Assembly (NCBI GenBank): GCA_012103255.1
Contig: WLXD01000004.1
Span: 248,001-312,000, forward strand
Reading direction: 5' to 3'
DNA: 64,000 nucleotides
Source of the DNA: Acidobacteriota bacterium
GTDB taxonomy: Bacteria; Acidobacteriota; UBA890; WLXD01
Shown: positions 1 to 64,000 of the stretch, piece by piece
How positions within the stretch are numbered: the stretch's first letter is position 1
Layout of the letters: every line of letters begins with the position of its first letter
Position numbers and translations under genes: made by a program
The notes under the pieces: generated by a model
Databases searched by the model: none
What the model was told of the DNA's origin: nothing
The model's input: the letters and a program-made list of their open reading frames with translations, nothing else

Positions 1-202
1 GCGGCCACAAACCCAGTCTCCGTAGCAAGGTCACCTGTCACCTCCGAGGATCTACAAACAACGAGCGCGTCTCGTGGGGGCCGAGCCGAGTGCCCGGTTG
101 CCCGACCCACAAGGCTATGAGTCAGAGCGCCAATCCCACAATAGGGGCGCATGATCGATCGACGGTTGCACTCGTTGCTCGCTTCATCTAATTCCTATTG
201 CA
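1..202. other. Left-edge non-coding stretch
   Basis: I see no convincing gene here. A reading frame is open from position 151, but its first 50 codons look unlike protein and run through an AT-rich promoter-like tract. The downstream HAAS gene has a better start at 301. The left end of whatever lies upstream is outside the window. Confidence 0.5.
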
Positions 203-255
203 ATATAGACCGCATTGCGTGCTATATCGTAATAGAATATAGTGATCGAAATCAC
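203..255 (+). promoter_or_regulatory. Promoter and possible PadR operator before the HAAS-PadR operon
   Basis: A -35-like TTGCGT at 215-220 and a -10-like TATAGT at 238-243 are separated by exactly 17 bases in an AT-rich island. An inverted repeat, ATATAG at 203-208 and CTATAT at 222-227, overlaps the -35. A second one, GTGAT-CGAA-ATCAC at 242-255, covers the expected transcription start. PadR proteins often autoregulate through such dyads. That the PadR encoded at 908 binds here is inference. Confidence 0.5.
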
Positions 256-300
256 GAACAAACAAAGGGGCCCCGCGCCCCCCAATTGATGAGGCTGGAC

Positions 301-906
301 ATGCGTTACACGGCAGAGGCGGAGAAGATCCGCTGGACCTATCTTGCGGAACTCGAGGCTCGGCTTGCCGAGACGTCGCCGGACGAGCGTCTGGCAATGG
401 TGGAGGAGATCCGAGACCACCTGGACGACGCGGCACGCGAACTCGAGTCGGAGTTGATCGACGGACCCAACATGACCGACCTGATCCGCAGGGTTGGGAA
501 TGTCGAGGCGCTCGCGATCTCGGTAGATGACGAGACGCCTCCGGCGGAAACTGCGAAGCCGTCGACGGTTCCGACTGAGGGATCGAAGGCATTCACTGCC
601 CAGTGGGAGGGTGAATACGAAGGGCACATGATCCGGGTGGTCAACAAGTGGAACCTCCTGCTCTTCGGCTCCGGTCTTCTCTATGTAGATGACGAACTCG
701 TTGCTGAGGACACCGGTTGGATGAACACCGTCAGCATTCTGATGGGAACGATCCGGAAGGACGGCGGTGATAAATCCCGACTGCGGGCGCGCCTGGCCGC
801 CGAACAGGAGGAAGGAAGCTTCTTCGACCGACTGCAATCTCGAGGCGTCGTCTGTCGGGTCTGGATCGACGGCGAGCCGCTCCCCATGGAACTGATCGAG
901 GGCTGA
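301..906 (+). CDS. HAAS-domain protein with soluble C-terminal domain
   Basis: The first 90 or so residues resemble the HAAS/DUF1700-type helical domain usually encoded beside PadR regulators: a charged helix with RLAMVEEIRDHLDDAA followed by a short conserved helix. HAAS proteins normally continue into membrane helices. This one continues into about 110 polar residues with no transmembrane segment, which I do not recognise. I chose the ATG at 301 because GAGG lies 6 bases upstream and the promoter-like region ends near 255; an in-frame ATG at 286 is the alternative. The gene ends one base before the PadR GTG start, so the two are probably co-transcribed and coupled. A role as regulatory partner of that PadR is inference. 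Confidence 0.7.
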   Translation: MRYTAEAEKIRWTYLAELEARLAETSPDERLAMVEEIRDHLDDAARELESELIDGPNMTDLIRRVGNVEALAISVDDETPPAETAKPSTVPTEGSKAFTAQWEGEYEGHMIRVVNKWNLLLFGSGLLYVDDELVAEDTGWMNTVSILMGTIRKDGGDKSRLRARLAAEQEEGSFFDRLQSRGVVCRVWIDGEPLPMELIEG

Positions 907-907
907 T

Positions 908-1249
908 GTGGCCGCCTCCGCAGAGAGTGAGTATCTGTCGAAATGGATCACCCAGGTCCGCAAGGGACTCCTGGACTTCTGCGTGATGCGCTTGCTCGAT
1001 CGGGGCGAGCGATACGGCTACCAGCTGGTGCAGGAACTCAAGCAGATGCCCAACCTCGTGATCACCGAGGGCACCATCTATCCGATCCTGGCGAAGCTGA
1101 AGAAGGAAGGGCTTCTGATCTCGGAACTCAAGGACACGGGTTCAGGGCCAACCCGTCGCTACTACAGGCTGAGTCCCTCTGGCGAGCAGATGTGCGACGA
1201 GATGGGTCGATACTGGCAGGACCTCACGGAGTCCGTGAAGGAACTCTGA
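908..1249 (+). CDS. PadR family transcriptional regulator
   Basis: This 113-residue protein has the typical PadR winged helix: LLDFCVMRLLDRGERYGYQL for helices 1-2, ITEGTIYPILAKLKKEGLL for the recognition helix and turn, and TRRYYRLSPSGEQ for the wing. A short C-terminal dimerisation helix follows. It belongs to the short subfamily-2 type common next to HAAS and ADOP genes. The start is GTG, one base after the HAAS stop. Here the partner order is reversed (HAAS first) and no ADOP permease follows. Instead the run continues into a secreted propeller protein, so the regulated target may be that protein or the dioxygenase after it. The effector is unknown. Confidence 0.9.
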   Translation: MAASAESEYLSKWITQVRKGLLDFCVMRLLDRGERYGYQLVQELKQMPNLVITEGTIYPILAKLKKEGLLISELKDTGSGPTRRYYRLSPSGEQMCDEMGRYWQDLTESVKEL

Positions 1250-1331
1250 CCTGCCATTGTTCGACGGGCTTTGGGATAGGCTCACCACCTGCTCGCGCAC
1301 CCGTCCGTTCAATGGAACCAGGAAGTCCAAA

Positions 1332-3743
1332 TTGACGACTCTGTCGCTTCTCATTGCACCGCTGGTTGGACTTGCCATCGGAGCCCAGGAGTACCGAGGG
1401 CATGCGCTCGAGACGACTGCGGAAACCAGCGCCAACGCGAGTCTCGGCGACCTTGATGGCGACGGTGATCTCGACATCGTGCTGGCCAAGGGTCGCCACT
1501 GGCCCCTCGTCGACCAGGTGCTCCTCAACGACGGGAATGGAGGGTTCGAGCAGCGTCACGCAGTCGGAGGCACGGCCGATCGAACTTACACGGCCGCGCT
1601 CGCTGATCTCGACGGAGACGGGGATCTCGACATCGTCGTGGGCAACGATCGTCCCGACGACAAGCGGATCTATCTCAACCGCGGCGACGGCCATTTCGAC
1701 CTCAGCGGGACGTTTGGTGACGCAGCCTGGCCGACCCGCAATGTCACGACCGCCGACCTCGATGGCGACGATCGTCCCGAAGTCATCGTCGCGAACCGCG
1801 GCGGACCGGACAATCTCAGCGCTAACTACGTCTGCCACAACGCCGGCGACGCCACCTTCCCCGAGTGCACCGTACTCTCGCGCGACTCCGCGACCACGAT
1901 CGCCGCTGACGACCTGACGGGTGATGGCTTCGTAGATCTCTTCGTCCCCCATCGCGACGGCGGCCAGAGTTACCTCTACGTCAACGACGGCTCCGGCGGA
2001 TTTGCCGAGCGGCATGCCGTCGGACCCGAAGAAACGGCCACCCGTGCAGTAGCCCTCGGGGACGTCACGTCAGACGGTCTCGTCGACATCCTGGTGGGCG
2101 ACCAGCGCGCGGGTGGCGTCTGGCTTCACGTCAATCGTGGCGGCGCACGGTTTGAGGCACGTCGGCCGATCGGCGATCGCTCCTTCGTCGTCTACTCCCT
2201 GTCCGTAGCCGACCTCGATGGCGACGGTCACCACGATGTCGTCGTGGGCAACCGTGGTGCCGCCAACGCGGTTCTCACCAACGCCGGGTCGGGCCGCGAG
2301 TTCACCACCACACGGTTCGGGGACGCCGAGGGCGCCACGTACGGGCTCGCGATCGGCGACGTGGATGGCGATGGTCGACCCGACATCGCGGCGGGTCGGT
2401 CCGATGCGCCGAACACGCTCTACGTTGCCGAACGGTCCGGCTCCGAAGGCACCCCTGCCGCCAACCTGGACAACTGGCCCTCGTGGCGCGGAACCGACAT
2501 GGACGGCATGGCGACGAGCGCATCCATCCCGGTGCATTTCAGCGAAGAAGAGCACGTGCGGTGGAAGGTCGAGCTTCCCGGTCGCGGCGCATCCACACCG
2601 ATCATCTGGGGCGACACGATTTTCTTGCAGGCGGCAGTACCGGTCGGCGAACCGCTCGAACCCCGCACTCCCCTCGAGGAATGGCAGCGCGACGGCACTG
2701 AGATCTTCCAGGGCCTGAGCTACGTGACCCCGGACCGCGACATACGTTTCGTGCTGTTCGCCCTGAACCGCACCGACGGCTCGCTGCGCTGGCAGCAGGT
2801 ACTGCGACAGGAACAGCCGCACGAAGGGATCCACCCCACCAACACCTGGGCTTCAGCTTCGCCCGTGACCGACGGTGAACGGGTTATCGCCTACTTCGGC
2901 TCACGCGGCCTCTTCGCCCTGGATATGGACGGCAATCTCTTGTGGGAGCGCGACGTCGGCGACATGGACACGCGCAAGGGATGGGGCGAAGGCAGCTCGG
3001 CCGCTCTGCACGATGGCCGAGTCCTGGTCCCATGGGATCACGAGGGTGATTCCTTCCTGGTGGCGCTCGATGCCGCCTCCGGCGACGAGATCTGGCGGGC
3101 GGCACGCGACGAGCCTTCGACATGGTTCACACCTGTCGTGGTTTCGGTCGGCGGGACCCGTCACGTCGTGACGACAGGCGCGAATCACGTGCGCGGCTAC
3201 GACTTCGAGACCGGCGAACTGCTCTGGTCCGGGCCGGGCCTCACGCTCAACACCATCCCGACGCCGCTGCACCGCGACGGCCGCATCTACCTAACCAGCG
3301 GCTACCGCGGCACGGCGATGCTGGCGATTGACCTCGCGGACGCCCGTGGCGAGATCGAGACCGGAGGGGCGCTTGCCTGGCGGCACGACCGCGACACTCC
3401 GTACGTGTCGTCTCCGCTGCTAATGGGCAATACGCTCTACTTCACCAAGCATCTCCCCGGCATCATCAGCGCGGTGAACGCCGTGGATGGATCTCCCCTC
3501 TTCGGCCCCGAACGCTTGCCGCCCGTGGGCGAGATCTACGCCTCACCCGTAGCAACGGCAAACGGGATCTTCCTCCCGACTCGCGACGGCCACGTTCTCG
3601 TTCTGGCCCCCGGCAACGAGTTGGAGATCATTGCCAACAACCAGCTGGACGATGGCTTCGACGCTTCGCCAGCTATCGTCGGCAACGAGATGTACTTGCG
3701 GGGCACACGCTTCCTCTACCGGATCGAAACCGACTCCCGGTAG
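1332..3743 (+). CDS. Secreted FG-GAP/VCBS plus PQQ-like double beta-propeller protein
   Basis: The N-terminal half carries about seven FG-GAP/VCBS blades with repeated calcium-binding loops of the type DLDGDGDLDIV, seen from about residue 40 to 370. The C-terminal half (about 380-803) has PQQ-like WD-type blades such as LFALDMDGNLLWERDVG and LVALDAASGDEIW. A short hydrophobic N-terminus suggests export, though its n-region is not basic. I chose the TTG at 1332, which has AGGAAG 6 bases upstream; another in-frame TTG at 1257 would add 25 residues. The PQQ-like half shows no clear quinoprotein dehydrogenase signature, so a binding or scaffolding role is more likely than catalysis. It follows PadR closely and precedes the dioxygenase by 18 bases. 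Confidence 0.8.
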   Translation: MTTLSLLIAPLVGLAIGAQEYRGHALETTAETSANASLGDLDGDGDLDIVLAKGRHWPLVDQVLLNDGNGGFEQRHAVGGTADRTYTAALADLDGDGDLDIVVGNDRPDDKRIYLNRGDGHFDLSGTFGDAAWPTRNVTTADLDGDDRPEVIVANRGGPDNLSANYVCHNAGDATFPECTVLSRDSATTIAADDLTGDGFVDLFVPHRDGGQSYLYVNDGSGGFAERHAVGPEETATRAVALGDVTSDGLVDILVGDQRAGGVWLHVNRGGARFEARRPIGDRSFVVYSLSVADLDGDGHHDVVVGNRGAANAVLTNAGSGREFTTTRFGDAEGATYGLAIGDVDGDGRPDIAAGRSDAPNTLYVAERSGSEGTPAANLDNWPSWRGTDMDGMATSASIPVHFSEEEHVRWKVELPGRGASTPIIWGDTIFLQAAVPVGEPLEPRTPLEEWQRDGTEIFQGLSYVTPDRDIRFVLFALNRTDGSLRWQQVLRQEQPHEGIHPTNTWASASPVTDGERVIAYFGSRGLFALDMDGNLLWERDVGDMDTRKGWGEGSSAALHDGRVLVPWDHEGDSFLVALDAASGDEIWRAARDEPSTWFTPVVVSVGGTRHVVTTGANHVRGYDFETGELLWSGPGLTLNTIPTPLHRDGRIYLTSGYRGTAMLAIDLADARGEIETGGALAWRHDRDTPYVSSPLLMGNTLYFTKHLPGIISAVNAVDGSPLFGPERLPPVGEIYASPVATANGIFLPTRDGHVLVLAPGNELEIIANNQLDDGFDASPAIVGNEMYLRGTRFLYRIETDSR

Positions 3744-3761
3744 CACCACGAGGAATCTTGG

Positions 3762-4787
3762 ATGAGCCAGCTGCCCTGGACCGCCGACGAGCTGCGAGAG
3801 CGCCCGGAATGGAATCACCGCCTGGATGCGCGGGAACGCAAGGAGCTCCTCGACCTGTTGGCAACTCAGGCGTCGCCCGGTGAGCTAGTTGGTGACGCCG
3901 GCGCTTCGACTTCCACGGATCCCGCCGACTTCCCGCTCCCTGTTCTGTCCGAACGCCTGGCCGCGATCCAGCAACAGCTCGAAACAGGCGCGGGCGCGGT
4001 GCGCGTGCGTGGCTTCCCGATCGAAGGTCTGGGTGAGGCCGAGGCCCGACTCCTCTACTGGGCGATGGCGGTCCACCTGGGCACCCCTGTCTCTCAAAGC
4101 GCGCGCGGCGAGCACATCTTCAGCGTCCGCGATGCCGGCCTCGCCGACTCCGACCCGCGGGCCCGTGGCCCCAACACGCGAAAGCGTCTTACGTTTCACA
4201 CCGACCGGGCAGATGTCGTGGGGTTCCTTTGTCTACAGCAGGCTCGGGAGGGCGGAGAAAACGAGATCTCCAGTTCCGCGGCGATCTACGACGCGATGGA
4301 GCGGACGCGGCCCGATCTGGCTGAACTCCTGAGGCAACCGTTCTACTACCTGCGCCACACCATCGACACGGGCAACGATCTTCCCTGGTGCCAGCAGCCC
4401 GTGTTCTCGTTCCGCGACGGCTACTTCGCATGCTGCCTGCTGCGGGTGCTCATTGAGCGCGCCCACAGCCATCCCGACTTGCCCGACCTCACGGCTGAGC
4501 AGGTCGAGGCCCTCGATCTGGTCGAGACGATCGCTGACGAAACGCGGCACAAGGTGGTGTTCCGACAGGAAGCCGGCGACCTGATCTGGCTTAACAACTG
4601 GCTCGTACTGCACAAGCGTCAGGCCTTCACCGATTGGGCAGAGCTGGAGAAACGACGGCACATCCTGCGCCTTTGGCTCTCCGTGCCCAACAGCCGACCG
4701 CTCGATCCGTTCTTCGCCGATCACTTCGGCGCCGTGGAAGCAGGCGCGATCCGCGGCGGCATCCATCCCGCCACCGATCACTCGTAG
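3762..4787 (+). CDS. TauD/TfdA-family Fe(II)/2-oxoglutarate dioxygenase
   Basis: This 341-residue protein has the facial triad of the TauD/TfdA family: H146-x-D148 in FHTDRAD and a distal H284 in WLVLHKRQAF. An arginine follows in RRHILRLWLSV, placed to bind the 2-oxoglutarate carboxylate. The family hydroxylates small acids, amino acids or sulfonates using O2 and 2-oxoglutarate; the substrate cannot be read here. It has no signal peptide, so it is cytoplasmic. GAGG lies 9 bases before the ATG. It is the last gene of the HAAS-PadR-propeller run, and its 3' end overlaps the convergent ABM-like gene by 10 bases. Confidence 0.85.
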   Translation: MSQLPWTADELRERPEWNHRLDARERKELLDLLATQASPGELVGDAGASTSTDPADFPLPVLSERLAAIQQQLETGAGAVRVRGFPIEGLGEAEARLLYWAMAVHLGTPVSQSARGEHIFSVRDAGLADSDPRARGPNTRKRLTFHTDRADVVGFLCLQQAREGGENEISSSAAIYDAMERTRPDLAELLRQPFYYLRHTIDTGNDLPWCQQPVFSFRDGYFACCLLRVLIERAHSHPDLPDLTAEQVEALDLVETIADETRHKVVFRQEAGDLIWLNNWLVLHKRQAFTDWAELEKRRHILRLWLSVPNSRPLDPFFADHFGAVEAGAIRGGIHPATDHS

Positions 4788-5101
4788 GAGCGGATCTCCA
4801 ACGTCTCGTAGTGACGGCACGTCTCGTCCCATCGCGAAAGCACGGCCCGCGCGGCATCGGGCACATAGGCGCGCTCGTAGTCCTGGCCCTGGAAGTCGAT
4901 CACGTTCTGGATCGATTCGAACGTCATGATGGTGATGAAACCCACTTCGTCATCCCCGTCATGCTGCAACAACTCGATCCCGCGATATCCACGAATCGCC
5001 TTGGCCTCGATGCCCGGAAACACATCCGTGCGGAGGAGATCCCGGTACGCCGCGGCATTTTCCGGTGTGGTCCAGCCGTGCCAGATCCGCTTGATCGCCA
5101 T
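4778..5101 (-). CDS. ABM-like small monooxygenase/antibiotic biosynthesis-type domain protein
   Basis: This 107-residue protein has the dimeric alpha-beta barrel pattern of the ABM superfamily: an opening strand with IKRIWHGWTTPENAAAYRDL, a central GYRGIELLQHDGDDEVGFIT and a late helix with DAARAVLSRWDE. The fold hosts quinol monooxygenases, heme-degrading enzymes and many uncharacterised stress proteins, so the reaction is unknown. A strong GGAGGG lies upstream of the ATG. It is transcribed divergently from the PadR-ADOP pair at 5228, across a 126-base gap holding an inverted repeat. Confidence 0.75.
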   Translation of the reverse strand: MAIKRIWHGWTTPENAAAYRDLLRTDVFPGIEAKAIRGYRGIELLQHDGDDEVGFITIMTFESIQNVIDFQGQDYERAYVPDAARAVLSRWDETCRHYETLEIRSYE

Positions 5102-5186
5102 GGTCCCCTCCTCGAGTGGTCGTCTGAAATGTCCGCTTCCGCGCGGAGTCCATCGAAAACTACCTTGCTTGTACGTTGACGACAGC

Positions 5187-5224
5187 TATAGTCTCTTTTC
5201 GTTGCTAGTCGCAATTGGAGACTA
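5187..5224. promoter_or_regulatory. Inverted repeat in the divergent region before PadR-ADOP
   Basis: TAGTCTC at 5189-5195 and GAGACTA at 5218-5224 form a 7-base perfect inverted repeat. A further TAGTC lies at 5206-5210, inside a second dyad TTGC-N5-GCAA at 5202-5214. TATAGTC at 5187-5193 resembles the TATAGTG half-sites near the other two PadR genes. GGAG at 5217-5220 is also the ribosome binding site of the TTG start at 5228, so a bound regulator would cover it. PadR binding is inferred. Confidence 0.4.
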
Positions 5225-5227
5225 AAG

Positions 5228-5585
5228 TTGAGTCAGCACGAATCGCCCCCGCAACCCGTCTTGAAACCAAGGGGCTTCCAGATCCTGCTCCTTCTCGGAG
5301 ACGGAGCGCGCCATGGATGGAGCATCGTCAAGGAACTCCAGGCGCAGGCCGGCGACGGCGTCCGAGTCCTCCCTGGGAGTCTCTACCGCACGTTGAACGA
5401 CATGATGGAGCAGGGTCTGATTGAAGACGCGCCCGACGGACGAAACGGGCAGACGTCGCTACCTCAAGATTACAGACTTCGGAATCGAAGAGGCTCGGGC
5501 AGAGGCAGCGCGGCTCGAAGACCTAATACGGAGTGCGAAAACCAAGAGCGTTCTGTTCCCGGACGGGGCCGCAGCCGGCAGATGA
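5228..5585 (+). pseudogene. PadR family regulator, disrupted by a +1 frameshift
   Basis: From TTG 5228 (GGAG 7 bases upstream) the reading frame gives a PadR winged helix: ILLLLGDGARHGWSIVKEL and VLPGSLYRTLNDMMEQGLI. At GGG 5447-5449 the frame leaves the family. Skipping one base restores the expected wing GRRRYLKITDFGIEEARAEA and a normal tail, ending in TGA at 5583-5585. That stop overlaps the ATG of the permease at 5582 (ATGA), the usual PadR-ADOP junction. Without the repair the frame runs straight into the permease and imitates a PadR-permease fusion. Either one extra G is a sequencing error or this regulator is truly broken, which could leave the permease unregulated. Confidence 0.75.
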
Positions 5586-8245
5586 TGAACGTGCTCTATC
5601 GGTTTCTGCTGCGGGCGTTTCCACGATCACTACGAGGTCGCTGGGGCGCCGATATGGCTCAGCTCCTCACGGACCAGATGGATGACGCCCGGAGAAAAGG
5701 CGAGAGCCGCGCGAAGCTCCTCGTGCTGGTTGCCTGGGACGCTCTGGCCAACGGACTCGGCGCACGCCTGGCGCATGGCCCGGGTCGACGCGTCCGCCGC
5801 AGCTCGATGAAGACGTTGCCCGGCGAGACCGGCACCGGCTCATGGCTGCGCAATGCGGGTCAGGACCTCCGTTTCGCGAGCCGGCAGTTCAGACGGCGAC
5901 CCGGCATCGCCACGGCGGCCGTCCTCGTTCTTGCCCTCGGCATTGGCGCCAACACGGCCGTCTTCAGCGTGGTCGAAGGAGTACTCCTGAAGGCCCTACC
6001 TCTCCCCGACGCCGACCGCCTCGTGCAAGTTTTCGCCGATGTGCCGGAATACGGTCTTGCGGGCGGCACTCTCCCCGGATTCCAGGACTGGGCCCGTGAG
6101 AAAGGGCCGTTCGAGTCGCTCGGGGCCTTCTACCGCACGGTCCACAGCCTGACCGGCGATGGCACGCCCGAACGGATCATCGTGGGCAGCACAACCGGAG
6201 ATCTGTTCGGGACCGTTGGCCTCGCCGCATCTCTCGGGCGAACGTATGCGTCTGGGGAGGCCGCGGAAGCAGCCGCCTCGGAGCGTGTAGTTTTGCTCAC
6301 CGACGCCTTCTGGCGGCGATCGTTCGGAGCGGATCCTGACGTCGTGGGCACGACGATTCAGCTCGACGGGGAGTCCGTTCTCGTTCTCGGAGTTCTGCCG
6401 GAAGCCGAAGAGTTCATTCGATTCGGTCGCCCCATCGACGCCTGGGCTCCGATGGGCGAGCCGCTCTTCTGGATGGGGCCGGGCACCGGGTTCTTGACCG
6501 TAGTCGGTCGGCTCCGGCCGAACCTCACACCGGAGACGGCGGCCGAGCCGCTGGAAGCGCTCGCGAGCGGCCTGGTGGAGGCCGGCGCCACGGACAGCGG
6601 CATCGCGATGGTGCCGCTCCGCGAGGGCCTGGTAGGCGACTCGCGGATGATCCTCTGGTCGCTGCAGGGCGCGGCTTTTCTCCTGATGATCGTGGTCGCG
6701 GCAAACGCTGCCAACCTGCTTCTGACGCAGTCCCTCGACCGCAACGGCGAGTTCGCGGTCCGTGCCGCTCTCGGCGCCGGCCGGGCACGGATTGTCCGCC
6801 AGGTCCTGGTCGAGACGACGCTGCTGGGAATGCTCGGCGGGCTCGCCGGACTGATCCTGGCGGTACTGAGCCGCGACCTGGTGTTGCGCACAATTCCCGA
6901 CCTGGCAGCACTGGCCGGCCCCGCAGCGTTGAGTTGGGGCGTGCTGGCATACACCTTCGGCACCGCGCTGATCGTGGGTATTGCGGCCGGGCTCTGGCCC
7001 GCCATGCGTGCCACGACGCATTCGTGGTCGACGATGAAGGAGGGCGCGAGATCGGTGAGTGGCGCTCAGCGAGGAAGCCGGGCCATGGTCGCGGCCGAGA
7101 TCGGACTGGCGCTGATGCTCCTGGTTGGCGCCGGCCTGATGGTGCGGACGATCTCGAGCCTCATGGACGAGCAGCTCGGCTTCGCGCCCAACAACGTGCT
7201 CACCCTGCGCATCAATCTTCCGGAAACGACGTATCCAGAGTGGAGCCAGAGGCACCAGTTCTTCGACAAACTGGCGCAGGGAATCCAGGCCCTTCCCGGC
7301 GTCGAGAACGCGGCTCTAACGAGTGCACTCCCGCTTCGGAGCGCTGGCGATGGAGGAGCGTTCGCGATCGAAGGCCGCGAATGGCCGGGTGGCGATGGCC
7401 CCTCGATCACCAAGAAGGCGGCCTCCGCCGGGTATTTCGCAACGATGGGGATTCCGATCGTGGCCGGCAGGGAGTTCACGCCAATGGATCGGATCGACAT
7501 GCCACTCGTGACCGTCGTGTCGCGGTCGATGGCTAGTCGCTTCTTCCCGGGCGAGGACGCTCTCGGCAAGAAGATCCGACTCGACTGGTGGGGTAACGAG
7601 TTGGCGGAGATCGTCGGCGTCGTCGGCGACGTGAAGCAGGCGGGGCGCGATCAGGGCGACGAAATTGCCGCCTATCTCTCCCAGGCCCAGATCGGCGCTC
7701 CCGACGCAACGATGGTGATCAAGACCACGGTGCCTCCGCTCGGGGTAGCGGGTTCCGTCCGCGACGCAGTATTGGCCATAGACCCGAACCAGCCGATTTA
7801 CGCAATCAGCACCATGGACGATGTCGTGAGCGGATCGCTGGCGAGCCAGCGGACGCTCACCTCGCTCCTTCTGGCGCTGGCTGCCGTCGCGCTCGTGATC
7901 TCGTGCCTGGGCATCTACGCGGTCACCGCCCAGGTAGTCCGCGGGCGCCGAGAGGAGATCGGCATCCGTATGGCACTGGGTGCCAGCGGCCCGAGAGTAC
8001 TGGGGTCGGTGATGGCGAAAGAGGGTCGCGTGGTCGCCGCGGGCCTCCTCCTCGGTCTTGGCGGGGCCGCCGCAAGCACATCCGCCATGGAGACGCTTCT
8101 CTTCGGCGTCACGCGACTAGACGGCCTGACTCTCGCCGCAAGCGTCGCGACGCTTGGTGGCGTGGCGTTGCTTGCAGCATTGGGACCGTCGCTGCGAGCC
8201 GCGCGTACCGACCCGGCCTCCGCGTTGGGCCGCGCCTCAAGCTGA
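5582..8245 (+). CDS. ADOP-type ABC transporter permease (MacB/FtsX-like)
   Basis: This is about 887 residues from ATG 5582, which overlaps the PadR stop. It opens with the permease prefix segment found in ADOP proteins (MMNVLYRFLLRAFPRSL). Next comes an FtsX/MacB unit starting at ALGIGANTAVFSVVEGVLL with a large periplasmic MacB-PCD domain, then paired FtsX domains with transmembrane helices around LLLTQSLDRNGEFAVRAALG and REEIGIRMALGASGPRVL. The duplicated architecture (prefix, PCD, FtsX, PCD, FtsX) is the acidobacterial duplicated orphan permease type. No ATPase is adjacent, as usual for this family. The substrate is unknown. Confidence 0.85.
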   Translation: MMNVLYRFLLRAFPRSLRGRWGADMAQLLTDQMDDARRKGESRAKLLVLVAWDALANGLGARLAHGPGRRVRRSSMKTLPGETGTGSWLRNAGQDLRFASRQFRRRPGIATAAVLVLALGIGANTAVFSVVEGVLLKALPLPDADRLVQVFADVPEYGLAGGTLPGFQDWAREKGPFESLGAFYRTVHSLTGDGTPERIIVGSTTGDLFGTVGLAASLGRTYASGEAAEAAASERVVLLTDAFWRRSFGADPDVVGTTIQLDGESVLVLGVLPEAEEFIRFGRPIDAWAPMGEPLFWMGPGTGFLTVVGRLRPNLTPETAAEPLEALASGLVEAGATDSGIAMVPLREGLVGDSRMILWSLQGAAFLLMIVVAANAANLLLTQSLDRNGEFAVRAALGAGRARIVRQVLVETTLLGMLGGLAGLILAVLSRDLVLRTIPDLAALAGPAALSWGVLAYTFGTALIVGIAAGLWPAMRATTHSWSTMKEGARSVSGAQRGSRAMVAAEIGLALMLLVGAGLMVRTISSLMDEQLGFAPNNVLTLRINLPETTYPEWSQRHQFFDKLAQGIQALPGVENAALTSALPLRSAGDGGAFAIEGREWPGGDGPSITKKAASAGYFATMGIPIVAGREFTPMDRIDMPLVTVVSRSMASRFFPGEDALGKKIRLDWWGNELAEIVGVVGDVKQAGRDQGDEIAAYLSQAQIGAPDATMVIKTTVPPLGVAGSVRDAVLAIDPNQPIYAISTMDDVVSGSLASQRTLTSLLLALAAVALVISCLGIYAVTAQVVRGRREEIGIRMALGASGPRVLGSVMAKEGRVVAAGLLLGLGGAAASTSAMETLLFGVTRLDGLTLAASVATLGGVALLAALGPSLRAARTDPASALGRASS

Positions 8246-8252
8246 CCGCGTT

Positions 8253-8807
8253 CTACGCCGTGACGTGCAGGACGCGGTCCCGTAGCAGCCACAGGAGTGC
8301 AGTCCCGGTAACGGCACCGTAGCCGGCGCCGAACGCGAGCCAGCGAAGAGCGCCGCCCAGGGCGCCGTCCACCGGGAGCCCGGTGGCCCATGTCGCAAAC
8401 CCGACAACCGGAGCCGCAACGATCAAGCCCGCCGCGTGGGCCAGCACCCACCAGCCGGAGCCGGCCAGCTGATCGCGTAGCACCAACCATTGGAGAGTTC
8501 CGAGAAGGATCCATCCCCCGACGACACCTAGAACCCAGCCGAGATCCCTGTTGACCGTTCCGAACCCGAAGACAATGACCCCGATGGCAGCGACCGCCGC
8601 CGCGCTCGCGAACAGCCAGCGACTCGGCTCCGCAATGACAGTGCGCAGGATGACCGACTGTAGGGCACCCGCGAGGAGCAGTCCGCCGGCCAGGGCGAGA
8701 TAGCCGATCACGATCAGATCGCCCGTCAGGCTCGAAGCCCCGGCTTCGCGCCCGCCGACCGCGAACGCCAACGTGCTGCCCACAACCCACATGAACCACA
8801 GCCGCAT
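8253..8807 (-). CDS. Small polytopic membrane protein, unknown function
   Basis: This 184-residue protein has about five to six hydrophobic segments, including LVIGYLALAGGLLLAGALQ-like and WVLGVVGGWILLGTLQWLVL, and is rich in Gly and Trp. I do not recognise a family. I chose the ATG at 8807 because AGGAGG sits 4-5 bases upstream; a longer in-frame version would run into the repeat-rich regulatory region. It converges on the ADOP permease, leaving only 7 bases between stops. A role in permease function is possible from position only. Confidence 0.65.
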   Translation of the reverse strand: MRLWFMWVVGSTLAFAVGGREAGASSLTGDLIVIGYLALAGGLLLAGALQSVILRTVIAEPSRWLFASAAAVAAIGVIVFGFGTVNRDLGWVLGVVGGWILLGTLQWLVLRDQLAGSGWWVLAHAAGLIVAAPVVGFATWATGLPVDGALGGALRWLAFGAGYGAVTGTALLWLLRDRVLHVTA

Positions 8808-8847
8808 CGTTGCCTCCTCGTACCGGTGATGCCTCCGTGTGATCAAC

Positions 8848-8888
8848 GTCAACATAGGATTCCACATCTATGTTGTCTCCGTCAACAT
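8848..8888. promoter_or_regulatory. Clustered GTCAACAT/ATGTTG operator-like repeats
   Basis: CAACATAG at 8850-8857 and CTATGTTG at 8868-8875 make an 8-base perfect inverted repeat with a 10-base spacer. GTCAACAT occurs at 8848-8855 and again at 8881-8888, giving three related half-sites in about 40 bases. The region lies upstream of the membrane-protein gene read leftward at 8807 and of the cytochrome c gene at 9005. Arranged this way they look like a regulator binding array, but the regulator is unknown. Confidence 0.4.
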
Positions 8889-9004
8889 CTGTCTGATGAA
8901 CCCACGGTGCTGTTGTTACCACTCCGTCGGAGTGGCAAGATCGGACGACTCTTGAACCCCACGGCGAAGACCCCACGCGTGCGCTCTCCGGGAGATGCCA
9001 GTCG

Positions 9005-10387
9005 ATGAATCGTGTGCCGATCTACCTGCGTTCCACTTTCTTCGTCGTCGCGGCGCTCGTCGTCGCGGCTCCCGCTGTCGCCGGAGAGCCCGGTGAAGAA
9101 ACCCCGACGTTCAGCGACGACGTATTCCCGATCTTGCGCGCGAACTGCCAGAACTGTCACCGGCCGGGCGAGGTCGCGCCGATGTCGCTGCTGACGTTCC
9201 GTCAGACGCGCCCATGGGCGAAGGCGATCCGTCGCAACGTGCTCGCGCGCACGATGCCGCCGTGGAACGCCGAGCCGGGGGTTGGCCCGAAGTTCCACAA
9301 CGATCGGAGCCTGTCGCAGGACGAAATCGACACGATCGTCGCGTGGGTCGATGCAGGTGCTCCTCGAGGCGATGCTGAGGCAGACCTCGAAATCGATGAC
9401 TACACGGACGGCTGGCAGACGACGCCCGAGGAGATCATCGAGATCCCGCCGTTCGAAGTCCCCGCGAAGGGCACGCTCGACTACACGTACTACATCGTCC
9501 CGGGCGCGACGACCGAAGATCGTTGGGTGACCGCCGCCGAACTGCGTCCGAGCAATCGCGAGCTTACCCACCACCTCATTGCCTACATTCGTCCGCCGGG
9601 ATCGAACTATCTACGCGAATATCCGGTCGGCGAGTTCTTCGTGCCGGAGGCCGAACACGGCGAATGCTCGACTTGCCGCGACGGCGAGCCGAGACCGGCT
9701 AGCGAATTCGAGTTTCTCATCGGCTACGCCCCGGGCTTCAATCCCTACGAAGGCCCTGTGAACGACCAGCGCGCGCGGCTCATTCCCGCCGGCTCAGACG
9801 TGATTTTCGAGCTTCACTACTCAACGACCGGTGAGGCGGGGGTGGACCAGGCCAAGCTCGGGCTCAGTTTTGCCAAAGCCCGTCCCGCAGAGCGGTTGTT
9901 CACCACCTCGGCATCCAACGGCGGCTTCGAGATCCCCCCGGGCGCCAAGAGCCACCGCGTGGACGCTGTGGCGACGACCAACCATCCGCTCACGCTGCAC
10001 GCACTGACTCCTCACATGCACCTTCGCGGCAGCGCGTTCCGATACGACCTCGTGTTCCCGGACGGCACCCGCCAGGAGCTGCTCAACGTTCCGGAGTACG
10101 ACTTCAATTGGCAGTTGAGCTACTTCCTAGATGAGCCGATTGAGTTACCAACAGGTACACGTATCGAGGCCACCGCCCACTTCGACAACTCGGCTGACAA
10201 TCCGTTCAACCCGGCACCCGAGCAAACCGTCCGCTGGGGCGATCAGAGCTGGGAGGAGATGATGGTCGGCTTCTTCGACATCTCCTTCGACAGCGCCCTG
10301 GACCCTGGTGACATGGTTGTTCATGGCGAGCGGGCGTCTCGTCGTGTTACCGAGCGCATCACCGAAGCGTCAGCTGAGCGGCAATAG
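9005..10387 (+). CDS. Secreted cytochrome c plus PHM-like copper type II monooxygenase
   Basis: A clear signal peptide (TFFVVAALVVAAPAVAG) precedes a c-type heme site, C48-Q-N-C51-H52, and the conserved LARTMPPWNAEPG segment. The rest resembles copper type II, ascorbate-dependent monooxygenases: an HH pair at 189-190 in LTHHLIAY, H271 in ELHYST, H332 and H337-M-H339 in HALTPHMHLRG, and M419-M420 near the end. These match the two-copper layout of PHM/DBM enzymes, which hydroxylate peptidyl-glycine, dopamine or similar substrates. The fused heme domain could supply electrons in place of ascorbate; that is inference. Location is periplasmic. It overlaps the next gene's start by about 40 bases. 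Confidence 0.8.
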   Translation: MNRVPIYLRSTFFVVAALVVAAPAVAGEPGEETPTFSDDVFPILRANCQNCHRPGEVAPMSLLTFRQTRPWAKAIRRNVLARTMPPWNAEPGVGPKFHNDRSLSQDEIDTIVAWVDAGAPRGDAEADLEIDDYTDGWQTTPEEIIEIPPFEVPAKGTLDYTYYIVPGATTEDRWVTAAELRPSNRELTHHLIAYIRPPGSNYLREYPVGEFFVPEAEHGECSTCRDGEPRPASEFEFLIGYAPGFNPYEGPVNDQRARLIPAGSDVIFELHYSTTGEAGVDQAKLGLSFAKARPAERLFTTSASNGGFEIPPGAKSHRVDAVATTNHPLTLHALTPHMHLRGSAFRYDLVFPDGTRQELLNVPEYDFNWQLSYFLDEPIELPTGTRIEATAHFDNSADNPFNPAPEQTVRWGDQSWEEMMVGFFDISFDSALDPGDMVVHGERASRRVTERITEASAERQ

Positions 10388-11381
10388 CACCAGGCGCCTT
10401 GCCGCCCTCCTGATCTGGGTCGCCCTGGCCTCGGCCTGCGCCGACCCGTCGCCAGAGCCGAACCTGGTGTATTTCTGTCCGATGCACCCGGACTACACCT
10501 CCAGCGCGCCAGACAACTGTGCCCGCTGCGGCATGCTGATGATCGCTGGAGACCCGCTGGGCACGCTTCCCTATGCGGTCGAGATCACAACGACGCCGTC
10601 GCCGCCGCCCGCGAACGCGCCGATCGCACTACAGATCCGGGTGACACACCCCGAGACTGGCGAATCGATCCGCGACTACACAGCGATCCATGATCGCCCC
10701 TTCCATCTCTTTGTCGTGAGCCAGGACCTCGAACACTTCTTCCATGTACACCCGACTCTGGCCGCGGACGGTTCTCTACGACTGGGCGCCGGCGCTGGCG
10801 ACGCCCCCGAATTCGCGTTCCCGACTCCGGGCTACTACAAGGTCTATTCCGACTTCCTTCCGACGGGAGGCACTCCTCAGGTCGTGACACAGCCACTCGT
10901 CACGGCCGGCTACGAGGGCGATCTCTTCTCCGCGATTCCCGAGCGTGGCCCCTCCGAAGAGTGGGTCGCGACGACGAACGGGCTACGAGCGGCCCTCGAA
11001 ATCGATCCGGTCGAGATCATCGCCGGCGATGTCGCGATGCTGCGATATCGGGTATCTGACCCCGCGACCGGCGAGCCAGTCCGCGATCTCCGCCCCTACC
11101 TCGGCGCGTGGGGGCACAGTTTGATCCTGTCTCACGACATGGTCGAACACCTGCACACGCATCCCGAAGATGACTTGCCGATGGGCGCCGTAGTGGACGA
11201 CCTTCGCGGCGGGCCGAATGTCGCATTTGAGGCCTACTTTCCCACACCAGGGATGTACCGAATCTGGACTCAATTCCTGCGCGGCGATGAACTCAGCACC
11301 GTGAGCTTCGACGTCGAGGCCTATCGGCTGGGCGAAACGCCCACAGATCTGGCACGCCGGGCGGGACGAACCACTCAGTAG
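10344..11381 (+). CDS. Lipoprotein with heavy-metal-binding domain and duplicated His-rich modules
   Basis: From GTG 10344 there is a signal peptide ending in a lipobox with C32 (WVALASAC). A heavy-metal-binding domain follows: YFCPMHPDYTSS then CARCGMLM, the pattern seen in copper efflux proteins. Then come two related beta-type domains, each with a His cluster: LEHFFHVHP in the first and MVEHLHTHPEDD in the second. The protein is probably periplasmic or membrane-anchored and binds copper or a similar metal. The exact start is uncertain: ATG at 10323 and 10308 are in frame but overlap the upstream gene more. Co-directional overlap with the cytochrome c/PHM gene suggests it loads or senses that enzyme's metal; this is inference. 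Confidence 0.7.
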   Translation: MLPSASPKRQLSGNSTRRLAALLIWVALASACADPSPEPNLVYFCPMHPDYTSSAPDNCARCGMLMIAGDPLGTLPYAVEITTTPSPPPANAPIALQIRVTHPETGESIRDYTAIHDRPFHLFVVSQDLEHFFHVHPTLAADGSLRLGAGAGDAPEFAFPTPGYYKVYSDFLPTGGTPQVVTQPLVTAGYEGDLFSAIPERGPSEEWVATTNGLRAALEIDPVEIIAGDVAMLRYRVSDPATGEPVRDLRPYLGAWGHSLILSHDMVEHLHTHPEDDLPMGAVVDDLRGGPNVAFEAYFPTPGMYRIWTQFLRGDELSTVSFDVEAYRLGETPTDLARRAGRTTQ

Positions 11382-12475
11382 GCGCTCACCAGGACCCGGG
11401 GAACACCCGCCGGGGGCGCGCCGACGTGGTGCACGGCGAGAATCAGACGCGTGCCGGCGGGCAGAATCAGCGGCTCCGCCAGGACGTAGCCCGCCTGACT
11501 ATCGGCGCGATCTGCCAGCATCCACAGCAGCACGCGCGAGGCGCCATCCGGCAGCAATGCGCGGATCTCTAGGGACTCGGCGCCCTCGGAGATCTCAGGC
11601 CGCAGCGCGAAGATCCGTACCGATTCCGCAAGCATCAACTCGCCGCGCCATAGGCCGGCGCCTCCAGCCGGGCCCAAGGCACCAGCGATCTCGAGTTGCC
11701 GCATCGGAATTGGGGGCTCCTCGGCGAAATCGAGAACCAGGGCCCCTGCGTCAACTCGATCGTCCTCTCCGCCGCGGTAGCGAACCTCCACGCGCATCGT
11801 GGAGCCTGCCGGCAGGAAATAGCCGGTCCCGATCGGCCGAACCGCGTGTTCCGACCAGGGCAGCCAGGTGCCGACCCACTGGCCGGAGGGCTCGACAAAG
11901 ACAAACGCCGACTCCACGACGCTCGGATCTCCCGGATCCCATTGGATGCGGTCGAACCAGCGATCCTCCGTTGTCTCCGGATCGATGAGAAGCATCCTCT
12001 CGAACGGACTCGAATACGCCGGCACCTCGACGGCCTCTGCATTGAGCACAGCATCACCAGCGAGACGGTGATCGTCATGGACGGCGCTCGCGCGTGCCGC
12101 GGCAGTGGCGCCTTCGGGCGCTCCACCCTCGGCCCACGACACGAGATACGCCAACTCGTGATCTGAAAGGCTGTTGTCGTTCAGGAAGTGCCCATAGCCC
12201 CGCACCGGGCGCCATGGTGGCATTCGACGCGCCAGCACTTCTTCCTTGATCGCCTCGGCCCATGGTCTGGCTTCATCGTAGGTAGCCAACGACATCGCGG
12301 CCCCGGTATTGCCATGGCACGAAAGACAGCGCCTCTCGAGAATCCGGATCACCTCCCGATTGAACTCCACCGTCGTCGTGATCGGAATGTGCGCCAGCGC
12401 GAGCGGCCGAGCCACCAGGCCCGCCGCAACACAGCCCGCAAGGACCCATATGTAGCGTCCGGGCAACGTCGGCAT
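11375..12475 (-). CDS. Cytochrome c protein with degenerate PHM-like domain
   Basis: This is a paralogue of the gene at 9005. It has a signal peptide, C50-L-S-C53-H54 and the matching segment ARPWAEAIKEEVLARRMPPW. The monooxygenase-like part is shorter, and the copper ligands of the paralogue are not visible: the region matching HMHLRG reads RPEISEGAES, and no HH pair is present. The heme site is intact, so it may act as an electron carrier or partner rather than an oxygenase. The ATG at 12475 is 5 bases after the TPR gene's stop, so the two form an operon. Its 3' end overlaps the convergent metal-binding lipoprotein by 7 bases. Confidence 0.7.
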   Translation of the reverse strand: MPTLPGRYIWVLAGCVAAGLVARPLALAHIPITTTVEFNREVIRILERRCLSCHGNTGAAMSLATYDEARPWAEAIKEEVLARRMPPWRPVRGYGHFLNDNSLSDHELAYLVSWAEGGAPEGATAAARASAVHDDHRLAGDAVLNAEAVEVPAYSSPFERMLLIDPETTEDRWFDRIQWDPGDPSVVESAFVFVEPSGQWVGTWLPWSEHAVRPIGTGYFLPAGSTMRVEVRYRGGEDDRVDAGALVLDFAEEPPIPMRQLEIAGALGPAGGAGLWRGELMLAESVRIFALRPEISEGAESLEIRALLPDGASRVLLWMLADRADSQAGYVLAEPLILPAGTRLILAVHHVGAPPAGVPRVLVSAY

Positions 12476-12480
12476 ACTGA

Positions 12481-14130
12481 TCAGTGACTTCCGAGCTTGC
12501 AGAAGCAGGACGACTTCACCGGAACATCCGTCCGGGCGTTGGCGAGGTCGAGGCGCTGCTTGATGGCGCCGGCCTCCGCAGTACGACCGAGACGTATGAG
12601 GCACTCGTGGTAGCCATGGAGGCTCCAGACGTTGTCGGGATGCTGGCAGGCGCGACTGAGACTGTTGTCTAGACCGAGATCGGCCTGATAAACAGCAGCA
12701 GCTTCTTCCACAAGCCCCTGTTCGAGCAGGAGCGCGCCTAGCGCGTTGCGGGTGGGCTGCATCCAGCCCCACGGCTCGTCGTAGGGCAGGTTGTCGTCAA
12801 GCGCAACGGACTTCCGAAGGTGAGCGAACGCGCCGTCGTAGTTCTCGCGCCGATACTCGATCTCGCCGAGCATCATCTCGCGAGCCACGGCGAGGATGTC
12901 CAGACACGTGTTGTTGAAAATGTAACGGGTGTCGGGCACTCGCTTGAATGCCTCCTCGAACAGGTCCCGGTGCACGACGGCTGACGTCACATCACCGCTG
13001 GCAGCGAGGGCTACAGCTTTGGCGTAGTGAATCATCGCCGTGGTGACACAGAACAACTCCTGGTTGTCCGGCAACTCCTGGTCGATAATTTCCGGCCATT
13101 TGCCGAACCGGATATAGGCGTGCTGCTTGAGCGAGACGAAGCCCTCTAGCCAGTCGGCCATCGGAGGGCTTTCAACGAGCAGTAGCTCCTCGGGCAGGGT
13201 CGAGATCATCTCGTCGGCTGCGTCAATCGCCGTCTGGTACTGACCGAGGAACATCGCGCCATAGATAACGAAGTGATAGTTGTGGCAGCGATACAGCGTG
13301 TAGAAATTGACTGCACCCTCGCGCTCGAGGAACCGGCGGTCGGCAACGATTGCCCGTTGGTTGGACGAGACCACGGTCGCGTAGTGCCCGCACTGGACAT
13401 CGATGTGCGTTGGCATGTGGTGCAGGTGACCGGCGTCCGGTACCAATGAACGGAGCGCATCGCCAGCCTTCAGGGCGCGCTCCGGATGCGGTGACATCTC
13501 CATCAGATGGATATACATGTGGAGCAATCCTGGGTGCTGCATTCCGCCGGGGCGAGCAAGCGCCGCCTCGAGCACCTGAACGGCCTCCTCGGTGTCGGCC
13601 CCGTCGGCCGGCTCACCGGTCTCCAGATCCCACAATTGCCACGGAGTGCGATTCATGATCGCTTCGCCGAACAGCGTCGCAACATCAAGATCGTTACCGT
13701 GCGTGGCGTGGACCGTCCGCATCGCATCGGCGTAGGCATCATTCCAACCCGACATGTCCTCGGCGGGAACCCGGGAGGGATAGCGATGCGGCAACGTGCC
13801 GATCAGATCCACCTCGACATCTGACACGCCGGAGAGACGCTTCGTCGCCTCCTGCGTGGCGTCGTACGCGGCAGCAACCGAGCGCTCCGCATCGGCCTCG
13901 TCAAACGCCTCCCAAGGCTTGTTGTAGTTGCAGCCCTCGGCGTACGCGATGCCCCAGTACGCCATCGCGCAGTCGGGGTCGTGCTCCAGCGCACGTCGAT
14001 AGCAGGCCACCGATTCGTCGTGGTTGTACGCGAAGGTCCATAGCAGCCCGCGGTCGAACCACCGTTGCGCATCAGAGGATTCGGTGGTGATTGCGCGCGA
14101 ATAGCTGCCAAGATCGTAGTAGTCGTTCAT
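12481..14130 (-). CDS. TPR-repeat protein, partner of the cytochrome c/PHM block
   Basis: This 549-residue protein is mostly helical repeats. TPR-like units are clear near the start (AQRWFDRGLLWTFAYNHDES, then ACYRRALEHDPDCAMAYWG) and near the end (ALGALLLEQGLVEEAAAVY). A conserved central motif, GHLHHMPTHIDVQCGHY, is typical of this tetratricopeptide family and is rich in possible metal ligands. The C-terminus ends in CFCKLGSH. No signal peptide is visible. I chose ATG 14130 because GGGAGGG lies about 7 bases upstream. Such TPR proteins are often encoded beside cytochrome c/copper oxygenase-like genes; a scaffolding or maturation role is inferred. Confidence 0.75.
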   Translation of the reverse strand: MNDYYDLGSYSRAITTESSDAQRWFDRGLLWTFAYNHDESVACYRRALEHDPDCAMAYWGIAYAEGCNYNKPWEAFDEADAERSVAAAYDATQEATKRLSGVSDVEVDLIGTLPHRYPSRVPAEDMSGWNDAYADAMRTVHATHGNDLDVATLFGEAIMNRTPWQLWDLETGEPADGADTEEAVQVLEAALARPGGMQHPGLLHMYIHLMEMSPHPERALKAGDALRSLVPDAGHLHHMPTHIDVQCGHYATVVSSNQRAIVADRRFLEREGAVNFYTLYRCHNYHFVIYGAMFLGQYQTAIDAADEMISTLPEELLLVESPPMADWLEGFVSLKQHAYIRFGKWPEIIDQELPDNQELFCVTTAMIHYAKAVALAASGDVTSAVVHRDLFEEAFKRVPDTRYIFNNTCLDILAVAREMMLGEIEYRRENYDGAFAHLRKSVALDDNLPYDEPWGWMQPTRNALGALLLEQGLVEEAAAVYQADLGLDNSLSRACQHPDNVWSLHGYHECLIRLGRTAEAGAIKQRLDLANARTDVPVKSSCFCKLGSH

Positions 14131-14293
14131 CGCGCGCCCTCCCGAGCACCTTGCCCGGCGGCACAATCGTGACCGCCGGCCGGAATCGGGCCAGCCTAGA
14201 CTCCGGGCGAATCGAATGCCAGATTGCCGAGCCGCACCGGGCGGTCCACTTTCCGGCTACCCCGAACCGCGGATTGTGCCGGCTTGCGGTCGA

Positions 14294-15757
14294 CTACTTC
14301 CTACCTTCGAAACCGACTACGTCGTTCTCTAGGGGGAGCGCCGCCTGTCGAATCGAACCTTCGGCGGCGGGCACCACAGCGCTCGGATCCGATCCGTTGC
14401 CCTGATACGTCCAGCTACTGAACTGGTACGGCAGCCCTTCGCCCCCGAGCGGACTGGACGAGTCGCTGACCTGGAAGTGCAGATGAGGCTCGGTAGAGTT
14501 CCCCACCAATCCGAGCACATCGCCAACACGCACGTGATCGCCCACCTCGACGCGCAAACTCCCCGGCTGGAGGTGTGCGTACATTGCGAAACGCCCTTCG
14601 CCGAGGCCGAGGATCACGTAGTTTCCTGCCACAGTTTCCATCGTAATTTCGACGGCGCGCGAGTTGATCCCGGGCACGTTCTCCGGGATGCCGTCCTTCA
14701 CGTCGATCACCACCCCGCTGACAACAGCCAACGCTTCGGCACCCCAGCAGTGGTAGCTACTGTTTTCTTCCGGATCACCGGAGAAAGTTGCGCTGTTCTC
14801 AAGTTGAACGAAGTCGATCGCGTAGCGCTGGGCGATCACGCGACGGCCTTCCACATCGAGGCGCGCTCGCCGATGATTCGACGTGTTCGATGGCCCGTTG
14901 GCCGCCAGCCAGTCGGCACCGCGAAGCGGCGCCGCTAGCGTGATCGCGGCTCCCGGAGACGGTGTCACCGTAGCCGCCGCCACTGGCGTCGCATCACCCA
15001 CGAGGCGAATCGTATGCTCGATCGGCGTCGGCGCGTCCGAGGCCAGGTCGACCCACAGGTACGCAAACGCCGTGGCGCCCGCAGCGATCTCGAGCGAGTC
15101 GCCCACGACCGCGGCCCGGAGTGCCTCTGAATCGAGCGTCAGCATCGTTCCGTCGGCACCCGCCGCGGTCACTGACTCCAGCATCACTGCGGCGCGCCGC
15201 TCATTGGCAATGGCAACTTCGTAGGTAAGATGCGCACCCTCGCTGCTGACAAATACCGTGGGAGCGTGCGGCACGCTCGTGGCGATTCCGGCGTCCGTAG
15301 CGGCGGAGGCGGCACTTGCCACCTCCTCCGCGCGCGGCGGTTCCGGCGTCGACTGCGAGGGACGAATCCAGACGCCTTCGATAACGTCGTCGGCATTCGT
15401 GACGAACACGGTCTCGATCACGGTCTCGCCAGTGTTGGCGTACTTGGATTTGCGGACGTAGATGTTGCTGCCGTTTTCCTCGGTGGTTGTTTCGCTGACC
15501 ACCTCTGTCTCCTCCCCCAGCTGCGCCACCGCCTGGGTTCGGAATCCGGCCAGAGCCTCGGCATTGCTGAGCTGGGCACGCATCTGGTCGCCCATCTTTT
15601 CCCAGACCGCCTCGGTGTTGCCGCTGAAGAAGGCGGCTGTGTATTCGCGGCCAAGAGCCAGCGCAGCGTCATCTTCCTGCGCGGTCGCTATCGCGGGGAG
15701 GAGCACGGCTGACGCGAGTGTCGCGACGAGTAACGCGCTGAAGCGAAGGATTCGCAT
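14294..15757 (-). CDS. Secreted M23-type (LytM) metallopeptidase
   Basis: This is about 487 residues with a signal peptide (LLVATLASAVLLPAIATAQ). A short DUF3887-like N-terminal domain follows (YTAAFFSGNTEAVWEKMGDQ), then an Ig-like middle region. The C-terminal M23 domain has YHCWGAEALAVVSGVV, YVILGLGEGRFAMYAHLQPG, VRVGDVLGLVGN and the zinc-binding HLHFQV. M23 enzymes cut peptidoglycan cross-bridges or act as envelope regulators. The first zinc ligands are less canonical than in LytM, so activity is likely but not certain. The ATG at 15757 follows a GAGG. The gap to the TPR gene is 163 bases with nothing visible in it. Confidence 0.8.
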   Translation of the reverse strand: MRILRFSALLVATLASAVLLPAIATAQEDDAALALGREYTAAFFSGNTEAVWEKMGDQMRAQLSNAEALAGFRTQAVAQLGEETEVVSETTTEENGSNIYVRKSKYANTGETVIETVFVTNADDVIEGVWIRPSQSTPEPPRAEEVASAASAATDAGIATSVPHAPTVFVSSEGAHLTYEVAIANERRAAVMLESVTAAGADGTMLTLDSEALRAAVVGDSLEIAAGATAFAYLWVDLASDAPTPIEHTIRLVGDATPVAAATVTPSPGAAITLAAPLRGADWLAANGPSNTSNHRRARLDVEGRRVIAQRYAIDFVQLENSATFSGDPEENSSYHCWGAEALAVVSGVVIDVKDGIPENVPGINSRAVEITMETVAGNYVILGLGEGRFAMYAHLQPGSLRVEVGDHVRVGDVLGLVGNSTEPHLHFQVSDSSSPLGGEGLPYQFSSWTYQGNGSDPSAVVPAAEGSIRQAALPLENDVVGFEGRK

Positions 15758-15931
15758 GCATGTACCTCGTTGTTCAAGGGGACAGACCAAGAGCCTGGAC
15801 AAGGTACCCCAGGCGGAATCCGAGCGACGCCGCGTCTGATAGAGAACACGCGCAAGATCGTGGTAGTCGGACTCGCCTTCTTGGTGCAACCTCCGACCCT
15901 TTAGCGCCTCGGAGATCGTGAATGCGCGGGC

Positions 15932-15946
15932 GAACAACTCTTGTTC
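15932..15946. promoter_or_regulatory. Perfect GAACAA-CTC-TTGTTC palindrome
   Basis: GAACAACTCTTGTTC is a perfect inverted repeat with 6-base arms in the 252-base gap between the M23 gene and the lipoprotein gene, about 64 bases before the latter's ATG. It could be an operator. The spacing does not match the classic LexA boxes I know. I see nothing else in this gap. Confidence 0.25.
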
Positions 15947-16009
15947 TGTTGATGTTGGTAGGCGGCCAGCGCGTTGTCGGCCGGCGCGCCGAGTAGCGTG
16001 GGAAGCACG

Positions 16010-16642
16010 ATGAGGCATCGCCCGAGGTCCCCGCCCAGGAAGGTCAAGGTCGCTGTGCAGACTTCATCGAAGCTTTCGCGCTGTCCTGGCATCATCGTGG
16101 CGATCGCTGCCGTCGTTGCTGCCGGCTGCGGCTCGCCATCACTACGGAACACGGCGCCCGCCAGCCGGCCTGCGGCCTACGGACCAGCTTCGGTGCAGAG
16201 TTCGCAGTACACGATCAGAGCGATCTACGTTGGCGACCGTGCACGCGTTCGATCCTCCGCGTTCTCCGGATGGCTCACGGGCACGGTCGAGACAATCGAC
16301 CCCACGAGCATGACGATCAGGGCAGGCGGCGCTGCGGAGCCGACGCCGGTGGAAATAAGATTCGTGCAGCGGGCCGAGGTGGTCGACCGAGGCTCACCGC
16401 GCAAGAGCGCGGTTCTTCAGAGCGCCGGGTTAGGGGTGCTCGCCGGCGGACTTCTCGGTCTGGCCTTGATCCCCAACGGTGACGGCACGGATAACCCGCC
16501 GGCTGCTTCGCTCGGTTTGGGCGCTGCTGTGGGCCTGGTGGGCGGGCTGGTGGTGGGGATCATCCGCGGGCCGCAGACGCGATGGGCGAGAGTTGATGTC
16601 GCCGCGTGGCGTCGAACGCTTGCCGCTTCAGAACACCCGTAA
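16010..16642 (+). CDS. Predicted lipoprotein with C-terminal glycine-zipper segment
   Basis: This is about 210 residues from ATG 16010 (GGAAG upstream). A hydrophobic stretch ends in AAVVAAGC, a plausible lipobox, though the n-region of about 30 residues is long. A small beta domain follows (GWLTGTVETIDPTSMTIR). Then come two Gly-rich hydrophobic segments, LGVLAGGLLGLAL and LGAAVGLVGGLVVGII, and a Trp-containing tail. I do not recognise the family beyond a general envelope lipoprotein. It converges on the VPS10/BNR gene with 20 bases between stops. Confidence 0.6.
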   Translation: MRHRPRSPPRKVKVAVQTSSKLSRCPGIIVAIAAVVAAGCGSPSLRNTAPASRPAAYGPASVQSSQYTIRAIYVGDRARVRSSAFSGWLTGTVETIDPTSMTIRAGGAAEPTPVEIRFVQRAEVVDRGSPRKSAVLQSAGLGVLAGGLLGLALIPNGDGTDNPPAASLGLGAAVGLVGGLVVGIIRGPQTRWARVDVAAWRRTLAASEHP

Positions 16643-16662
16643 TCGCACCGTCGAACTGAGTA

Positions 16663-19600
16663 TCACCGCTGCCAGTCTGGCCGGGCAATCGGCGCGCCCG
16701 GATCGGGCCGCAGACCCTCCGCGTTCATCTTGTCCCAGAGCGCCGGCACCATCGTTGTGATGATCTCGTTGATCTGCTCAATCGTGTCGGGGAGTCGCTC
16801 GCGCGCCCGGTCGATGGCCCAGATCTGGTCGTCGGTCGGCCGGGTATGCGAACGTTCGATACCAAACGCCGAGAACAGAACGCGGCGCTCCCGTTGTAAG
16901 AGTTCGCTGACGTCGCGCACCGCCTCGGTGGCTTCCTCGGCCATCGTGCCGAGTTCCTCGGAGACACCGTCGAAACCCTCGATGAGCTCCCGCGCCGTAC
17001 CGAGTTGCTCGGTCAACCGGCTCACAGCCTGGTTGGCATCGTTGTAAGCCGCTGCAAACTCCTGCCCCTTGGCCATCGTTTCCTGACGCAGTTCGAGGTC
17101 ACCCGCCGAGATGCTCACGCGGGGGTCCAGATGGACCCGCACGGTGCTCGTCGAAACCTGGTCGCCGAGGGCGAGTTCTACGGTGTAGTCGCCAGGCATC
17201 ACCTTGAGCCCGGGCGGCGGGCCGCCGAAGCGACCGCGCCGGGGAGGCGCATTCGGGTCTGGCTCGTACGGCGGTGCGCCGCGCATGTCCCAGACCACCT
17301 CGTTGAGTCCGGCTGCCGACTCGAACTCGAGCTCGCGAACGAGTTCGCCAGCGGCGTCCTTGATCACGAGCGTCGCGACCGGTTCCTCGGATTCTTCTGC
17401 CTCGCTCTCGGTCTCCGCATCGTCGGCATCGCCGGTATCCATCGGCTCGGTCAGTGGCTCCGGCATCATGAAGCGAATCAACGCGCCCTGCTGCGGATTG
17501 GCGGCGCGGTACTCCGCGGTTCCCACCCACCCCTGGGGCGAGTGGATGCTGTACTGGACAGCGTCGCGCACCGGGAACACGAACGGCCCCGACGTCGCCA
17601 TGGCTTGAGCCATGTGCTCGAGCGGCGTGATGTCGTCGAGAATCCAGATGCTCCGACCGTGCGTTCCGAGCACGAGGTCGTTCGCGACCGGGTGGATCAC
17701 GATGTCGTCGACCGGCACCGTCGGTAGGTTGTTCTTGAGCCGCTGCCATTGGCCGCCGCGATCGAACGACACGTAGAGGCCCACCTCGGTACCGAGGAAG
17801 AGCAAATCGGGACTACGAGGATGCTCGACAATGATGTTGATCGACCAGTCAGGCAGTCCGGCCGTGATCGGCCGCCAGGTGTCGCCGTAGTCGTCGCTCG
17901 CGTACGCGTAGGCCAGGAAATCTCCGGCCTGATGGTTGTCGAACGTGGCGTAGACCCGACCGGCCACGCTCGAGGACGCGGCGAGCCGGCTAACCGACGC
18001 GCGTTCCGGCAAGCCCGGGAACGTCTCGGTCAGGTTGACCCAACTGCCACCGCCGTCACGCGTGCGCTGCACGAAGCCGTCGTCGGTCCCGACGTAGACG
18101 GTATCGGCATTGATCGGTGATTCCGAGATCGTCGTGATGTTGCCGTAGTTGCTGACGCCGTCGTTCAACGACAGCACGCCACGCACGGGGTTCACGCCCA
18201 TGATCTCTTCTTGTTCGCGATCGATCGCCCGTGTGAGATCGGGGCTGATCTCCTCCCATGTGTAGCCGCGATCGTGCGACCGGCTGAGCACATTGCCGCC
18301 GTAGTAGATCGTGTCGTAGTCGTGCTCCGAGATGATTACCGGACTGTTCCAGTTGAAGCGGTAGGGCTCGGGGTCTTCGCTCTCTTCGTCGTTCATCGCG
18401 GGAGGATCAGGTCGCGATACGGGGCGGATACCTTGCCGTTCCATCGTCGTGAGATTCACTCGACTCAGGTTGCCGCTCTGCGACTCGGCGAACATCACCG
18501 TTGGGTCATCAGGCACGACGCGGGTGTAGAAGCCATCGCCGCCGTGCACGTTGAACCAGTCGGCATTGCGAATGCCGCGCGCATCGAGCGTGGCGCTGGG
18601 ACCGCCCCACGAGCCGTTGTCCTGGAGGCCGCCGTAGACCATGTAGGGCATTTGCAGGTCGACGCCGATCTCGTAGAACTGGCCGATCGGCAGGTTGTCG
18701 ATGAAACGCCACGTGGTGGCGCGGTCGAAGCTGATCGAAACGCCGCCGTCGCCCGCCATCAGGACGTGGTTCGAATTCTCCGGATCGATCCACATCGCGT
18801 GGTGGTCGCTGTGGACCTCCCGGGCGCGGGAGTCGAACGTCACGCCGCCGTCGTCGGAAACATGGAGCTGCACGCCAAGTACGTACACCCGCGATGAGTT
18901 CTGCGGGTCGACGCGGATCTGGCTGTAGTACATCGGGCGCGGATTGGTGTCGCTGGTCTGCTCCCAGGTCGCGCCGCCGTCCGACGTCCGGTATACCCCG
19001 CGAGCCGGAGGCGCGGCTTCCACGACCGCGAACGCGATGTTGCCGTCGCCGCGGAAGAAGTCGAGACCGATCCGGCCCTTGTCGCCCGCCGGCAGGCCTT
19101 CGACCTCTGCCCAGTTGTCGCCGCCGTCCGTTGTCCGGTACAGGCCACTGCCCGGCCCGCCACCGACGAAGCAGCAGGCGGTTCGGCGGCGTTGATACAT
19201 CGCGGCCAGCACCGTGTTCGGATCGGTCGGGTGCATGGCGATGTCGATCGCGCCGGTGTCGGAATCCACGTAGAGGACCTTCTCCCAGGTCTCACCACCG
19301 TCCTCGGTGTGGTACACGCCGCGATCCTCAGACTCCGCCCAGAGATTTCCCGTGGCCGCCACGTACACGACGTCCGGGTTCGTCGGATGCACGAGAATGC
19401 GGCCGATGTGCCGGGTGTTCTCGAGCCCCATGAATTTCCAGTTACGTCCCCCGTCGTTGGACCGGTACACCCCGGCGCCCCAGGGTGAGCTCTGACGGTT
19501 GTTCGCCTCGCCGGTGCCAATCCAGACGATGGCTGGATTCGACGGCGCGAGCGTCACATCGCCAATCGAGTTGACGTCCTCATCCTCGAAGAGTGGCTCC

Positions 19601-19881
19601 CACGTCGTGCCGCGATTGGTGGTCTTCCAGAGGTTTCCTGTCGCTGCCCCCGCGTAGAACGTGTCGGCGTCGACGGCCGCGATGTCCGCGATCCGGCCAC
19701 CCATCACCGCAGGGCCGATCTCCCGGAACCGCAACGCGGAGAGCGCCGCTTCCGCGACCGGATCAGCGGGGATTGAACCCACCGCCGCCGCAAGATTCGG
19801 GCTCGCAATCATGGCGAGCGAGAGGACGGCAGCAGCCGCCCGGGTCATCAGATGAAACGGGCGTCGCGTGCAGATCATCAA
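16663..19881 (-). CDS. Large secreted VPS10/sortilin-type BNR-repeat protein
   Basis: This 1072-residue exported protein has many Asp-box/BNR turns: SNDGGRNWKFMG, TEDGGETWEKVL, TTDGGDNWAEVE, TSDGGATWEQTS and more. They form a ten-bladed VPS10-like propeller over about residues 40-760. An acidic linker rich in Glu/Asp follows, then an Ig-like module and a helical C-terminus. The family is common in Acidobacteriota and related heterotrophs and is often annotated as glycosyl hydrolase, but no catalytic residues can be assigned, so binding is equally likely. GGAG lies 8 bases before the ATG at 19881. It is divergent from the kinase gene across about 138 bases. Confidence 0.8.
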   Translation of the reverse strand: MMICTRRPFHLMTRAAAAVLSLAMIASPNLAAAVGSIPADPVAEAALSALRFREIGPAVMGGRIADIAAVDADTFYAGAATGNLWKTTNRGTTWEPLFEDEDVNSIGDVTLAPSNPAIVWIGTGEANNRQSSPWGAGVYRSNDGGRNWKFMGLENTRHIGRILVHPTNPDVVYVAATGNLWAESEDRGVYHTEDGGETWEKVLYVDSDTGAIDIAMHPTDPNTVLAAMYQRRRTACCFVGGGPGSGLYRTTDGGDNWAEVEGLPAGDKGRIGLDFFRGDGNIAFAVVEAAPPARGVYRTSDGGATWEQTSDTNPRPMYYSQIRVDPQNSSRVYVLGVQLHVSDDGGVTFDSRAREVHSDHHAMWIDPENSNHVLMAGDGGVSISFDRATTWRFIDNLPIGQFYEIGVDLQMPYMVYGGLQDNGSWGGPSATLDARGIRNADWFNVHGGDGFYTRVVPDDPTVMFAESQSGNLSRVNLTTMERQGIRPVSRPDPPAMNDEESEDPEPYRFNWNSPVIISEHDYDTIYYGGNVLSRSHDRGYTWEEISPDLTRAIDREQEEIMGVNPVRGVLSLNDGVSNYGNITTISESPINADTVYVGTDDGFVQRTRDGGGSWVNLTETFPGLPERASVSRLAASSSVAGRVYATFDNHQAGDFLAYAYASDDYGDTWRPITAGLPDWSINIIVEHPRSPDLLFLGTEVGLYVSFDRGGQWQRLKNNLPTVPVDDIVIHPVANDLVLGTHGRSIWILDDITPLEHMAQAMATSGPFVFPVRDAVQYSIHSPQGWVGTAEYRAANPQQGALIRFMMPEPLTEPMDTGDADDAETESEAEESEEPVATLVIKDAAGELVRELEFESAAGLNEVVWDMRGAPPYEPDPNAPPRRGRFGGPPPGLKVMPGDYTVELALGDQVSTSTVRVHLDPRVSISAGDLELRQETMAKGQEFAAAYNDANQAVSRLTEQLGTARELIEGFDGVSEELGTMAEEATEAVRDVSELLQRERRVLFSAFGIERSHTRPTDDQIWAIDRARERLPDTIEQINEIITTMVPALWDKMNAEGLRPDPGAPIARPDWQR

Positions 19882-20019
19882 CCGCTCTCCAGCCTCGGTG
19901 GTGTAAACGTGGCGCCCTGTCTAGCAGACGGTGCCCGCAGGGTCAAAATTGTCGCGCGTGCCACGGAATGCGCACGTCCGGCAAAGGGCGGCATCTGCGC
20001 CGGGTTAGAGTTCCGCGCT

Positions 20020-22713
20020 ATGCGCTGCCCCGGTTGCCAGGAAGAACGTCCCGCGACGGAGTCCCGCTGTGGCTCGTGCGGACTCAGTCTGGATCCTGAC
20101 GATCCAGGCCGCGCGAGCAAGTCCGTGCTCCCCACTGCAGTCGCCGCGCCGACCAGCTTCGGAACCGCGCCGGTAGACATTGGCGGTCCGTCGACGGATC
20201 GAAGCGCCGGCGTGTCCGGCGAACGCTACGTTCCAGGCACCGTGGTGGCGGGTCGCTACCGCATCGTGGCGATCCTCGGCCGCGGCGGGATGGGAGAGGT
20301 CTACCGCGCCGACGACCTGACGCTCGGACAGCCCGTCGCCCTCAAGTTCCTGCCGGAGGCTCTCGCGCACGACGACGTCCGGCTGAAGATGTTGCTCGAC
20401 GAAGTACGCGTCGCGCGGCGGGTGGCCCATCCGAACGCGTGCCGGGTCTACGACATCGGGCACCACGATGACCACACATTCCTCACGATGGAATACGTCG
20501 ACGGCGAGGACCTGGCGGTGCTGCTTCAGCGCATCGGCCAGCTTGCCGGTGACAAGGCGATTCAGATCGCGCGCGAGATCTGCGCGGGATTGGCCGCTGC
20601 GCACGATCAGGGCATCGTTCACCGCGACTTCAAGCCGGCGAACATCATGATCGATGGTCGTGGTCGCGCACGCGTGACGGACTTCGGGCTGGCACGCGAG
20701 GCTGTAATCGTCGACGGACCCGAAGCCGGTGCTGGAACGCCAGCGTACATGGCTCCGGAGCAACTGGCCGGACGCGAGAGCACCGCGCGCAGCGATATCT
20801 ATGCGCTGGGACTCGTTCTCTACGAACTGTTCACGGGCCATCAGCCATTCACGGCGCGAACTCGCAGCGACGCGGTGGAGGAACGCACGTCGGGACCGGC
20901 CAGCGGGCCGACGCTCCTCACTGGCGTCGTGGAACCGGAAGTCGAAGCAGTGGTTCTGCGCTGTCTCGCACCGGATCCCGCCATGCGCCCATCGACAGCG
21001 GCTGAGGTCGCAGCGGCGTTGCCCGGAGGCGATCCACTCGCGGCGGCATTAGCGGCGGGAGAGACGCCGTCGCCAGAACAAGTCGCCGCCGCGCCGTCCC
21101 GCTCTGCCCTGCGGCCCGCGGTTGCAGTGGCTGGCGTGCTGTTCTGTCTCGTGACGATACTGGGCGCGCAGTGGATGAAATACCACTACCTGATCAGTCC
21201 CGATGGACGGCCCCCGGTCGCGCTGGCAGACCGGGCGGCGGAGATGTTGCGAGAACTGGGGCACCCGGTCGATGAACACGACACTGCCTGGGGCTACGGC
21301 CGCCCCGCGACGCCTGCAGCGCGCCCAATGTTCTCCACAGAACAAGTCGAACAGATGGCGAACGGGGAAGCGCCGCCCTACTTCACCTTCTGGCTCAGAA
21401 GCGCGCCCGGCAGCCTCATGCCCGAGGCGCGCGTCGCCGTTTCCCCCAACGATCCGCCCCGAGCGCGACCGGGCGCGGCGCTTGTTCAGCTCGCCACCGA
21501 CGGCTCATTGATCGGCCTCGAGGTCTGGCCAGACCGCGAAACGCGCAACGCCACCGAGCCGGTGCCGTGGAACCAACTTCTAGAGATGGCCGGACTCGAC
21601 ATCGCCGCTCTGCGCGAGGTGGCGCCGCATCGATCACCGATGTTCGCCGATGCGCTGGCGTCGTGGGAAGGGACCTACGAGCGTGGCGCTGCGCTGCGCG
21701 TCGATGCCGCCGCTGTTGGTGGACGCGTCGTCTGGATGCGCGTCTTCAGTCCCGAGCGCGGCCCTGAGGGGCTCGTACTGGAGGCGCTCCCCGAAACGTT
21801 TCTCGCTCTCCTCTACACGCTCTTCCTTGGAGTCCTGGTTGGTGGTGTGTGGCTGGCACGCTCGAACCTGCGGAACGGACGCGGCGATCGCCGCGGCGCC
21901 TGGCGTGTTTCGATCTTCGTCGCGACGACGTGGTTCCTGGCATTCGTTATGCGCGCCAGCCACGGCCTGGCTGTGGCGGAGTTCCTGCTGATCTACCGCC
22001 TGCTGAGCACGGCGCTCCTTGTCGGCGTGCTCACCGGAGTCCTGTACCTCGGCCTCGAGCCGCTGCTCCGGCGTCACTGGCCGCACCGCATCGTGAGCTG
22101 GGCCCGAGTACTGGAAGGTCGATTCAACGACCCACTAGTCGGTCGCGACCTCTTTCTTGCCGGCGTCCTCACGGCAGGCGTAGGCCACGCCGACACCCTC
22201 GCATTCCTCCTCGGACAGGCAGCCAGGGGGACCACGCAGGCGTGGTCAGTTTTGATCCCGGACGGAACCGGCTGGAGGGTCGCGGACATCATCTCGGGGT
22301 GGCCTCTCTCGATGAGCCTGGGGACACTCCAGGGCTTCGGGCTGGCAGTACTGCTTCTCGTGGCCGCCCGCATCCTTCGTCACGACGCGCTCGGTGGACT
22401 GCTGGTGGCTGTCGCGATGGCCGTGGGACTCGCGATGCGTGATCAGGTTACCGACCCCGTACTCTTCGTGGGGCTACTGATCCAGTGCGCGCTCATGGTC
22501 ATGATGATGCTCCGCTTCGGACTTCTCATGCTCGTGACCCTCGTCGCATTCGCCAATCTCGCCATCATGTACCCGACCACCCGCTTCGCGGAAAGCTGGT
22601 TCGCCAACGGATCGACGGTTCTGGCAATGACGGTCCCGCTCCTGGCGGCCTACGGTGCCTGGGCCGCGACTCGTTGTACGGCGTCGACTAGCGCGGCGCC
22701 GGGAAAGACGTGA
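20020..22713 (+). CDS. Membrane Ser/Thr protein kinase with N-terminal zinc ribbon and polytopic C-terminus
   Basis: From ATG 20020 the protein begins with a zinc-ribbon-like CPGCQEERPATESRCGSCG. A PknB-type kinase domain follows at about residues 79-340: glycine loop ILGRGGMGEVYRA, lysine in VALKFL, catalytic VHRDFKPANIM, DFG in VTDFGLA and GTPAYMAPEQL. All key residues are present, so it should be active. After a transmembrane helix near 370 come an extracytoplasmic region of about 200 residues and six or more membrane helices to residue 897. The polytopic sensor-like tail is unusual for this family. Its stop overlaps the aspartic protease start (ATGA), suggesting coupled translation and a shared function. 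Confidence 0.85.
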   Translation: MRCPGCQEERPATESRCGSCGLSLDPDDPGRASKSVLPTAVAAPTSFGTAPVDIGGPSTDRSAGVSGERYVPGTVVAGRYRIVAILGRGGMGEVYRADDLTLGQPVALKFLPEALAHDDVRLKMLLDEVRVARRVAHPNACRVYDIGHHDDHTFLTMEYVDGEDLAVLLQRIGQLAGDKAIQIAREICAGLAAAHDQGIVHRDFKPANIMIDGRGRARVTDFGLAREAVIVDGPEAGAGTPAYMAPEQLAGRESTARSDIYALGLVLYELFTGHQPFTARTRSDAVEERTSGPASGPTLLTGVVEPEVEAVVLRCLAPDPAMRPSTAAEVAAALPGGDPLAAALAAGETPSPEQVAAAPSRSALRPAVAVAGVLFCLVTILGAQWMKYHYLISPDGRPPVALADRAAEMLRELGHPVDEHDTAWGYGRPATPAARPMFSTEQVEQMANGEAPPYFTFWLRSAPGSLMPEARVAVSPNDPPRARPGAALVQLATDGSLIGLEVWPDRETRNATEPVPWNQLLEMAGLDIAALREVAPHRSPMFADALASWEGTYERGAALRVDAAAVGGRVVWMRVFSPERGPEGLVLEALPETFLALLYTLFLGVLVGGVWLARSNLRNGRGDRRGAWRVSIFVATTWFLAFVMRASHGLAVAEFLLIYRLLSTALLVGVLTGVLYLGLEPLLRRHWPHRIVSWARVLEGRFNDPLVGRDLFLAGVLTAGVGHADTLAFLLGQAARGTTQAWSVLIPDGTGWRVADIISGWPLSMSLGTLQGFGLAVLLLVAARILRHDALGGLLVAVAMAVGLAMRDQVTDPVLFVGLLIQCALMVMMMLRFGLLMLVTLVAFANLAIMYPTTRFAESWFANGSTVLAMTVPLLAAYGAWAATRCTASTSAAPGKT

Positions 22714-23843
22714 TGAGGCCGTTGCCGAGATCGCACGGGTCGCATCACCCGCGAGTACTGGCGCTCGCTCTGTTGGCATTCGTCGTGGGCACGCCAACGC
22801 GCGCACATGCTCAGGCGGCGCGCATCATTCCCACCCAGATGTGCGGCGACTACTTCTTCGTTCCGATCGAACTAGGAGGTGACCCGGACCGCACACTGTG
22901 GATGATCCTGGATACCGGCGCCAACGAGACGATCGTCGACCCCGAATCGGTGGAACGCGTCTCGGACGCAAACATCAGCGCCGGCCAGCGCGTCAATCTG
23001 ACCAACGCCACGGCGGGCCCATTGACCTACTCGCGCCTGCCCACCCGCGCGCGAGATCTTGACCATCTATCGCTGACCCTGGGACGCGAGATCGACGGGA
23101 TCCTCGGATACAACGCCTTTGAGGATGTCCTCCTCACACTCGACTACCCGGATCGCGAAGTGCGGGTAGGTAGCGGCAGACTCGATCGGCCGAATGACGC
23201 CACGATCTTCGATACGGTCAGGCGAACGAATCGGCCGTTCTTCCCGCTGCGAGTGGGCGACCGCGAAACCCTGGTGCTGATCGACTCCGGCTCGCGCGGT
23301 GGCCTGACGCTGGACGCAGACGTCGACTGGGGCTGGGAACACGAGCCCCGACTCGTTGGCGCGGCGGCGCGAATCAACCGGATTGAACTGCGGTGGGCAG
23401 GCCGCGCCGAGGACAACGCGGTATTCGGCCGGGCCCTGATCGAGACGCCGATCATCGACCTGACCGAGGGCACCCAGTTGATCGGCACCCAGATCATGCG
23501 GCACTTCGAACTTACATTCGATCAGCGCAGTCAACGCGTACGCATCGTGAGGTCGGGCGACGGCCCACTCTCACTGCCGGAACGCCGGGGCCTGGGACTC
23601 GTGCTGCGACCAGTAGGCGAGGCGTTCGAGATTGCCCGCGTGTTCGGCGCCGGACCAGGTGACAAGGCGGGTCTTGAAGAAGGCGACGTGATCACACACT
23701 TCGACGGTTTACCGGTCCTCAATCGCGGCTGCGAGCCCCGACTCGGAAGCCGTGGAGATGAGACCGCAATGCTGCGCGTCACGGTACGCCGGGGCGATGA
23801 TACGTTCGAAGCGGATGTGGAGATGGGCGTGCTGCTGCAGTAG
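22710..23843 (+). CDS. Secreted retropepsin-like aspartic protease with PDZ domain
   Basis: This 377-residue protein has a signal peptide ending near RAHAQA. Two retropepsin-type active-site motifs occur in one chain: ILDTGANET (D68) and VLIDSGSRGG (D192). The chain could therefore act as a pseudodimer like eukaryotic pepsins. Residues from about 285 form a PDZ-like domain (GDKAGLEEGDVITHFDG). The domain set suggests periplasmic proteolysis or a regulated substrate-binding role. It overlaps the kinase gene by 4 bases. That the kinase senses an envelope signal handled by the protease is inference. Confidence 0.8.
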   Translation: MMRPLPRSHGSHHPRVLALALLAFVVGTPTRAHAQAARIIPTQMCGDYFFVPIELGGDPDRTLWMILDTGANETIVDPESVERVSDANISAGQRVNLTNATAGPLTYSRLPTRARDLDHLSLTLGREIDGILGYNAFEDVLLTLDYPDREVRVGSGRLDRPNDATIFDTVRRTNRPFFPLRVGDRETLVLIDSGSRGGLTLDADVDWGWEHEPRLVGAAARINRIELRWAGRAEDNAVFGRALIETPIIDLTEGTQLIGTQIMRHFELTFDQRSQRVRIVRSGDGPLSLPERRGLGLVLRPVGEAFEIARVFGAGPGDKAGLEEGDVITHFDGLPVLNRGCEPRLGSRGDETAMLRVTVRRGDDTFEADVEMGVLLQ

Positions 23844-23891
23844 TTCCTGTACCTTCTGGCCGTGATCCAGTGACACGGACGGAGGCTAACG

Positions 23892-26072
23892 ATGCGCTAC
23901 GCGGCTCTGATGGTTCTGGCAACCGGCCTCGCGCTCTCATCCGGCTGCGCGGTCGCCGCAGGTCCGCAATCTGACGAGGACCTCACGCTCGACGGGCTCT
24001 ATAGCCTGCCGCGGATGATCGGCACCGCACCCTCGGGTGTTGTCTGGTCGCCGGACAGCACGCGGATCGCCTTTCTCTGGAACGACGAGGGCACGAACTT
24101 CCGTGATGTCTGGGTCGCTTCTACCGACGGCAGCGCCCCGACGCGCCTGACCTGGTTTGCGCAACCGACGCTCGAAGCCGCCGGCAACGACGTCGACGCG
24201 ATTAGGCGCAATGAGCAGGCGCAGATTGCCGGCGGCGCCAACGCCGTGACCTGGTATCCAGATGGGTCCGCCCTGCTGACATCCTTCGGCGGCGAGCAGC
24301 ACCGAGTCGTTCCCGGAGAGGATCCGTCACCCACCGGAATTCGCTCGCGGCGGATCGCGTTTTCGCCGAACGGCTCATCGCTGGCATACATCGCCGGTGG
24401 CGACATCTGGATCGCCCCGCTCACCGGTGCGGGGTTCGGTCCCGGGCGCCAGCTCACGGACTTCCGTGCATCCGGGCAGGGCGTTTCGCGGTTCACCTGG
24501 GCTCCCGATGGATCCCGGCTCGCGGTTCTCGTCCGCGACTCTTCGGGCGTAGCCATGGTGACGATCCCCGACTATCTGGGCGAGGCCACGACGGTCGCCG
24601 AGGTGTCCCGTCCTTTCCCTGGTGATGAGCCCGGGCGTACGTCTGGTTTCGTGGTCGAAGTCGAAACGGGCGCGCAGCAGGCACTGGGTATCAGCGATGA
24701 CGACCGCGACCTCGTCTTCACCATGGCCTGGGCAGCCGACAGCGCACGCCTGCTGGTCGACACGAGCGACCTTTACGTGAAGGACCGACGACTGCTCTCC
24801 ATCGATGCGAATACCGGTAACGCCACGCTGCTCTATCGCGAGGAAGAGCCCGAGAACGTGATGGCCTTCTGGTCGGCCGCCTGGGCGCCGGATGGCGACA
24901 TCTACTTCACCTCGGATCGCGACGACTTCTACCACCTGTACCGGCTCGAGGCCGAGGGTGCCGTGCCGACCGCGGTGACGCAGGGCGACTGGGCCGTGGA
25001 GAGCTTCGCCTCAACCCCGGCAGGGCTCTACGTGGTCACGAATGCGGAGCATCCGTCCGAGCGCCACATCTACCGGGTGCCGGAGGCAGGCGGAGCTCCC
25101 GAGAGGTTAAGTACGACACCCGGAACGCACGCGCCGGCCTACTCGCCGGACGGCCGCGCCGCCGCGGTGATCCACTCGAGCGACGCAGCGCCTGCGGACC
25201 TTTTCGTGAATCGACTCGATGGCGCGGCCGAAACACGCATCACCGACTCCTCCGGACCGGAGTTCAGTGACCACGACTGGGTGCAGCCCGAGTACGTCAC
25301 TTTCGAGAGTCACCTGGACGACGCCACGATCCACGGCCGCCTCATGCTGCCGTCTGACTTCGACCCCTCCCGCAAGTACCCGGCGATCATCGGCTCCATC
25401 TACAGCAACACGCTGCGAAACCAGTGGGGCGGCCGAACGTCGCACCCTCTCTGGGGACTCGACCAGTACCTGCTGCAGCAGGGCTACGTGCTGCTCAACA
25501 TCAACATCCGCGGTAGCTGGGGCCACGGCCGCAAGTTCCGCCGCGACATGCAGCTCGACTACGGCGGCATCGACACCGAAGACATCTACAGCGGCGTCCA
25601 GTTCTTGAGCGGCCTCGGCTATGTCGACCCGAGCCGGGTCGGCCTGTGGGGTTCGAGCTACGGCGGACTGATGACCGCGATGTCCCTGTTCAAGCGACCG
25701 GGCGTGTTCGCAGCAGGGGTGGCCGGCGCGCCCGCCACCAACGTCTGGCATGCACTCACCGGCGAGATGCGGGTGATGGGCCGACCGCAGGACAACCCCC
25801 AGGCCTACGCCGACTCATCGGCCTTCACACAGGCGGCCGGACTCGAAGATCCGTTGATGATCATTCACGGGATGCGCGACCGCATCGTGCTGTTCAAGGA
25901 CTCTGTCGAGCTCCTCGAACGACTCATGCTTCTCGGCAAGGCCCACCTGGTGGAGTTCGTACCGCTGCCGAACAGTCCGCACGGCTGGGATACACGCGAG
26001 CTCTATCAAACGCGGTACGCATTCAAGAAGTTGGTGGCGCACTTCGACCGGTACCTGAAGCCTCACGAGTAG
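23892..26072 (+). CDS. S9-family (prolyl oligopeptidase/DPP IV-like) peptidase
   Basis: This 726-residue protein has an N-terminal signal sequence (possible lipobox LALSSGC). A beta-propeller of WSPDSTRIAF-type blades spans about residues 35-470, followed by an alpha/beta hydrolase domain. The catalytic triad is visible: S589 in GSSYGG, D663 in HGMRDRIV and H697 in SPHGWD. S9 enzymes remove dipeptides or cut oligopeptides after proline or similar residues. It is probably exported and used to degrade external peptides. GGAGG lies 6 bases before the ATG. Confidence 0.9.
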   Translation: MRYAALMVLATGLALSSGCAVAAGPQSDEDLTLDGLYSLPRMIGTAPSGVVWSPDSTRIAFLWNDEGTNFRDVWVASTDGSAPTRLTWFAQPTLEAAGNDVDAIRRNEQAQIAGGANAVTWYPDGSALLTSFGGEQHRVVPGEDPSPTGIRSRRIAFSPNGSSLAYIAGGDIWIAPLTGAGFGPGRQLTDFRASGQGVSRFTWAPDGSRLAVLVRDSSGVAMVTIPDYLGEATTVAEVSRPFPGDEPGRTSGFVVEVETGAQQALGISDDDRDLVFTMAWAADSARLLVDTSDLYVKDRRLLSIDANTGNATLLYREEEPENVMAFWSAAWAPDGDIYFTSDRDDFYHLYRLEAEGAVPTAVTQGDWAVESFASTPAGLYVVTNAEHPSERHIYRVPEAGGAPERLSTTPGTHAPAYSPDGRAAAVIHSSDAAPADLFVNRLDGAAETRITDSSGPEFSDHDWVQPEYVTFESHLDDATIHGRLMLPSDFDPSRKYPAIIGSIYSNTLRNQWGGRTSHPLWGLDQYLLQQGYVLLNINIRGSWGHGRKFRRDMQLDYGGIDTEDIYSGVQFLSGLGYVDPSRVGLWGSSYGGLMTAMSLFKRPGVFAAGVAGAPATNVWHALTGEMRVMGRPQDNPQAYADSSAFTQAAGLEDPLMIIHGMRDRIVLFKDSVELLERLMLLGKAHLVEFVPLPNSPHGWDTRELYQTRYAFKKLVAHFDRYLKPHE

Positions 26073-26146
26073 TGCGGCGCCAGATCGGCGGCCACTGCCT
26101 CAGCTATGATCATCATCCCCGTCGCGTCCCCGCGTGAGAGTCCGCA

Positions 26147-28588
26147 ATGCAGATCCTGACTGGCCTCGCCTACGACGTCCGTGGCGCCCTGCGCGCGTTC
26201 CGCGCCGATCTGGGTTTCTTCCTGTTTGCGGCCATGATCATCGGCATCGGGGTTGGTGCGAACACGGCGGTCTTCAGCGTCATGAGTCCCCTGCTCCTCC
26301 GGCCGCTGCCCTTCCACGAGCCTGAACAGCTCGTTTGGATCCCTCTACAGGCCCAGGGGAGCATGTCCCAGGTCACCTCGCGTACCTCGAACCTGCGCGA
26401 CTTCCGCGATCTCAACCAGACTCTCGACGGGCTGACTGGCTACTTCGCGTTCTTCGATTACAGCTCATACAACCTGACGGGACAAGGCGAACCTGAGCGT
26501 CTGGTAGGTGTCGGCGTGGCCACCGATTTCCTCGAAGTCCTTGGAGTCTCGCCGCAGCTGGGGCGGAACTTCGTCGATGAGGAAGCCGGCTCCCTCACCG
26601 CCGGGGCAGGCGACGGTCGCGCGGCAGCGATCCTGACGCATGGCTTCTGGACACGGCGCTTCGCCGCTGACCCGGAAGTCGTCGGTCGAGTGATCTCGCT
26701 CAACGAAATTCCGACAGAAGTAGTGGGTATTCTGCCGCCCGACTTCGACTTCGCATCGACCTTCACGCCCGCCTCACGCGTCGACTTCCTGGAGCCGTTC
26801 CCGATCGATGACAACACCGATAACTGGGGCAACACCATGGCCATGGTGGGGCGCCGAAAACCCGGCGCCACGATCGAGCGAGTGCAGGCTGATCTCGACC
26901 GCATGGTGAATCAGTTGCAGAATGACCAGCCGGATCGATGGGGTCTGTCAGCCCACGTGGTCGAATTGCAGCAGCAGATCTCCGGCAACTTCCGTGCAGC
27001 GCTGCTCGTGCTCGCCGCCGCCGCCGGTGCCGTGATGCTCATCGCCTGCGCCAACCTCTCGAACCTGTTGCTCGCGCGCAGTTCAGCGCGCCACAAGGAG
27101 CTCTCGATTCGGAGCGTGTTGGGGGCCAGTCGACTGAGGCTGACCCGCCAGCTCGTCACAGAGAGCATGCTGGTTTCCGGCGTGGGCGCGATGATTGGCA
27201 TCGGGATCGCGGTGACCGTCACGCGCGCCGTTTCACGCACCACGTCGTTCGCGATTCCCTTGCTCAGTAGCGTGCGCGTCGATGGGCTCGCACTCCTGTT
27301 CACCGTGGCCATTGCGCTCGTCGTCGGGCTCCTTCTTGGCATCGTGCCGGCGTTCCAGATCAGGCCCGGCCGCGAGCACGGCGCGATCAACGATGCGACG
27401 CGCGGCTCGAGCGAGAGCAAGGCGCGGGCCCGGGTTCGCGAGGCGCTCGTCGTCGCCGAGGTCGCACTGGCTTGCGTGCTCCTGGTTGGAGGAGGTCTCC
27501 TTCTGAGAAGCTTCATCAGCGTCCTCGACGTCGACCTCGGCTTCCAGGCGGAGAACGCGTATGCCTGGCGTGCAGATCCGGCGCGCTCGTTCCCCGACAC
27601 GGTCTCGCGCATCGCCTTCTATGAGGAGGCGCTGGCGGCCGTCGCGGCAGTACCGGGCGTGGACGCGGTGGGCATGACCGACTCGCTACCCCTGGGACGC
27701 AATCGCAACTGGGGCATCCGCGGCGTCGGCGTGACCTACGACGAGAACGCGAGCATCGGTGCGCTGCCGCGCATGGTCGACCATCGCTACATCCGGACCA
27801 TGGGAATTCCTCTTGCCGGCGGTCGCTACTTCAATCGCGACGACACGGCGGATACTGAGCAGGTGGTGATTCTCAACCGGGCCGCCGCGGAGATCGTTTT
27901 CGCCGGCGAGGACGCCCTCAACCGGGCCGTGAATATCGGGCCCGGAGAATGGCGCGTGGTCGGCGTGGTCGAGAATGTTCGCCACAGTTCGGTCGAGCGC
28001 GAGGGTGGCAGCGAGATGTACCTGCTCGCGAGCCAGATCGGTGACTTCGGCAGTATCGACATCGTGCTGCGTTCGGCACAGCCGCTCGCCGCGCTCGCGC
28101 CGAGGGTGAGCAACGCGCTCAACCAGATTGATCCGGAAATGCCGACGTCCGATTTCCAGGCGCTCGACGCGGTCGTCGATCGCGCGATCTCGCCACGGCG
28201 CTTCATTCTGATGCTGCTCGGCGCTTTCGCCGGCACTGCACTCTTGCTCGCCTCGCTCGGCGTCTACGCCGTACTGTCGTACTCGGTCAGCCAGCGCACC
28301 GGCGAGATCGGGATCCGGATGGCGCTGGGCGAATCCGCCCAACAGGTGCAACGTCGCGTGGTGGCGCGGACGATGCTCCTTGCATTCCTCGGCATCGCGA
28401 TCGGCTCCGCGGGTTCCTTCTTTGTTGCCCGTTTGATCGCCTCGATGCTCTTCGGGGTCGGCAGTGCGGACCCGGTCACATTCGTGGGCATGGCGCTCGT
28501 ACTACTGGCAGTGGCGGCTGCCGCAGGCTACCTACCGGCTCGCCGCGCCTCGCGCGTCGACCCAATGCAGGCCCTCCACGCGAGCTAG
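26147..28588 (+). CDS. ADOP-type ABC transporter permease (second copy)
   Basis: This 813-residue permease has the duplicated MacB-PCD/FtsX layout. It begins directly with GVGANTAVFSVMSPLLLRPL and lacks the prefix domain seen in the copy at 5582. FtsX helices flank SSARHKELSIRSVLGASRLR and SQRTGEIGIRMALG. No PadR gene or ATPase is next to it. It follows the S9 peptidase by 74 bases, possibly in one transcript. The substrate is unknown; related proteins are thought to act in efflux or lipid/macromolecule handling. Confidence 0.85.
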   Translation: MQILTGLAYDVRGALRAFRADLGFFLFAAMIIGIGVGANTAVFSVMSPLLLRPLPFHEPEQLVWIPLQAQGSMSQVTSRTSNLRDFRDLNQTLDGLTGYFAFFDYSSYNLTGQGEPERLVGVGVATDFLEVLGVSPQLGRNFVDEEAGSLTAGAGDGRAAAILTHGFWTRRFAADPEVVGRVISLNEIPTEVVGILPPDFDFASTFTPASRVDFLEPFPIDDNTDNWGNTMAMVGRRKPGATIERVQADLDRMVNQLQNDQPDRWGLSAHVVELQQQISGNFRAALLVLAAAAGAVMLIACANLSNLLLARSSARHKELSIRSVLGASRLRLTRQLVTESMLVSGVGAMIGIGIAVTVTRAVSRTTSFAIPLLSSVRVDGLALLFTVAIALVVGLLLGIVPAFQIRPGREHGAINDATRGSSESKARARVREALVVAEVALACVLLVGGGLLLRSFISVLDVDLGFQAENAYAWRADPARSFPDTVSRIAFYEEALAAVAAVPGVDAVGMTDSLPLGRNRNWGIRGVGVTYDENASIGALPRMVDHRYIRTMGIPLAGGRYFNRDDTADTEQVVILNRAAAEIVFAGEDALNRAVNIGPGEWRVVGVVENVRHSSVEREGGSEMYLLASQIGDFGSIDIVLRSAQPLAALAPRVSNALNQIDPEMPTSDFQALDAVVDRAISPRRFILMLLGAFAGTALLLASLGVYAVLSYSVSQRTGEIGIRMALGESAQQVQRRVVARTMLLAFLGIAIGSAGSFFVARLIASMLFGVGSADPVTFVGMALVLLAVAAAAGYLPARRASRVDPMQALHAS

Positions 28589-28620
28589 ACCACCGATTCA
28601 GCTACCTCGCGGCGATAGGC

Positions 28621-30768
28621 TCAGTCGCGCTCTGGCTTCTTCCGCCAGAGCGTGAACTCAGCGACCGTGTGCTGGAATTTCCGGCGCGTCTCGCGGATCA
28701 CGAACGGGATGTCGCTCTGCTCGAGCAGTTCGAAGTCCGGCTCGAGTGCGCGACGCAGCCCGTGCAAGGTGGTCACGTTCTCGCCGTCTTCCTTGTAACC
28801 ACCAAGCCACTTGTCCTTGTCGGTGTGTTCGGTGAGCCAGGTGTAGGGCGACGTCAGAGCGAGGTAGCCGCCCGCGACGAGACGTTCCTTGGCGGCTGCC
28901 AGGAACGCCGCCGGATCGTAGAGCCGGTCGATCAGGTTCGCGCCGAAGATCAGGTCGTACCCGGTGTAGTGAGTCTTGAGGTTGCAAGCATCGTTCTGTG
29001 CGAACTTCACCCTATCGGCGGCCCCGCCCAGCCCGAGCGTCTCCAGTTTCGCCTCACGGAAGGACTCCAGGTCGCCTTCGTCTCGAACTGTGTATCGCCG
29101 GACGCCGTGCTCCTGCAACTCGATCGCGCTCACGATGAAACGCGTCGAGAAGTCGAGCGCGTCGACTTGCTCGAATTCACGGGCCAGCTCGAAACTCGAC
29201 CGACCGACCGAGCAGCCGATATCGAGCGCCTTCCGCTTGGGAGCGTCACCGATTCCGCTGAGCACTGCCTGGACGCAGGCCACCGGGAAGTTCGGAACGC
29301 CGAGGTACTCATCGCCGTAGTGGAACTCGAGGTACTCGGAGATCGAGTCGTCGGTCTCGTAGATGTTCCCCATCGCCTCGGGCAAGGCACCCGCCTCGAC
29401 GTAGCGGAAGCCCGCATGCTACGGGAAATGGCGACGGAACGCGTAGCGCGCGTCCCGCGTGGCCTCGTTACCGGTCGAGATCCATGAACCGCCCTTGATG
29501 AGATTGTGTTTGCCATCGAGCGTGGGCACGGAGAAGTCATCGTATGACGGGTGCACCTCGAAGCCGTCGAACGCATCGATGGGCGTCTCCGTCCACTGCC
29601 AGGTGTTGCCCACCACGTCGTAGAGCCCTGATTGCTCGAAACGATCCACGGCACAGGCCGAAGCCCAGTGCTCGAGATTGATGTTGCCGGGCGCCTGGTC
29701 CCAAAACGGATGGTCCGTCTCCACGCGTTCTGCCATGAGGTACCACTCGTCCTCCGTTGGCAACCGAATGTCTTTGCCGGTTCGCTGCGCTTCCCAGTTG
29801 CAGAACGCCTTGGCTTCGAGGTAATTGACGTCGACCGGCCAGTTCCACGGCATGTCGATTTCTTCGAGCATGGCACGGTAGCGGTAACCGCCCTCACCGT
29901 CGGGCACCCAGAACAGTGGATGCTCTGCCTTCTTGAAGGTGCGCCAACGCCAGCCCTCGTCGGTCCACAGAGACTCGTCGTTGTAGCCGCCAGCCTCTAC
30001 GAAATCGCGGAACTGTCCATTCGAAACGACAAACCGCGATGCCTTGAACGCGTTGACGTCGGCCTCGTGGGTGCCGTACTCGATATCCCAACCGTAGACG
30101 GCGTCCTGGCGGTCCTTGCCGATCGAGACCGAACCTCCGGGCACTTCGACGAGGCTGTTCTCGGGCGCGTCGCCGGCATCTGGGCAGTGCGGCCATTCAG
30201 CGTGCGGGCGCACCTGATCGACCGGGAGCTGACGCATCAACACCGATGATGTCTCGAGATGAATGCGCTCGTGCTCGATGCCCATCATCACGATCCAGAA
30301 CGGGCTGCTCCAGTCGATCGGCAGGGTGAGCTCCGCACTGGAGATCACGTCGTCGACGAGCGCGCGAACCTTGTCGCGATATTCCTGTACTTCGGCCACC
30401 GAAGCCCAGTCGTAATGACCGGTGTCGAGGTCGTCCCAGGACATCTCATCGACACCGATGGCCATCATGGCCTCGATGCGAGCGTCCACGCGTTCGTCGA
30501 TCACGCCGGCGACACGCAATTTGTTGACGAAGAAGACCGCTGTGTGGCCGTAGTAGAAGATCAGCGGATGACGCAGCGGCTCCGGGCGCATCGTGTACGC
30601 CTCTTCGTGAGCGATGCCCTCGAAGAGCTTCTCGTAGAGGTCGTAGGTGGCGTGGAAGTAGGCGCGAATCTCCTCGCGCTTCTGCTCGACATCGCCTGCG
30701 TTCAGGATCGTCGTCTGCGTCACGTTCAAGATTCTTTCTCCGAGGCTGCTCTCGTCACTGGCTGGCAA
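28621..30768 (-). pseudogene. ovoA: Ovothiol synthase OvoA, interrupted by one in-frame amber codon
   Basis: Read leftward, residues 1-449 hold the DinB-like domain with the iron site H166-x3-H170-x-E172 and RHPLIFYYGH (H67, H75), then the FGE-sulfatase-like domain ending ...YAFRRHFP. A TAG at 29421-29419 stops it. The same frame continues HAGFRYVEAGALPEAMGN into the C-terminal SAM methyltransferase domain (ALDIGCSVGRSSFELA), ending at 28621. Intact OvoA has this same three-domain order and usually a Gln before HAGFRYV. One C-to-T change (CAG to TAG) would explain it. The total is about 715 residues, near family length. OvoA joins cysteine sulfur to histidine, and the methyltransferase then makes ovothiol A. 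As written, only the sulfoxide synthase half would be made unless readthrough occurs. Confidence 0.9.
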
Positions 30769-30883
30769 CTACTTTAGCGGGCGCCGGCCCCGCTGCGTTC
30801 CCCAGCCGCGGGCGCGGGGCGTTCAACCTGTTCTTCGGCTCACGCTCGTTGATGGATGCGACCACGGCGTGGGCGCCGGCCAC

Positions 30884-32182
30884 TCAGCGGCGGTGTACGC
30901 GCCAGAAACTGAAGCCGTAGCGGTCCTCGTGGGGGTTCTGAATCGGCGCAGCCACCGCGAGATCCCCGTCGTTCAGAAACAACACGGGCATGTACTCGCC
31001 ACCGGAGTCGCGCACCAACTGCTCCGTCGTGTCGCGCCAGCTGTCGATCTGAAATGGCTCGACGGCCATGAACCTGGGGCCGTCCTCCGCGTCAGGGCGG
31101 ATGAGTGCAACGTGCGCAAACATGTCGGCGCCATCGCTCGAGAACCACGTCGCGGCCAACTCTCCGTCGTCGTTGACGGTCATGAACGGGAAGAACGCCA
31201 CGCCGTTAGCAACGGCGAGCTCGCGCGTTTCCCAGGTTGCGCCGTGGTCATCCGAGGTCGACAGGTGGAGGGTCGACCCACTGCTCCAGAAATGGTGCAG
31301 GTCCCCATCCGGGGTCCACGCGAGTGGCTCGACCCATCGCGGCACCGTGCCGGGTGCCTCGAACGTCGGATCCCACACTCGATCACCGGGAGCCGGATAC
31401 TTCGACCAGTTGCTGCCACCGTCCACGCTGATGGCGACCAGATCGACCCCTTCATGAAATCGATTCGCCGAAGCCGCGATCGGCGAGATCCTCACCGCCA
31501 TCTCTCCGTCCGGCCCGACAGCCAGGTGACTGGAGCCACCTAGATCATGGATACGATCGTGTTCGGTCCACGTCGCCCCGCTGTCGTCGCTAGACGCGTA
31601 GCTGACGCCCGCGTCGTCGTTCCAGATCACATGGGCAACGCCGTCAGGCGCAATGGCCACCCACGGCCGGTCGTCGAAACGAGTCTCGGAGAGAACGGTC
31701 CACAACCAGCTCTCCCCCACATCGCGACTAACACCGATGGTCACGTGCGTGCCTTCACCCGTGGACCGATCGAATCCCATCACGAGGAAGTAGAGCGTGC
31801 CGTCCGGGGCCACAGCCAGGTCGACATCCGAGTTCCCCATGGCACCGTCGTCGGCGGACCCGACGTCAACGCGAAGCCAATCCACGCCCCCGTCATTACT
31901 GCGCCACAGTTGCGGCGTCGAGCGTGGGTCCTGGCCAATCACCTGCGACGGATAGCCAGCCAGAAAAATCGCGCCGCCCGAGTGCTGCGCCAGCATGGGC
32001 TCGCGTGCCAGCGTTCCGACATGATCGTTCGACGTGGCGAGTTCGAGCTGCCGCGACACCGAGGCCTCTGCCGGCACCTCGACCTCCGTCTCGGTCGAGT
32101 CGGATCCAGCGCATCCCATCAGTCCGAGAGCTAACACCGAAAGCACGCTCCGGGCGGAAACTGGCACCTTGTTCATGTTCAA
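30884..32182 (-). CDS. BNR/sialidase-like repeat lipoprotein
   Basis: This 432-residue protein has a lipobox at LALGLMGC and repeated Asp-box turns: SNDGGVDWLRVD, SRDVGESWLWTV, SSDDSGATWTEH, SVDGGSNWSKY and TSDDHGATWETR. They indicate a six-bladed sialidase-type propeller. The usual sialidase arginine triad is not evident, so hydrolase activity is unproven. It is probably anchored to the outer membrane. It lies 115 bases downstream of the ovoA start on the same strand. It is divergent from the DUF3047 gene across about 80 bases. Confidence 0.75.
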   Translation of the reverse strand: MNMNKVPVSARSVLSVLALGLMGCAGSDSTETEVEVPAEASVSRQLELATSNDHVGTLAREPMLAQHSGGAIFLAGYPSQVIGQDPRSTPQLWRSNDGGVDWLRVDVGSADDGAMGNSDVDLAVAPDGTLYFLVMGFDRSTGEGTHVTIGVSRDVGESWLWTVLSETRFDDRPWVAIAPDGVAHVIWNDDAGVSYASSDDSGATWTEHDRIHDLGGSSHLAVGPDGEMAVRISPIAASANRFHEGVDLVAISVDGGSNWSKYPAPGDRVWDPTFEAPGTVPRWVEPLAWTPDGDLHHFWSSGSTLHLSTSDDHGATWETRELAVANGVAFFPFMTVNDDGELAATWFSSDGADMFAHVALIRPDAEDGPRFMAVEPFQIDSWRDTTEQLVRDSGGEYMPVLFLNDGDLAVAAPIQNPHEDRYGFSFWRVHRR

Positions 32183-32264
32183 GTCTCTCCACGCGAGAAA
32201 ACGGCTCGGCGATGAGCGATGATCGCACGGATTAAGTCACCACCGAGTGAAGGAGAGCGTCGCG

Positions 32265-32936
32265 GTGATCTGGCGTCGACTTACAGTCTGCTCGCTCGCC
32301 CTGGCGGGCATCGCGGCCGGCCAGGACGCGGCGACCGGATGGCACGAGGGGTTCGAAGCCGGCTGGCAGGACCGCTGGAACGAGCAGCGCCTCGCCGCCC
32401 GGTCTACGGAGTTCATGGCAAGCGTCCGTGACGGCGCAGACGTGCTCCGCGTCGAGTCCCGCGGAAGCGCGGGAGCGTTGATCCGCCGCGTCGAACTCGC
32501 GCCGCAAGACCCGCGGGTGTCCTGGCGTTGGTTCCTGGACCGCGCAATCCCGGCGAGCCCTGGGACCGATTCAAATGAGAGATCCCGTGCAGGAGACGAT
32601 TATGCCGCGCGCGTGTTCGTGATCTTCGGAACCGACCTCGGCAATGACGAGACGCGTGCGCTCTGCTACGTGTGGGCCAGAGATCTGCCCATCGGCACGA
32701 CATTCCCGAGTCCGGTCGCCGACCGTATCCAGATGTTGGTCGTGCGAAGCGGCACTGAGGAACTGGGCGCATGGCAAACGGAGAGCGTTGATCCGGTCGC
32801 CGACTACCGCAGGGTGTTCGGGAACACTGCGCCTGCGATCGGCGCGATCGGCGTCATGAGCGACACAGACGACACCTCATCTCAATCTGCGATGTTGTTC
32901 GACGATATCCGAGTGAGCGGCGTCGACCGCCAATAG
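32265..32936 (+). CDS. DUF3047 secreted protein
   Basis: This is about 223 residues from GTG 32265. I chose that start because AAGGAG lies 9 bases upstream and it yields a clean signal peptide (LTVCSLALAGIAAGQ); an in-frame GTG at 32247 would place the AAGGAG inside the gene. The family pattern is present: VSWRWFLDRAIP, then RAGDDYAARVFVIF, CYVWARDLPIG and a final AMLFDDIRVSG strand. DUF3047 proteins are exported and likely have a jelly-roll fold; their function is unknown. Confidence 0.75.
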   Translation: MIWRRLTVCSLALAGIAAGQDAATGWHEGFEAGWQDRWNEQRLAARSTEFMASVRDGADVLRVESRGSAGALIRRVELAPQDPRVSWRWFLDRAIPASPGTDSNERSRAGDDYAARVFVIFGTDLGNDETRALCYVWARDLPIGTTFPSPVADRIQMLVVRSGTEELGAWQTESVDPVADYRRVFGNTAPAIGAIGVMSDTDDTSSQSAMLFDDIRVSGVDRQ

Positions 32937-32970
32937 CCACGTCAGCTCGCAACAACCATGGAGGATCCGC

Positions 32971-33507
32971 TTGCGACCGCTCGGCGCGATACATCTCATC
33001 TTCAGTCTTCTTGCCATCGGATTCGGGGCGCTGGTGCTGTGGATACCCAAGGGCACCCGCTGGCACCGCACCTGGGGGCATGGCTACGTCTGGTGCATGA
33101 TCGGCGTCGTTGCCACGTCGTTCGCGATGTACAACCTCACGGGCCGCGTCACCCCGTTCCACTTCGCCGCGGTGGGCGCCGGACTCACTCTGGCTGGTGG
33201 GATGTGGACGGTGCTCCGAAGGCGGCCGCGCGGCTTCTGGATTCAGGCACACGCAACATGGATGGCGTGGTCATACGTCGGACTCATGGCCGCGTTCGTC
33301 GCGGAGTCCATGACGCGCTTCGTGTTGCCGCTCGTCCAGGACCAACTCGAACAGCAGCAACTCTGGGGCGCGTTCTGGACTCTGGTCGTGGTTGGCAGTG
33401 TCGGCACTATCTTTTTGGGCAGTGTCCTGATCCGCAGGTGGCTGCCAGGGGCAATCGAGGCCACACCAGCTGCGATGCGGCGTGAACGCAACGAGCTTCA
33501 GTCGTAA
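32971..33507 (+). CDS. DUF2306 membrane protein
   Basis: This 178-residue protein has four to five membrane helices. Conserved His residues lie in RWHRTWGHGYVW, VTPFHFAAVG and WIQAHATWMAWSY, the DUF2306 pattern. The His pairs suggest heme or metal binding in the membrane, but no function is established. The start is TTG with GGAGGA 6 bases upstream. It follows the DUF3047 gene by 34 bases and overlaps the convergent FAD oxidoreductase by 10 bases. Confidence 0.75.
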   Translation: MRPLGAIHLIFSLLAIGFGALVLWIPKGTRWHRTWGHGYVWCMIGVVATSFAMYNLTGRVTPFHFAAVGAGLTLAGGMWTVLRRRPRGFWIQAHATWMAWSYVGLMAAFVAESMTRFVLPLVQDQLEQQQLWGAFWTLVVVGSVGTIFLGSVLIRRWLPGAIEATPAAMRRERNELQS

Positions 33508-34679
33508 GTGGCCACAAGACGGCCCCATGTAGCGTTCTGCGCCTCCGCGGGTTCGATTGTCTCCAGGAGGCTGTTCATCTCGCCATTGAGGTCGCGATGT
33601 TGCGCCTTGACCTCGCTCAGGGTCCAGTCAAAGGCCGCCACCCGGTCACTGATCTCGAGCATTCCCTTCACGCGGGCGTCGCGTTCCGCTTGATAGGTCG
33701 CCAGGGTGGATTCGCCGGTTCCCGCAATCGCCCGACTCAGCAGTTCCGCCTCGCGCAGCGCATCGGTGATGCCGTGCGCGGTGATCGGATCGCGAAAGAA
33801 CCCGGCGTCGCCAACAAGGGCCCAACCGTCGCCCACCGACTCTCGTGGATAGCCGGGCATCCCGGCAAACGCGCGCAACCGAGCGGGCGCGCCGGACTCC
33901 TCGACCTCCGCCGCAAGATCAGGCGAAGCCTTGGCGAGAAGATCCAGATAGGCCGCCTCCATCCCATGATCGCGGTTCGCGTCGAACCATGCGCTCGAGG
34001 TGCCAGCAAATATGCACGCGCCACCGTTGGTCGGGATGATTCCCGACGCTGACCCGTCGCCGTAGTACCAGTGGTAGCCATCGGGCGACCGTCCATCGAC
34101 GTAGCCGAAGATCGAACAGGCCGAGTGCGCACCAGCCACGAGCTTCTCTGCGCCGGCGAGTTCGGCAACCTTCGATCGAATCCCGTCGGCGCCGATGACC
34201 AGGTCGGCCTGGATCTCGACGACGTTGCGCTCGCGGTCGGCGACGACAGCCCCGCTCACCCGCCCGGAGTCATCGCGGAGGAGACCCTGCACTGAGTGAC
34301 CGAAGACGAGTTCTGCGCCTGCCTCCCGTGCGCCGTCTTGCAATACCGGATCGAGAGCGGTTCGGCGTGGCGCAACCAGCGCGTCGACGCCCGAGCGTGG
34401 CTTGATGGCGATCGGAATCGTCTCGCGCCCGTAGTGAAACGTCGTGGTCCGGATGGCAGGTGCCCCCGTAGCCCAGATAGCGTCGAGCAACCCCCAGTTG
34501 GCGAGCTGCACCAAAGCGCTCCGCATCAGCGCATGCGTCGAGAGCGTGTCGGTTCCGGGCTGGGCCGGGTCGACGACGAGCACCCGCATCCCCTGTCTCG
34601 CAAGCAACATTGCGGTGGCTGCACCGGCGCACCGTGCGCCCGCCACGATCACGTCGACGCGGTGCGGCAAGGACTGCAT
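33498..34679 (-). CDS. FAD-dependent oxidoreductase, geranylgeranyl reductase/PHBH-like
   Basis: This 393-residue protein starts with a dinucleotide-binding motif of the form VIVAGARCAGAATAMLLA. It has the second FAD motif GWALVGDAGFFRDPITAHGI and a middle LVIGADGIRSKV, which match the group of flavoprotein hydroxylases and geranylgeranyl reductases. The substrate is unknown. It is last in a leftward run OsmC-FMO-this gene, starting 4 bases after the FMO stop. Confidence 0.85.
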   Translation of the reverse strand: MQSLPHRVDVIVAGARCAGAATAMLLARQGMRVLVVDPAQPGTDTLSTHALMRSALVQLANWGLLDAIWATGAPAIRTTTFHYGRETIPIAIKPRSGVDALVAPRRTALDPVLQDGAREAGAELVFGHSVQGLLRDDSGRVSGAVVADRERNVVEIQADLVIGADGIRSKVAELAGAEKLVAGAHSACSIFGYVDGRSPDGYHWYYGDGSASGIIPTNGGACIFAGTSSAWFDANRDHGMEAAYLDLLAKASPDLAAEVEESGAPARLRAFAGMPGYPRESVGDGWALVGDAGFFRDPITAHGITDALREAELLSRAIAGTGESTLATYQAERDARVKGMLEISDRVAAFDWTLSEVKAQHRDLNGEMNSLLETIEPAEAQNATWGRLVATYD

Positions 34680-34683
34680 CGGG

Positions 34684-35944
34684 CTAGCCGGCGGCCCGGA
34701 GAGTCCGAGCGCTGTTGTGATCGAGATAGTCCTTCAAGTGGTCGCTAAGGAAGCGGGCGTCATCCGCTGCTCCGTCGATGAAGCTCGACTTCCGGGTGCG
34801 CAGGAACGGCATCCCGAGCAGGTACATGCCTGGCGCATCCACGACGCCGCCAGCATGCTGGATTCGTCCTTTGCGATCGAAAACGGGCACGTCCAGCCAC
34901 GAATGATCTGGCCGGAAGCCAGTGGCCCACAAGACCGTCTTGTATCGCCCCGACTCGAGATTCGCGACCAGGGGAGCGTTCTTCGGGTACTGCGTGGCCG
35001 CGAAACGTTCGGGCGCGCCGACATGGTTACTCACGGAAGCATCATTGGCCCATTCATCGAGCCTGGTGAGCAAACGGTTCATCTTGAGGTCTGCCAGCTC
35101 GACGACGTTTGCCAACGAACCGGAGAACTGTGCCGTGCCGTCGTTGATTCCCATCAACTTCCCGCGCACCTCAATGCCCTGCTCGATAAGCGCATTGAGA
35201 TCGAGTGTCCGTCGGTTCTGTGAACCAATCAGCTGCATCGACGGCAGGCGTCGAGCGCGATCGACGCTGTCGATGTCTTCCAGACCTTCGTTGAAGACAT
35301 CGGCGGCATCCATCCACCACATGATGTCCTTGCCGCGGTACATGCGCGGCAGCCGCACGTGCTCGCCGACGGACAGCGTCACCTCGCGACCAGTCGCCCG
35401 AAGCTCCTCGGCGATCTGCACGCCAGTGGAGGAGGCTCCGACCACGAGCACACCGCCCTCGTCGAGCTGATCCGGGTTGCGGTACTCGAGAGGCGTGAGC
35501 GACTCCATCCCCGCTGGCAGCGCCGCGGCAACCGCCGGAACGCTCGGGATATTGCAGGCACCCGTTGCGATCACGACCGCTTCGCAATCCCACGAGCCTC
35601 GATTCGTGGCCACGCGATAGCCGACGCCATGCGCAGCCACCGAACCGACCCGGGTCTGCGTGTAGACCGGCGCAGCGAGCGACTCCGCATACCGTTCGAG
35701 GAAACTGATGGTCTCCGGCATGGTGCGGTAGCCGTCCGGATCGTCACCTTGATACGTGTGACCCGGCAAGCGGCTCTGCCAGTTGGGCGTCAGCAGCTGC
35801 AGAGAGTCCCAGCGCTCCTTACTTCCAGGAGTTCGCCACTTCGCCTCGCTCGAGGACCACGTGGTCCATCGAGCGAGCGGCGAGGCAGCGGCTCATAGCC
35901 AGGCCAGCGTGACCGGCCCCGATGATGACAACGCTGGTGCGCAT
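34684..35944 (-). pseudogene. Flavin-containing monooxygenase-like protein, disrupted by a +1 frameshift
   Basis: A well-placed ATG at 35944 (GAGG 9 bases upstream) opens with the FAD motif VVIIGAGHAGLAMSRCLAA. After VANSWK the frame hits TAA at 35821-35819. Removing one base near 35820-35823 (AAG-t-AAG-GAG) continues as ERWDSLQLLTPNWQSRLPG. From there a long frame gives the rest of an FMO-like NAD(P)/FAD oxidoreductase, with GVLVVGASSTGVQIAEEL as the NAD(P) motif and TVLWATGFRPDHSW near the end. Repaired length is about 419 residues. As written the FAD-binding N-terminus is cut off, so the product would be inactive. Confidence 0.8.
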
Positions 35945-35970
35945 CAGTCGTTCCTCAGGTCAGAGTCACG

Positions 35971-36534
35971 CTAGGCGACTTCGACGGTGACCTGCGTCGG
36001 GTTGGTGATGATGTCGTACACCGCCGAACGCTTCTGCGACTGGGCCACCAGCGCGCGAACATCTTCGGGCGACGCATCGGCATCGATCTCATAGGTGACC
36101 TTGATGCCGTCGAATCCATTGCGGACATCGGCATCCATGCCGAGGATGCCCTGAATGTCCATGCCGCCCTCGATGACGGCGGTAACGGAGCGCAACTGAA
36201 TCTCGCGATGCTGCGCAACCGCGGCAACGCCAGCCGTCAGACAGGCACCGAGCCCAGCGAGAACGATCTCTACCGGCGTCGCAGCCTTGTCTTCCGATGC
36301 GAACACCTCAGGGTGATCAGCCTCGTACACGTGCTCCTGACGGTGCGCCTGTTCCTCGCCGAGTCCGAAGAAGCTCAGAGTCGAGGAGCGGGTGTGCGTA
36401 CCGTGCTCCCAGCGCGTCGTGGCGCGCCACTGGAACTTGGCAGCCTCAGGGGCTCCGGCCAGCGCCTCGCGCGCGCCGAGCAGGGCTTCGACGTTCACAC
36501 CGTTGTCGACGGCCTTTGCGGTAGCGGTACTCAT
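35971..36534 (-). CDS. OsmC/Ohr-type peroxiredoxin-like protein
   Basis: This is about 187 residues from ATG 36534, with GGAG 6 bases upstream. OsmC-fold features are visible: an N-terminal strand region FQWRATTRWEHGTHTRSS, then TPVEIVLAGLGACLTAGVAAVAQ holding the catalytic-type Cys, and a C-terminal VTYEIDADASPEDVRAL. I do not see the second conserved Cys of the classic pair. OsmC proteins reduce organic peroxides. It is first in the run with FMO and the FAD oxidoreductase, 26 bases before the FMO start. Confidence 0.85.
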   Translation of the reverse strand: MSTATAKAVDNGVNVEALLGAREALAGAPEAAKFQWRATTRWEHGTHTRSSTLSFFGLGEEQAHRQEHVYEADHPEVFASEDKAATPVEIVLAGLGACLTAGVAAVAQHREIQLRSVTAVIEGGMDIQGILGMDADVRNGFDGIKVTYEIDADASPEDVRALVAQSQKRSAVYDIITNPTQVTVEVA

Positions 36535-36693
36535 CACGATCTCCATCGTTTTCGGTTGAATTCCAGCGACGGCCGTTGCCGTCCTCATGATGAATAACCG
36601 GAATCGCGCACAGATCGGCTCATGAGAACTGCGCGGCCGCCACCGTCGGCCGAGGCAGAGTCATCGAGCCAGTAGGCGCTGTAGAGTCGTGGC

Positions 36694-37665
36694 GTGATCA
36701 CTACGCGCGAACTCACAAAGGTCTACCGGGTACCGCTCAAGGAACCCGGACTCTGGAACTCCGTGCGCTCGCTCTGGAACCGCGAGTATCGCGAGGTGCG
36801 GGCGGTCGACGGCATCGATCTCGAAATCGAAACCGGTGAGCGCGTTGGCTTCCTGGGCCCCAACGGTGCCGGCAAGACCACGACGCTGAAAATGCTCACC
36901 GGCCTGCTCCACCCCACCGCCGGCAGCTGCGAGGTGGCCGGGTTCACGCCCTCGGATCGAAGGGCCGACTTCCTTCGCTCCGTCACGCTCGTGATGGGCC
37001 AGAAGCAGCAACTGCTCTGGGATCTGCCGCCAACCGAGACTTTCGCTCTCAATCGCGCACTCTTGGGCGTCTCTCACGCCGACTACAGGGCAATGCTCGA
37101 TGAACTCGTTGACCTCCTCGATCTCGGCGAGTTCATGGACCAGCCGGCGCGCAATCTGTCGCTCGGTCAGCGCATGCGGTGCGAACTCGCGGCCGCCCTG
37201 TTGCACCGGCCGCGGGTGCTGTTCCTCGACGAGCCGACAATTGGGTTGGACGTGCAAGTTCAACGGCTTGTCCGCGGCTTCATCAAGGAGTACCAGCGGC
37301 GCCACGAGGCTACCGTCATGCTCACCAGTCACGATATGGATGATGTCGGCTCGATCGCCGAACGGATCGTCCTGATCGATCACGGGGTGATCCACTTCGA
37401 TGGCCCGCTCGATCGGTTCAAGCGGACGTTCGGCGGCGGACGGCGCCTCGTCGCGCGGCACTGTCGCGGACTCGATGATCTGGGGTTTGTCGAAGACGAG
37501 CCCGGTCGACACGTGGCGACCGTAGGCCCCGCCGACGTCAACGGCCTCCTCGCCGAGGTGCTCCGACGCTTCCCGGAGGCCGAGGTCACCGTCGAGGACC
37601 CACCGCTCGAGGAGGTACTCGAAACTGCCTTCTCTCGTGAACGTGCGGAGGCTCAAGAAGAATGA
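36694..37665 (+). CDS. ABC-2 type exporter ATP-binding protein
   Basis: This 323-residue ATPase has Walker A (FLGPNGAGKTTTLKM), signature (NLSLGQRMRCELAAALL), Walker B (RVLFLDEPTIGLD) and H-loop (LTSHDMDDV). The C-terminal extension, ending in DPPLEEVLETAF, is typical of ATPases paired with ABC-2 permeases. The start is GTG. It overlaps the first permease by 4 bases (ATGA), making a three-gene exporter operon. The substrate is unknown. Confidence 0.9.
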   Translation: MITTRELTKVYRVPLKEPGLWNSVRSLWNREYREVRAVDGIDLEIETGERVGFLGPNGAGKTTTLKMLTGLLHPTAGSCEVAGFTPSDRRADFLRSVTLVMGQKQQLLWDLPPTETFALNRALLGVSHADYRAMLDELVDLLDLGEFMDQPARNLSLGQRMRCELAAALLHRPRVLFLDEPTIGLDVQVQRLVRGFIKEYQRRHEATVMLTSHDMDDVGSIAERIVLIDHGVIHFDGPLDRFKRTFGGGRRLVARHCRGLDDLGFVEDEPGRHVATVGPADVNGLLAEVLRRFPEAEVTVEDPPLEEVLETAFSRERAEAQEE

Positions 37666-38465
37666 GCATGACGCGCGCGGTGCGAGCCATGCCCGCGATG
37701 TTCAGGGTCGGCTTCGCTGAACTGATCGCCTATCGGGCGGAGATGGTGGTCTGGATCCTCTCGGCCACGATGCCGCTCATCATGCTCGCACTGTGGAACT
37801 CGGTAGTGGCCGAAGCGCCGATCGCCGGCTTCGGCCCAACCGAGATCACCCGCTACTTCGCTGCCGCCCTGGTCGTGCGCCAGCTGACGGGAGCCTGGCT
37901 GGTCTGGCACCTCAACTGGATGATCCGGAGCGGCGGGCTCTCGGCCAGGCTCCTTCGTCCAATCAATCCTCTCGTCTACGAGGGCGTCACGATGCTCTCG
38001 GCCATGCCGCTCCGGATCGCTGTGCTGACCCCCATGCTGGCGGGCCTCGTGCTCTGGCGACCGGAACTCGTGATCTGGCCTGGTGCGGCGGCGCTCGCGC
38101 TCTTCGTGGTCAGTGTTCTCCTTGCCTGGGTTCTGACGTTCCTGGTGCAGGGGCTATTCGGCATGCTCGCGTTCTGGACAGATCAGAGCCAGGGCCTGTT
38201 CGGTGTCTGGTTCACGTTCTGGATGCTGCTTTCCGGCTACATCGCGCCGCTGCAAATGTTCCCGGAGGCGTTTCAATCGGTACTCGCGTGGCTACCGTTT
38301 CGCGGCATGATCGCCGTGCCAGTCGAACTGCTCGGAGGCTTCCTCACGCCGCGCGACGCGTTGTTCGACATCGGTGTGCAGGTCGCGTGGACAGCCATCC
38401 TGCTCCTCGTGTCGGCCGTGGTCTGGCGGCGCGGCATCCGCCGCTATGGAGCGTTCGGTGCGTGA
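37662..38465 (+). CDS. ABC-2 family permease subunit 1
   Basis: This 267-residue integral membrane protein has about six helices, including MVVWILSATMPLIMLALW, a central ALALFVVSVLLAWVLTFLV and a late IQVAWTAILLLVSAVVW-like segment. It has the layout of DUF990-type ABC-2 permeases. The ATG overlaps the ATPase stop and its end overlaps the second permease, so translation is coupled. Confidence 0.85.
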   Translation: MSMTRAVRAMPAMFRVGFAELIAYRAEMVVWILSATMPLIMLALWNSVVAEAPIAGFGPTEITRYFAAALVVRQLTGAWLVWHLNWMIRSGGLSARLLRPINPLVYEGVTMLSAMPLRIAVLTPMLAGLVLWRPELVIWPGAAALALFVVSVLLAWVLTFLVQGLFGMLAFWTDQSQGLFGVWFTFWMLLSGYIAPLQMFPEAFQSVLAWLPFRGMIAVPVELLGGFLTPRDALFDIGVQVAWTAILLLVSAVVWRRGIRRYGAFGA

Positions 38466-39252
38466 ACTCCTGAGACAGGCGTCCGCCATCGGCGCGCTTC
38501 TGCGGGTCTCGCTGGCAACGGTGATGCAGTACCGCAGCAACTTCATTCTCGAAATGGGCGCTGGACTGCTCAAGGGGGCCGGCAGCGTGGCTCCGCTCGC
38601 TCTCGTCTTCTGGCACCGCACCGAAATAGGCGGCTGGGATCTGCCGCACGCGCTCCTGGTGATGGCGTTCTTCCTGATCATGAGCGGTATTCAAGCGGGG
38701 ATCTTCGAGCCCAATCTTGGCGAGGCCGTGAACTCGATACGCACAGGCGCGCTCGACCTGATCCTGATGAAACCGGTCGACGCTCAGTTGCTGGTGAGCT
38801 TGCGCAAGTTCAGCGCGGCGGCAATCTGGGATCTCGTCGGCGGCGTGATTGTCGCGACCATCGCGATCACCCGATTGCCGACACCTGGAATCGCCGACCT
38901 CGTGCTTGCGATCGCACTCTTCGCCACAGGCGTGATCGCCATGTACGGGCTCTGGTTGCTGGCAATCTGCGTGAGCTTCTTCTTCGTCCGCGTGGACAAT
39001 CTCCGCTTCCTCCTCTGGGCCGTCACGGACGCTGGACGATGGCCGATCGATGTATTCACGGGCGCCATTCGGTTTCTGCTGGTGGCGCTGGTTCCGGTGG
39101 CCCTGATTACGAGTTTCCCGGCCGACGCGGTTCGCGGCACCTGGTCGGCGGGCACGCTGGCCGTCGCCAGCGCCGTGTCGTTGCTATTTCTGGCCGGCTC
39201 GCGCTGGGCGTGGAACCGGAGCCTGGCGAACTACACCTCCGCGAGCTCCTAG
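38446..39252 (+). CDS. ABC-2 family permease subunit 2
   Basis: This is about 268 residues with six hydrophobic segments, in the DUF990/ABC2_membrane_6 pattern: QYRSNFILEMGAGLLKGAG near the start and VNSIRTGALDLILMKPVDAQ in the cytoplasmic loop. The ATG at 38446 is one choice. A GTG at 38458 with GGAG 6 bases upstream is equally good and gives a shorter overlap with subunit 1. Together the two subunits and the ATPase form a heterodimeric exporter. The 164 bases after it hold no gene I can support. Confidence 0.85.
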   Translation: MERSVRELLRQASAIGALLRVSLATVMQYRSNFILEMGAGLLKGAGSVAPLALVFWHRTEIGGWDLPHALLVMAFFLIMSGIQAGIFEPNLGEAVNSIRTGALDLILMKPVDAQLLVSLRKFSAAAIWDLVGGVIVATIAITRLPTPGIADLVLAIALFATGVIAMYGLWLLAICVSFFFVRVDNLRFLLWAVTDAGRWPIDVFTGAIRFLLVALVPVALITSFPADAVRGTWSAGTLAVASAVSLLFLAGSRWAWNRSLANYTSASS

Positions 39253-39416
39253 GCCGGAAGTGCGGTCCCGCTGACACTCGCCGTGCGACCTCGTGGGCCG
39301 AGTCGTCTGAACCGGAGACATGTGATGAGGTTGCCGCCGTCGCAAACTGAGTGTCGGCGCATGACGCCGCGCCGGTTCGCATCGGCCGCTGCAACCTTGA
39401 TCCGAGCGGTGGACAT

Positions 39417-41281
39417 CTACCGCTCCTCTGCCAAAGTGATCTCGAAGTCCGTCACGATCAGGTAGTGATCCGATGGGAAGCCCGTAGGCCGGTGTTGATG
39501 AGTCGCGTTTGCGCGTTCCGCAACCCGGCACCCTTGTAGAAGAGTTGATCGATGCGCACACCGGAACGATGAGTGTGGCCGGGGTCCGCGAGTGGATCCT
39601 CGTGCGTCTCGCGAAACGCGTCGATGAACCCGGCGGCCGCCAGCGTGAGTGACGCCGGACTATCGCCCCCATCCGTGTGTGGCACAGCGTTGAAGTCACC
39701 ACCGAAGAGCGTCGGCGTCCGGTTCGACTCGGCGAACCGTCCGTCGTGAAATTCGAAAACCGTCGGGAACTGCGCCATGCCATACCAGTTCGACATCACG
39801 TAGATGTCCTGCGACTCGCTCAAGGTCAGCTTCGCACCGACATTCATGAACGTTGAGTCGCCCTCGACGAAGAGATCGGCGATCGGGTAGCGGCTCATCA
39901 CCGAGATGTTCGACCCCTGGTTGAGGTAGTCGCGATCAACCGTGGTGGCGTAGTAGTAGCCCAGCTCCGCGGCGATGAAGTCACCGCTCGAGTACGTCTC
40001 TTGCATCATCACGACGTCAATGTTCTCGCGCTCCAGAATCTGCGCAATCGCGTGCCGCGAATCCCAGCCGTGCTCTTCCAGCGTGAAGTGCCTGCCGCCG
40101 TGAAAAATATTCCAGACGCCCGCGGTAACTGTTCGGTCAGACTCGGCTAGCGGTTCCGGGAGCGACTCGAAGTGCCGCTCGAATCGAGACCGAATCTCCT
40201 CAGAGGCGAGGGGCCGATCCCATATCTCGAGCTCGTCGAGATCAAAGTCCGACGAGTCCAGCCGCTCACGATCTGCGAACCAGCGAGCAGCTCCAGAATC
40301 GATCGTCACTTCGCTGTCGACGAGGGAGAAGACCTTCATCGCCGGCGCGGTCTCCATGAACGTCAACGCCTGATGAATCGTGTACGGATTGTCCATCAGT
40401 GCTGACTCGATCTGCGCAAGACGTTCCAGGTCGACAGGCTCCATGGAGGCGGCGAAGCCAGCGGGATCAGCGCGGTCCTCAGCTGCCGCGCTCACTTTGC
40501 TCGCGAAGAGGTCCTCGGGATCAACGAGCAGATGCACGAACTCATCGGACGTCAGCGCGGGCAAGCCATAGCTATTGAATTCATCGACCATCTGCTGCAG
40601 CGACTCACGTCCTTGCTCGATCGCCGGCAGCACAGAGTTCGAGGGCAAGCTAGCTTCGCCTCGCCAGCCCGCGACCAGGGGCGACGAACTCGAGAAGTCG
40701 AACCCCGGTGCATCCGCAACGTTGTACAGCGCCCGCTCGCGCCCGTCGTAGTACAGACGCAGCTGGGCACGATCGGCATCGTAGGTCATCGCGAGTTGGT
40801 GCCAACGGCCGTCGTTGAGCGGCATGCGCAGGCCATTGTCGCGCTCGTACGTGAGCCGCCGATCACCGGAACCGAGATTCCATGCCCAGGTACCGTCGGA
40901 CACGTAATACGTCCACCCGGCTTGTTTCTGCGACGCCAGACTGTTGTCGGCTGAACGCTTCGTCGACAGCAAGGTCATGCGTCGATCCGAACCCGCGGTC
41001 GTCCGAACCCAGAACGCCACGGAGAAGTCGTTCGATGGCCCGAACACGGAACTATCGTCCAGCTCAACCGCTGCTGAGTCCCCAGGCGCCAACCTCAGCG
41101 CCCGGTCGACGAGGCCGTCCGCGACGGTGGATCTATGCGCCGCCACGAGCGCGGAGTTTGCTCCGTCATCGTCGAACCCGAACGCGTCGATCGGGGCCGA
41201 CTGGCTCGCCTGACCCATCAGTGCCGAGGCGCCGCCACCCACAGCGATACCCGTGAGCAACGCCATCCGGAGAATGCTCAC
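39417..41281 (-). pseudogene. LamG plus endonuclease/exonuclease/phosphatase fusion, frameshifted near the 3' end
   Basis: The N-terminal half has a signal-like segment, then a LamG/concanavalin-type domain (FSVAFWVRTTAGSDRRMTLL, WHQLAMTYDADRAQLRLYYD), interrupted by a helical insert. The C-terminal half is an EEP domain: VTAGVWNIFHGG, VVMMQETYSSGD, LFGGDFNAVPH and RIDQLFYKG. The frame then stops at TGA 39458. Restoring one base in the CCC at 39481-39483 gives FPSDHYLIVTDFEITLAEER and a stop at 39417-39419, which supplies the essential SDH catalytic motif. As written the enzyme lacks its catalytic His. The GTG at 41281 overlaps the upstream LVIVD gene's stop; ATG 41266 is the alternative. Confidence 0.8.
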
Positions 41282-42606
41282 TGCTCCTGACCCGGCGTCG
41301 CCTCCCATTCCTGCACGCTGGAGCGCTCGGGCAGGCCCCACTGAGCGCCCGACCAGCCGTTGAAACCTTCCATGCGAAACACCCAGAACCCGGTGGTCAT
41401 GTCGGACCCGACGATGAGGCCGTCAGCGTTGCGCACGTCCACGCCGAAGAGTCCGTCGCACATCGTGCACAAGTTCTCGGCGGGGCCGCCCAGGAAGGTG
41501 TCGTAGTAACCGATCGTGACCGGGTTATGAGGGTCCTGCATCGAGAAGATCTGCAACCCATCGAGATACCCCGACACGAACACGAACGGCCAGCGCACCT
41601 CGTGGTTGTGCACCAGGTTGCGCCAGTCAGCTGTCCAGGCGCTGATCGGCTGCCGGATGTTCTTGGTCTCGCCGTCGAGCGCTGGCTGTAGGTCGAAGAT
41701 CCGCAGGGGCGCGTACTGGTATTCGGCTTCGGCGATCACGTAACGGCCATCCGGCGACGGCGTGAAGGTGTGTCCCCAGTCGACTCCCGAGATACCCGTC
41801 AGCGAGACCACCATCGAGGGCCGCTCGAGGTCGGTCACATCGAAGACGTAGTAGCCGCCTGTTCCGCCGCCGTAGAAGCGATCGGACTGTGTGTCCTCAT
41901 GCCAGCCAACGTACATGTCGTGGTAGCTGCCCACCTCCATGCCGCCATCGCCCAGCGGCACACGGGCGGCGAGCGCATCGTCCATCGCTCCTTCAACCAC
42001 ATTGGCCATGTCGTAGACATGCGCCCAGGGCCCGCCGATCGTGGTGAACAGCAGCGGCCGGCCGTTGGAGTGCTTGTACATGAAGATGTTGTGGAACCCG
42101 CCCGGATGCTCGGGTGCGCGCAAACGCGCAACCTCGGAGTAGCTCTCGGGAAGGTCGGTGACGTCGAGAACCACCGCACCCATGTCGGAATTAGGTCCTC
42201 CCTGCCCGAACTGCACCGACTGCACCACGTAGTAGCGGTCGTCCCACTTGAAGTACTTCACGTCCATCCCACCGAGGCCCAGGTGAAGATCCTGATCCTC
42301 GATGCGCCACTCATGAATGATCTTCGGGTTCGCGGGATCTGACAGGTCGATAATGTCGGTGCCCTTTTCACCCCACCCGCCGTAGACCATGCGCCCGACG
42401 TAGGCATACGGCCGATCCATGTCCTGCTCGAGTTCGATGTCCGACACGTTGCGAGCCGGGCCCAACGGGATGTGCGCGAGCACGTCGATGTTGTCGCTGC
42501 CACGCTTCTCGGGCGTCCAGAGGGCAATGCCTTGGGCCAGTGCGGTCGAGCTTGGGGCGAGAGCGATGGCGACTAGCGCCAGCAGAATCAGGACTCGTCG
42601 TTGCAC
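41278..42606 (-). CDS. Secreted LVIVD-repeat beta-propeller protein
   Basis: This is about 442 residues from GTG 42606 (GGAGGT upstream), with a signal peptide LLALVAIALAPSSTALAQ. LVIVD-type repeats are seen in GTDIIDLSDPANPKIIHEW, GAVVLDVTDLPESYSEVARL, YYVFDVTDLERPSMVVSL and LQIFSMQDPHNPVTIGYYD. A CTMC motif lies in a late loop. LVIVD proteins are surface propellers of unknown ligand. It is translationally coupled to the LamG-EEP gene. Confidence 0.8.
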   Translation of the reverse strand: MQRRVLILLALVAIALAPSSTALAQGIALWTPEKRGSDNIDVLAHIPLGPARNVSDIELEQDMDRPYAYVGRMVYGGWGEKGTDIIDLSDPANPKIIHEWRIEDQDLHLGLGGMDVKYFKWDDRYYVVQSVQFGQGGPNSDMGAVVLDVTDLPESYSEVARLRAPEHPGGFHNIFMYKHSNGRPLLFTTIGGPWAHVYDMANVVEGAMDDALAARVPLGDGGMEVGSYHDMYVGWHEDTQSDRFYGGGTGGYYVFDVTDLERPSMVVSLTGISGVDWGHTFTPSPDGRYVIAEAEYQYAPLRIFDLQPALDGETKNIRQPISAWTADWRNLVHNHEVRWPFVFVSGYLDGLQIFSMQDPHNPVTIGYYDTFLGGPAENLCTMCDGLFGVDVRNADGLIVGSDMTTGFWVFRMEGFNGWSGAQWGLPERSSVQEWEATPGQEQ

Positions 42607-42700
42607 AGCGACCTCCGGCAGACACGTTGATGGAGGGCCCACTATATCGGGGCGCGCATCCGGAACGGGCCGCGGCCGAAGGCAGGCACCGACTCCGAGG

Positions 42701-43999
42701 CTAGTTCAGACGCGTCCCCGTGGCCCGATACGACTCGACGCAGCTATCGGGCCCGTCCGGACAATAGGACTGGCGGACTTCGTAGGAGTCGTTCGACCGA
42801 ATCACGTAGCGGATTTCGTTGTGCCCGGGCCTGCCCCCGAAGAGTCGCCCCTCCTGGACAAAGCCAAAGCCATCGTCCGTACGAGTACCGGTCAGCGTCT
42901 TGCGATTGCCGAGCGAATTGTTGGAAGACGCGACAACGGCCTCCGTGTGGGGGGCGTAGCTGAAGGTTGTGGCGGAGCTGAAGACGGGAGCGGCCCCACC
43001 CGGCGACGGGTGGTAGCCCGTCTTGATGAGAGCTTGCCCATTGAGCGCTGGCCGAAACTGCACGAACCCTGCGGGACCTTCGGTAGCCATGCCGTCGACG
43101 ACATATGTCGTGGCCAGGTGCCAGTCGCCGATAAGCCGTTGCATCTCAGCGATGTCGGGATGCGGTGCGATTTCGCGCGTAGCAAGTTCGGCGACATTCG
43201 AGGTATCCGGCATTTCCGAACCGCTGATCTCGTTGGCGCCGTTGGCCTCCGGCGCTGCCATCGCCAGAAACTGCAATGGCTCGTTCAGCACGTCTATCCG
43301 CACGACTCGCGGCGTGGGACCAGTGGAGACGTAGATGTCGTTCTCGGGGCTTCCGCCGCGAAGTTCGTACCGCGTGGTCTCGAAAGTTCCGGCCGGCGTG
43401 TCCACCGTAGCAACACCCGCGGCTCGCAAGCTCACGGTCTGCAGCCCCGGAAGGCCGTACCAGACGTATTCCAAGTTGGCCGGGATCGAGTCGCCCATCA
43501 GCAGCGGGAGGATGAAGCTGACTGCCCGAGCGAGCGTTCCAGAGGTGAGCGCTATGTCCACTGGCCTCGAATCGACTGCCGCCCCGGGAGTGGCGAGCGA
43601 CCGCGTGCCCACCGCCCGGCTCGCCTCGAACGTGACGTCGGTCGCCATCTTGGTCAGGCCCTGATGGAAGCGGATCGCCATGGTCCGCGGCGCGAGGTCT
43701 GCGGCGGACAACTCGATCTCCATCGTCTCGTAGATCTCGAGACTGGGCATCATGGTGCGATCAAACAGTTCGATCGCATCGCCGCGCTTGTGCCAACCAA
43801 GCCGCATGAACCCGTCGGGCTCCCCAGAGTTGAACAAGCCCAGGTGAATCAGGCCGCTGTCCGGGAGGGCGGCGGCCGCCGTGGTGCGCCACGGCGCCAC
43901 GGGAGCCGCGGAGAACGCATGGACGGTAAGTGCCGCGCAGACGCCGAGTGCGACGAGTACAAAACGAAACCCGTTGACGGGCACGGAGGGTCGGTTCAT
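42701..43999 (-). CDS. Secreted two-domain protein, unknown function (DUF1579-like C-terminus)
   Basis: This 432-residue protein has a signal peptide (FVLVALGVCAALTVHAFSA). The first 240 residues form a beta-rich domain resembling DUF3108-type proteins (VDTPAGTFETTRYELRGG). The last 150 resemble a DUF1579/lipocalin-like barrel (QRLIGDWHLATTYVVDG, FVQFRPALNGQALIKTGY, with two late Cys in YCPDGPDSC). Both assignments are weak. The likely location is the periplasm. It is 94 bases upstream of the LVIVD gene on the same strand and may share its transcript. Confidence 0.55.
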   Translation of the reverse strand: MNRPSVPVNGFRFVLVALGVCAALTVHAFSAAPVAPWRTTAAAALPDSGLIHLGLFNSGEPDGFMRLGWHKRGDAIELFDRTMMPSLEIYETMEIELSAADLAPRTMAIRFHQGLTKMATDVTFEASRAVGTRSLATPGAAVDSRPVDIALTSGTLARAVSFILPLLMGDSIPANLEYVWYGLPGLQTVSLRAAGVATVDTPAGTFETTRYELRGGSPENDIYVSTGPTPRVVRIDVLNEPLQFLAMAAPEANGANEISGSEMPDTSNVAELATREIAPHPDIAEMQRLIGDWHLATTYVVDGMATEGPAGFVQFRPALNGQALIKTGYHPSPGGAAPVFSSATTFSYAPHTEAVVASSNNSLGNRKTLTGTRTDDGFGFVQEGRLFGGRPGHNEIRYVIRSNDSYEVRQSYCPDGPDSCVESYRATGTRLN

Positions 44000-44086
44000 G
44001 GCCGCTCTCGGGGGGATTCGGAGATACCCAGATGGTAGCGGATCGAGGTCTCTCGATTCCGGGCGAACCTCTCCGGTGCTAGCTAG

Positions 44087-45199
44087 CTAGCGGCTTGCGA
44101 GCGCCTGCGAGAAGAAGGGGAACAGCTCCGCGTAGAGCCGGCCATCGGAACCCCAGAGCCGATTGCGGTGGTCACCCTCGTAGAGGTCGAACCGATGCTC
44201 GATGCCCGCTCCTGCCAGCGCATCTGAGAAAGCCTGCGCTGCAACGGGGATGTGGGTGAACTGGTATGCATCGCCAGCATCGAATCGGAAGCCACGCAGC
44301 TGGCGCAATCCATCAGCATGGCGGCCAATCAGGTGCAGCGGTAGTTCTCCCGTCCAACGTTCGAAACCGGGCTCGGCGCGCCTAACCTGGCCGTCCTCCG
44401 CCGTAAACGGCATGTCGGTGAGGAATGGCGGGTCATCCGCATCCGGGGAGAAACAGCGACCGATGCCGACAATCGCCTGGACGTAGAAGTGAGCGTTCTG
44501 CAGATCGGACTCAGATTGCAGCGACGCGAGACCGGCCAGGGCAGCGTTTTCGACCGACAGATCCGCTGCCCAGTCGAGCAGTGACGGACTGAGTCCGTAG
44601 ATCGCGCTGAAGACATCCGTGTTGCGCATGCCCACCTTGATCGCGCCATGGCCGCCCATCGAGTGACCCGCGATGCCTCGAGACTCCACGGCATCAAGCG
44701 TGCGGTATTCCGAATCCACGAAGGCCGTCAAGTCTCTCGCGATGAAGTCTTCCCAGTCGCCCATCAAGGGCGAGTTGGTGTAGTGACACGTCTTCTCCGC
44801 ATCCGGCATCACGACAATCATCTCGGCGAGAGCGCCCGCGGCGATCCCGCGATCCATCAATGCTTGAACCGAGTCGAAGCCGATCGGTGACCCCGGCCAG
44901 GGCCGCGTCCATGTTGTGTCGGTGTCGAAGATGCCGTGGAGCAGGTACAGCGTCGGGTATCGACGGCCCGTGTCCACCGCGTAGCTCGGCGGAAGATAGA
45001 TCGAGACCTGACGGGTCGCCGCGATCCCGAGCTGATTCCCGACCAATGAGGGGCCATCAACCTGCCTCACCTCGAGCCGACCGCTCCCCGCACCAGCAGT
45101 CGATTGCGTCCCCGCAGAGGACTCGCGCTGAACACACCCGGTTGCAACCATGAGGGCGAGCGCGAACACCGCAACTCCGATGCGTTCAAGTATCTCCAT
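44087..45199 (-). CDS. Esterase D/antigen-85-like lipoprotein esterase
   Basis: This 370-residue protein has a lipobox ALALMVATGC (C22), then an alpha/beta hydrolase of the PF00756 esterase family. Visible features are SIYLPPSYAVDTGRRYPTLY, LYLLHGIFD, nucleophile elbow GIAGHSMGGHG (S180) and a probable catalytic His in LYEGDHRNRLW near 345. The substrate is unknown; the family includes feruloyl esterases, mycolyltransferases and S-formylglutathione hydrolases. It is attached to the envelope. The 187 bases upstream hold no gene I can support. Confidence 0.8.
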   Translation of the reverse strand: MEILERIGVAVFALALMVATGCVQRESSAGTQSTAGAGSGRLEVRQVDGPSLVGNQLGIAATRQVSIYLPPSYAVDTGRRYPTLYLLHGIFDTDTTWTRPWPGSPIGFDSVQALMDRGIAAGALAEMIVVMPDAEKTCHYTNSPLMGDWEDFIARDLTAFVDSEYRTLDAVESRGIAGHSMGGHGAIKVGMRNTDVFSAIYGLSPSLLDWAADLSVENAALAGLASLQSESDLQNAHFYVQAIVGIGRCFSPDADDPPFLTDMPFTAEDGQVRRAEPGFERWTGELPLHLIGRHADGLRQLRGFRFDAGDAYQFTHIPVAAQAFSDALAGAGIEHRFDLYEGDHRNRLWGSDGRLYAELFPFFSQALASR

Positions 45200-45386
45200 G
45201 GTCTTGCCATGCTCCTCTGTTTCCGGGCTGACACACCCGACGGGCTGAGAGTCGACCTTGCTCGACTGGACCCATCAGGATCAATGCGATCGGCCACGGG
45301 AAACGACAGGAACCAACAGCGGGCGCGCCGATTGCCCGTGGTAGCGTCGACCCAAATACGTTGCGTCTCATCGTCGTGGAGCCGTC

Positions 45387-47036
45387 GTGCGAACCTTCTG
45401 GCGTTCACTTCTAGCCACGATCACGATCTTGACGATTGCTGGTGCGCCCGGCGCAAGCTCTGCGGCAGCGCAGGAACCTGCGATCGAGCCTGACGAAGTG
45501 TTCGAGCTCGAGCCGTGCTGCCAGGAAAAGACCCAGCATCTCGGATCCGGCCCGCGTGCCACGAGCTTCCGTGAAATCCCGGCGCCGCGGAGCGGTTTCG
45601 ACGGCGAGGCCATGGCTCGCCTTGCAGCGGAAGGGCGGCGGTTTGCGCCACGGGGACGCCGGTTGGATGTGCTCGGCGCCGAAGACGACGCCGCGCGTCT
45701 GCTCGCCCCGGGCGTGCGGAAGAAGTTTCGCGGCCTGAACATCCAGGACGGCGGTGGGTTCTCCCCGCCGGATACGGCCCTGGCGGTCGGCCCCGATCAC
45801 GTGTTGCAAGCTGTCAACGTGGCCGTTCGTCTAACGAACAAGTCGGGCAAGAACGCCATCGTACAAACCGGCCAGGAGCACTTCGGCGCAGAGTCGCTGT
45901 TCGACCCGAAGGTTCACTACGACCCTGAATCAGGCCGCTTCTTCATCGTGATGTTGAACGTCGACCTCGATCGTGAAACGTCCAGGACCTTCGTATCCGT
46001 GTCGCGCAGTTCAAGGCCGGCTTCGCTCACGGAGGCCGACTGGTGTTCGTATTCGTTCAACAACAAGAGAAAAGGCGCCTGGGGCGACTACCCGGGCCTC
46101 GGGGTTAGCGGCGAATGGGTAGCCGTCGGCACCAACAACTTCTCTTTCGCGGACTTCTCGCTCGAGAGCGCCTGGCTTTGGGTGATGGACAAGAGGGTGC
46201 TCGTCGACAACGCGAAGAAGTGCCCGAAGAACCGGGTGTCGGCGTTTCGAGTGCGGCAAAACAGCGATGGCGGCACCCCCTTCACACTGCAGCCCGCGCA
46301 GCATCTTGACCAGACGACTCCCGCCGTAGGGGACCTCTACGTCCTAGCGAGTGAGATGGCCGGGTTCTCGACGAGATACGGCCTGTGGGTAGTTTCTAGC
46401 AACAACAGCGGCGAGCCACGGCTACGAGCGAGCATGGTCGAAGGGTCACGCTACTCCGTACCGCCGGCGGCTGAGCAGAAGAAGAGTGAAACGCAACTCC
46501 ACACACTCGGGCACCGACTCATGCAGCAGGTCGTGGTGCGCGAAGGCGCGATCTGGCTCGCGCACGCCTCAGGCTGTGTTCTGGACGGGAGCGATGACAT
46601 GTTCGCCTGCGTACGGGTGGAGCGTTTCCCGCAGGGCGCGTCGAAATCCGACTTCTCTGATCTCGTGGGTGCAGGTGCCCGATTCCTGTGGGTGCCTGGC
46701 ATTGCTGTTGCCAACAACGGCGACGTGATCCTGACGTTCCAGATGAGCAGCGCCAGGCACTTCCTCAGCGTCGGCGTTGCCGGCCTACGTGGCGGAGCGC
46801 AGCGCTTCGGCGCGATCCTCCCGCTGATTGACGAGTTCGACAGCGTCAAGACGACCTTCAAGGGCAAGTGCCCGCTCGAGCCCGTCCACGCCCTCCTGCC
46901 CATCGCGCGCACGGGCGACTACATCGGCGCCGCGCAGGACCCGGAAACGGACGCGATCTGGATCTCCGGCGAATTTGCCGCGAGACTTGCCGGCGACTGT
47001 GGCTGGAAGACGTCGATCGCCCAGGTGCGCTACTAG
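45387..47036 (+). CDS. Secreted protein of unknown function
   Basis: This 549-residue protein starts with GTG and has a signal peptide (LLATITILTIAGAPGASSAAAQ). A vicinal Cys pair lies in ELEPCCQEKTQH, and the rest is a propeller-like body with FSPPDTALAVGPDHVLQAVN, ESLFDPKVHYDPESGRFFIV and WGDYPGLGVSGEWVAVG. I do not recognise a named family. Similar sequence patterns occur in secreted beta-propeller proteins. It stands alone on its strand, 91 bases before the amidohydrolase gene. Confidence 0.6.
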   Translation: MRTFWRSLLATITILTIAGAPGASSAAAQEPAIEPDEVFELEPCCQEKTQHLGSGPRATSFREIPAPRSGFDGEAMARLAAEGRRFAPRGRRLDVLGAEDDAARLLAPGVRKKFRGLNIQDGGGFSPPDTALAVGPDHVLQAVNVAVRLTNKSGKNAIVQTGQEHFGAESLFDPKVHYDPESGRFFIVMLNVDLDRETSRTFVSVSRSSRPASLTEADWCSYSFNNKRKGAWGDYPGLGVSGEWVAVGTNNFSFADFSLESAWLWVMDKRVLVDNAKKCPKNRVSAFRVRQNSDGGTPFTLQPAQHLDQTTPAVGDLYVLASEMAGFSTRYGLWVVSSNNSGEPRLRASMVEGSRYSVPPAAEQKKSETQLHTLGHRLMQQVVVREGAIWLAHASGCVLDGSDDMFACVRVERFPQGASKSDFSDLVGAGARFLWVPGIAVANNGDVILTFQMSSARHFLSVGVAGLRGGAQRFGAILPLIDEFDSVKTTFKGKCPLEPVHALLPIARTGDYIGAAQDPETDAIWISGEFAARLAGDCGWKTSIAQVRY

Positions 47037-47127
47037 CGCGCGAGCGGCCGCGCGTCTCCTGTCGAGCACTCGGAAAGCGACTATGCTTCCGCCCTGCCAT
47101 TCCCGCGAATGCCAATCGGAGGCTTCT

Positions 47128-48840
47128 ATGATGCGATCTCGCCGCCCCCTTCGCACGACCCTGCTGACACTGATTGCTGTCGCGGCGGTCCTGGCCACCG
47201 GGGCTTACAGCCCGATTTTCGCGCAGGAGCCGATCACCGACTTCAGGCGCCCGCCGGTGCAAACCCGACAGTTCGGCGACATGGCCGAGGGGCCGTACAA
47301 CAGCCTGGTGATCCAGAACGCCAACGTACTTCCTGGTCACGGCGGGCCGTCGGTAGGGATTTACGACATCCGGATCGAGGGCAACGAGATCACGCAGATG
47401 CGGCGCTTCGATCCCTACACTCCGGAGGAGGAGTGGGAACACCTCACGGGTGACCGGGTCATCGATGCTCGCGGCATGTACGTGATGCCGGGCATGATCA
47501 ACCTCCACCTGCACCTGCGCACGGAGCCGCTGCCACTCGACTACGTGTACTACCTGCAGTTGGCCACCGGTGTGACCACCGTCGGTCCCGCGCCGGATCG
47601 GGGGCTCGACGAGGCGATGACCGACGCCGGCCGCACGGCGCGCAATGAGATGCTCGCACCGCGCCAGTACCCCCTGTGGGGCTGGGGATCCGGCCTCAGC
47701 GGTTACAGCCGCGCGCAGCTCGAAGATCCCGCGATGGCGACCGAAATTGCCGAGGCGATGGTCGCAGCCGGCGGCAAGCAGTTCTACCTGAACGGTCTCT
47801 GCTGGAACCGTGAACTGTTCGGCGCCGCAGCGCGCGCAATCGACGCAGCCGGCGGCATCACAGCGGTGCACGTACAGCCCAACTCGCTCGCCGAGGTCAA
47901 CGCCGTCATCGCCGCCGAGGAAGGCGTGACGATGATCGTCCACCACTATGGCTACGCCGAGTCGGCACTGGATCGCACCGTGCCGGACTACCCGCGCGAC
48001 TACGACTACTTCGACGAGAACGAGCGCTTCCGCCAGGCCGGCAAGGTGTGGGAAGAGGTCGGCCGCAACCCAGAGACCAAGAAGCGGCTGCTCGGCGAGA
48101 TCGTCGACCGGCTGGTGAAGTCAGGTGTCGTGATGCAGCCCAATCGCGCCACCTACGAGGCCAACCGCAACGTGCTCGCCGCCATGGGCTGGCCGTGGCA
48201 CGAGAAGTACACCCACCAGGCGATGTGGGACATGCACCTGCCGAACCCACGCAGCCACGCGGTGTTCCACTACGACTGGACCTCGGACGACGAGTACTAC
48301 TGGTCGTACATGTACAACCTCTGGGGTGAGCTCATCTACGAGTTCAACAACCGGGGCGGTACGGTGGTGTTCGGGACCGACGACAACTACCAGTGGTCGA
48401 CTGGCGGCTTCGGTAACGTCCGCGAGCTTCAGCTCATGCGCGAAACCGGCATGCATGCGCTCGAGGTCCTCGAGACAGCCAACTGGAACTCCGCCAAGCT
48501 TCTCGGCGTGGGCGATCGCCTCGGCCTCGTCCGTGAGGGCTACCTGGCCGATCTGCTCATCGTCGACGGCAACCCGGCCGAGAACCTGAAGTACCTCTAC
48601 CCGTTCGGCGACATCAAGAAGCGCGAGGACCACTCCATGTACCGCACGCGCGGCATCGTCTACACGATCAAGGACGGCGTGGTGGTGGACAACGCGAAGG
48701 TCATGGAAGAGGTCGCGCGCATGGTGGCCGAGTCGAAAGCGAATGCGGCCCCCGACATCGTCAATACGCCGTTCCTTCCCGTCCCCGAATGGATGGCGCA
48801 TCCGCCCGGCGAAGGCCAGGGCGACGGCGGCCAGAACTGA
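47128..48840 (+). CDS. Secreted amidohydrolase-family protein
   Basis: This is about 570 residues with a signal peptide (TLLTLIAVAAVLATGAYSPIFAQ). Amidohydrolase features are present: LVIQNANVLPG-type opening, MYVMPGMINLHLHLRTE with the HxH metal pair, ITAVHVQPNS and VTMIVHHYGYAE in later strands, FGTDDNYQW for the catalytic Asp region and a closing EGYLADLLIVDGNPAENL. The family hydrolyses amides or cyclic amides with metal. Export suggests a role on external substrates. GGAGG lies 5 bases before the ATG at 47128. Confidence 0.85.
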   Translation: MMRSRRPLRTTLLTLIAVAAVLATGAYSPIFAQEPITDFRRPPVQTRQFGDMAEGPYNSLVIQNANVLPGHGGPSVGIYDIRIEGNEITQMRRFDPYTPEEEWEHLTGDRVIDARGMYVMPGMINLHLHLRTEPLPLDYVYYLQLATGVTTVGPAPDRGLDEAMTDAGRTARNEMLAPRQYPLWGWGSGLSGYSRAQLEDPAMATEIAEAMVAAGGKQFYLNGLCWNRELFGAAARAIDAAGGITAVHVQPNSLAEVNAVIAAEEGVTMIVHHYGYAESALDRTVPDYPRDYDYFDENERFRQAGKVWEEVGRNPETKKRLLGEIVDRLVKSGVVMQPNRATYEANRNVLAAMGWPWHEKYTHQAMWDMHLPNPRSHAVFHYDWTSDDEYYWSYMYNLWGELIYEFNNRGGTVVFGTDDNYQWSTGGFGNVRELQLMRETGMHALEVLETANWNSAKLLGVGDRLGLVREGYLADLLIVDGNPAENLKYLYPFGDIKKREDHSMYRTRGIVYTIKDGVVVDNAKVMEEVARMVAESKANAAPDIVNTPFLPVPEWMAHPPGEGQGDGGQN

Positions 48841-48866
48841 ACCCCAGAAGACCAGGAGTTGACCCG

Positions 48867-50390
48867 ATGACCGCACCATATCGCGCCCGAATCGCCTTGG
48901 CGCTCGCTGTTGTAGTCGCCGCCGGCACGGTGGCGGGTACGGCGTACGCCCAGGACACCATGATGCCGGAGTTGGCCGCCCGGACGTTCCCGGTCGACAC
49001 CAAGACGATCAGCGAGCACGAGATTACCGTCGGCGGAGTGACCTTCCCGTACACCGCCGAGGTAGGCATGCAGCCGGTCTGGGACGACGAGGGCAAAGTC
49101 GTCGCGTCGCTGTTCTATACGTACTACCAGCGCACCGACGTTGACGATCGGTCGGAGCGCCCCCTGATGGTGTCGTTCAACGGCGGCCCCGGCTCGGCCT
49201 CGTTGTGGATGCACATCGGCTACACCGGCCCGCGGAAACTCCGCATCGACGATGAGGGCTTTCCGGTGCAGCCGTACGGCATGGATGACAACAACGAGAC
49301 GATCCTGGATGTAGCCGACATCGTCTTCGTGAATCCGGTGAACGTGGGCTTCTCGCGCATCGTTGGCGATGCCGACCGCACGCAGTTCTTCGGCGTGAAC
49401 GAGGACATCGCGTACCTGGCGGAGTGGATCGGCACCTTCGTGTCGCGCCACGATCGCTGGGCCTCGCCGAAGTACCTGATCGGCGAGAGCTACGGCACGA
49501 CCCGCGTATCCGGCCTCGCCGGCGCTCTGCAGGGTCGCCAGTGGATGTTCCTCAACGGCGTGATCCTGGTATCGCCCACGGGCCTGGGCATCGACCGGGC
49601 AGGCCCGGTGCGCGCCGCGCTGTCCTTGCCCAACTACACCGCCACCGCCTGGTATCACGGCCAGCTCGAACCCTCGCTGCAGAACCGTGACCTGGAGGAG
49701 ATTCTCCCCGAGGTCGAGGAATTCACCATCGAGGAGTACCTGCCGGCGCTCGCGCATGGCGGCCACCTGCCCGAGGCGCGCCGCAACGCGATCGCCGAGT
49801 CCGTAGCTCGCTGGGCCGGCGTCTCCACCGATTGGGTGCTCGACCACAACCTGACGCCGAGTGTGGGTGAGTTCCGCAAGGAACTGATGCGCGACGAGGG
49901 CCTCACCGTGGGCCGGCTCGACGCCCGCTATCGCGGCCGCGACCGCGAAGACGCCGGGATGGGCTACGACTACGACCCGGCCATGGCCGCCTGGAACCAC
50001 GCGTTCTCGCCGGCGGTCAACATCTACTTCCGCGAGGAGCTCGGCTGGGAAACCGACCTGCAGTACTACCTGTTTGGCCCGGTGCGCCCCTGGAACCGCA
50101 ATGGTGACAACACCGGTGAGCAACTGCGGCAGGCGATGGCCTCGAACCCGTATCTGCACGTAATGGTGCAGGCCGGCTACTACGACGGCGGCACGGACTA
50201 CTTCTCGTCGAAGTACACCCTATGGAACATGGATCCGTCCGGACGTCTGCTCGACCGCACCTGGTGGAAGGGTTATCGCAGTGGCCACATGATGTACCTG
50301 CGCGCCGAGGACCTCATCACCTCGAACCAGGACATCCGCGACTTCGTGAACTGGTCGCTGGAAGCCCTGGAAGAGTCGGCCCAGCACTGA
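48867..50390 (+). CDS. Secreted S10 serine carboxypeptidase
   Basis: This is about 507 residues with a signal peptide (LALAVVVAAGTVAGTAYAQ). S10 motifs are clear: NGGPGSASLWMH for the oxyanion region, YLIGESYGTTR with the nucleophile Ser, an Asp region at AGYYDGGTDYF and the His in YRSGHMMYL. It removes C-terminal residues from peptides. It starts 26 bases after the amidohydrolase (AGGAG upstream), so the pair is probably an operon. With the S9 peptidase it suggests peptide scavenging. Confidence 0.9.
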   Translation: MTAPYRARIALALAVVVAAGTVAGTAYAQDTMMPELAARTFPVDTKTISEHEITVGGVTFPYTAEVGMQPVWDDEGKVVASLFYTYYQRTDVDDRSERPLMVSFNGGPGSASLWMHIGYTGPRKLRIDDEGFPVQPYGMDDNNETILDVADIVFVNPVNVGFSRIVGDADRTQFFGVNEDIAYLAEWIGTFVSRHDRWASPKYLIGESYGTTRVSGLAGALQGRQWMFLNGVILVSPTGLGIDRAGPVRAALSLPNYTATAWYHGQLEPSLQNRDLEEILPEVEEFTIEEYLPALAHGGHLPEARRNAIAESVARWAGVSTDWVLDHNLTPSVGEFRKELMRDEGLTVGRLDARYRGRDREDAGMGYDYDPAMAAWNHAFSPAVNIYFREELGWETDLQYYLFGPVRPWNRNGDNTGEQLRQAMASNPYLHVMVQAGYYDGGTDYFSSKYTLWNMDPSGRLLDRTWWKGYRSGHMMYLRAEDLITSNQDIRDFVNWSLEALEESAQH

Positions 50391-50394
50391 GCCA

Positions 50395-50438
50395 GGCCTG
50401 GGCGCCGCGGACCTTCCCGGGGTTGGCGGCGCTAGGCC
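50395..50438. terminator. Hairpin between convergent genes
   Basis: GGCCT at 50395-50399 pairs with AGGCC at 50434-50438, and GCGCCGC at 50402-50408 pairs with GCGGCGC at 50426-50432, with a small internal bulge. The stem lies between the S10 stop and the YceH stop on opposite strands, where a bidirectional terminator would be expected. No T-tract follows, so it is only a candidate. Confidence 0.4.
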
Positions 50439-50450
50439 AGATCGCGTGCG

Positions 50451-51113
50451 CTAGTCGAAGAGTTCTGGCTTCTTGATCGCGGCCTGGAGTTCCTGAACCT
50501 GCTGTTCAAGGAGCTCCAGCCGCTTGACCACGAGGTCCGGGTCGAACGCTCGCGGCGGTGGTGCCGCTGCTGGCGCGCTCGCCGCGCTGCCTGTACCACT
50601 AGGTTCGGACGCCGCGCCACCGACGCGGTGCATCCAACGCGGTTCCTTCTGTCCGGGCTCACGCTCGAGCAACTCGACGATGGGAGACGGTGGGCCGGCC
50701 AACTCTGCGAGAGCACTCTCGGCAGCGGAACTCGACGCGAAGTCGTGAAGCCGGCTGGTTCGGTTCCGCACCTCGCCGGCCGTCTGCGCGCCCCGCAGCA
50801 ACAGCACCGTGAGCACGGCCTTCCCCGCCGGATCCAAACGCCACTCGCGATCGGCGCGCTGACGCCATCGCGTTGCGCGGCCTGAGTCGTCGCGTCGCGC
50901 CAGGTTGTCCGCCGCGAGCCGCTGCAAGGCCTGCGCGACGTCGCGGTCGGAAAGCGTCAGCACCGGGTCGCGATTGCTGCGCTGATTGCAGGCCGCCACC
51001 AACGCGTTGAGCGTGAGCGGATAGTACTCGGGCGTCGCCTGTTCCTTCTCGAACAGGCAGCCGATTACCCGGATTTCGTGGGCATCCAGTGGTCGTTCCA
51101 CGCGTTGCAACAT
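50451..51113 (-). CDS. yceH: YceH/DUF480 winged-helix protein
   Basis: This is about 220 residues from ATG 51113, with the DUF480 hallmark segments LDAHEIRVIGCLFEKEQATP, YYPLTLNALVAACNQRSNRDPV and VLTVLLLRGAQTAGEVRNRT. They form two winged-helix domains. A Pro/Ala-rich linker and a C-terminal coiled coil (KRLELLEQQVQELQAAIKK) follow. The function is unknown but the family is well conserved in Gram-negative bacteria. It lies 43 bases downstream of the ADOP permease on the same strand. Confidence 0.9.
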   Translation of the reverse strand: MLQRVERPLDAHEIRVIGCLFEKEQATPEYYPLTLNALVAACNQRSNRDPVLTLSDRDVAQALQRLAADNLARRDDSGRATRWRQRADREWRLDPAGKAVLTVLLLRGAQTAGEVRNRTSRLHDFASSSAAESALAELAGPPSPIVELLEREPGQKEPRWMHRVGGAASEPSGTGSAASAPAAAPPPRAFDPDLVVKRLELLEQQVQELQAAIKKPELFD

Positions 51114-51155
51114 TCCGCCAGCGTACAGCACCGAGCCCGCAGCTTCGCGTCTACT

Positions 51156-53861
51156 TCAATCGGACCTCAGAGCATCCACCGGATCGGCCCGGAGCGCTCG
51201 ACCGAGGCACAGTAGGCCGGCCGCGCATGCGGTGAGCAGTAGTACGACAGGAGCCGCCGCGAAGCTCACGGGGTCCAGTGGCGTAGTGGCAAACAACTGC
51301 CCCCGTATCGCGAACGCCGCCGGAGTGGCCACCGCGATGCCCACGAGCGTACCGATCCCCGCGGGCCCGACGGCTGCCCAGAGGACGTTTCGAGCCAGCG
51401 CGCCCGACGGTGCCCCCAAAGCCCGGCGAATGCCGTACTCACGAAGCCGAGTGGCAACCACCCTCGAAACCAACGCGTGCGATGCCATCGCAGCGAGCAA
51501 CAGACCCATGGCGCCGAACATCGCGAGCAGGATCATGGCGAAACGCGCCGATGCGGTGAATCGACCCACGAGGCTCGACAGAGAGGTCACCTCACGGAGA
51601 CCAACTCCGGAATCGACTGCCATGATCGCCGACCGTACGGCAGCAGCCGCATCCGGCCGGCTCGCGTCAATCCGCACGGCGGCGACGAGGCCTGCGCTCG
51701 TGAACTGATCCAGAGGCATATAGATCGCGGGCTCATGCTCGGCCTGCGGTCCGAGATATCGCACATTGCCAATCACTCCAACGATTTCCCGTGTCGCACC
51801 GGCAAAGCCTTCGCCATACATCCGTTCCAGCGACGGCAGAAAGATCTGTCGCCCAACCGCGTCAGAGTTGAAGTAGAGGGCCGCGGCCGCCTCATTCACC
51901 ACCGCCACGGGTGCGCCATTCACGCCGTCCGTCGCGGAGAAGCCACGGCCATCGAGCACGGGCGTGCGAATCAGTTCCAGATACCCCACACCGACCCTCC
52001 GCAACGAGGCCCACGTCGGGTCATCGTCCGGCCCACGGGTCTCGCCCAGGATCCGAAACCCGTCCACCCAGTTGCGCTGCACGGGGCTGTCGGACGCCAG
52101 ACCGGCAGCAGTGACGCCAGGAATCTCGAGCAACGATTCCCGAACGACGCGCATGAACTCGACGATCGACTCTTGGTCGTCGCCGACACTCGTCGGAACG
52201 TTCATCGATGCGGTGAGCACCCCGTCTGAATCGAAGCCAAGATCCACTGCGTTCAGTTCCATGAAGCTGCGCACGAGGAGACCGGCGACGACAAGCAGTA
52301 CGACGGCCATGCTTGCCTGGGCTCCGACCATGAACGCCTGCAGCGTGCGCCGAGTCCGCCCGACCCCCGCCCCCGGTGCGGACTGGCGGAGCGCACCGGT
52401 CAAACTCGACCTCGCAGCAAACACGGCTGGCAACGAGCCGGCCAGCAGAGAAACGAGGAGCACCAGCACCGTACTGACACCGAGTACCTGCCAATCCACG
52501 ACTGCGTTATGCATCCGGGGGATGGACGTCGGGATCGCCCCCCGCAGTGCATCGAGAAGCCGCGGCGCCAGAAGTACTCCGAGACCGCCGCCCACCGCCG
52601 CAAGAATCGCGGTTTCGACGAAGAGCTGCACTAGGCGCGAGCGTCCGGCGCCCAAAGCTGCGCGCAACGCGAGCTCCGCTTGCCGGGATTCCGCACGCAC
52701 GAGGAGAAGGGCAGCCACATTCGCGCCACCGATCGCAAGAACCACCGCGACGGTAAGCAGCAGGAGCACGAGCGACTGTTCTACGGCGCCGACCACTTCA
52801 GAGCGGAAGGACGTGAGCACCAATCCCTCGCCGGCGTTCATCGGGTCACGCTCGCCGAGGTTCGCACCCAGCGTCGCCACTGCGGCTTGCGCAGCCTCAA
52901 AGCTCGTCGAGTCATCGAGTCTGCCAACGACGCCGAGCAGGTGGCTCCGTCGATTCTGGTAGAACGCCTCGCTGAAACGCTCGGGGATCCAGAAGTCAGG
53001 ACCGTCCGGATCGATGGTGACCTCCGCGCCGATCGAGGCTCCGGCGGGATAGACCCCGGAAGGCATCACGCCTACGACCTCGCGCGGCGTGTCATTCAAG
53101 ATCAGAACCCGGCCGATGATCCCGGCGTCGCGCCCCAGACGCGTCGACCAGAACCGCTCGCCGAGCATGACGACTGATGGGCCGCCGGTCGACGTCTCGA
53201 GCGAGTTGAACGGGCGTCCGACTATCGGCTGCCTGGCCAGCGACTCGAAGTATCCATCGGTCACGCGAGTTCCGGTGAGCACAATCGCGTCACCGTCCTC
53301 GGGATGGAACGTTGCGCTGGAGCGCCGAAACGAACCCAGCGACTCAAGTACGCCGAGTTCGCGAGCATCCAGAAGATTTCCAGGTGTCATCCGCGCCCGA
53401 CTCAGGTCCGACTGCACGAGCCACAGCCCAACGACGCGGTCGGGCTCGGGATACTCGAGGTCCTCGATCAGTACGGTATGGACCACGCTGTAGATCGTCG
53501 TGGTCGCACCGATGGAAAGCGCCAGCACGGCGATGATCGTGCACGTAAGCAGCGGTGATCGCGGCAGGGCGCGCAGCGCCGTTCGAGCGTCGGCAAGCAG
53601 AGTATTCACGGGTCGGTCCGCTTGATCGGGGATTGGGACAACGGTTCGGTCAAGGGCGAGACGGCCTGGATAGCCGGCGATCTGTCGCCAGGTGTAGGGC
53701 GCGCGGCCGCGAACTCCGTGTTCCTTCAGTCGGACCCTGCGGAGTTCGATGATCTCGGCTTCGACCTCCTCGATCTCATCGAGGGTGCGCCAGATCCGCA
53801 GAATCGATCGCAGGCACAGGCGGTAGACGAGAGGCAACGTGGCCTCGTGGTCCACTCTCAT
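51156..53861 (-). CDS. ADOP-type ABC transporter permease (third copy)
   Basis: This is about 901 residues. It begins with a prefix segment (LVYRLCLRSILRIWRTLDEI), then the first membrane unit at LSIGATTTIYSVVHTVL. It has large PCD domains and FtsX units around RAESRQAELALRAALGAGRS and ATRLREYGIRRALGAPSG. The ATG at 53861 overlaps the PadR stop by 4 bases (ATGA), the normal PadR-ADOP arrangement that the copy at 5582 should also have. No ATPase is adjacent. Confidence 0.85.
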   Translation of the reverse strand: MRVDHEATLPLVYRLCLRSILRIWRTLDEIEEVEAEIIELRRVRLKEHGVRGRAPYTWRQIAGYPGRLALDRTVVPIPDQADRPVNTLLADARTALRALPRSPLLTCTIIAVLALSIGATTTIYSVVHTVLIEDLEYPEPDRVVGLWLVQSDLSRARMTPGNLLDARELGVLESLGSFRRSSATFHPEDGDAIVLTGTRVTDGYFESLARQPIVGRPFNSLETSTGGPSVVMLGERFWSTRLGRDAGIIGRVLILNDTPREVVGVMPSGVYPAGASIGAEVTIDPDGPDFWIPERFSEAFYQNRRSHLLGVVGRLDDSTSFEAAQAAVATLGANLGERDPMNAGEGLVLTSFRSEVVGAVEQSLVLLLLTVAVVLAIGGANVAALLLVRAESRQAELALRAALGAGRSRLVQLFVETAILAAVGGGLGVLLAPRLLDALRGAIPTSIPRMHNAVVDWQVLGVSTVLVLLVSLLAGSLPAVFAARSSLTGALRQSAPGAGVGRTRRTLQAFMVGAQASMAVVLLVVAGLLVRSFMELNAVDLGFDSDGVLTASMNVPTSVGDDQESIVEFMRVVRESLLEIPGVTAAGLASDSPVQRNWVDGFRILGETRGPDDDPTWASLRRVGVGYLELIRTPVLDGRGFSATDGVNGAPVAVVNEAAAALYFNSDAVGRQIFLPSLERMYGEGFAGATREIVGVIGNVRYLGPQAEHEPAIYMPLDQFTSAGLVAAVRIDASRPDAAAAVRSAIMAVDSGVGLREVTSLSSLVGRFTASARFAMILLAMFGAMGLLLAAMASHALVSRVVATRLREYGIRRALGAPSGALARNVLWAAVGPAGIGTLVGIAVATPAAFAIRGQLFATTPLDPVSFAAAPVVLLLTACAAGLLCLGRALRADPVDALRSD

Positions 53862-54184
53862 CGGCTTTCGGGCAAGGTGAGGCCCTGCCAAAGCTGGTCG
53901 AGTGTCGCCCGAGCCTCGCGCAGGGCATCCGCTCCCGACGCGGTCAGCTCGAAGATCCTGCGGGGCCGTCCGACCCGGCCGCCCTCGGTATCTCTCGCGG
54001 AGGTCAGGTAGCCGCGCTTCTCGAGGCGGCGCAAGGTCACGAAGACTGCCGCGGAAGCGACTTCGCGGCCGGTTCGACGCTGGAGTTCGAGCACGATCGG
54101 GGCCGAATACGTTTCACCGTCGAGCCGTGCAACAGCCAGGAGCACCTGATGCTCGAAGCCGCCGAGAACGTCAGGTTGCCTCAT
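53858..54184 (-). CDS. PadR family transcriptional regulator
   Basis: This is an intact 108-residue PadR: GFEHQVLLAVARLDGETYSA, AAVFVTLRRLEKRGYLTSA for the recognition helix and turn, and GRPRRIFELTASGADAL for the wing. A C-terminal helix follows. It overlaps the ADOP permease start and probably represses the pair. A near-perfect palindrome lies about 27 bases upstream of its ATG. Confidence 0.9.
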   Translation of the reverse strand: MRQPDVLGGFEHQVLLAVARLDGETYSAPIVLELQRRTGREVASAAVFVTLRRLEKRGYLTSARDTEGGRVGRPRRIFELTASGADALREARATLDQLWQGLTLPESR

Positions 54185-54210
54185 ATGGAACTCGCTCAGG
54201 AATGTTTTAA

Positions 54211-54227
54211 ATACAGTGTCACTATAT
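54211..54227. promoter_or_regulatory. Imperfect 17-base palindrome, candidate PadR operator
   Basis: ATACAGTG-T-CACTATAT is symmetric except for one mismatched pair and lies in an AT-rich patch upstream of PadR-ADOP. On the minus strand it reads ATATAGTG, the same half-site found at 237-244 in front of the first PadR operon. PadR autoregulation is inferred from position. Confidence 0.5.
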
Positions 54228-54342
54228 TAGCTAGGCGTCGACGCACACACAACTCCGGGCCTTTCGCACGCCGGACGACCGGCCGGGCCGACCTGCGCTC
54301 GCTGGTACGATGCGGGCTCACATTCAGGCTTGGGGGACGAGG

Positions 54343-55446
54343 ATGCGCATCGTGTACCGACTCGGGTTGATCACCACGTTGCTGTTGGCATGGCCGGCGC
54401 TTGCCCAGGGACCCGTGTTCCCCACCACAGGTCAGGGGCTCTACGAAGTCGGCTGCGCCAAGTGTCACGGCGACGACGGCGCTGGCGTCGACCTGGCCAC
54501 CGTCGGGTTCGATGAGCCGTTACCGGATTTCACCGACTGTGCTTTCGCCTCCCGTGAACCGGACCCCGACTGGATCGCGGTCTCTCACGAGGGTGGGCCG
54601 GTGCGAGCGTTCAGCCGGACGATGCCAGCCTTCGGCGGTGCCTTCACCGTGGAGCAACTCCAGCTGATCATGGATCACATCCGCGGCTACTGTACGGACG
54701 ATCGCTGGCCGCGCGGCGAGCTCAATCTCCCGAGAGCGCTGGTCACGGAGAAGGCGTTCCCCGAAGACGAAGCGGTGTACACAGCTAGCGTGAACGCGAA
54801 CAACGGCGGCGGCGTGGTGAACGCCATCATCTACGAGAAACGTTTCGGCCCGCGCAGCATGTGGGAAGTCGAGATTCCGTTTGGCGCGCGCGAGCTATCC
54901 GCGGAGAACGGCTGGGGCAACGTCGGCTTCGGCGACATCGCAGTGGCTATCAAACACACCATGCATCACAGCGTCGAGGCCGGGAACATCCTGTCGGTGG
55001 GCACCGAGGTGAAGCTCCCCACCGGGAGCGAGGAACAAGGCCGCGGCAACGGGGTGACGGTAGTGGAGCCCTTCGTAGCGTTCGGCCAGGCGTTGCCCGG
55101 CGATGGGTTCCTGCAGGCATTCGCGGGAGTGGAACTATCGACGGACTCCGATAAACGCGCTCATCAGGCCATCGCCCGGATAGTGGTCGGCGACACATGG
55201 ACTCAGGGCGAGTTCGGTCGCGCCTGGTCACCGATGGTCGAGGTGCTCAGCGCCGTGCCGCTCGAAGACTCTGCGGAGGTTCTCTGGGACGTCGTGCCGC
55301 AGATTCAGGTTGCTCTCAACACGCGGCAACACGTCTTGCTGAACCTGGGCGTTCGAGTTCCGCTCAACGGCGAGCGGCGCAGCACGCAGATACTGATGTC
55401 CGTGCTGTGGGACTGGTTCGACGGAGGCCTGTTCGACGGGTGGTAG
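54343..55446 (+). CDS. Cytochrome c domain fused to a predicted outer-membrane-type beta-barrel
   Basis: This is about 367 residues from ATG 54343 with a signal peptide (LGLITTLLLAWPALAQ). A c-type heme motif CAKCH in GLYEVGCAKCHGDDG and a distal Met candidate in FSRTMPAFGG make a full cytochrome c domain over about residues 30-120. The remaining 240 residues are beta-rich with alternating hydrophobic strands (AIIYEKRFGPRSMWEVEIPF, ILSVGTEVKLPTG, VLLNLGVRVPLN), resembling small outer-membrane barrels. The fusion would put a heme at the outer membrane; the electron partner is unknown. An in-frame ATG at 54310 is possible but has no visible ribosome binding site. Confidence 0.65.
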   Translation: MRIVYRLGLITTLLLAWPALAQGPVFPTTGQGLYEVGCAKCHGDDGAGVDLATVGFDEPLPDFTDCAFASREPDPDWIAVSHEGGPVRAFSRTMPAFGGAFTVEQLQLIMDHIRGYCTDDRWPRGELNLPRALVTEKAFPEDEAVYTASVNANNGGGVVNAIIYEKRFGPRSMWEVEIPFGARELSAENGWGNVGFGDIAVAIKHTMHHSVEAGNILSVGTEVKLPTGSEEQGRGNGVTVVEPFVAFGQALPGDGFLQAFAGVELSTDSDKRAHQAIARIVVGDTWTQGEFGRAWSPMVEVLSAVPLEDSAEVLWDVVPQIQVALNTRQHVLLNLGVRVPLNGERRSTQILMSVLWDWFDGGLFDGW

Positions 55447-55451
55447 CCGCT

Positions 55452-55853
55452 CTACGCTGCACCGGGCAGCGGCCGGTCCGGCAGAACGAACGCTGCCCGG
55501 GATGCTTCAGACCAGAGCGCACCACGCGAGTAGTAGCGACCGAGGATCCCGGATTCCAGAACGTCCGGGTTGCGAGCACAGAGGTCGTCGCCGTCGACAT
55601 ACGGCTCGCCAGCCATGCGCTCCCAGATCAGCGCCATGAAAGCGACCGTGATGGTCGTGTTGAACTTCTCGGCGTCTCCGGCGGCGCTCGCCACGGACTC
55701 GAGCCCGCGCGCAAACCGCGTCACCGCCTCCAGAAAGGGATAGGACTCGAGCATCGCCCACCCTGTGATGACGTGAGCGCGATGATCAAAGGTCGACACG
55801 TCGACGTCGCCCGCTTCGAAGCGCTCGACGACCCGTTGCGCCCTACTACTCAT
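55452..55853 (-). CDS. Conserved protein with FxHxxHxxxxW motif, unknown function
   Basis: This is about 133 residues, all helical in prediction. A motif DVSTFDHRAHVITGWAML recalls a small family of FxHxxHxxxAW proteins without known activity, followed by KFNTTITVAFMALIWERM. Conserved His residues suggest metal binding. It overlaps the RHH-like gene upstream by 8 bases, with GGGAG before its ATG, so the two form an operon. Confidence 0.65.
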   Translation of the reverse strand: MSSRAQRVVERFEAGDVDVSTFDHRAHVITGWAMLESYPFLEAVTRFARGLESVASAAGDAEKFNTTITVAFMALIWERMAGEPYVDGDDLCARNPDVLESGILGRYYSRGALWSEASRAAFVLPDRPLPGAA

Positions 55854-56103
55854 CGGAGTCTCCCTCAGCCAGCTGATGGCTGTCCGACGCGTCAAGATCC
55901 AGGCCGTACACATCGCGCAGCTGCGCGATCTTGCCGAGCGTCTCCTCGGAGAACGGCGTCTTGTTGTCGAAGGTGTGCAGGACGATTCCCTCGATGAGGT
56001 CCCCCAGCGAGATCTCCAGGTACTCCGCCAGCGACTTGAGCACCTTCAGGAGCCGCTTTTCGATCCGCACACCGGTCTGAACTCGTTCGATTTGTTTCTT
56101 CAT
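55846..56103 (-). CDS. Small RHH-like regulator
   Basis: This is 85 residues starting at MKKQIERVQTGVRIEKRLLK. A strand (QTGVRI) is followed by two helices (LLKVLKSLAEYLEISLGDLI), the ribbon-helix-helix-like pattern, and a variable acidic tail. An in-frame ATG at 56175 would add 24 residues, but they coincide with a well-formed promoter and operator, so I prefer 56103. It probably represses its own operon with the FxHxxH protein. No toxin is recognised, although a toxin-antitoxin-like layout is possible. Confidence 0.65.
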   Translation of the reverse strand: MKKQIERVQTGVRIEKRLLKVLKSLAEYLEISLGDLIEGIVLHTFDNKTPFSEETLGKIAQLRDVYGLDLDASDSHQLAEGDSDE

Positions 56104-56138
56104 ATTGTTATCTTGGTACATTGGTACCATCTCGTCAA
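56103..56138 (-). promoter_or_regulatory. Promoter with operator between -35 and -10, possible leaderless start
   Basis: On the minus strand a -35 TTGACG (56138-56133) and a -10-like AAGATA (56114-56109) are 18 bases apart. The palindrome GGTAC-CAAT-GTACC (56128-56115) sits inside that spacer. The ATG of the RHH-like gene lies 5 bases after the -10, where transcription should begin, so the message may be leaderless. The tract is much more AT-rich than its surroundings. Confidence 0.5.
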
Positions 56139-56280
56139 CCCATCTCCGAACTTCCGGGTTCTGGTCGTTGGTCATGACGCCCGCTGCGCTTGTGTCCTTG
56201 CCAAGGCCCCAGGCGCGGGCTACCTTGCGGTCTCCCGAAACGCACGTGTTGTACGCCCCTGGAACACCCGGACTTTGCCC

Positions 56281-56775
56281 ATGCTCGCGAACCTGCGTAA
56301 CGCTCGCCTCTGCTTCTCGGTTCTAGCTCTGTTCGCGCTGGGCGCGTGCGCCGCGGAAACCGCGCCTGAAGCACCTGCCGAAGACCCCGAGCCCGAGGTA
56401 TCCGAACCGGCACCGGCGACGCCCGAGGTGTTCTTCAGCACGATCGAGGACGGTGGCTCCTACGCCAGTCCGCTCGAAATCGTCTTCGCCGTGGAAAACT
56501 TCAGCATCGTGCCCATCGAGGACCCGCTGACGGTCCGGCCGGGCGAAGGCCACTACCACCTTGCGGTGGATGTCGAATGCGCCGCCGCAGGTGAAGTGAT
56601 CGTGGCCGGCAACCCGTCCTACATCCACTTCGGAACGGGTAGCGACAACATCACGATGCAGTTCGATTCCGGCGAGCACCAACTGTGCCTCCAGGTCGCC
56701 GACGGCGAACACCGTGTGATCGATGGTCCTGAGCACTCGCTGCTGACCAAAGCGATCGCGATCACGATCGAATAG
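56281..56775 (+). CDS. DUF4399 lipoprotein
   Basis: This is about 164 residues from ATG 56281 with a lipobox LALFALGAC. An acidic Pro/Glu/Ala-rich linker follows, then the DUF4399 domain: PEVFFSTIEDGGSYASPLEI, PGEGHYHLAVDV and SGEHQLCLQVADGEHRVI. The conserved His residues suggest metal binding. It is first in a run of four close genes (HEAT lipoprotein after 6 bases, sulfatase-like, zincin). Confidence 0.8.
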   Translation: MLANLRNARLCFSVLALFALGACAAETAPEAPAEDPEPEVSEPAPATPEVFFSTIEDGGSYASPLEIVFAVENFSIVPIEDPLTVRPGEGHYHLAVDVECAAAGEVIVAGNPSYIHFGTGSDNITMQFDSGEHQLCLQVADGEHRVIDGPEHSLLTKAIAITIE

Positions 56776-56781
56776 AGCACG

Positions 56782-57519
56782 GTGACCACGGCCTCTCGCA
56801 TGGTGAACGGCCGTTTTGGAACTGCCGCACTGGGTCTACTTCTGATAGCCGCGTGCGGCCAGGACGGGTCTGACTCGCCGACGTCGGAACACCTGCGTGG
56901 CGCCGGAGCCACGACGCTCAGCGCTGCGCTCGAGTTCACTCAAGGCGGCGACGACTCCCTCGCTACGCTACAGATGGCCCTCGGCGATGAGGACTGGATG
57001 GCGCGTGCCCAGGCCGCGACGATCCTCGGCCGCCTTGGTGATCCGGCGATCGAGTTTCTTGGACCCGCGACGACCGATGTGAACGAGGCTGTCCGCGTGA
57101 ACGCGCTGGCGGCGCTCCATTCGATTTCCGGAAGCGGCACCGTGACGTGGCTGATCGCGGCACTCGACGACCCATCGGCCCGTGTCCGGATCAGGGCGCT
57201 CCGCGCACTTAGCGAAGCCGGGGCGTTGAGCCGAGCGCAGGCCGCCCGAGTCGTGGATCTGTTCAACGCACCCTCCCAGAAGGAGCGCCGCTGGGCATCC
57301 CTTGTCGCGGTAGCTGCCGGACCAGCGGCGGTAGCGCCGTTGGCGGCAGCGCTCGACGCTGGCGACGACGAACGCTGGCGGGTCGCGTGGGCGTTGGGGC
57401 AGATCGGTCCTCGTGCAGCCGAAGCGTTGCCGCGCCTGCGCGAGCTGACATCCAGCACGGCGCCCCGCATGGCCACCGAGGCGGCGGCTGCCATCAGCGC
57501 CATCGAAACCGACTTGTGA
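56782..57519 (+). CDS. HEAT-repeat lipoprotein
   Basis: This 245-residue protein starts with GTG and has a lipobox LGLLLIAACG. It carries five or so HEAT/PBS-lyase-type repeats: WMARAQAATILGRLGDPAIE, VRVNALAALHSISGSGTV, VRIRALRALSEAGALS and WRVAWALGQIGPRAAEALP. Such scaffolds bind proteins. Its stop overlaps the next gene's ATG (TGATG), so it is coupled to the sulfatase-like gene and may hold it at the membrane. Confidence 0.8.
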   Translation: MTTASRMVNGRFGTAALGLLLIAACGQDGSDSPTSEHLRGAGATTLSAALEFTQGGDDSLATLQMALGDEDWMARAQAATILGRLGDPAIEFLGPATTDVNEAVRVNALAALHSISGSGTVTWLIAALDDPSARVRIRALRALSEAGALSRAQAARVVDLFNAPSQKERRWASLVAVAAGPAAVAPLAAALDAGDDERWRVAWALGQIGPRAAEALPRLRELTSSTAPRMATEAAAAISAIETDL

Positions 57520-59729
57520 TGCGCGGGACAACGAGAGTCATCGCGATAGTGGCATCCTGCTTCGTCGCTGCATGTTCAGCGCCCGGCCCAGATGACCGCC
57601 CCGCCGACGCCGGTGTAGTCCTCGATCTCGTTGCCGATGAAGGTCTGGCCAACACGGTCGTCGACGGCGCTCTCACCGATCTGGCGCGACTCGGCGAATC
57701 AGAACTCGCAGCACGCGGCTTTCTCAACCGTGACGGTGCGCTATTCGGGACGGGACCCGCGACCATCGTCGAATTTCACGCATTCCGGCCGCGCGCGCGA
57801 GAGATCACCGTCCACTTCGACCCCACGGGTTGGTTCAGGCGGGCGGACGGCAGGCTGCAGGTCTCGATCAACGGCGACGACGTCGCCGTTCTCCGCCGTC
57901 GCGATATGGGGGCACCCATAACGATCGCACTCGGCGCGGACACGCAACGGATCGGCGTGAACGAAATCGAGTTCCGCTACCTGAGCGGCGAGAACGAAAG
58001 CAACTTCGGAGACGATTCAGACAGGCCGCGCGGTGTTTTTCTGGCGCTCACTCTCGGGTCGCTTGAGCCGGAACAGGAGCCCACCGTACCAACGACCGTC
58101 GGATCAACCGACGGCCTGCGGATCCCGGTGGGAATCCGGCGCGAGTTCTTCGCAAATGTACCTGACGGCGCTGAGCTACATCTGGATGGGTTCACCACCG
58201 CCGGAGTCGCCGATGAGCTCGAGCTTCAGGTCGAGTTCGCACAGGACGGCGCAACTCCAACCCTGACAACGCTCGACCCAACCACGCGTACATCCGAGGT
58301 CATTTCGTTCGATCTCGAACCCGGTCCGACTCGCATTGCCCTTATGGTCAGCCGCGGCGGCAACGTGGACGCGGATGAGGGAAGCGTCGTGTTGGCTCAA
58401 GCGCGGCTGATGGGCACTGCTGCACCGGCGATCGCGACCGCTGGTCCCGCACTGGCCGATCCACCCAACGTGATCGTCTACCTGATAGACACCCTGCGCG
58501 CCGATCATCTAGGCGTCTACGGCTACGACCGACCGACCTCGCCGAACCTTGATCGTTTCGCGACCGACGCCGTCGTGTTCGAAGCGCTGCAGGCGCAGTC
58601 CTCGTGGACCAAGCCCGCCATCGCATCGACGATGACCGGTCTGTTGCCGCAACAACATGGCGTGCAAGGTCGACAGGACTACCTCGGGATGGACTCGTGG
58701 ACGTTGGCAACAGTGCTGCAAATGGCCGGCTATGCGACGTACGCCGCCACCACCAACTCCACCGTCTTCTCCGACTTCAACTTCGACCAGGGCTTTCACG
58801 AATTCGTTGAACTCGGTGAACAGCCCACAGCGGAAGTCCATCAACTAGCCGACGCGGTGAACGAGCAATTCTTCACGTGGCTCGATCGGCGACCGAAACA
58901 AGCGCCGTTCTTCGCCTATCTGCACACCACGGACCCGCACGCACCGTACGCGCCCCGCGAACCGTATCGGAGCATGTTCGCCAGCGAACTGATTGCTGAC
59001 GTCGACATCAACAAGCCGGCAAACGCCCATCGCGCTTTGCAGCCTGGGACATCCCTCGATGCGGAGGACGTTCGCCGGCACATGGTGGGGCTGTACGACG
59101 CCGAGATCGCCTTCAACGATGCGCAGTTCGGCCTGCTCGTAGAGCGCCTCAAGGCAGAGGACCTCTACGACTCCTCGTTGATCATCGTGCTTTCAGACCA
59201 CGGCGAGGAGTTCCTGGATCACGGCGCCTGGTCACACGGCGCGACGCTCTTTCAGGAGCAGCTGCATGTCCCGCTGATCGTGAAACTACCGAACGGTGCC
59301 CGCGCCGGCGAACGCGTCGCGGAGCGCGCCCAGCACGTCGACATCTTCCCCACCGTGATGGAATCAGCGGGCCTGGATTTCGCAACCGCCGGCCCCGGCG
59401 TGAGCCTTCTCAGCCTGGGCAACGAACTCGGCAACCGGCCAGCACTCTCCCACCTGGCGCTCACAACCACTCTCCATGAGAGCGTGGCTGTTGGAGCGGA
59501 CAAGCTCATGCGAAGCCTCGCGCCGGACGGCAGGCTCCAGGCTCGGCTTTTCGACCTGGTAGCGGATCCCGGCGAGAGCGCCGCCACCACTCGAGTAGTC
59601 ACTCACGGTTACCTGCTCGACCTGCTTGCACGAGCTGCCCTTCTTGGCATCGGCGCGGAGAGCGAAGGGCAGGTGATCCTGGATCCCGAAATGACCGAGC
59701 AGCTCCGCGCGCTCGGCTACATCCAGTAA
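57519..59729 (+). CDS. Sulfatase-superfamily lipoprotein with Thr in place of the FGly motif
   Basis: This is about 736 residues with a lipobox near IVASCFVAAC. The first 300 residues are two beta-sandwich-like domains. An alkaline phosphatase-superfamily catalytic domain follows from VIVYLIDTLRADHLGVYGYD (metal Asp and Thr). Its nucleophile region reads SSWTKPAIASTMTG rather than the CxPSR that is matured to formylglycine. The late metal site is IIVLSDHGEEFLDHGAWSHG. Thr nucleophiles occur in phosphotransferases such as LtaS, so classical sulfatase activity is doubtful. The C-terminus ends LRALGYIQ, the same as the sulfatase-like gene at 62387. Confidence 0.75.
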   Translation: MRGTTRVIAIVASCFVAACSAPGPDDRPADAGVVLDLVADEGLANTVVDGALTDLARLGESELAARGFLNRDGALFGTGPATIVEFHAFRPRAREITVHFDPTGWFRRADGRLQVSINGDDVAVLRRRDMGAPITIALGADTQRIGVNEIEFRYLSGENESNFGDDSDRPRGVFLALTLGSLEPEQEPTVPTTVGSTDGLRIPVGIRREFFANVPDGAELHLDGFTTAGVADELELQVEFAQDGATPTLTTLDPTTRTSEVISFDLEPGPTRIALMVSRGGNVDADEGSVVLAQARLMGTAAPAIATAGPALADPPNVIVYLIDTLRADHLGVYGYDRPTSPNLDRFATDAVVFEALQAQSSWTKPAIASTMTGLLPQQHGVQGRQDYLGMDSWTLATVLQMAGYATYAATTNSTVFSDFNFDQGFHEFVELGEQPTAEVHQLADAVNEQFFTWLDRRPKQAPFFAYLHTTDPHAPYAPREPYRSMFASELIADVDINKPANAHRALQPGTSLDAEDVRRHMVGLYDAEIAFNDAQFGLLVERLKAEDLYDSSLIIVLSDHGEEFLDHGAWSHGATLFQEQLHVPLIVKLPNGARAGERVAERAQHVDIFPTVMESAGLDFATAGPGVSLLSLGNELGNRPALSHLALTTTLHESVAVGADKLMRSLAPDGRLQARLFDLVADPGESAATTRVVTHGYLLDLLARAALLGIGAESEGQVILDPEMTEQLRALGYIQ

Positions 59730-59733
59730 CCCC

Positions 59734-60099
59734 ATGGACCTCAGTCTCGACGGCTTCCGGGAACTCGTAGGTCAGGCCCTCGACGGGCTTCCGCCGGAGT
59801 GGGCCGCGCGACTCGGCCAGGTGATCGTACTGGTGGAAGATCACGCTTCCCCCGAAGACCTCGCCGAGGCGGGCTTCGAAGCGGGCGGTGCCGACGAGCT
59901 TCTGGGGCTCTATGTCGGCATCCCGCTGACAGAGCGCGGCGCGCTCGACCACGGGCTCCCCGATCGCATCATGGTCTACCGCCGGCCCATCCTGAGCGTG
60001 TGCGAGACGGAGGACGACGTCGTGCGCGAGGTGCAGGAAACAGTTCTTCACGAACTGGGGCATCACTTCGGCCTGCTCGAAGACGACCTGCCGTTCTGA
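59734..60099 (+). CDS. Zincin-family metallopeptidase-like protein (PF06262 type)
   Basis: This 121-residue protein has the typical pattern GLYVGIPLTERGALDHGLPD, IMVYRRPILSVC and the zinc site TVLHELGHHFGL (H106-E107-x2-H110). It is small and cytoplasmic. Family members are often encoded near envelope or stress genes and have no established substrate. It begins 4 bases after the sulfatase-like stop, so it closes the four-gene run. Confidence 0.85.
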   Translation: MDLSLDGFRELVGQALDGLPPEWAARLGQVIVLVEDHASPEDLAEAGFEAGGADELLGLYVGIPLTERGALDHGLPDRIMVYRRPILSVCETEDDVVREVQETVLHELGHHFGLLEDDLPF

Positions 60100-60100
60100 A

Positions 60101-60526
60101 CTAGACGTCGCCAAAGCGTTCGCGCACCAACCGCACCGCGTCGTCCGCATCGGCATACCCGAGCACCTCGGCTCGCGGGTGGCGCAGTCCCAGGGCCATT
60201 CGCGAGATCGAATCGGCTCGCACGGCGTCATACAGAACGCACACCGGTGTCTCCAACGCGCCCAGCGCGTATCCGGTCTCGAAGCCGATGCCGAAGCTGC
60301 TGCCCGACGCCTCGACGATCACGGCCTCCGCCGAGGTCAACCAATCCATGTCGCGCTGAAAGATCTGCTCCGGCGTCAGTCGGCTGTCCGACTCGAACGC
60401 GCCCTCTTCGAAGAGGTGCTCCGTCAACACGTCGTGTCCGAGCTCCTGGAGGGTCGCCAGAACGCGGCGGCCTGTGCGTACCGCCGAACGGTCTCCGAGC
60501 ACAGTCGTAGCGAAATAGATCTTCAT
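60101..60526 (-). CDS. Nucleoside 2-deoxyribosyltransferase-like protein
   Basis: This 141-residue protein has the family pattern: IYFATTVLGDRSAVRTGRRV at the start, QIFQRDMDWLTSAEAVIVEA in the middle and SSFGIGFETGYALGALETPV near the catalytic Glu. These enzymes move deoxyribose between bases or cleave nucleotides. AAGG precedes the ATG. It converges on the zincin gene (one base between) and is divergent from the DUF2975 operon, sharing an AT-rich control region. Confidence 0.8.
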   Translation of the reverse strand: MKIYFATTVLGDRSAVRTGRRVLATLQELGHDVLTEHLFEEGAFESDSRLTPEQIFQRDMDWLTSAEAVIVEASGSSFGIGFETGYALGALETPVCVLYDAVRADSISRMALGLRHPRAEVLGYADADDAVRLVRERFGDV

Positions 60527-60557
60527 GGCCTTGATTGTATTTCGATGATTATTTATC

Positions 60558-60571
60558 GTTTATCGATAAAC
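60558..60571. promoter_or_regulatory. Perfect 14-base palindrome in the divergent control region
   Basis: GTTTATCGATAAAC is perfectly symmetric and lies in an AT-rich island between the deoxyribosyltransferase-like gene and the DUF2975 gene. A second TTTATCG half-site lies just upstream at 60552-60558. The Cro/C1-type protein at 61122 is the obvious candidate to bind it; that is inference. Confidence 0.5.
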
Positions 60572-60600
60572 AATCGATTCAACATCGGAGACAACACGGC

Positions 60601-61122
60601 GTGAACAATAGCTCGCATCTGCAGCGTATCGCAGCGCTGAGCCGCGGCCTGCGCTGGGTGATCTGGTTCTTTCTGGCGGTCACAGTGATCACGACAGTGT
60701 TCGTCATCGCCATACCCAGCACCAACGGCATGATTCGGGTTGGACTGGCTGACGACGAAGCCCCGCTCGGTACCGTGGGACTCAGGGAGCGCCTGACCAT
60801 CGTCGCGGTCATGGCGCCGGCTATCGCCATTTGGCTGGGACTCTTCTGGACGTGCGAGCGGCTCTTCGCACTGTACGAGCGCGGCGTGGTGTTCGAGCGC
60901 AGGAACGCGCAGCTCATCCGCCGGCTGGGTCAGCTGGTGATCGGACTCGGCGTCGTCTACCTGGCCCAACCGTTCCTCGTGTCTTCGCTGATCGACCGCG
61001 CGCACGTCGAAGTCTCCACCGGCACCCTTGGCGTCATTGCCATCGGCGCAGGCGTGATCGCGGTTGGGCATGTGATGTCGCTCGCCGCGGAGATGGCCGA
61101 AGAGTCGGAGCTCACGGTCTGA
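60601..61122 (+). CDS. DUF2975 membrane protein
   Basis: This is about 173 residues from GTG 60601. It has four membrane helices, including GLRWVIWFFLAVTVITTVFV and LVIGLGVVYLAQPFL, and the conserved loop CERLFALYERGVVFERRNAQ typical of DUF2975. The last base of its stop is the first base of the next gene's ATG. DUF2975 proteins are regularly paired with a small YozG-like Cro/C1 regulator, exactly as here. The function is unknown. Confidence 0.85.
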   Translation: MNNSSHLQRIAALSRGLRWVIWFFLAVTVITTVFVIAIPSTNGMIRVGLADDEAPLGTVGLRERLTIVAVMAPAIAIWLGLFWTCERLFALYERGVVFERRNAQLIRRLGQLVIGLGVVYLAQPFLVSSLIDRAHVEVSTGTLGVIAIGAGVIAVGHVMSLAAEMAEESELTV

Positions 61123-61337
61123 TGGCCATTGTTGTGCGACTCGATGTGGTGCTGGCCGAACGCAAGCTGCGACTCACCGACCTCGCAGATCGCGTGGGTA
61201 TCACGATTCAGAACCTCTCCATCCTGAAGACGGGCAAGGCCAAGGCCGTTCGGTTCTCGACGCTCGAGGCGCTATGTCGCGAACTCGATTGCCAGCCGGG
61301 CGATCTGCTGACTTTCAGTGAGGGAGGCTCCGAATGA
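61122..61337 (+). CDS. YozG-like Cro/C1 helix-turn-helix regulator
   Basis: This is a 71-residue single-domain protein: VVLAERKLRLTDLADRVGIT for helices 1-2, IQNLSILKTGKAKAVRFSTL for the recognition helix and beyond, and CRELDCQPGDLLTFSEG at the end. It starts at the ATG sharing a base with the DUF2975 stop, and its own stop overlaps the MBL gene (ATGA). Autoregulation through the palindrome at 60558 is likely but unproven. Confidence 0.85.
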   Translation: MAIVVRLDVVLAERKLRLTDLADRVGITIQNLSILKTGKAKAVRFSTLEALCRELDCQPGDLLTFSEGGSE

Positions 61338-62386
61338 AACGCCTCTTCGCCGGCCTGGGTGCGATGACGCTAGCCGGAGCGGTCGCCGGCGCGACGCCTC
61401 AGATCGGAATCAACACACAAGCAATCGGATCCCGGCTCCTCGTCTTCACGCCATCCGACGCCGGGCTCGGCAACTCCGCGGCGATCCTGGGCGAAGACTT
61501 CGTCGTGGTGGTGGATGCGCCGTCGCCATCGCTCTCCGCCGCAGCGCTGCAGGAGATTCGTGCTCGCACGGATCGTCCAGTGCGTTACCTGGTGAACACG
61601 CACTGGCACGACGACCACGTCTGGGGCAACCAGATCTACGCGGATGCGTTTCCGGAACTCCAGGTCATCGCTCACCCCGCGACGCGCGCCGGCATCGAAG
61701 AGCAAGCGATTCCGGCGCTCGCGACCAATCTGGAGCGCCTCCGCGCCACGGTGGCTGCCCGCGATCTAGTTCTCGAATCGGGCGAGGAAGACGGTGCGGC
61801 ACTCACCGACGACCGGCGAAGCGCCATCGAAGCTCGACAAGGCGCGTTCCGTCAGTTCATCAACGAGATGGAGACGATTCGACCCGCTCTCCCCGAGAAC
61901 CTGGTCGACACGTCGCTCACTCTTGATCCCGGGGGCGGCGAGGTCGTGCTCAGACACCTTGGGCGCGGCAACACCAACGGCGATCTCGTGGTGTGGGACA
62001 CAGCAAGCCGGATCCTGGTCAGCGGCGACATCGTGACCTCACCAATCCCGGCAGGGGGGGACGTCCCTCCGAGCGAATGGGACGCCACGCTGGACGCAAT
62101 CGTTAACTTGGCGCCGGCAGCGATCGTCCCCGGACACGGTGAGCTCATGCGCGATCTTGACTATGTTCGCCTGGTCCGCGACTTACTGGCCGCGCTCCGC
62201 GCAGAGATGACCGAGGCAGTCGGCCGCGGGCTCGCGCGCGACGACGCGATTGCCGCCATCCAGATCTCGGTGATGCGATCTCGATTCACGCGCGGTGACC
62301 AACGCCTCGAACTCGGCTTCGACCGCTTCTTTCTCCCCTACGCGGCGGCAGCCGCGTACGACGAACTCATCGCGGAGCGACGCTAG
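61334..62386 (+). CDS. Secreted MBL-fold metallo-hydrolase
   Basis: This 350-residue protein has a signal-like N-terminus (FAGLGAMTLAGAVAG) and the MBL zinc motif H90-W-H92-D-D94-H95 in VNTHWHDDHVWGNQ. Further metal residues lie in HLGRGNTNGDLVVW, ILVSGDIVTSP and IVPGHGELM. The loop chemistry resembles class B3-like and quorum-type hydrolases, but the substrate is unknown. It overlaps the HTH gene by 4 bases, so it is translated as part of that operon. Confidence 0.85.
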   Translation: MKRLFAGLGAMTLAGAVAGATPQIGINTQAIGSRLLVFTPSDAGLGNSAAILGEDFVVVVDAPSPSLSAAALQEIRARTDRPVRYLVNTHWHDDHVWGNQIYADAFPELQVIAHPATRAGIEEQAIPALATNLERLRATVAARDLVLESGEEDGAALTDDRRSAIEARQGAFRQFINEMETIRPALPENLVDTSLTLDPGGGEVVLRHLGRGNTNGDLVVWDTASRILVSGDIVTSPIPAGGDVPPSEWDATLDAIVNLAPAAIVPGHGELMRDLDYVRLVRDLLAALRAEMTEAVGRGLARDDAIAAIQISVMRSRFTRGDQRLELGFDRFFLPYAAAAAYDELIAERR

Positions 62387-64000
62387 TTACTGGATGTAGC
62401 CGAGCGCTCGGAGTCGCGCTTCCTCTTCCGGCGACAGATCCGACGCTTCGGCTTCTTCGACTCGCGCGGCCAAGGCACGCTCGTGCCAGGCGGCGAGCTC
62501 CTCGGCCATGCCGGACACGATGTCCGGGTTGTCGTCGGCGACGTTGATCTGATCCATCGGGTCGTTGTCGTAGTCGTAGAGTTCGAATTCCGGCCAGTCG
62601 TCAGGGCGGCGAGAGTTGCGGATGAGCTTCCAGCCATCCGCGACCATGACGAGCGAGTCGACCTGCTCCTCTGGGGGCAGAGAGTCGTCCTCCAGCCCTT
62701 GACGCTGCGCGAACGCCGGTCGAGAGACCCAGCCGAAGCGCGACGGCGCCTCGCCCTGCAGCATCAACGGGAGCAGGCTCTGCCCCTGCACCTGATCGGG
62801 TGCGGCGATCCTCGCAAGATCGAGAACGGTCGGCATCACATCGATCGACTGCACAACCTCATCGCTGCGCCCCGCCGGGATGACGCCCGGCCACCACATC
62901 ATCAGCGGCACGTTGAGCATCTCGCCGTATGCGTTGTTGCCGTGGAAGTGGCGACCGTGCTCGAGGAACTCCTCGCCGTGGTCGCTCATGAACACGATCA
63001 ACGTATCCTCCGCTAGGCCGAGCTGTTCGAGACGCTCCATCACCCGTCCGAGCTCCTCGTCCATGCCGCGGATCGAGGCGTCGTACCAGTCGTGCTCGGT
63101 GTCGACGAACGCATCGGCGTCCACCTCGGCGGCGGCAAGCTCCTCAGCCGTCGGCATCACATCGCCACGCATGTGGTCGTCCTCGATCTCTTCCTGAACG
63201 GCTTCGATGCGTTCGCGGTGCGCCTCGATCTCGCCTTCATCCGTGTACAACGTGTCGTAGGGCGGATAGGGCTCGAAGGGGCTGTGCGGATCGAACACAT
63301 GGAGAAACACGAAGAACGGGGTCTCGGCGTTCTCCTCGATCCACGGCAGCAGTCGATCCACGTAGGTACGGGCTGTCTTGGCCTCGCTGTGGGGCAGCTC
63401 GCTGATGGACCCGCGCTCCGACAGCGTTTCGATGCCCTGGTGCAGATTCGTGAGCTTGCCGGTGAACGGCACGGACGAGGTTGCGTAGGTCGCGTAGCCG
63501 GCCTCTCGCAACGACTCGCCGAGGGTCGTCACCGACGATGGCAGTCGATCCGGAATGTCTGCGATCCCGTGGGAGCTCGGGTAGAGCGACGTCAGAATCG
63601 AGGGCACCGAGACCTTCGTCCAGGTCCCCTGCGACACGTTCTTGGTGAAGACCGTGCCCTCCTCAGCGATGCGGCTCAGGTGCGGCGCGTTGTCGCGTTC
63701 GCCGCCATGCCAGGGCAATCGGTCGCGGCGCAGCGTGTCGGCAAGGATGAAGAGAATCCGCTTTGGAGCGGCCTGGCCCGCGGCCAACTGGGCGCGCGCT
63801 TCGCTTTCGGCTCCTACGGTCGTCGCTTCGCCCCGTGAACGGATCACGGGCCCGCCCCAGTACAGCAATCGCCCCGGCGACTGGGCTTCGCCAGCCAAAG
63901 TCAGTGTCACGGTCTGACCAGCCCACTCGTCGAGATTCACTGGCAGTCGGGTCCACTGATTCGCCGTCGTCACGGTTCGGCGCACCAATTCGCGGGTCGA
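62387..64000 (-). CDS. Sulfatase-superfamily protein, N-terminus beyond the window
   Basis: This reading frame is open to the right edge, so the start is missing. At least 533 residues are visible. A beta-sandwich end (WAGQTVTLTLAGEAQSPGRL) precedes the catalytic domain: ILFILADTLRRDRLPWHGG, GTWTKVSVPSILTSLYP at the nucleophile region, FFVFLHVFDPHSPFEPYPPY and VFMSDHGEEFLEHGRHFHGN. As in the gene at 57519, Thr takes the place of a CxPSR cysteine. An acidic insert lies near the middle. The C-terminus ends LRALGYIQ. Its stop is immediately next to the stop of the MBL gene. Confidence 0.8.
   Translation of the reverse strand, partial: STRELVRRTVTTANQWTRLPVNLDEWAGQTVTLTLAGEAQSPGRLLYWGGPVIRSRGEATTVGAESEARAQLAAGQAAPKRILFILADTLRRDRLPWHGGERDNAPHLSRIAEEGTVFTKNVSQGTWTKVSVPSILTSLYPSSHGIADIPDRLPSSVTTLGESLREAGYATYATSSVPFTGKLTNLHQGIETLSERGSISELPHSEAKTARTYVDRLLPWIEENAETPFFVFLHVFDPHSPFEPYPPYDTLYTDEGEIEAHRERIEAVQEEIEDDHMRGDVMPTAEELAAAEVDADAFVDTEHDWYDASIRGMDEELGRVMERLEQLGLAEDTLIVFMSDHGEEFLEHGRHFHGNNAYGEMLNVPLMMWWPGVIPAGRSDEVVQSIDVMPTVLDLARIAAPDQVQGQSLLPLMLQGEAPSRFGWVSRPAFAQRQGLEDDSLPPEEQVDSLVMVADGWKLIRNSRRPDDWPEFELYDYDNDPMDQINVADDNPDIVSGMAEELAAWHERALAARVEEAEASDLSPEEEARLRALGYIQ

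Follow-up and report, generated by a model that had tools for sequence, protein, structure and literature searches.

A single in-frame TAG codon interrupts an otherwise conserved ovoA gene in an Acidobacteriota genome assembly

OvoA is a 5-histidylcysteine sulfoxide synthase/4-mercaptohistidine N1-methyltransferase (TIGR04344 and TIGR04345; PDB 8khq). The two activities can also be carried by separate proteins, as the methyltransferase OvoM (PDB 9bxl) and the stand-alone sulfoxide synthases EgtB-IV (8vig) and OvsA (8ux5) illustrate. In-frame stop codons maintained by selection have been reported in bacterial genes; to guard against errors, that study relied on stops common to at least two species (PMC7918605).

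The ovoA gene considered here lies in an Acidobacteriota bacterium (GCA_012103255.1, contig WLXD01000004.1, 248,001 to 312,000, forward strand); this whole stretch of 64,000 nt is referred to as the window. Translation of the ovoA frame (window 30768-28621, minus strand) gives one internal stop only, a TAG at 29421-29419, in the context RYAFRRHFP(stop)HAGFRYVEAG (Table 1). In profile searches the upstream half scores 666.6 bits against TIGR04344 ovoA_Nterm (E 1.7e-200, cut-off 400) and the downstream half 324.5 bits against TIGR04345 ovoA_Cterm (E 3.9e-97, cut-off 170). Since both halves are far above the curated cut-offs, the frame is not due to chance, and the claim of an earlier note on this DNA, that the synthase and methyltransferase halves share one frame split by the TAG alone, holds. 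Among solved structures, the fused OvoA 8khq is the best relative of both halves, joined for the second half by OvoM 9bxl. The frame that carries the two OvoA domains is interrupted here by the TAG; in the sister species it is open. Translation is likely to start at TTG 30729, behind GGAGAAAGAATC and in register with the ATG of the sister gene, rather than at the mechanical ORF start 30768. The stop sits in a near-perfect hairpin (29407-29424, CCCGTA-GCA-TGCGGG), which the C of the sister sequence turns into a perfect 6-bp inverted repeat; the hairpin is a possible hot spot of mutation or sequencing error.

Table 1. Coordinates of the ovoA parts and of other interrupted genes (positions without a prefix are those of the window; G000 is this genome)
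Feature	Position	Strand	Remarks
ovoA upstream frame	29419..30729	-	TTG 30729 (likely start) to TAG; 436 codons before the stop; DinB_2 and FGE-type sulfoxide synthase; TIGR04344, PF12867, PF03781; OvoA 8khq_A, E 5e-174
In-frame TAG	29419..29421	-	CAG in the sister species; Gln in 78/78 relatives
Stop and codons HAGFRYVE	29395..29421	-	last conserved synthase-domain residues, beyond the stop
ovoA downstream frame	28621..29418	-	265 codons, then TGA 28623-28621; SAM-dependent N-methyltransferase; TIGR04345; OvoM 9bxl, E 8.5e-75
Earliest in-frame starts past the stop	29373..29385	-	TTG 29385 behind GAGG; ATG 29373; TIGR04345 domain from residue 20 of the downstream frame
Ser/Thr kinase with TPR repeats	L136:523-528 (G000:C6:220525)		TAG inside a conserved kinase motif, DV(stop)ALGVVLHELLTG; coding intact on both sides; 1/42 Pkinase matches
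Second kinase, frame change	L186:11345-11973 (G000:C1:51345-51973; near C1:51.8 kb)		11-bp tandem duplication (GTATTCACACG twice)
GMC-type oxidoreductase	L094:7027-8739 (G000:C9)	-	TAA at codon 414; same-genus sister open, 88% identical
rlmD (TIGR00479)	L221:28-1409 (G000:C4)		two frames; sister in one frame
MacB-type gene			TGA in 1 among the best 150 of 401 candidate matches
TonB-dependent receptor domain	G000:C7:29731-30916		two parts; different frames implied by coordinates alone
PPDK_N-type protein	L127:684		candidate in-frame TAG near the start, GGLQ(stop)GEYTAT

Two other genomes of the genus were compared, the sister G002 and G001. G002 encodes an intact OvoA of 704 codons, 82-83% identical to the present one, with CAG at the position of the stop; no OvoA match was found in G001. 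A set of 80 relatives was retrieved from other phyla; the codon at this site is CAG in 52 (G002 included) or CAA in 15, which covers all 67 that were readable. Alignment to OvoA homologues, a check proposed in the earlier note, places Gln at the stop position in 78/78 rows of an 80-row alignment besides this genome and G002. The TAG is not conserved anywhere among the genomes examined and is seen in one only. As the aligned codons indicate, a single coding-strand C-to-T change accounts for the stop, in line with the CAG-to-TAG origin that had been proposed from the DNA alone. The genes neighboring ovoA differ between this species and its sister, and upstream of the sister ovoA (L002:2952-3060) lies what resembles a short N-terminal piece of a kinase, closed by a TAG (MDRSQLGPYEIGDKLGEGAI, then the stop).

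The coding sequence beyond the stop shows no sign of decay. In the methyltransferase half, 63 columns show 97% or higher conservation in outgroups, and this genome differs at none of them; in the synthase half, it alone differs at three of 117 such columns. Relative to G002, the methyltransferase half has a dN/dS of 0.143 and the synthase half one of 0.112 (Nei-Gojobori), at a dS of 0.87-0.97, and apart from one single-residue gap near the end no lesion has been added after the stop relative to G002. Relaxed selection after the stop, as expected of a decayed pseudogene, is thus not seen (dN/dS 0.14, conserved columns unchanged). The earlier note was right that coding is preserved past the stop; the decay of the methyltransferase half in sister genomes by which it would have recognized a true pseudogene is not seen in G002, where OvoA is intact, and further lesions are absent here. 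With zero changes at the approximately 142 nonsynonymous sites in the 63 codons, a rough bound calculated by hand suggests that the gene is unlikely to have gone without constraint for more than about 0.02 substitutions per site, roughly one twentieth of the part of the synonymous distance to G002 that falls to this lineage. The absence of decay, together with the CAG of the sister and the Gln of the relatives, therefore implies that the stop is very young, or is false, or that selection still acts on the second half.

The position of the stop bears on whether the first half could work as a protein of its own. With readthrough of the stop, the TIGR04344 match extends from profile position 435 to 444/444 and the PF03781 match from 235 to 254 of 255; as both lengthen, the stop lies eight residues inside the synthase domain. 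Truncation removes the final eight conserved residues of this domain, four of which (Q436, G439, R441 and Y442, located at the stop or beyond it) are invariant in a 26-sequence alignment. HAGFRYVEAG, described earlier as a conserved linker, is indeed conserved past the stop, but HAGFRYV forms the conserved end of the synthase domain and is not linker alone. An AlphaFold model of the read-through protein has a mean pLDDT of 82.3, is poor from about residue 390 to 430 and places only a two-residue strand after the stop. Since the stop is off the domain boundary and removes conserved residues, a designed short synthase is unlikely. The function of the 436-residue product would presumably be impaired through loss of the invariant residues, so the functional short synthase contemplated in the earlier note has become less likely.

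A functional split, in which the methyltransferase would be started anew at TTG 29385 or ATG 29373 as an OvoM-like protein, is very improbable for the same reason, as the stop falls within the synthase domain and not past its end. Separate methyltransferases are known (OvoM/OvsM), TTG 29385 is preceded at 8 bases by a GAGG, and a start at either codon would keep the TIGR04345 domain whole. However, the GAGG is also found in the sister as plain coding sequence and therefore represents no adaptation for reinitiation.

Recoding of TAG is rejected. TAG is the commonest terminal stop: across 2.1 Mb of the genome it ends 477 (~55%) of 868 long frames (TGA 336, TAA 55), and within the window 18 of 34; it is thus the ordinary stop that the earlier note took it to be in discounting global recoding. 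Release factor 1 is present above its cut-off, and no tRNA with a CUA anticodon is found among those named by ARAGORN in the whole genome (45 tRNA matches); a tRNA-Gln with CUG is present. Two weak tRNA-like fragments that ARAGORN left unnamed appear by eye to be a degraded Arg TCT copy and an Asp GTC fragment. The genome is 95% complete, so a CUA tRNA could have been missed. This genome also contains a selenocysteine tRNA with anticodon TCA (L110:895-992, minus strand).

Readthrough without recoding, whether programmed or tolerated, would yield a short synthase plus some full-length OvoA from a maintained stop. The intact coding downstream of the TAG is consistent with it, as is the absence of further lesions from ovoA, which maintained readthrough also predicts. 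Bacterial in-frame stops under purifying selection have been reported, including TAG/CAG alternation at one site (PMC7918605). In the present case, however, the TAG occurs in one genome only, against CAG or CAA in the 67 relatives with a readable codon, and the short product would lack invariant residues of the synthase domain. The lack of a detected CUA tRNA, the presence of release factor 1 and the use of TAG as the main terminal stop also argue against it, as does RNA folding around the stop, which is at chance level (z-scores 0.21 and -0.35). Seen in one assembly, the TAG consequently falls outside the shared-stop criterion of PMC7918605, and readthrough of this kind is very improbable. 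Very improbable, too, is that the TAG is real and kept in the lineage, with low-level readthrough setting the ratio of free synthase to full OvoA; both 5-thiohistidine and ovothiol would then be made.

The ovoA gene is not the only interrupted gene of this genome (Table 1). The survey of breaks covered part of the genome, and a codon-statistics scan of 2.1 Mb for in-frame breaks yielded 53 candidates. Most of these look like normal adjacent genes sharing a frame or like antisense frames, and many in-frame stops from the sister comparison were likewise discarded as antisense shadow frames. Four scan candidates looked real, namely OvoA, a kinase, the GMC oxidoreductase and the PPDK_N-type protein, the last of which is unproven because no family model spans its stop. 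Three family surveys of approximately 45,000 residues contained two in-frame nonsense codons; extrapolated very roughly and with wide error, this would suggest tens of genes with in-frame nonsense in the whole genome. No nonsense breaks occur in 24 kinase matches of the two other genus genomes, a number too small to call a difference. MacB-type (FtsX permease) domains are very numerous in this genome, with at least 150 scored matches and 401 candidates.

Such breaks are relevant to a consensus or binning error, in which case the organism would have CAG and an intact OvoA. Residual indels are known to truncate proteins in single-molecule assemblies (PMC6785717). The complete lack of decay in the methyltransferase half favors an error, as do other clean single nonsense or frame changes in the assembly where the sister is open, for example in rlmD. 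On the other hand, the breaks include a C-to-T change (ovoA), a change to G (kinase, if TAC came before), a change to A (GMC) and an 11-bp tandem duplication (second kinase), and this variety is no less compatible with real mutations than with one type of error. Because they are of several mutational kinds, the breaks alone cannot tell error from real mutation. An error is a serious candidate, at slightly under an even chance, and is counted within the broader explanation that follows.

Very probably, the TAG is an ordinary CAG-to-TAG nonsense change that is either real and young (or a strain variant) or an artefact of assembly or consensus, these being taken jointly. In an ordinary OvoA gene, the conserved Gln codon CAG would have become TAG by one C-to-T change, and this change would be either real, as a very recent null mutation or a strain variant that entered the assembly, or a consensus error. 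If the stop is real, translation would end after 436 residues, leaving a synthase whose FGE-like domain lacks its final conserved residues, and the methyltransferase would be made at most at a low level, via basal readthrough or reinitiation. We infer both this effect on the OvoA protein and the young age of the stop. No programmed mechanism is needed. Among the three origins put forward in the earlier note, error and fresh mutation remain, and programmed readthrough is without positive support, as is a functional split. Annotation should list the gene as an interrupted OvoA, and reads should be checked before a lineage without ovothiol is claimed. Judging from the other breaks in this genome, an isolated in-frame stop in an assembly of this kind should not be taken for recoding unless accompanied by a conserved stop or a suppressor tRNA.

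Compared with known systems, the interrupted gene does not follow the separate OvoM, EgtB-IV and OvsA proteins, as the stop cuts the synthase domain and the pieces still share one frame. It resembles the nonsense-codon genes of PMC7918605 in its single CAG-to-TAG change and conserved downstream sequence; in contrast, those genes were accepted because their stop recurs in at least two species, and that of ovoA is seen in one assembly. With OvoA itself the gene shares both domains, their order, their spacing and the full length, at 55-60% identity to OvoAs other than that of the sister; it differs by one TAG, which replaces the invariant Gln codon.
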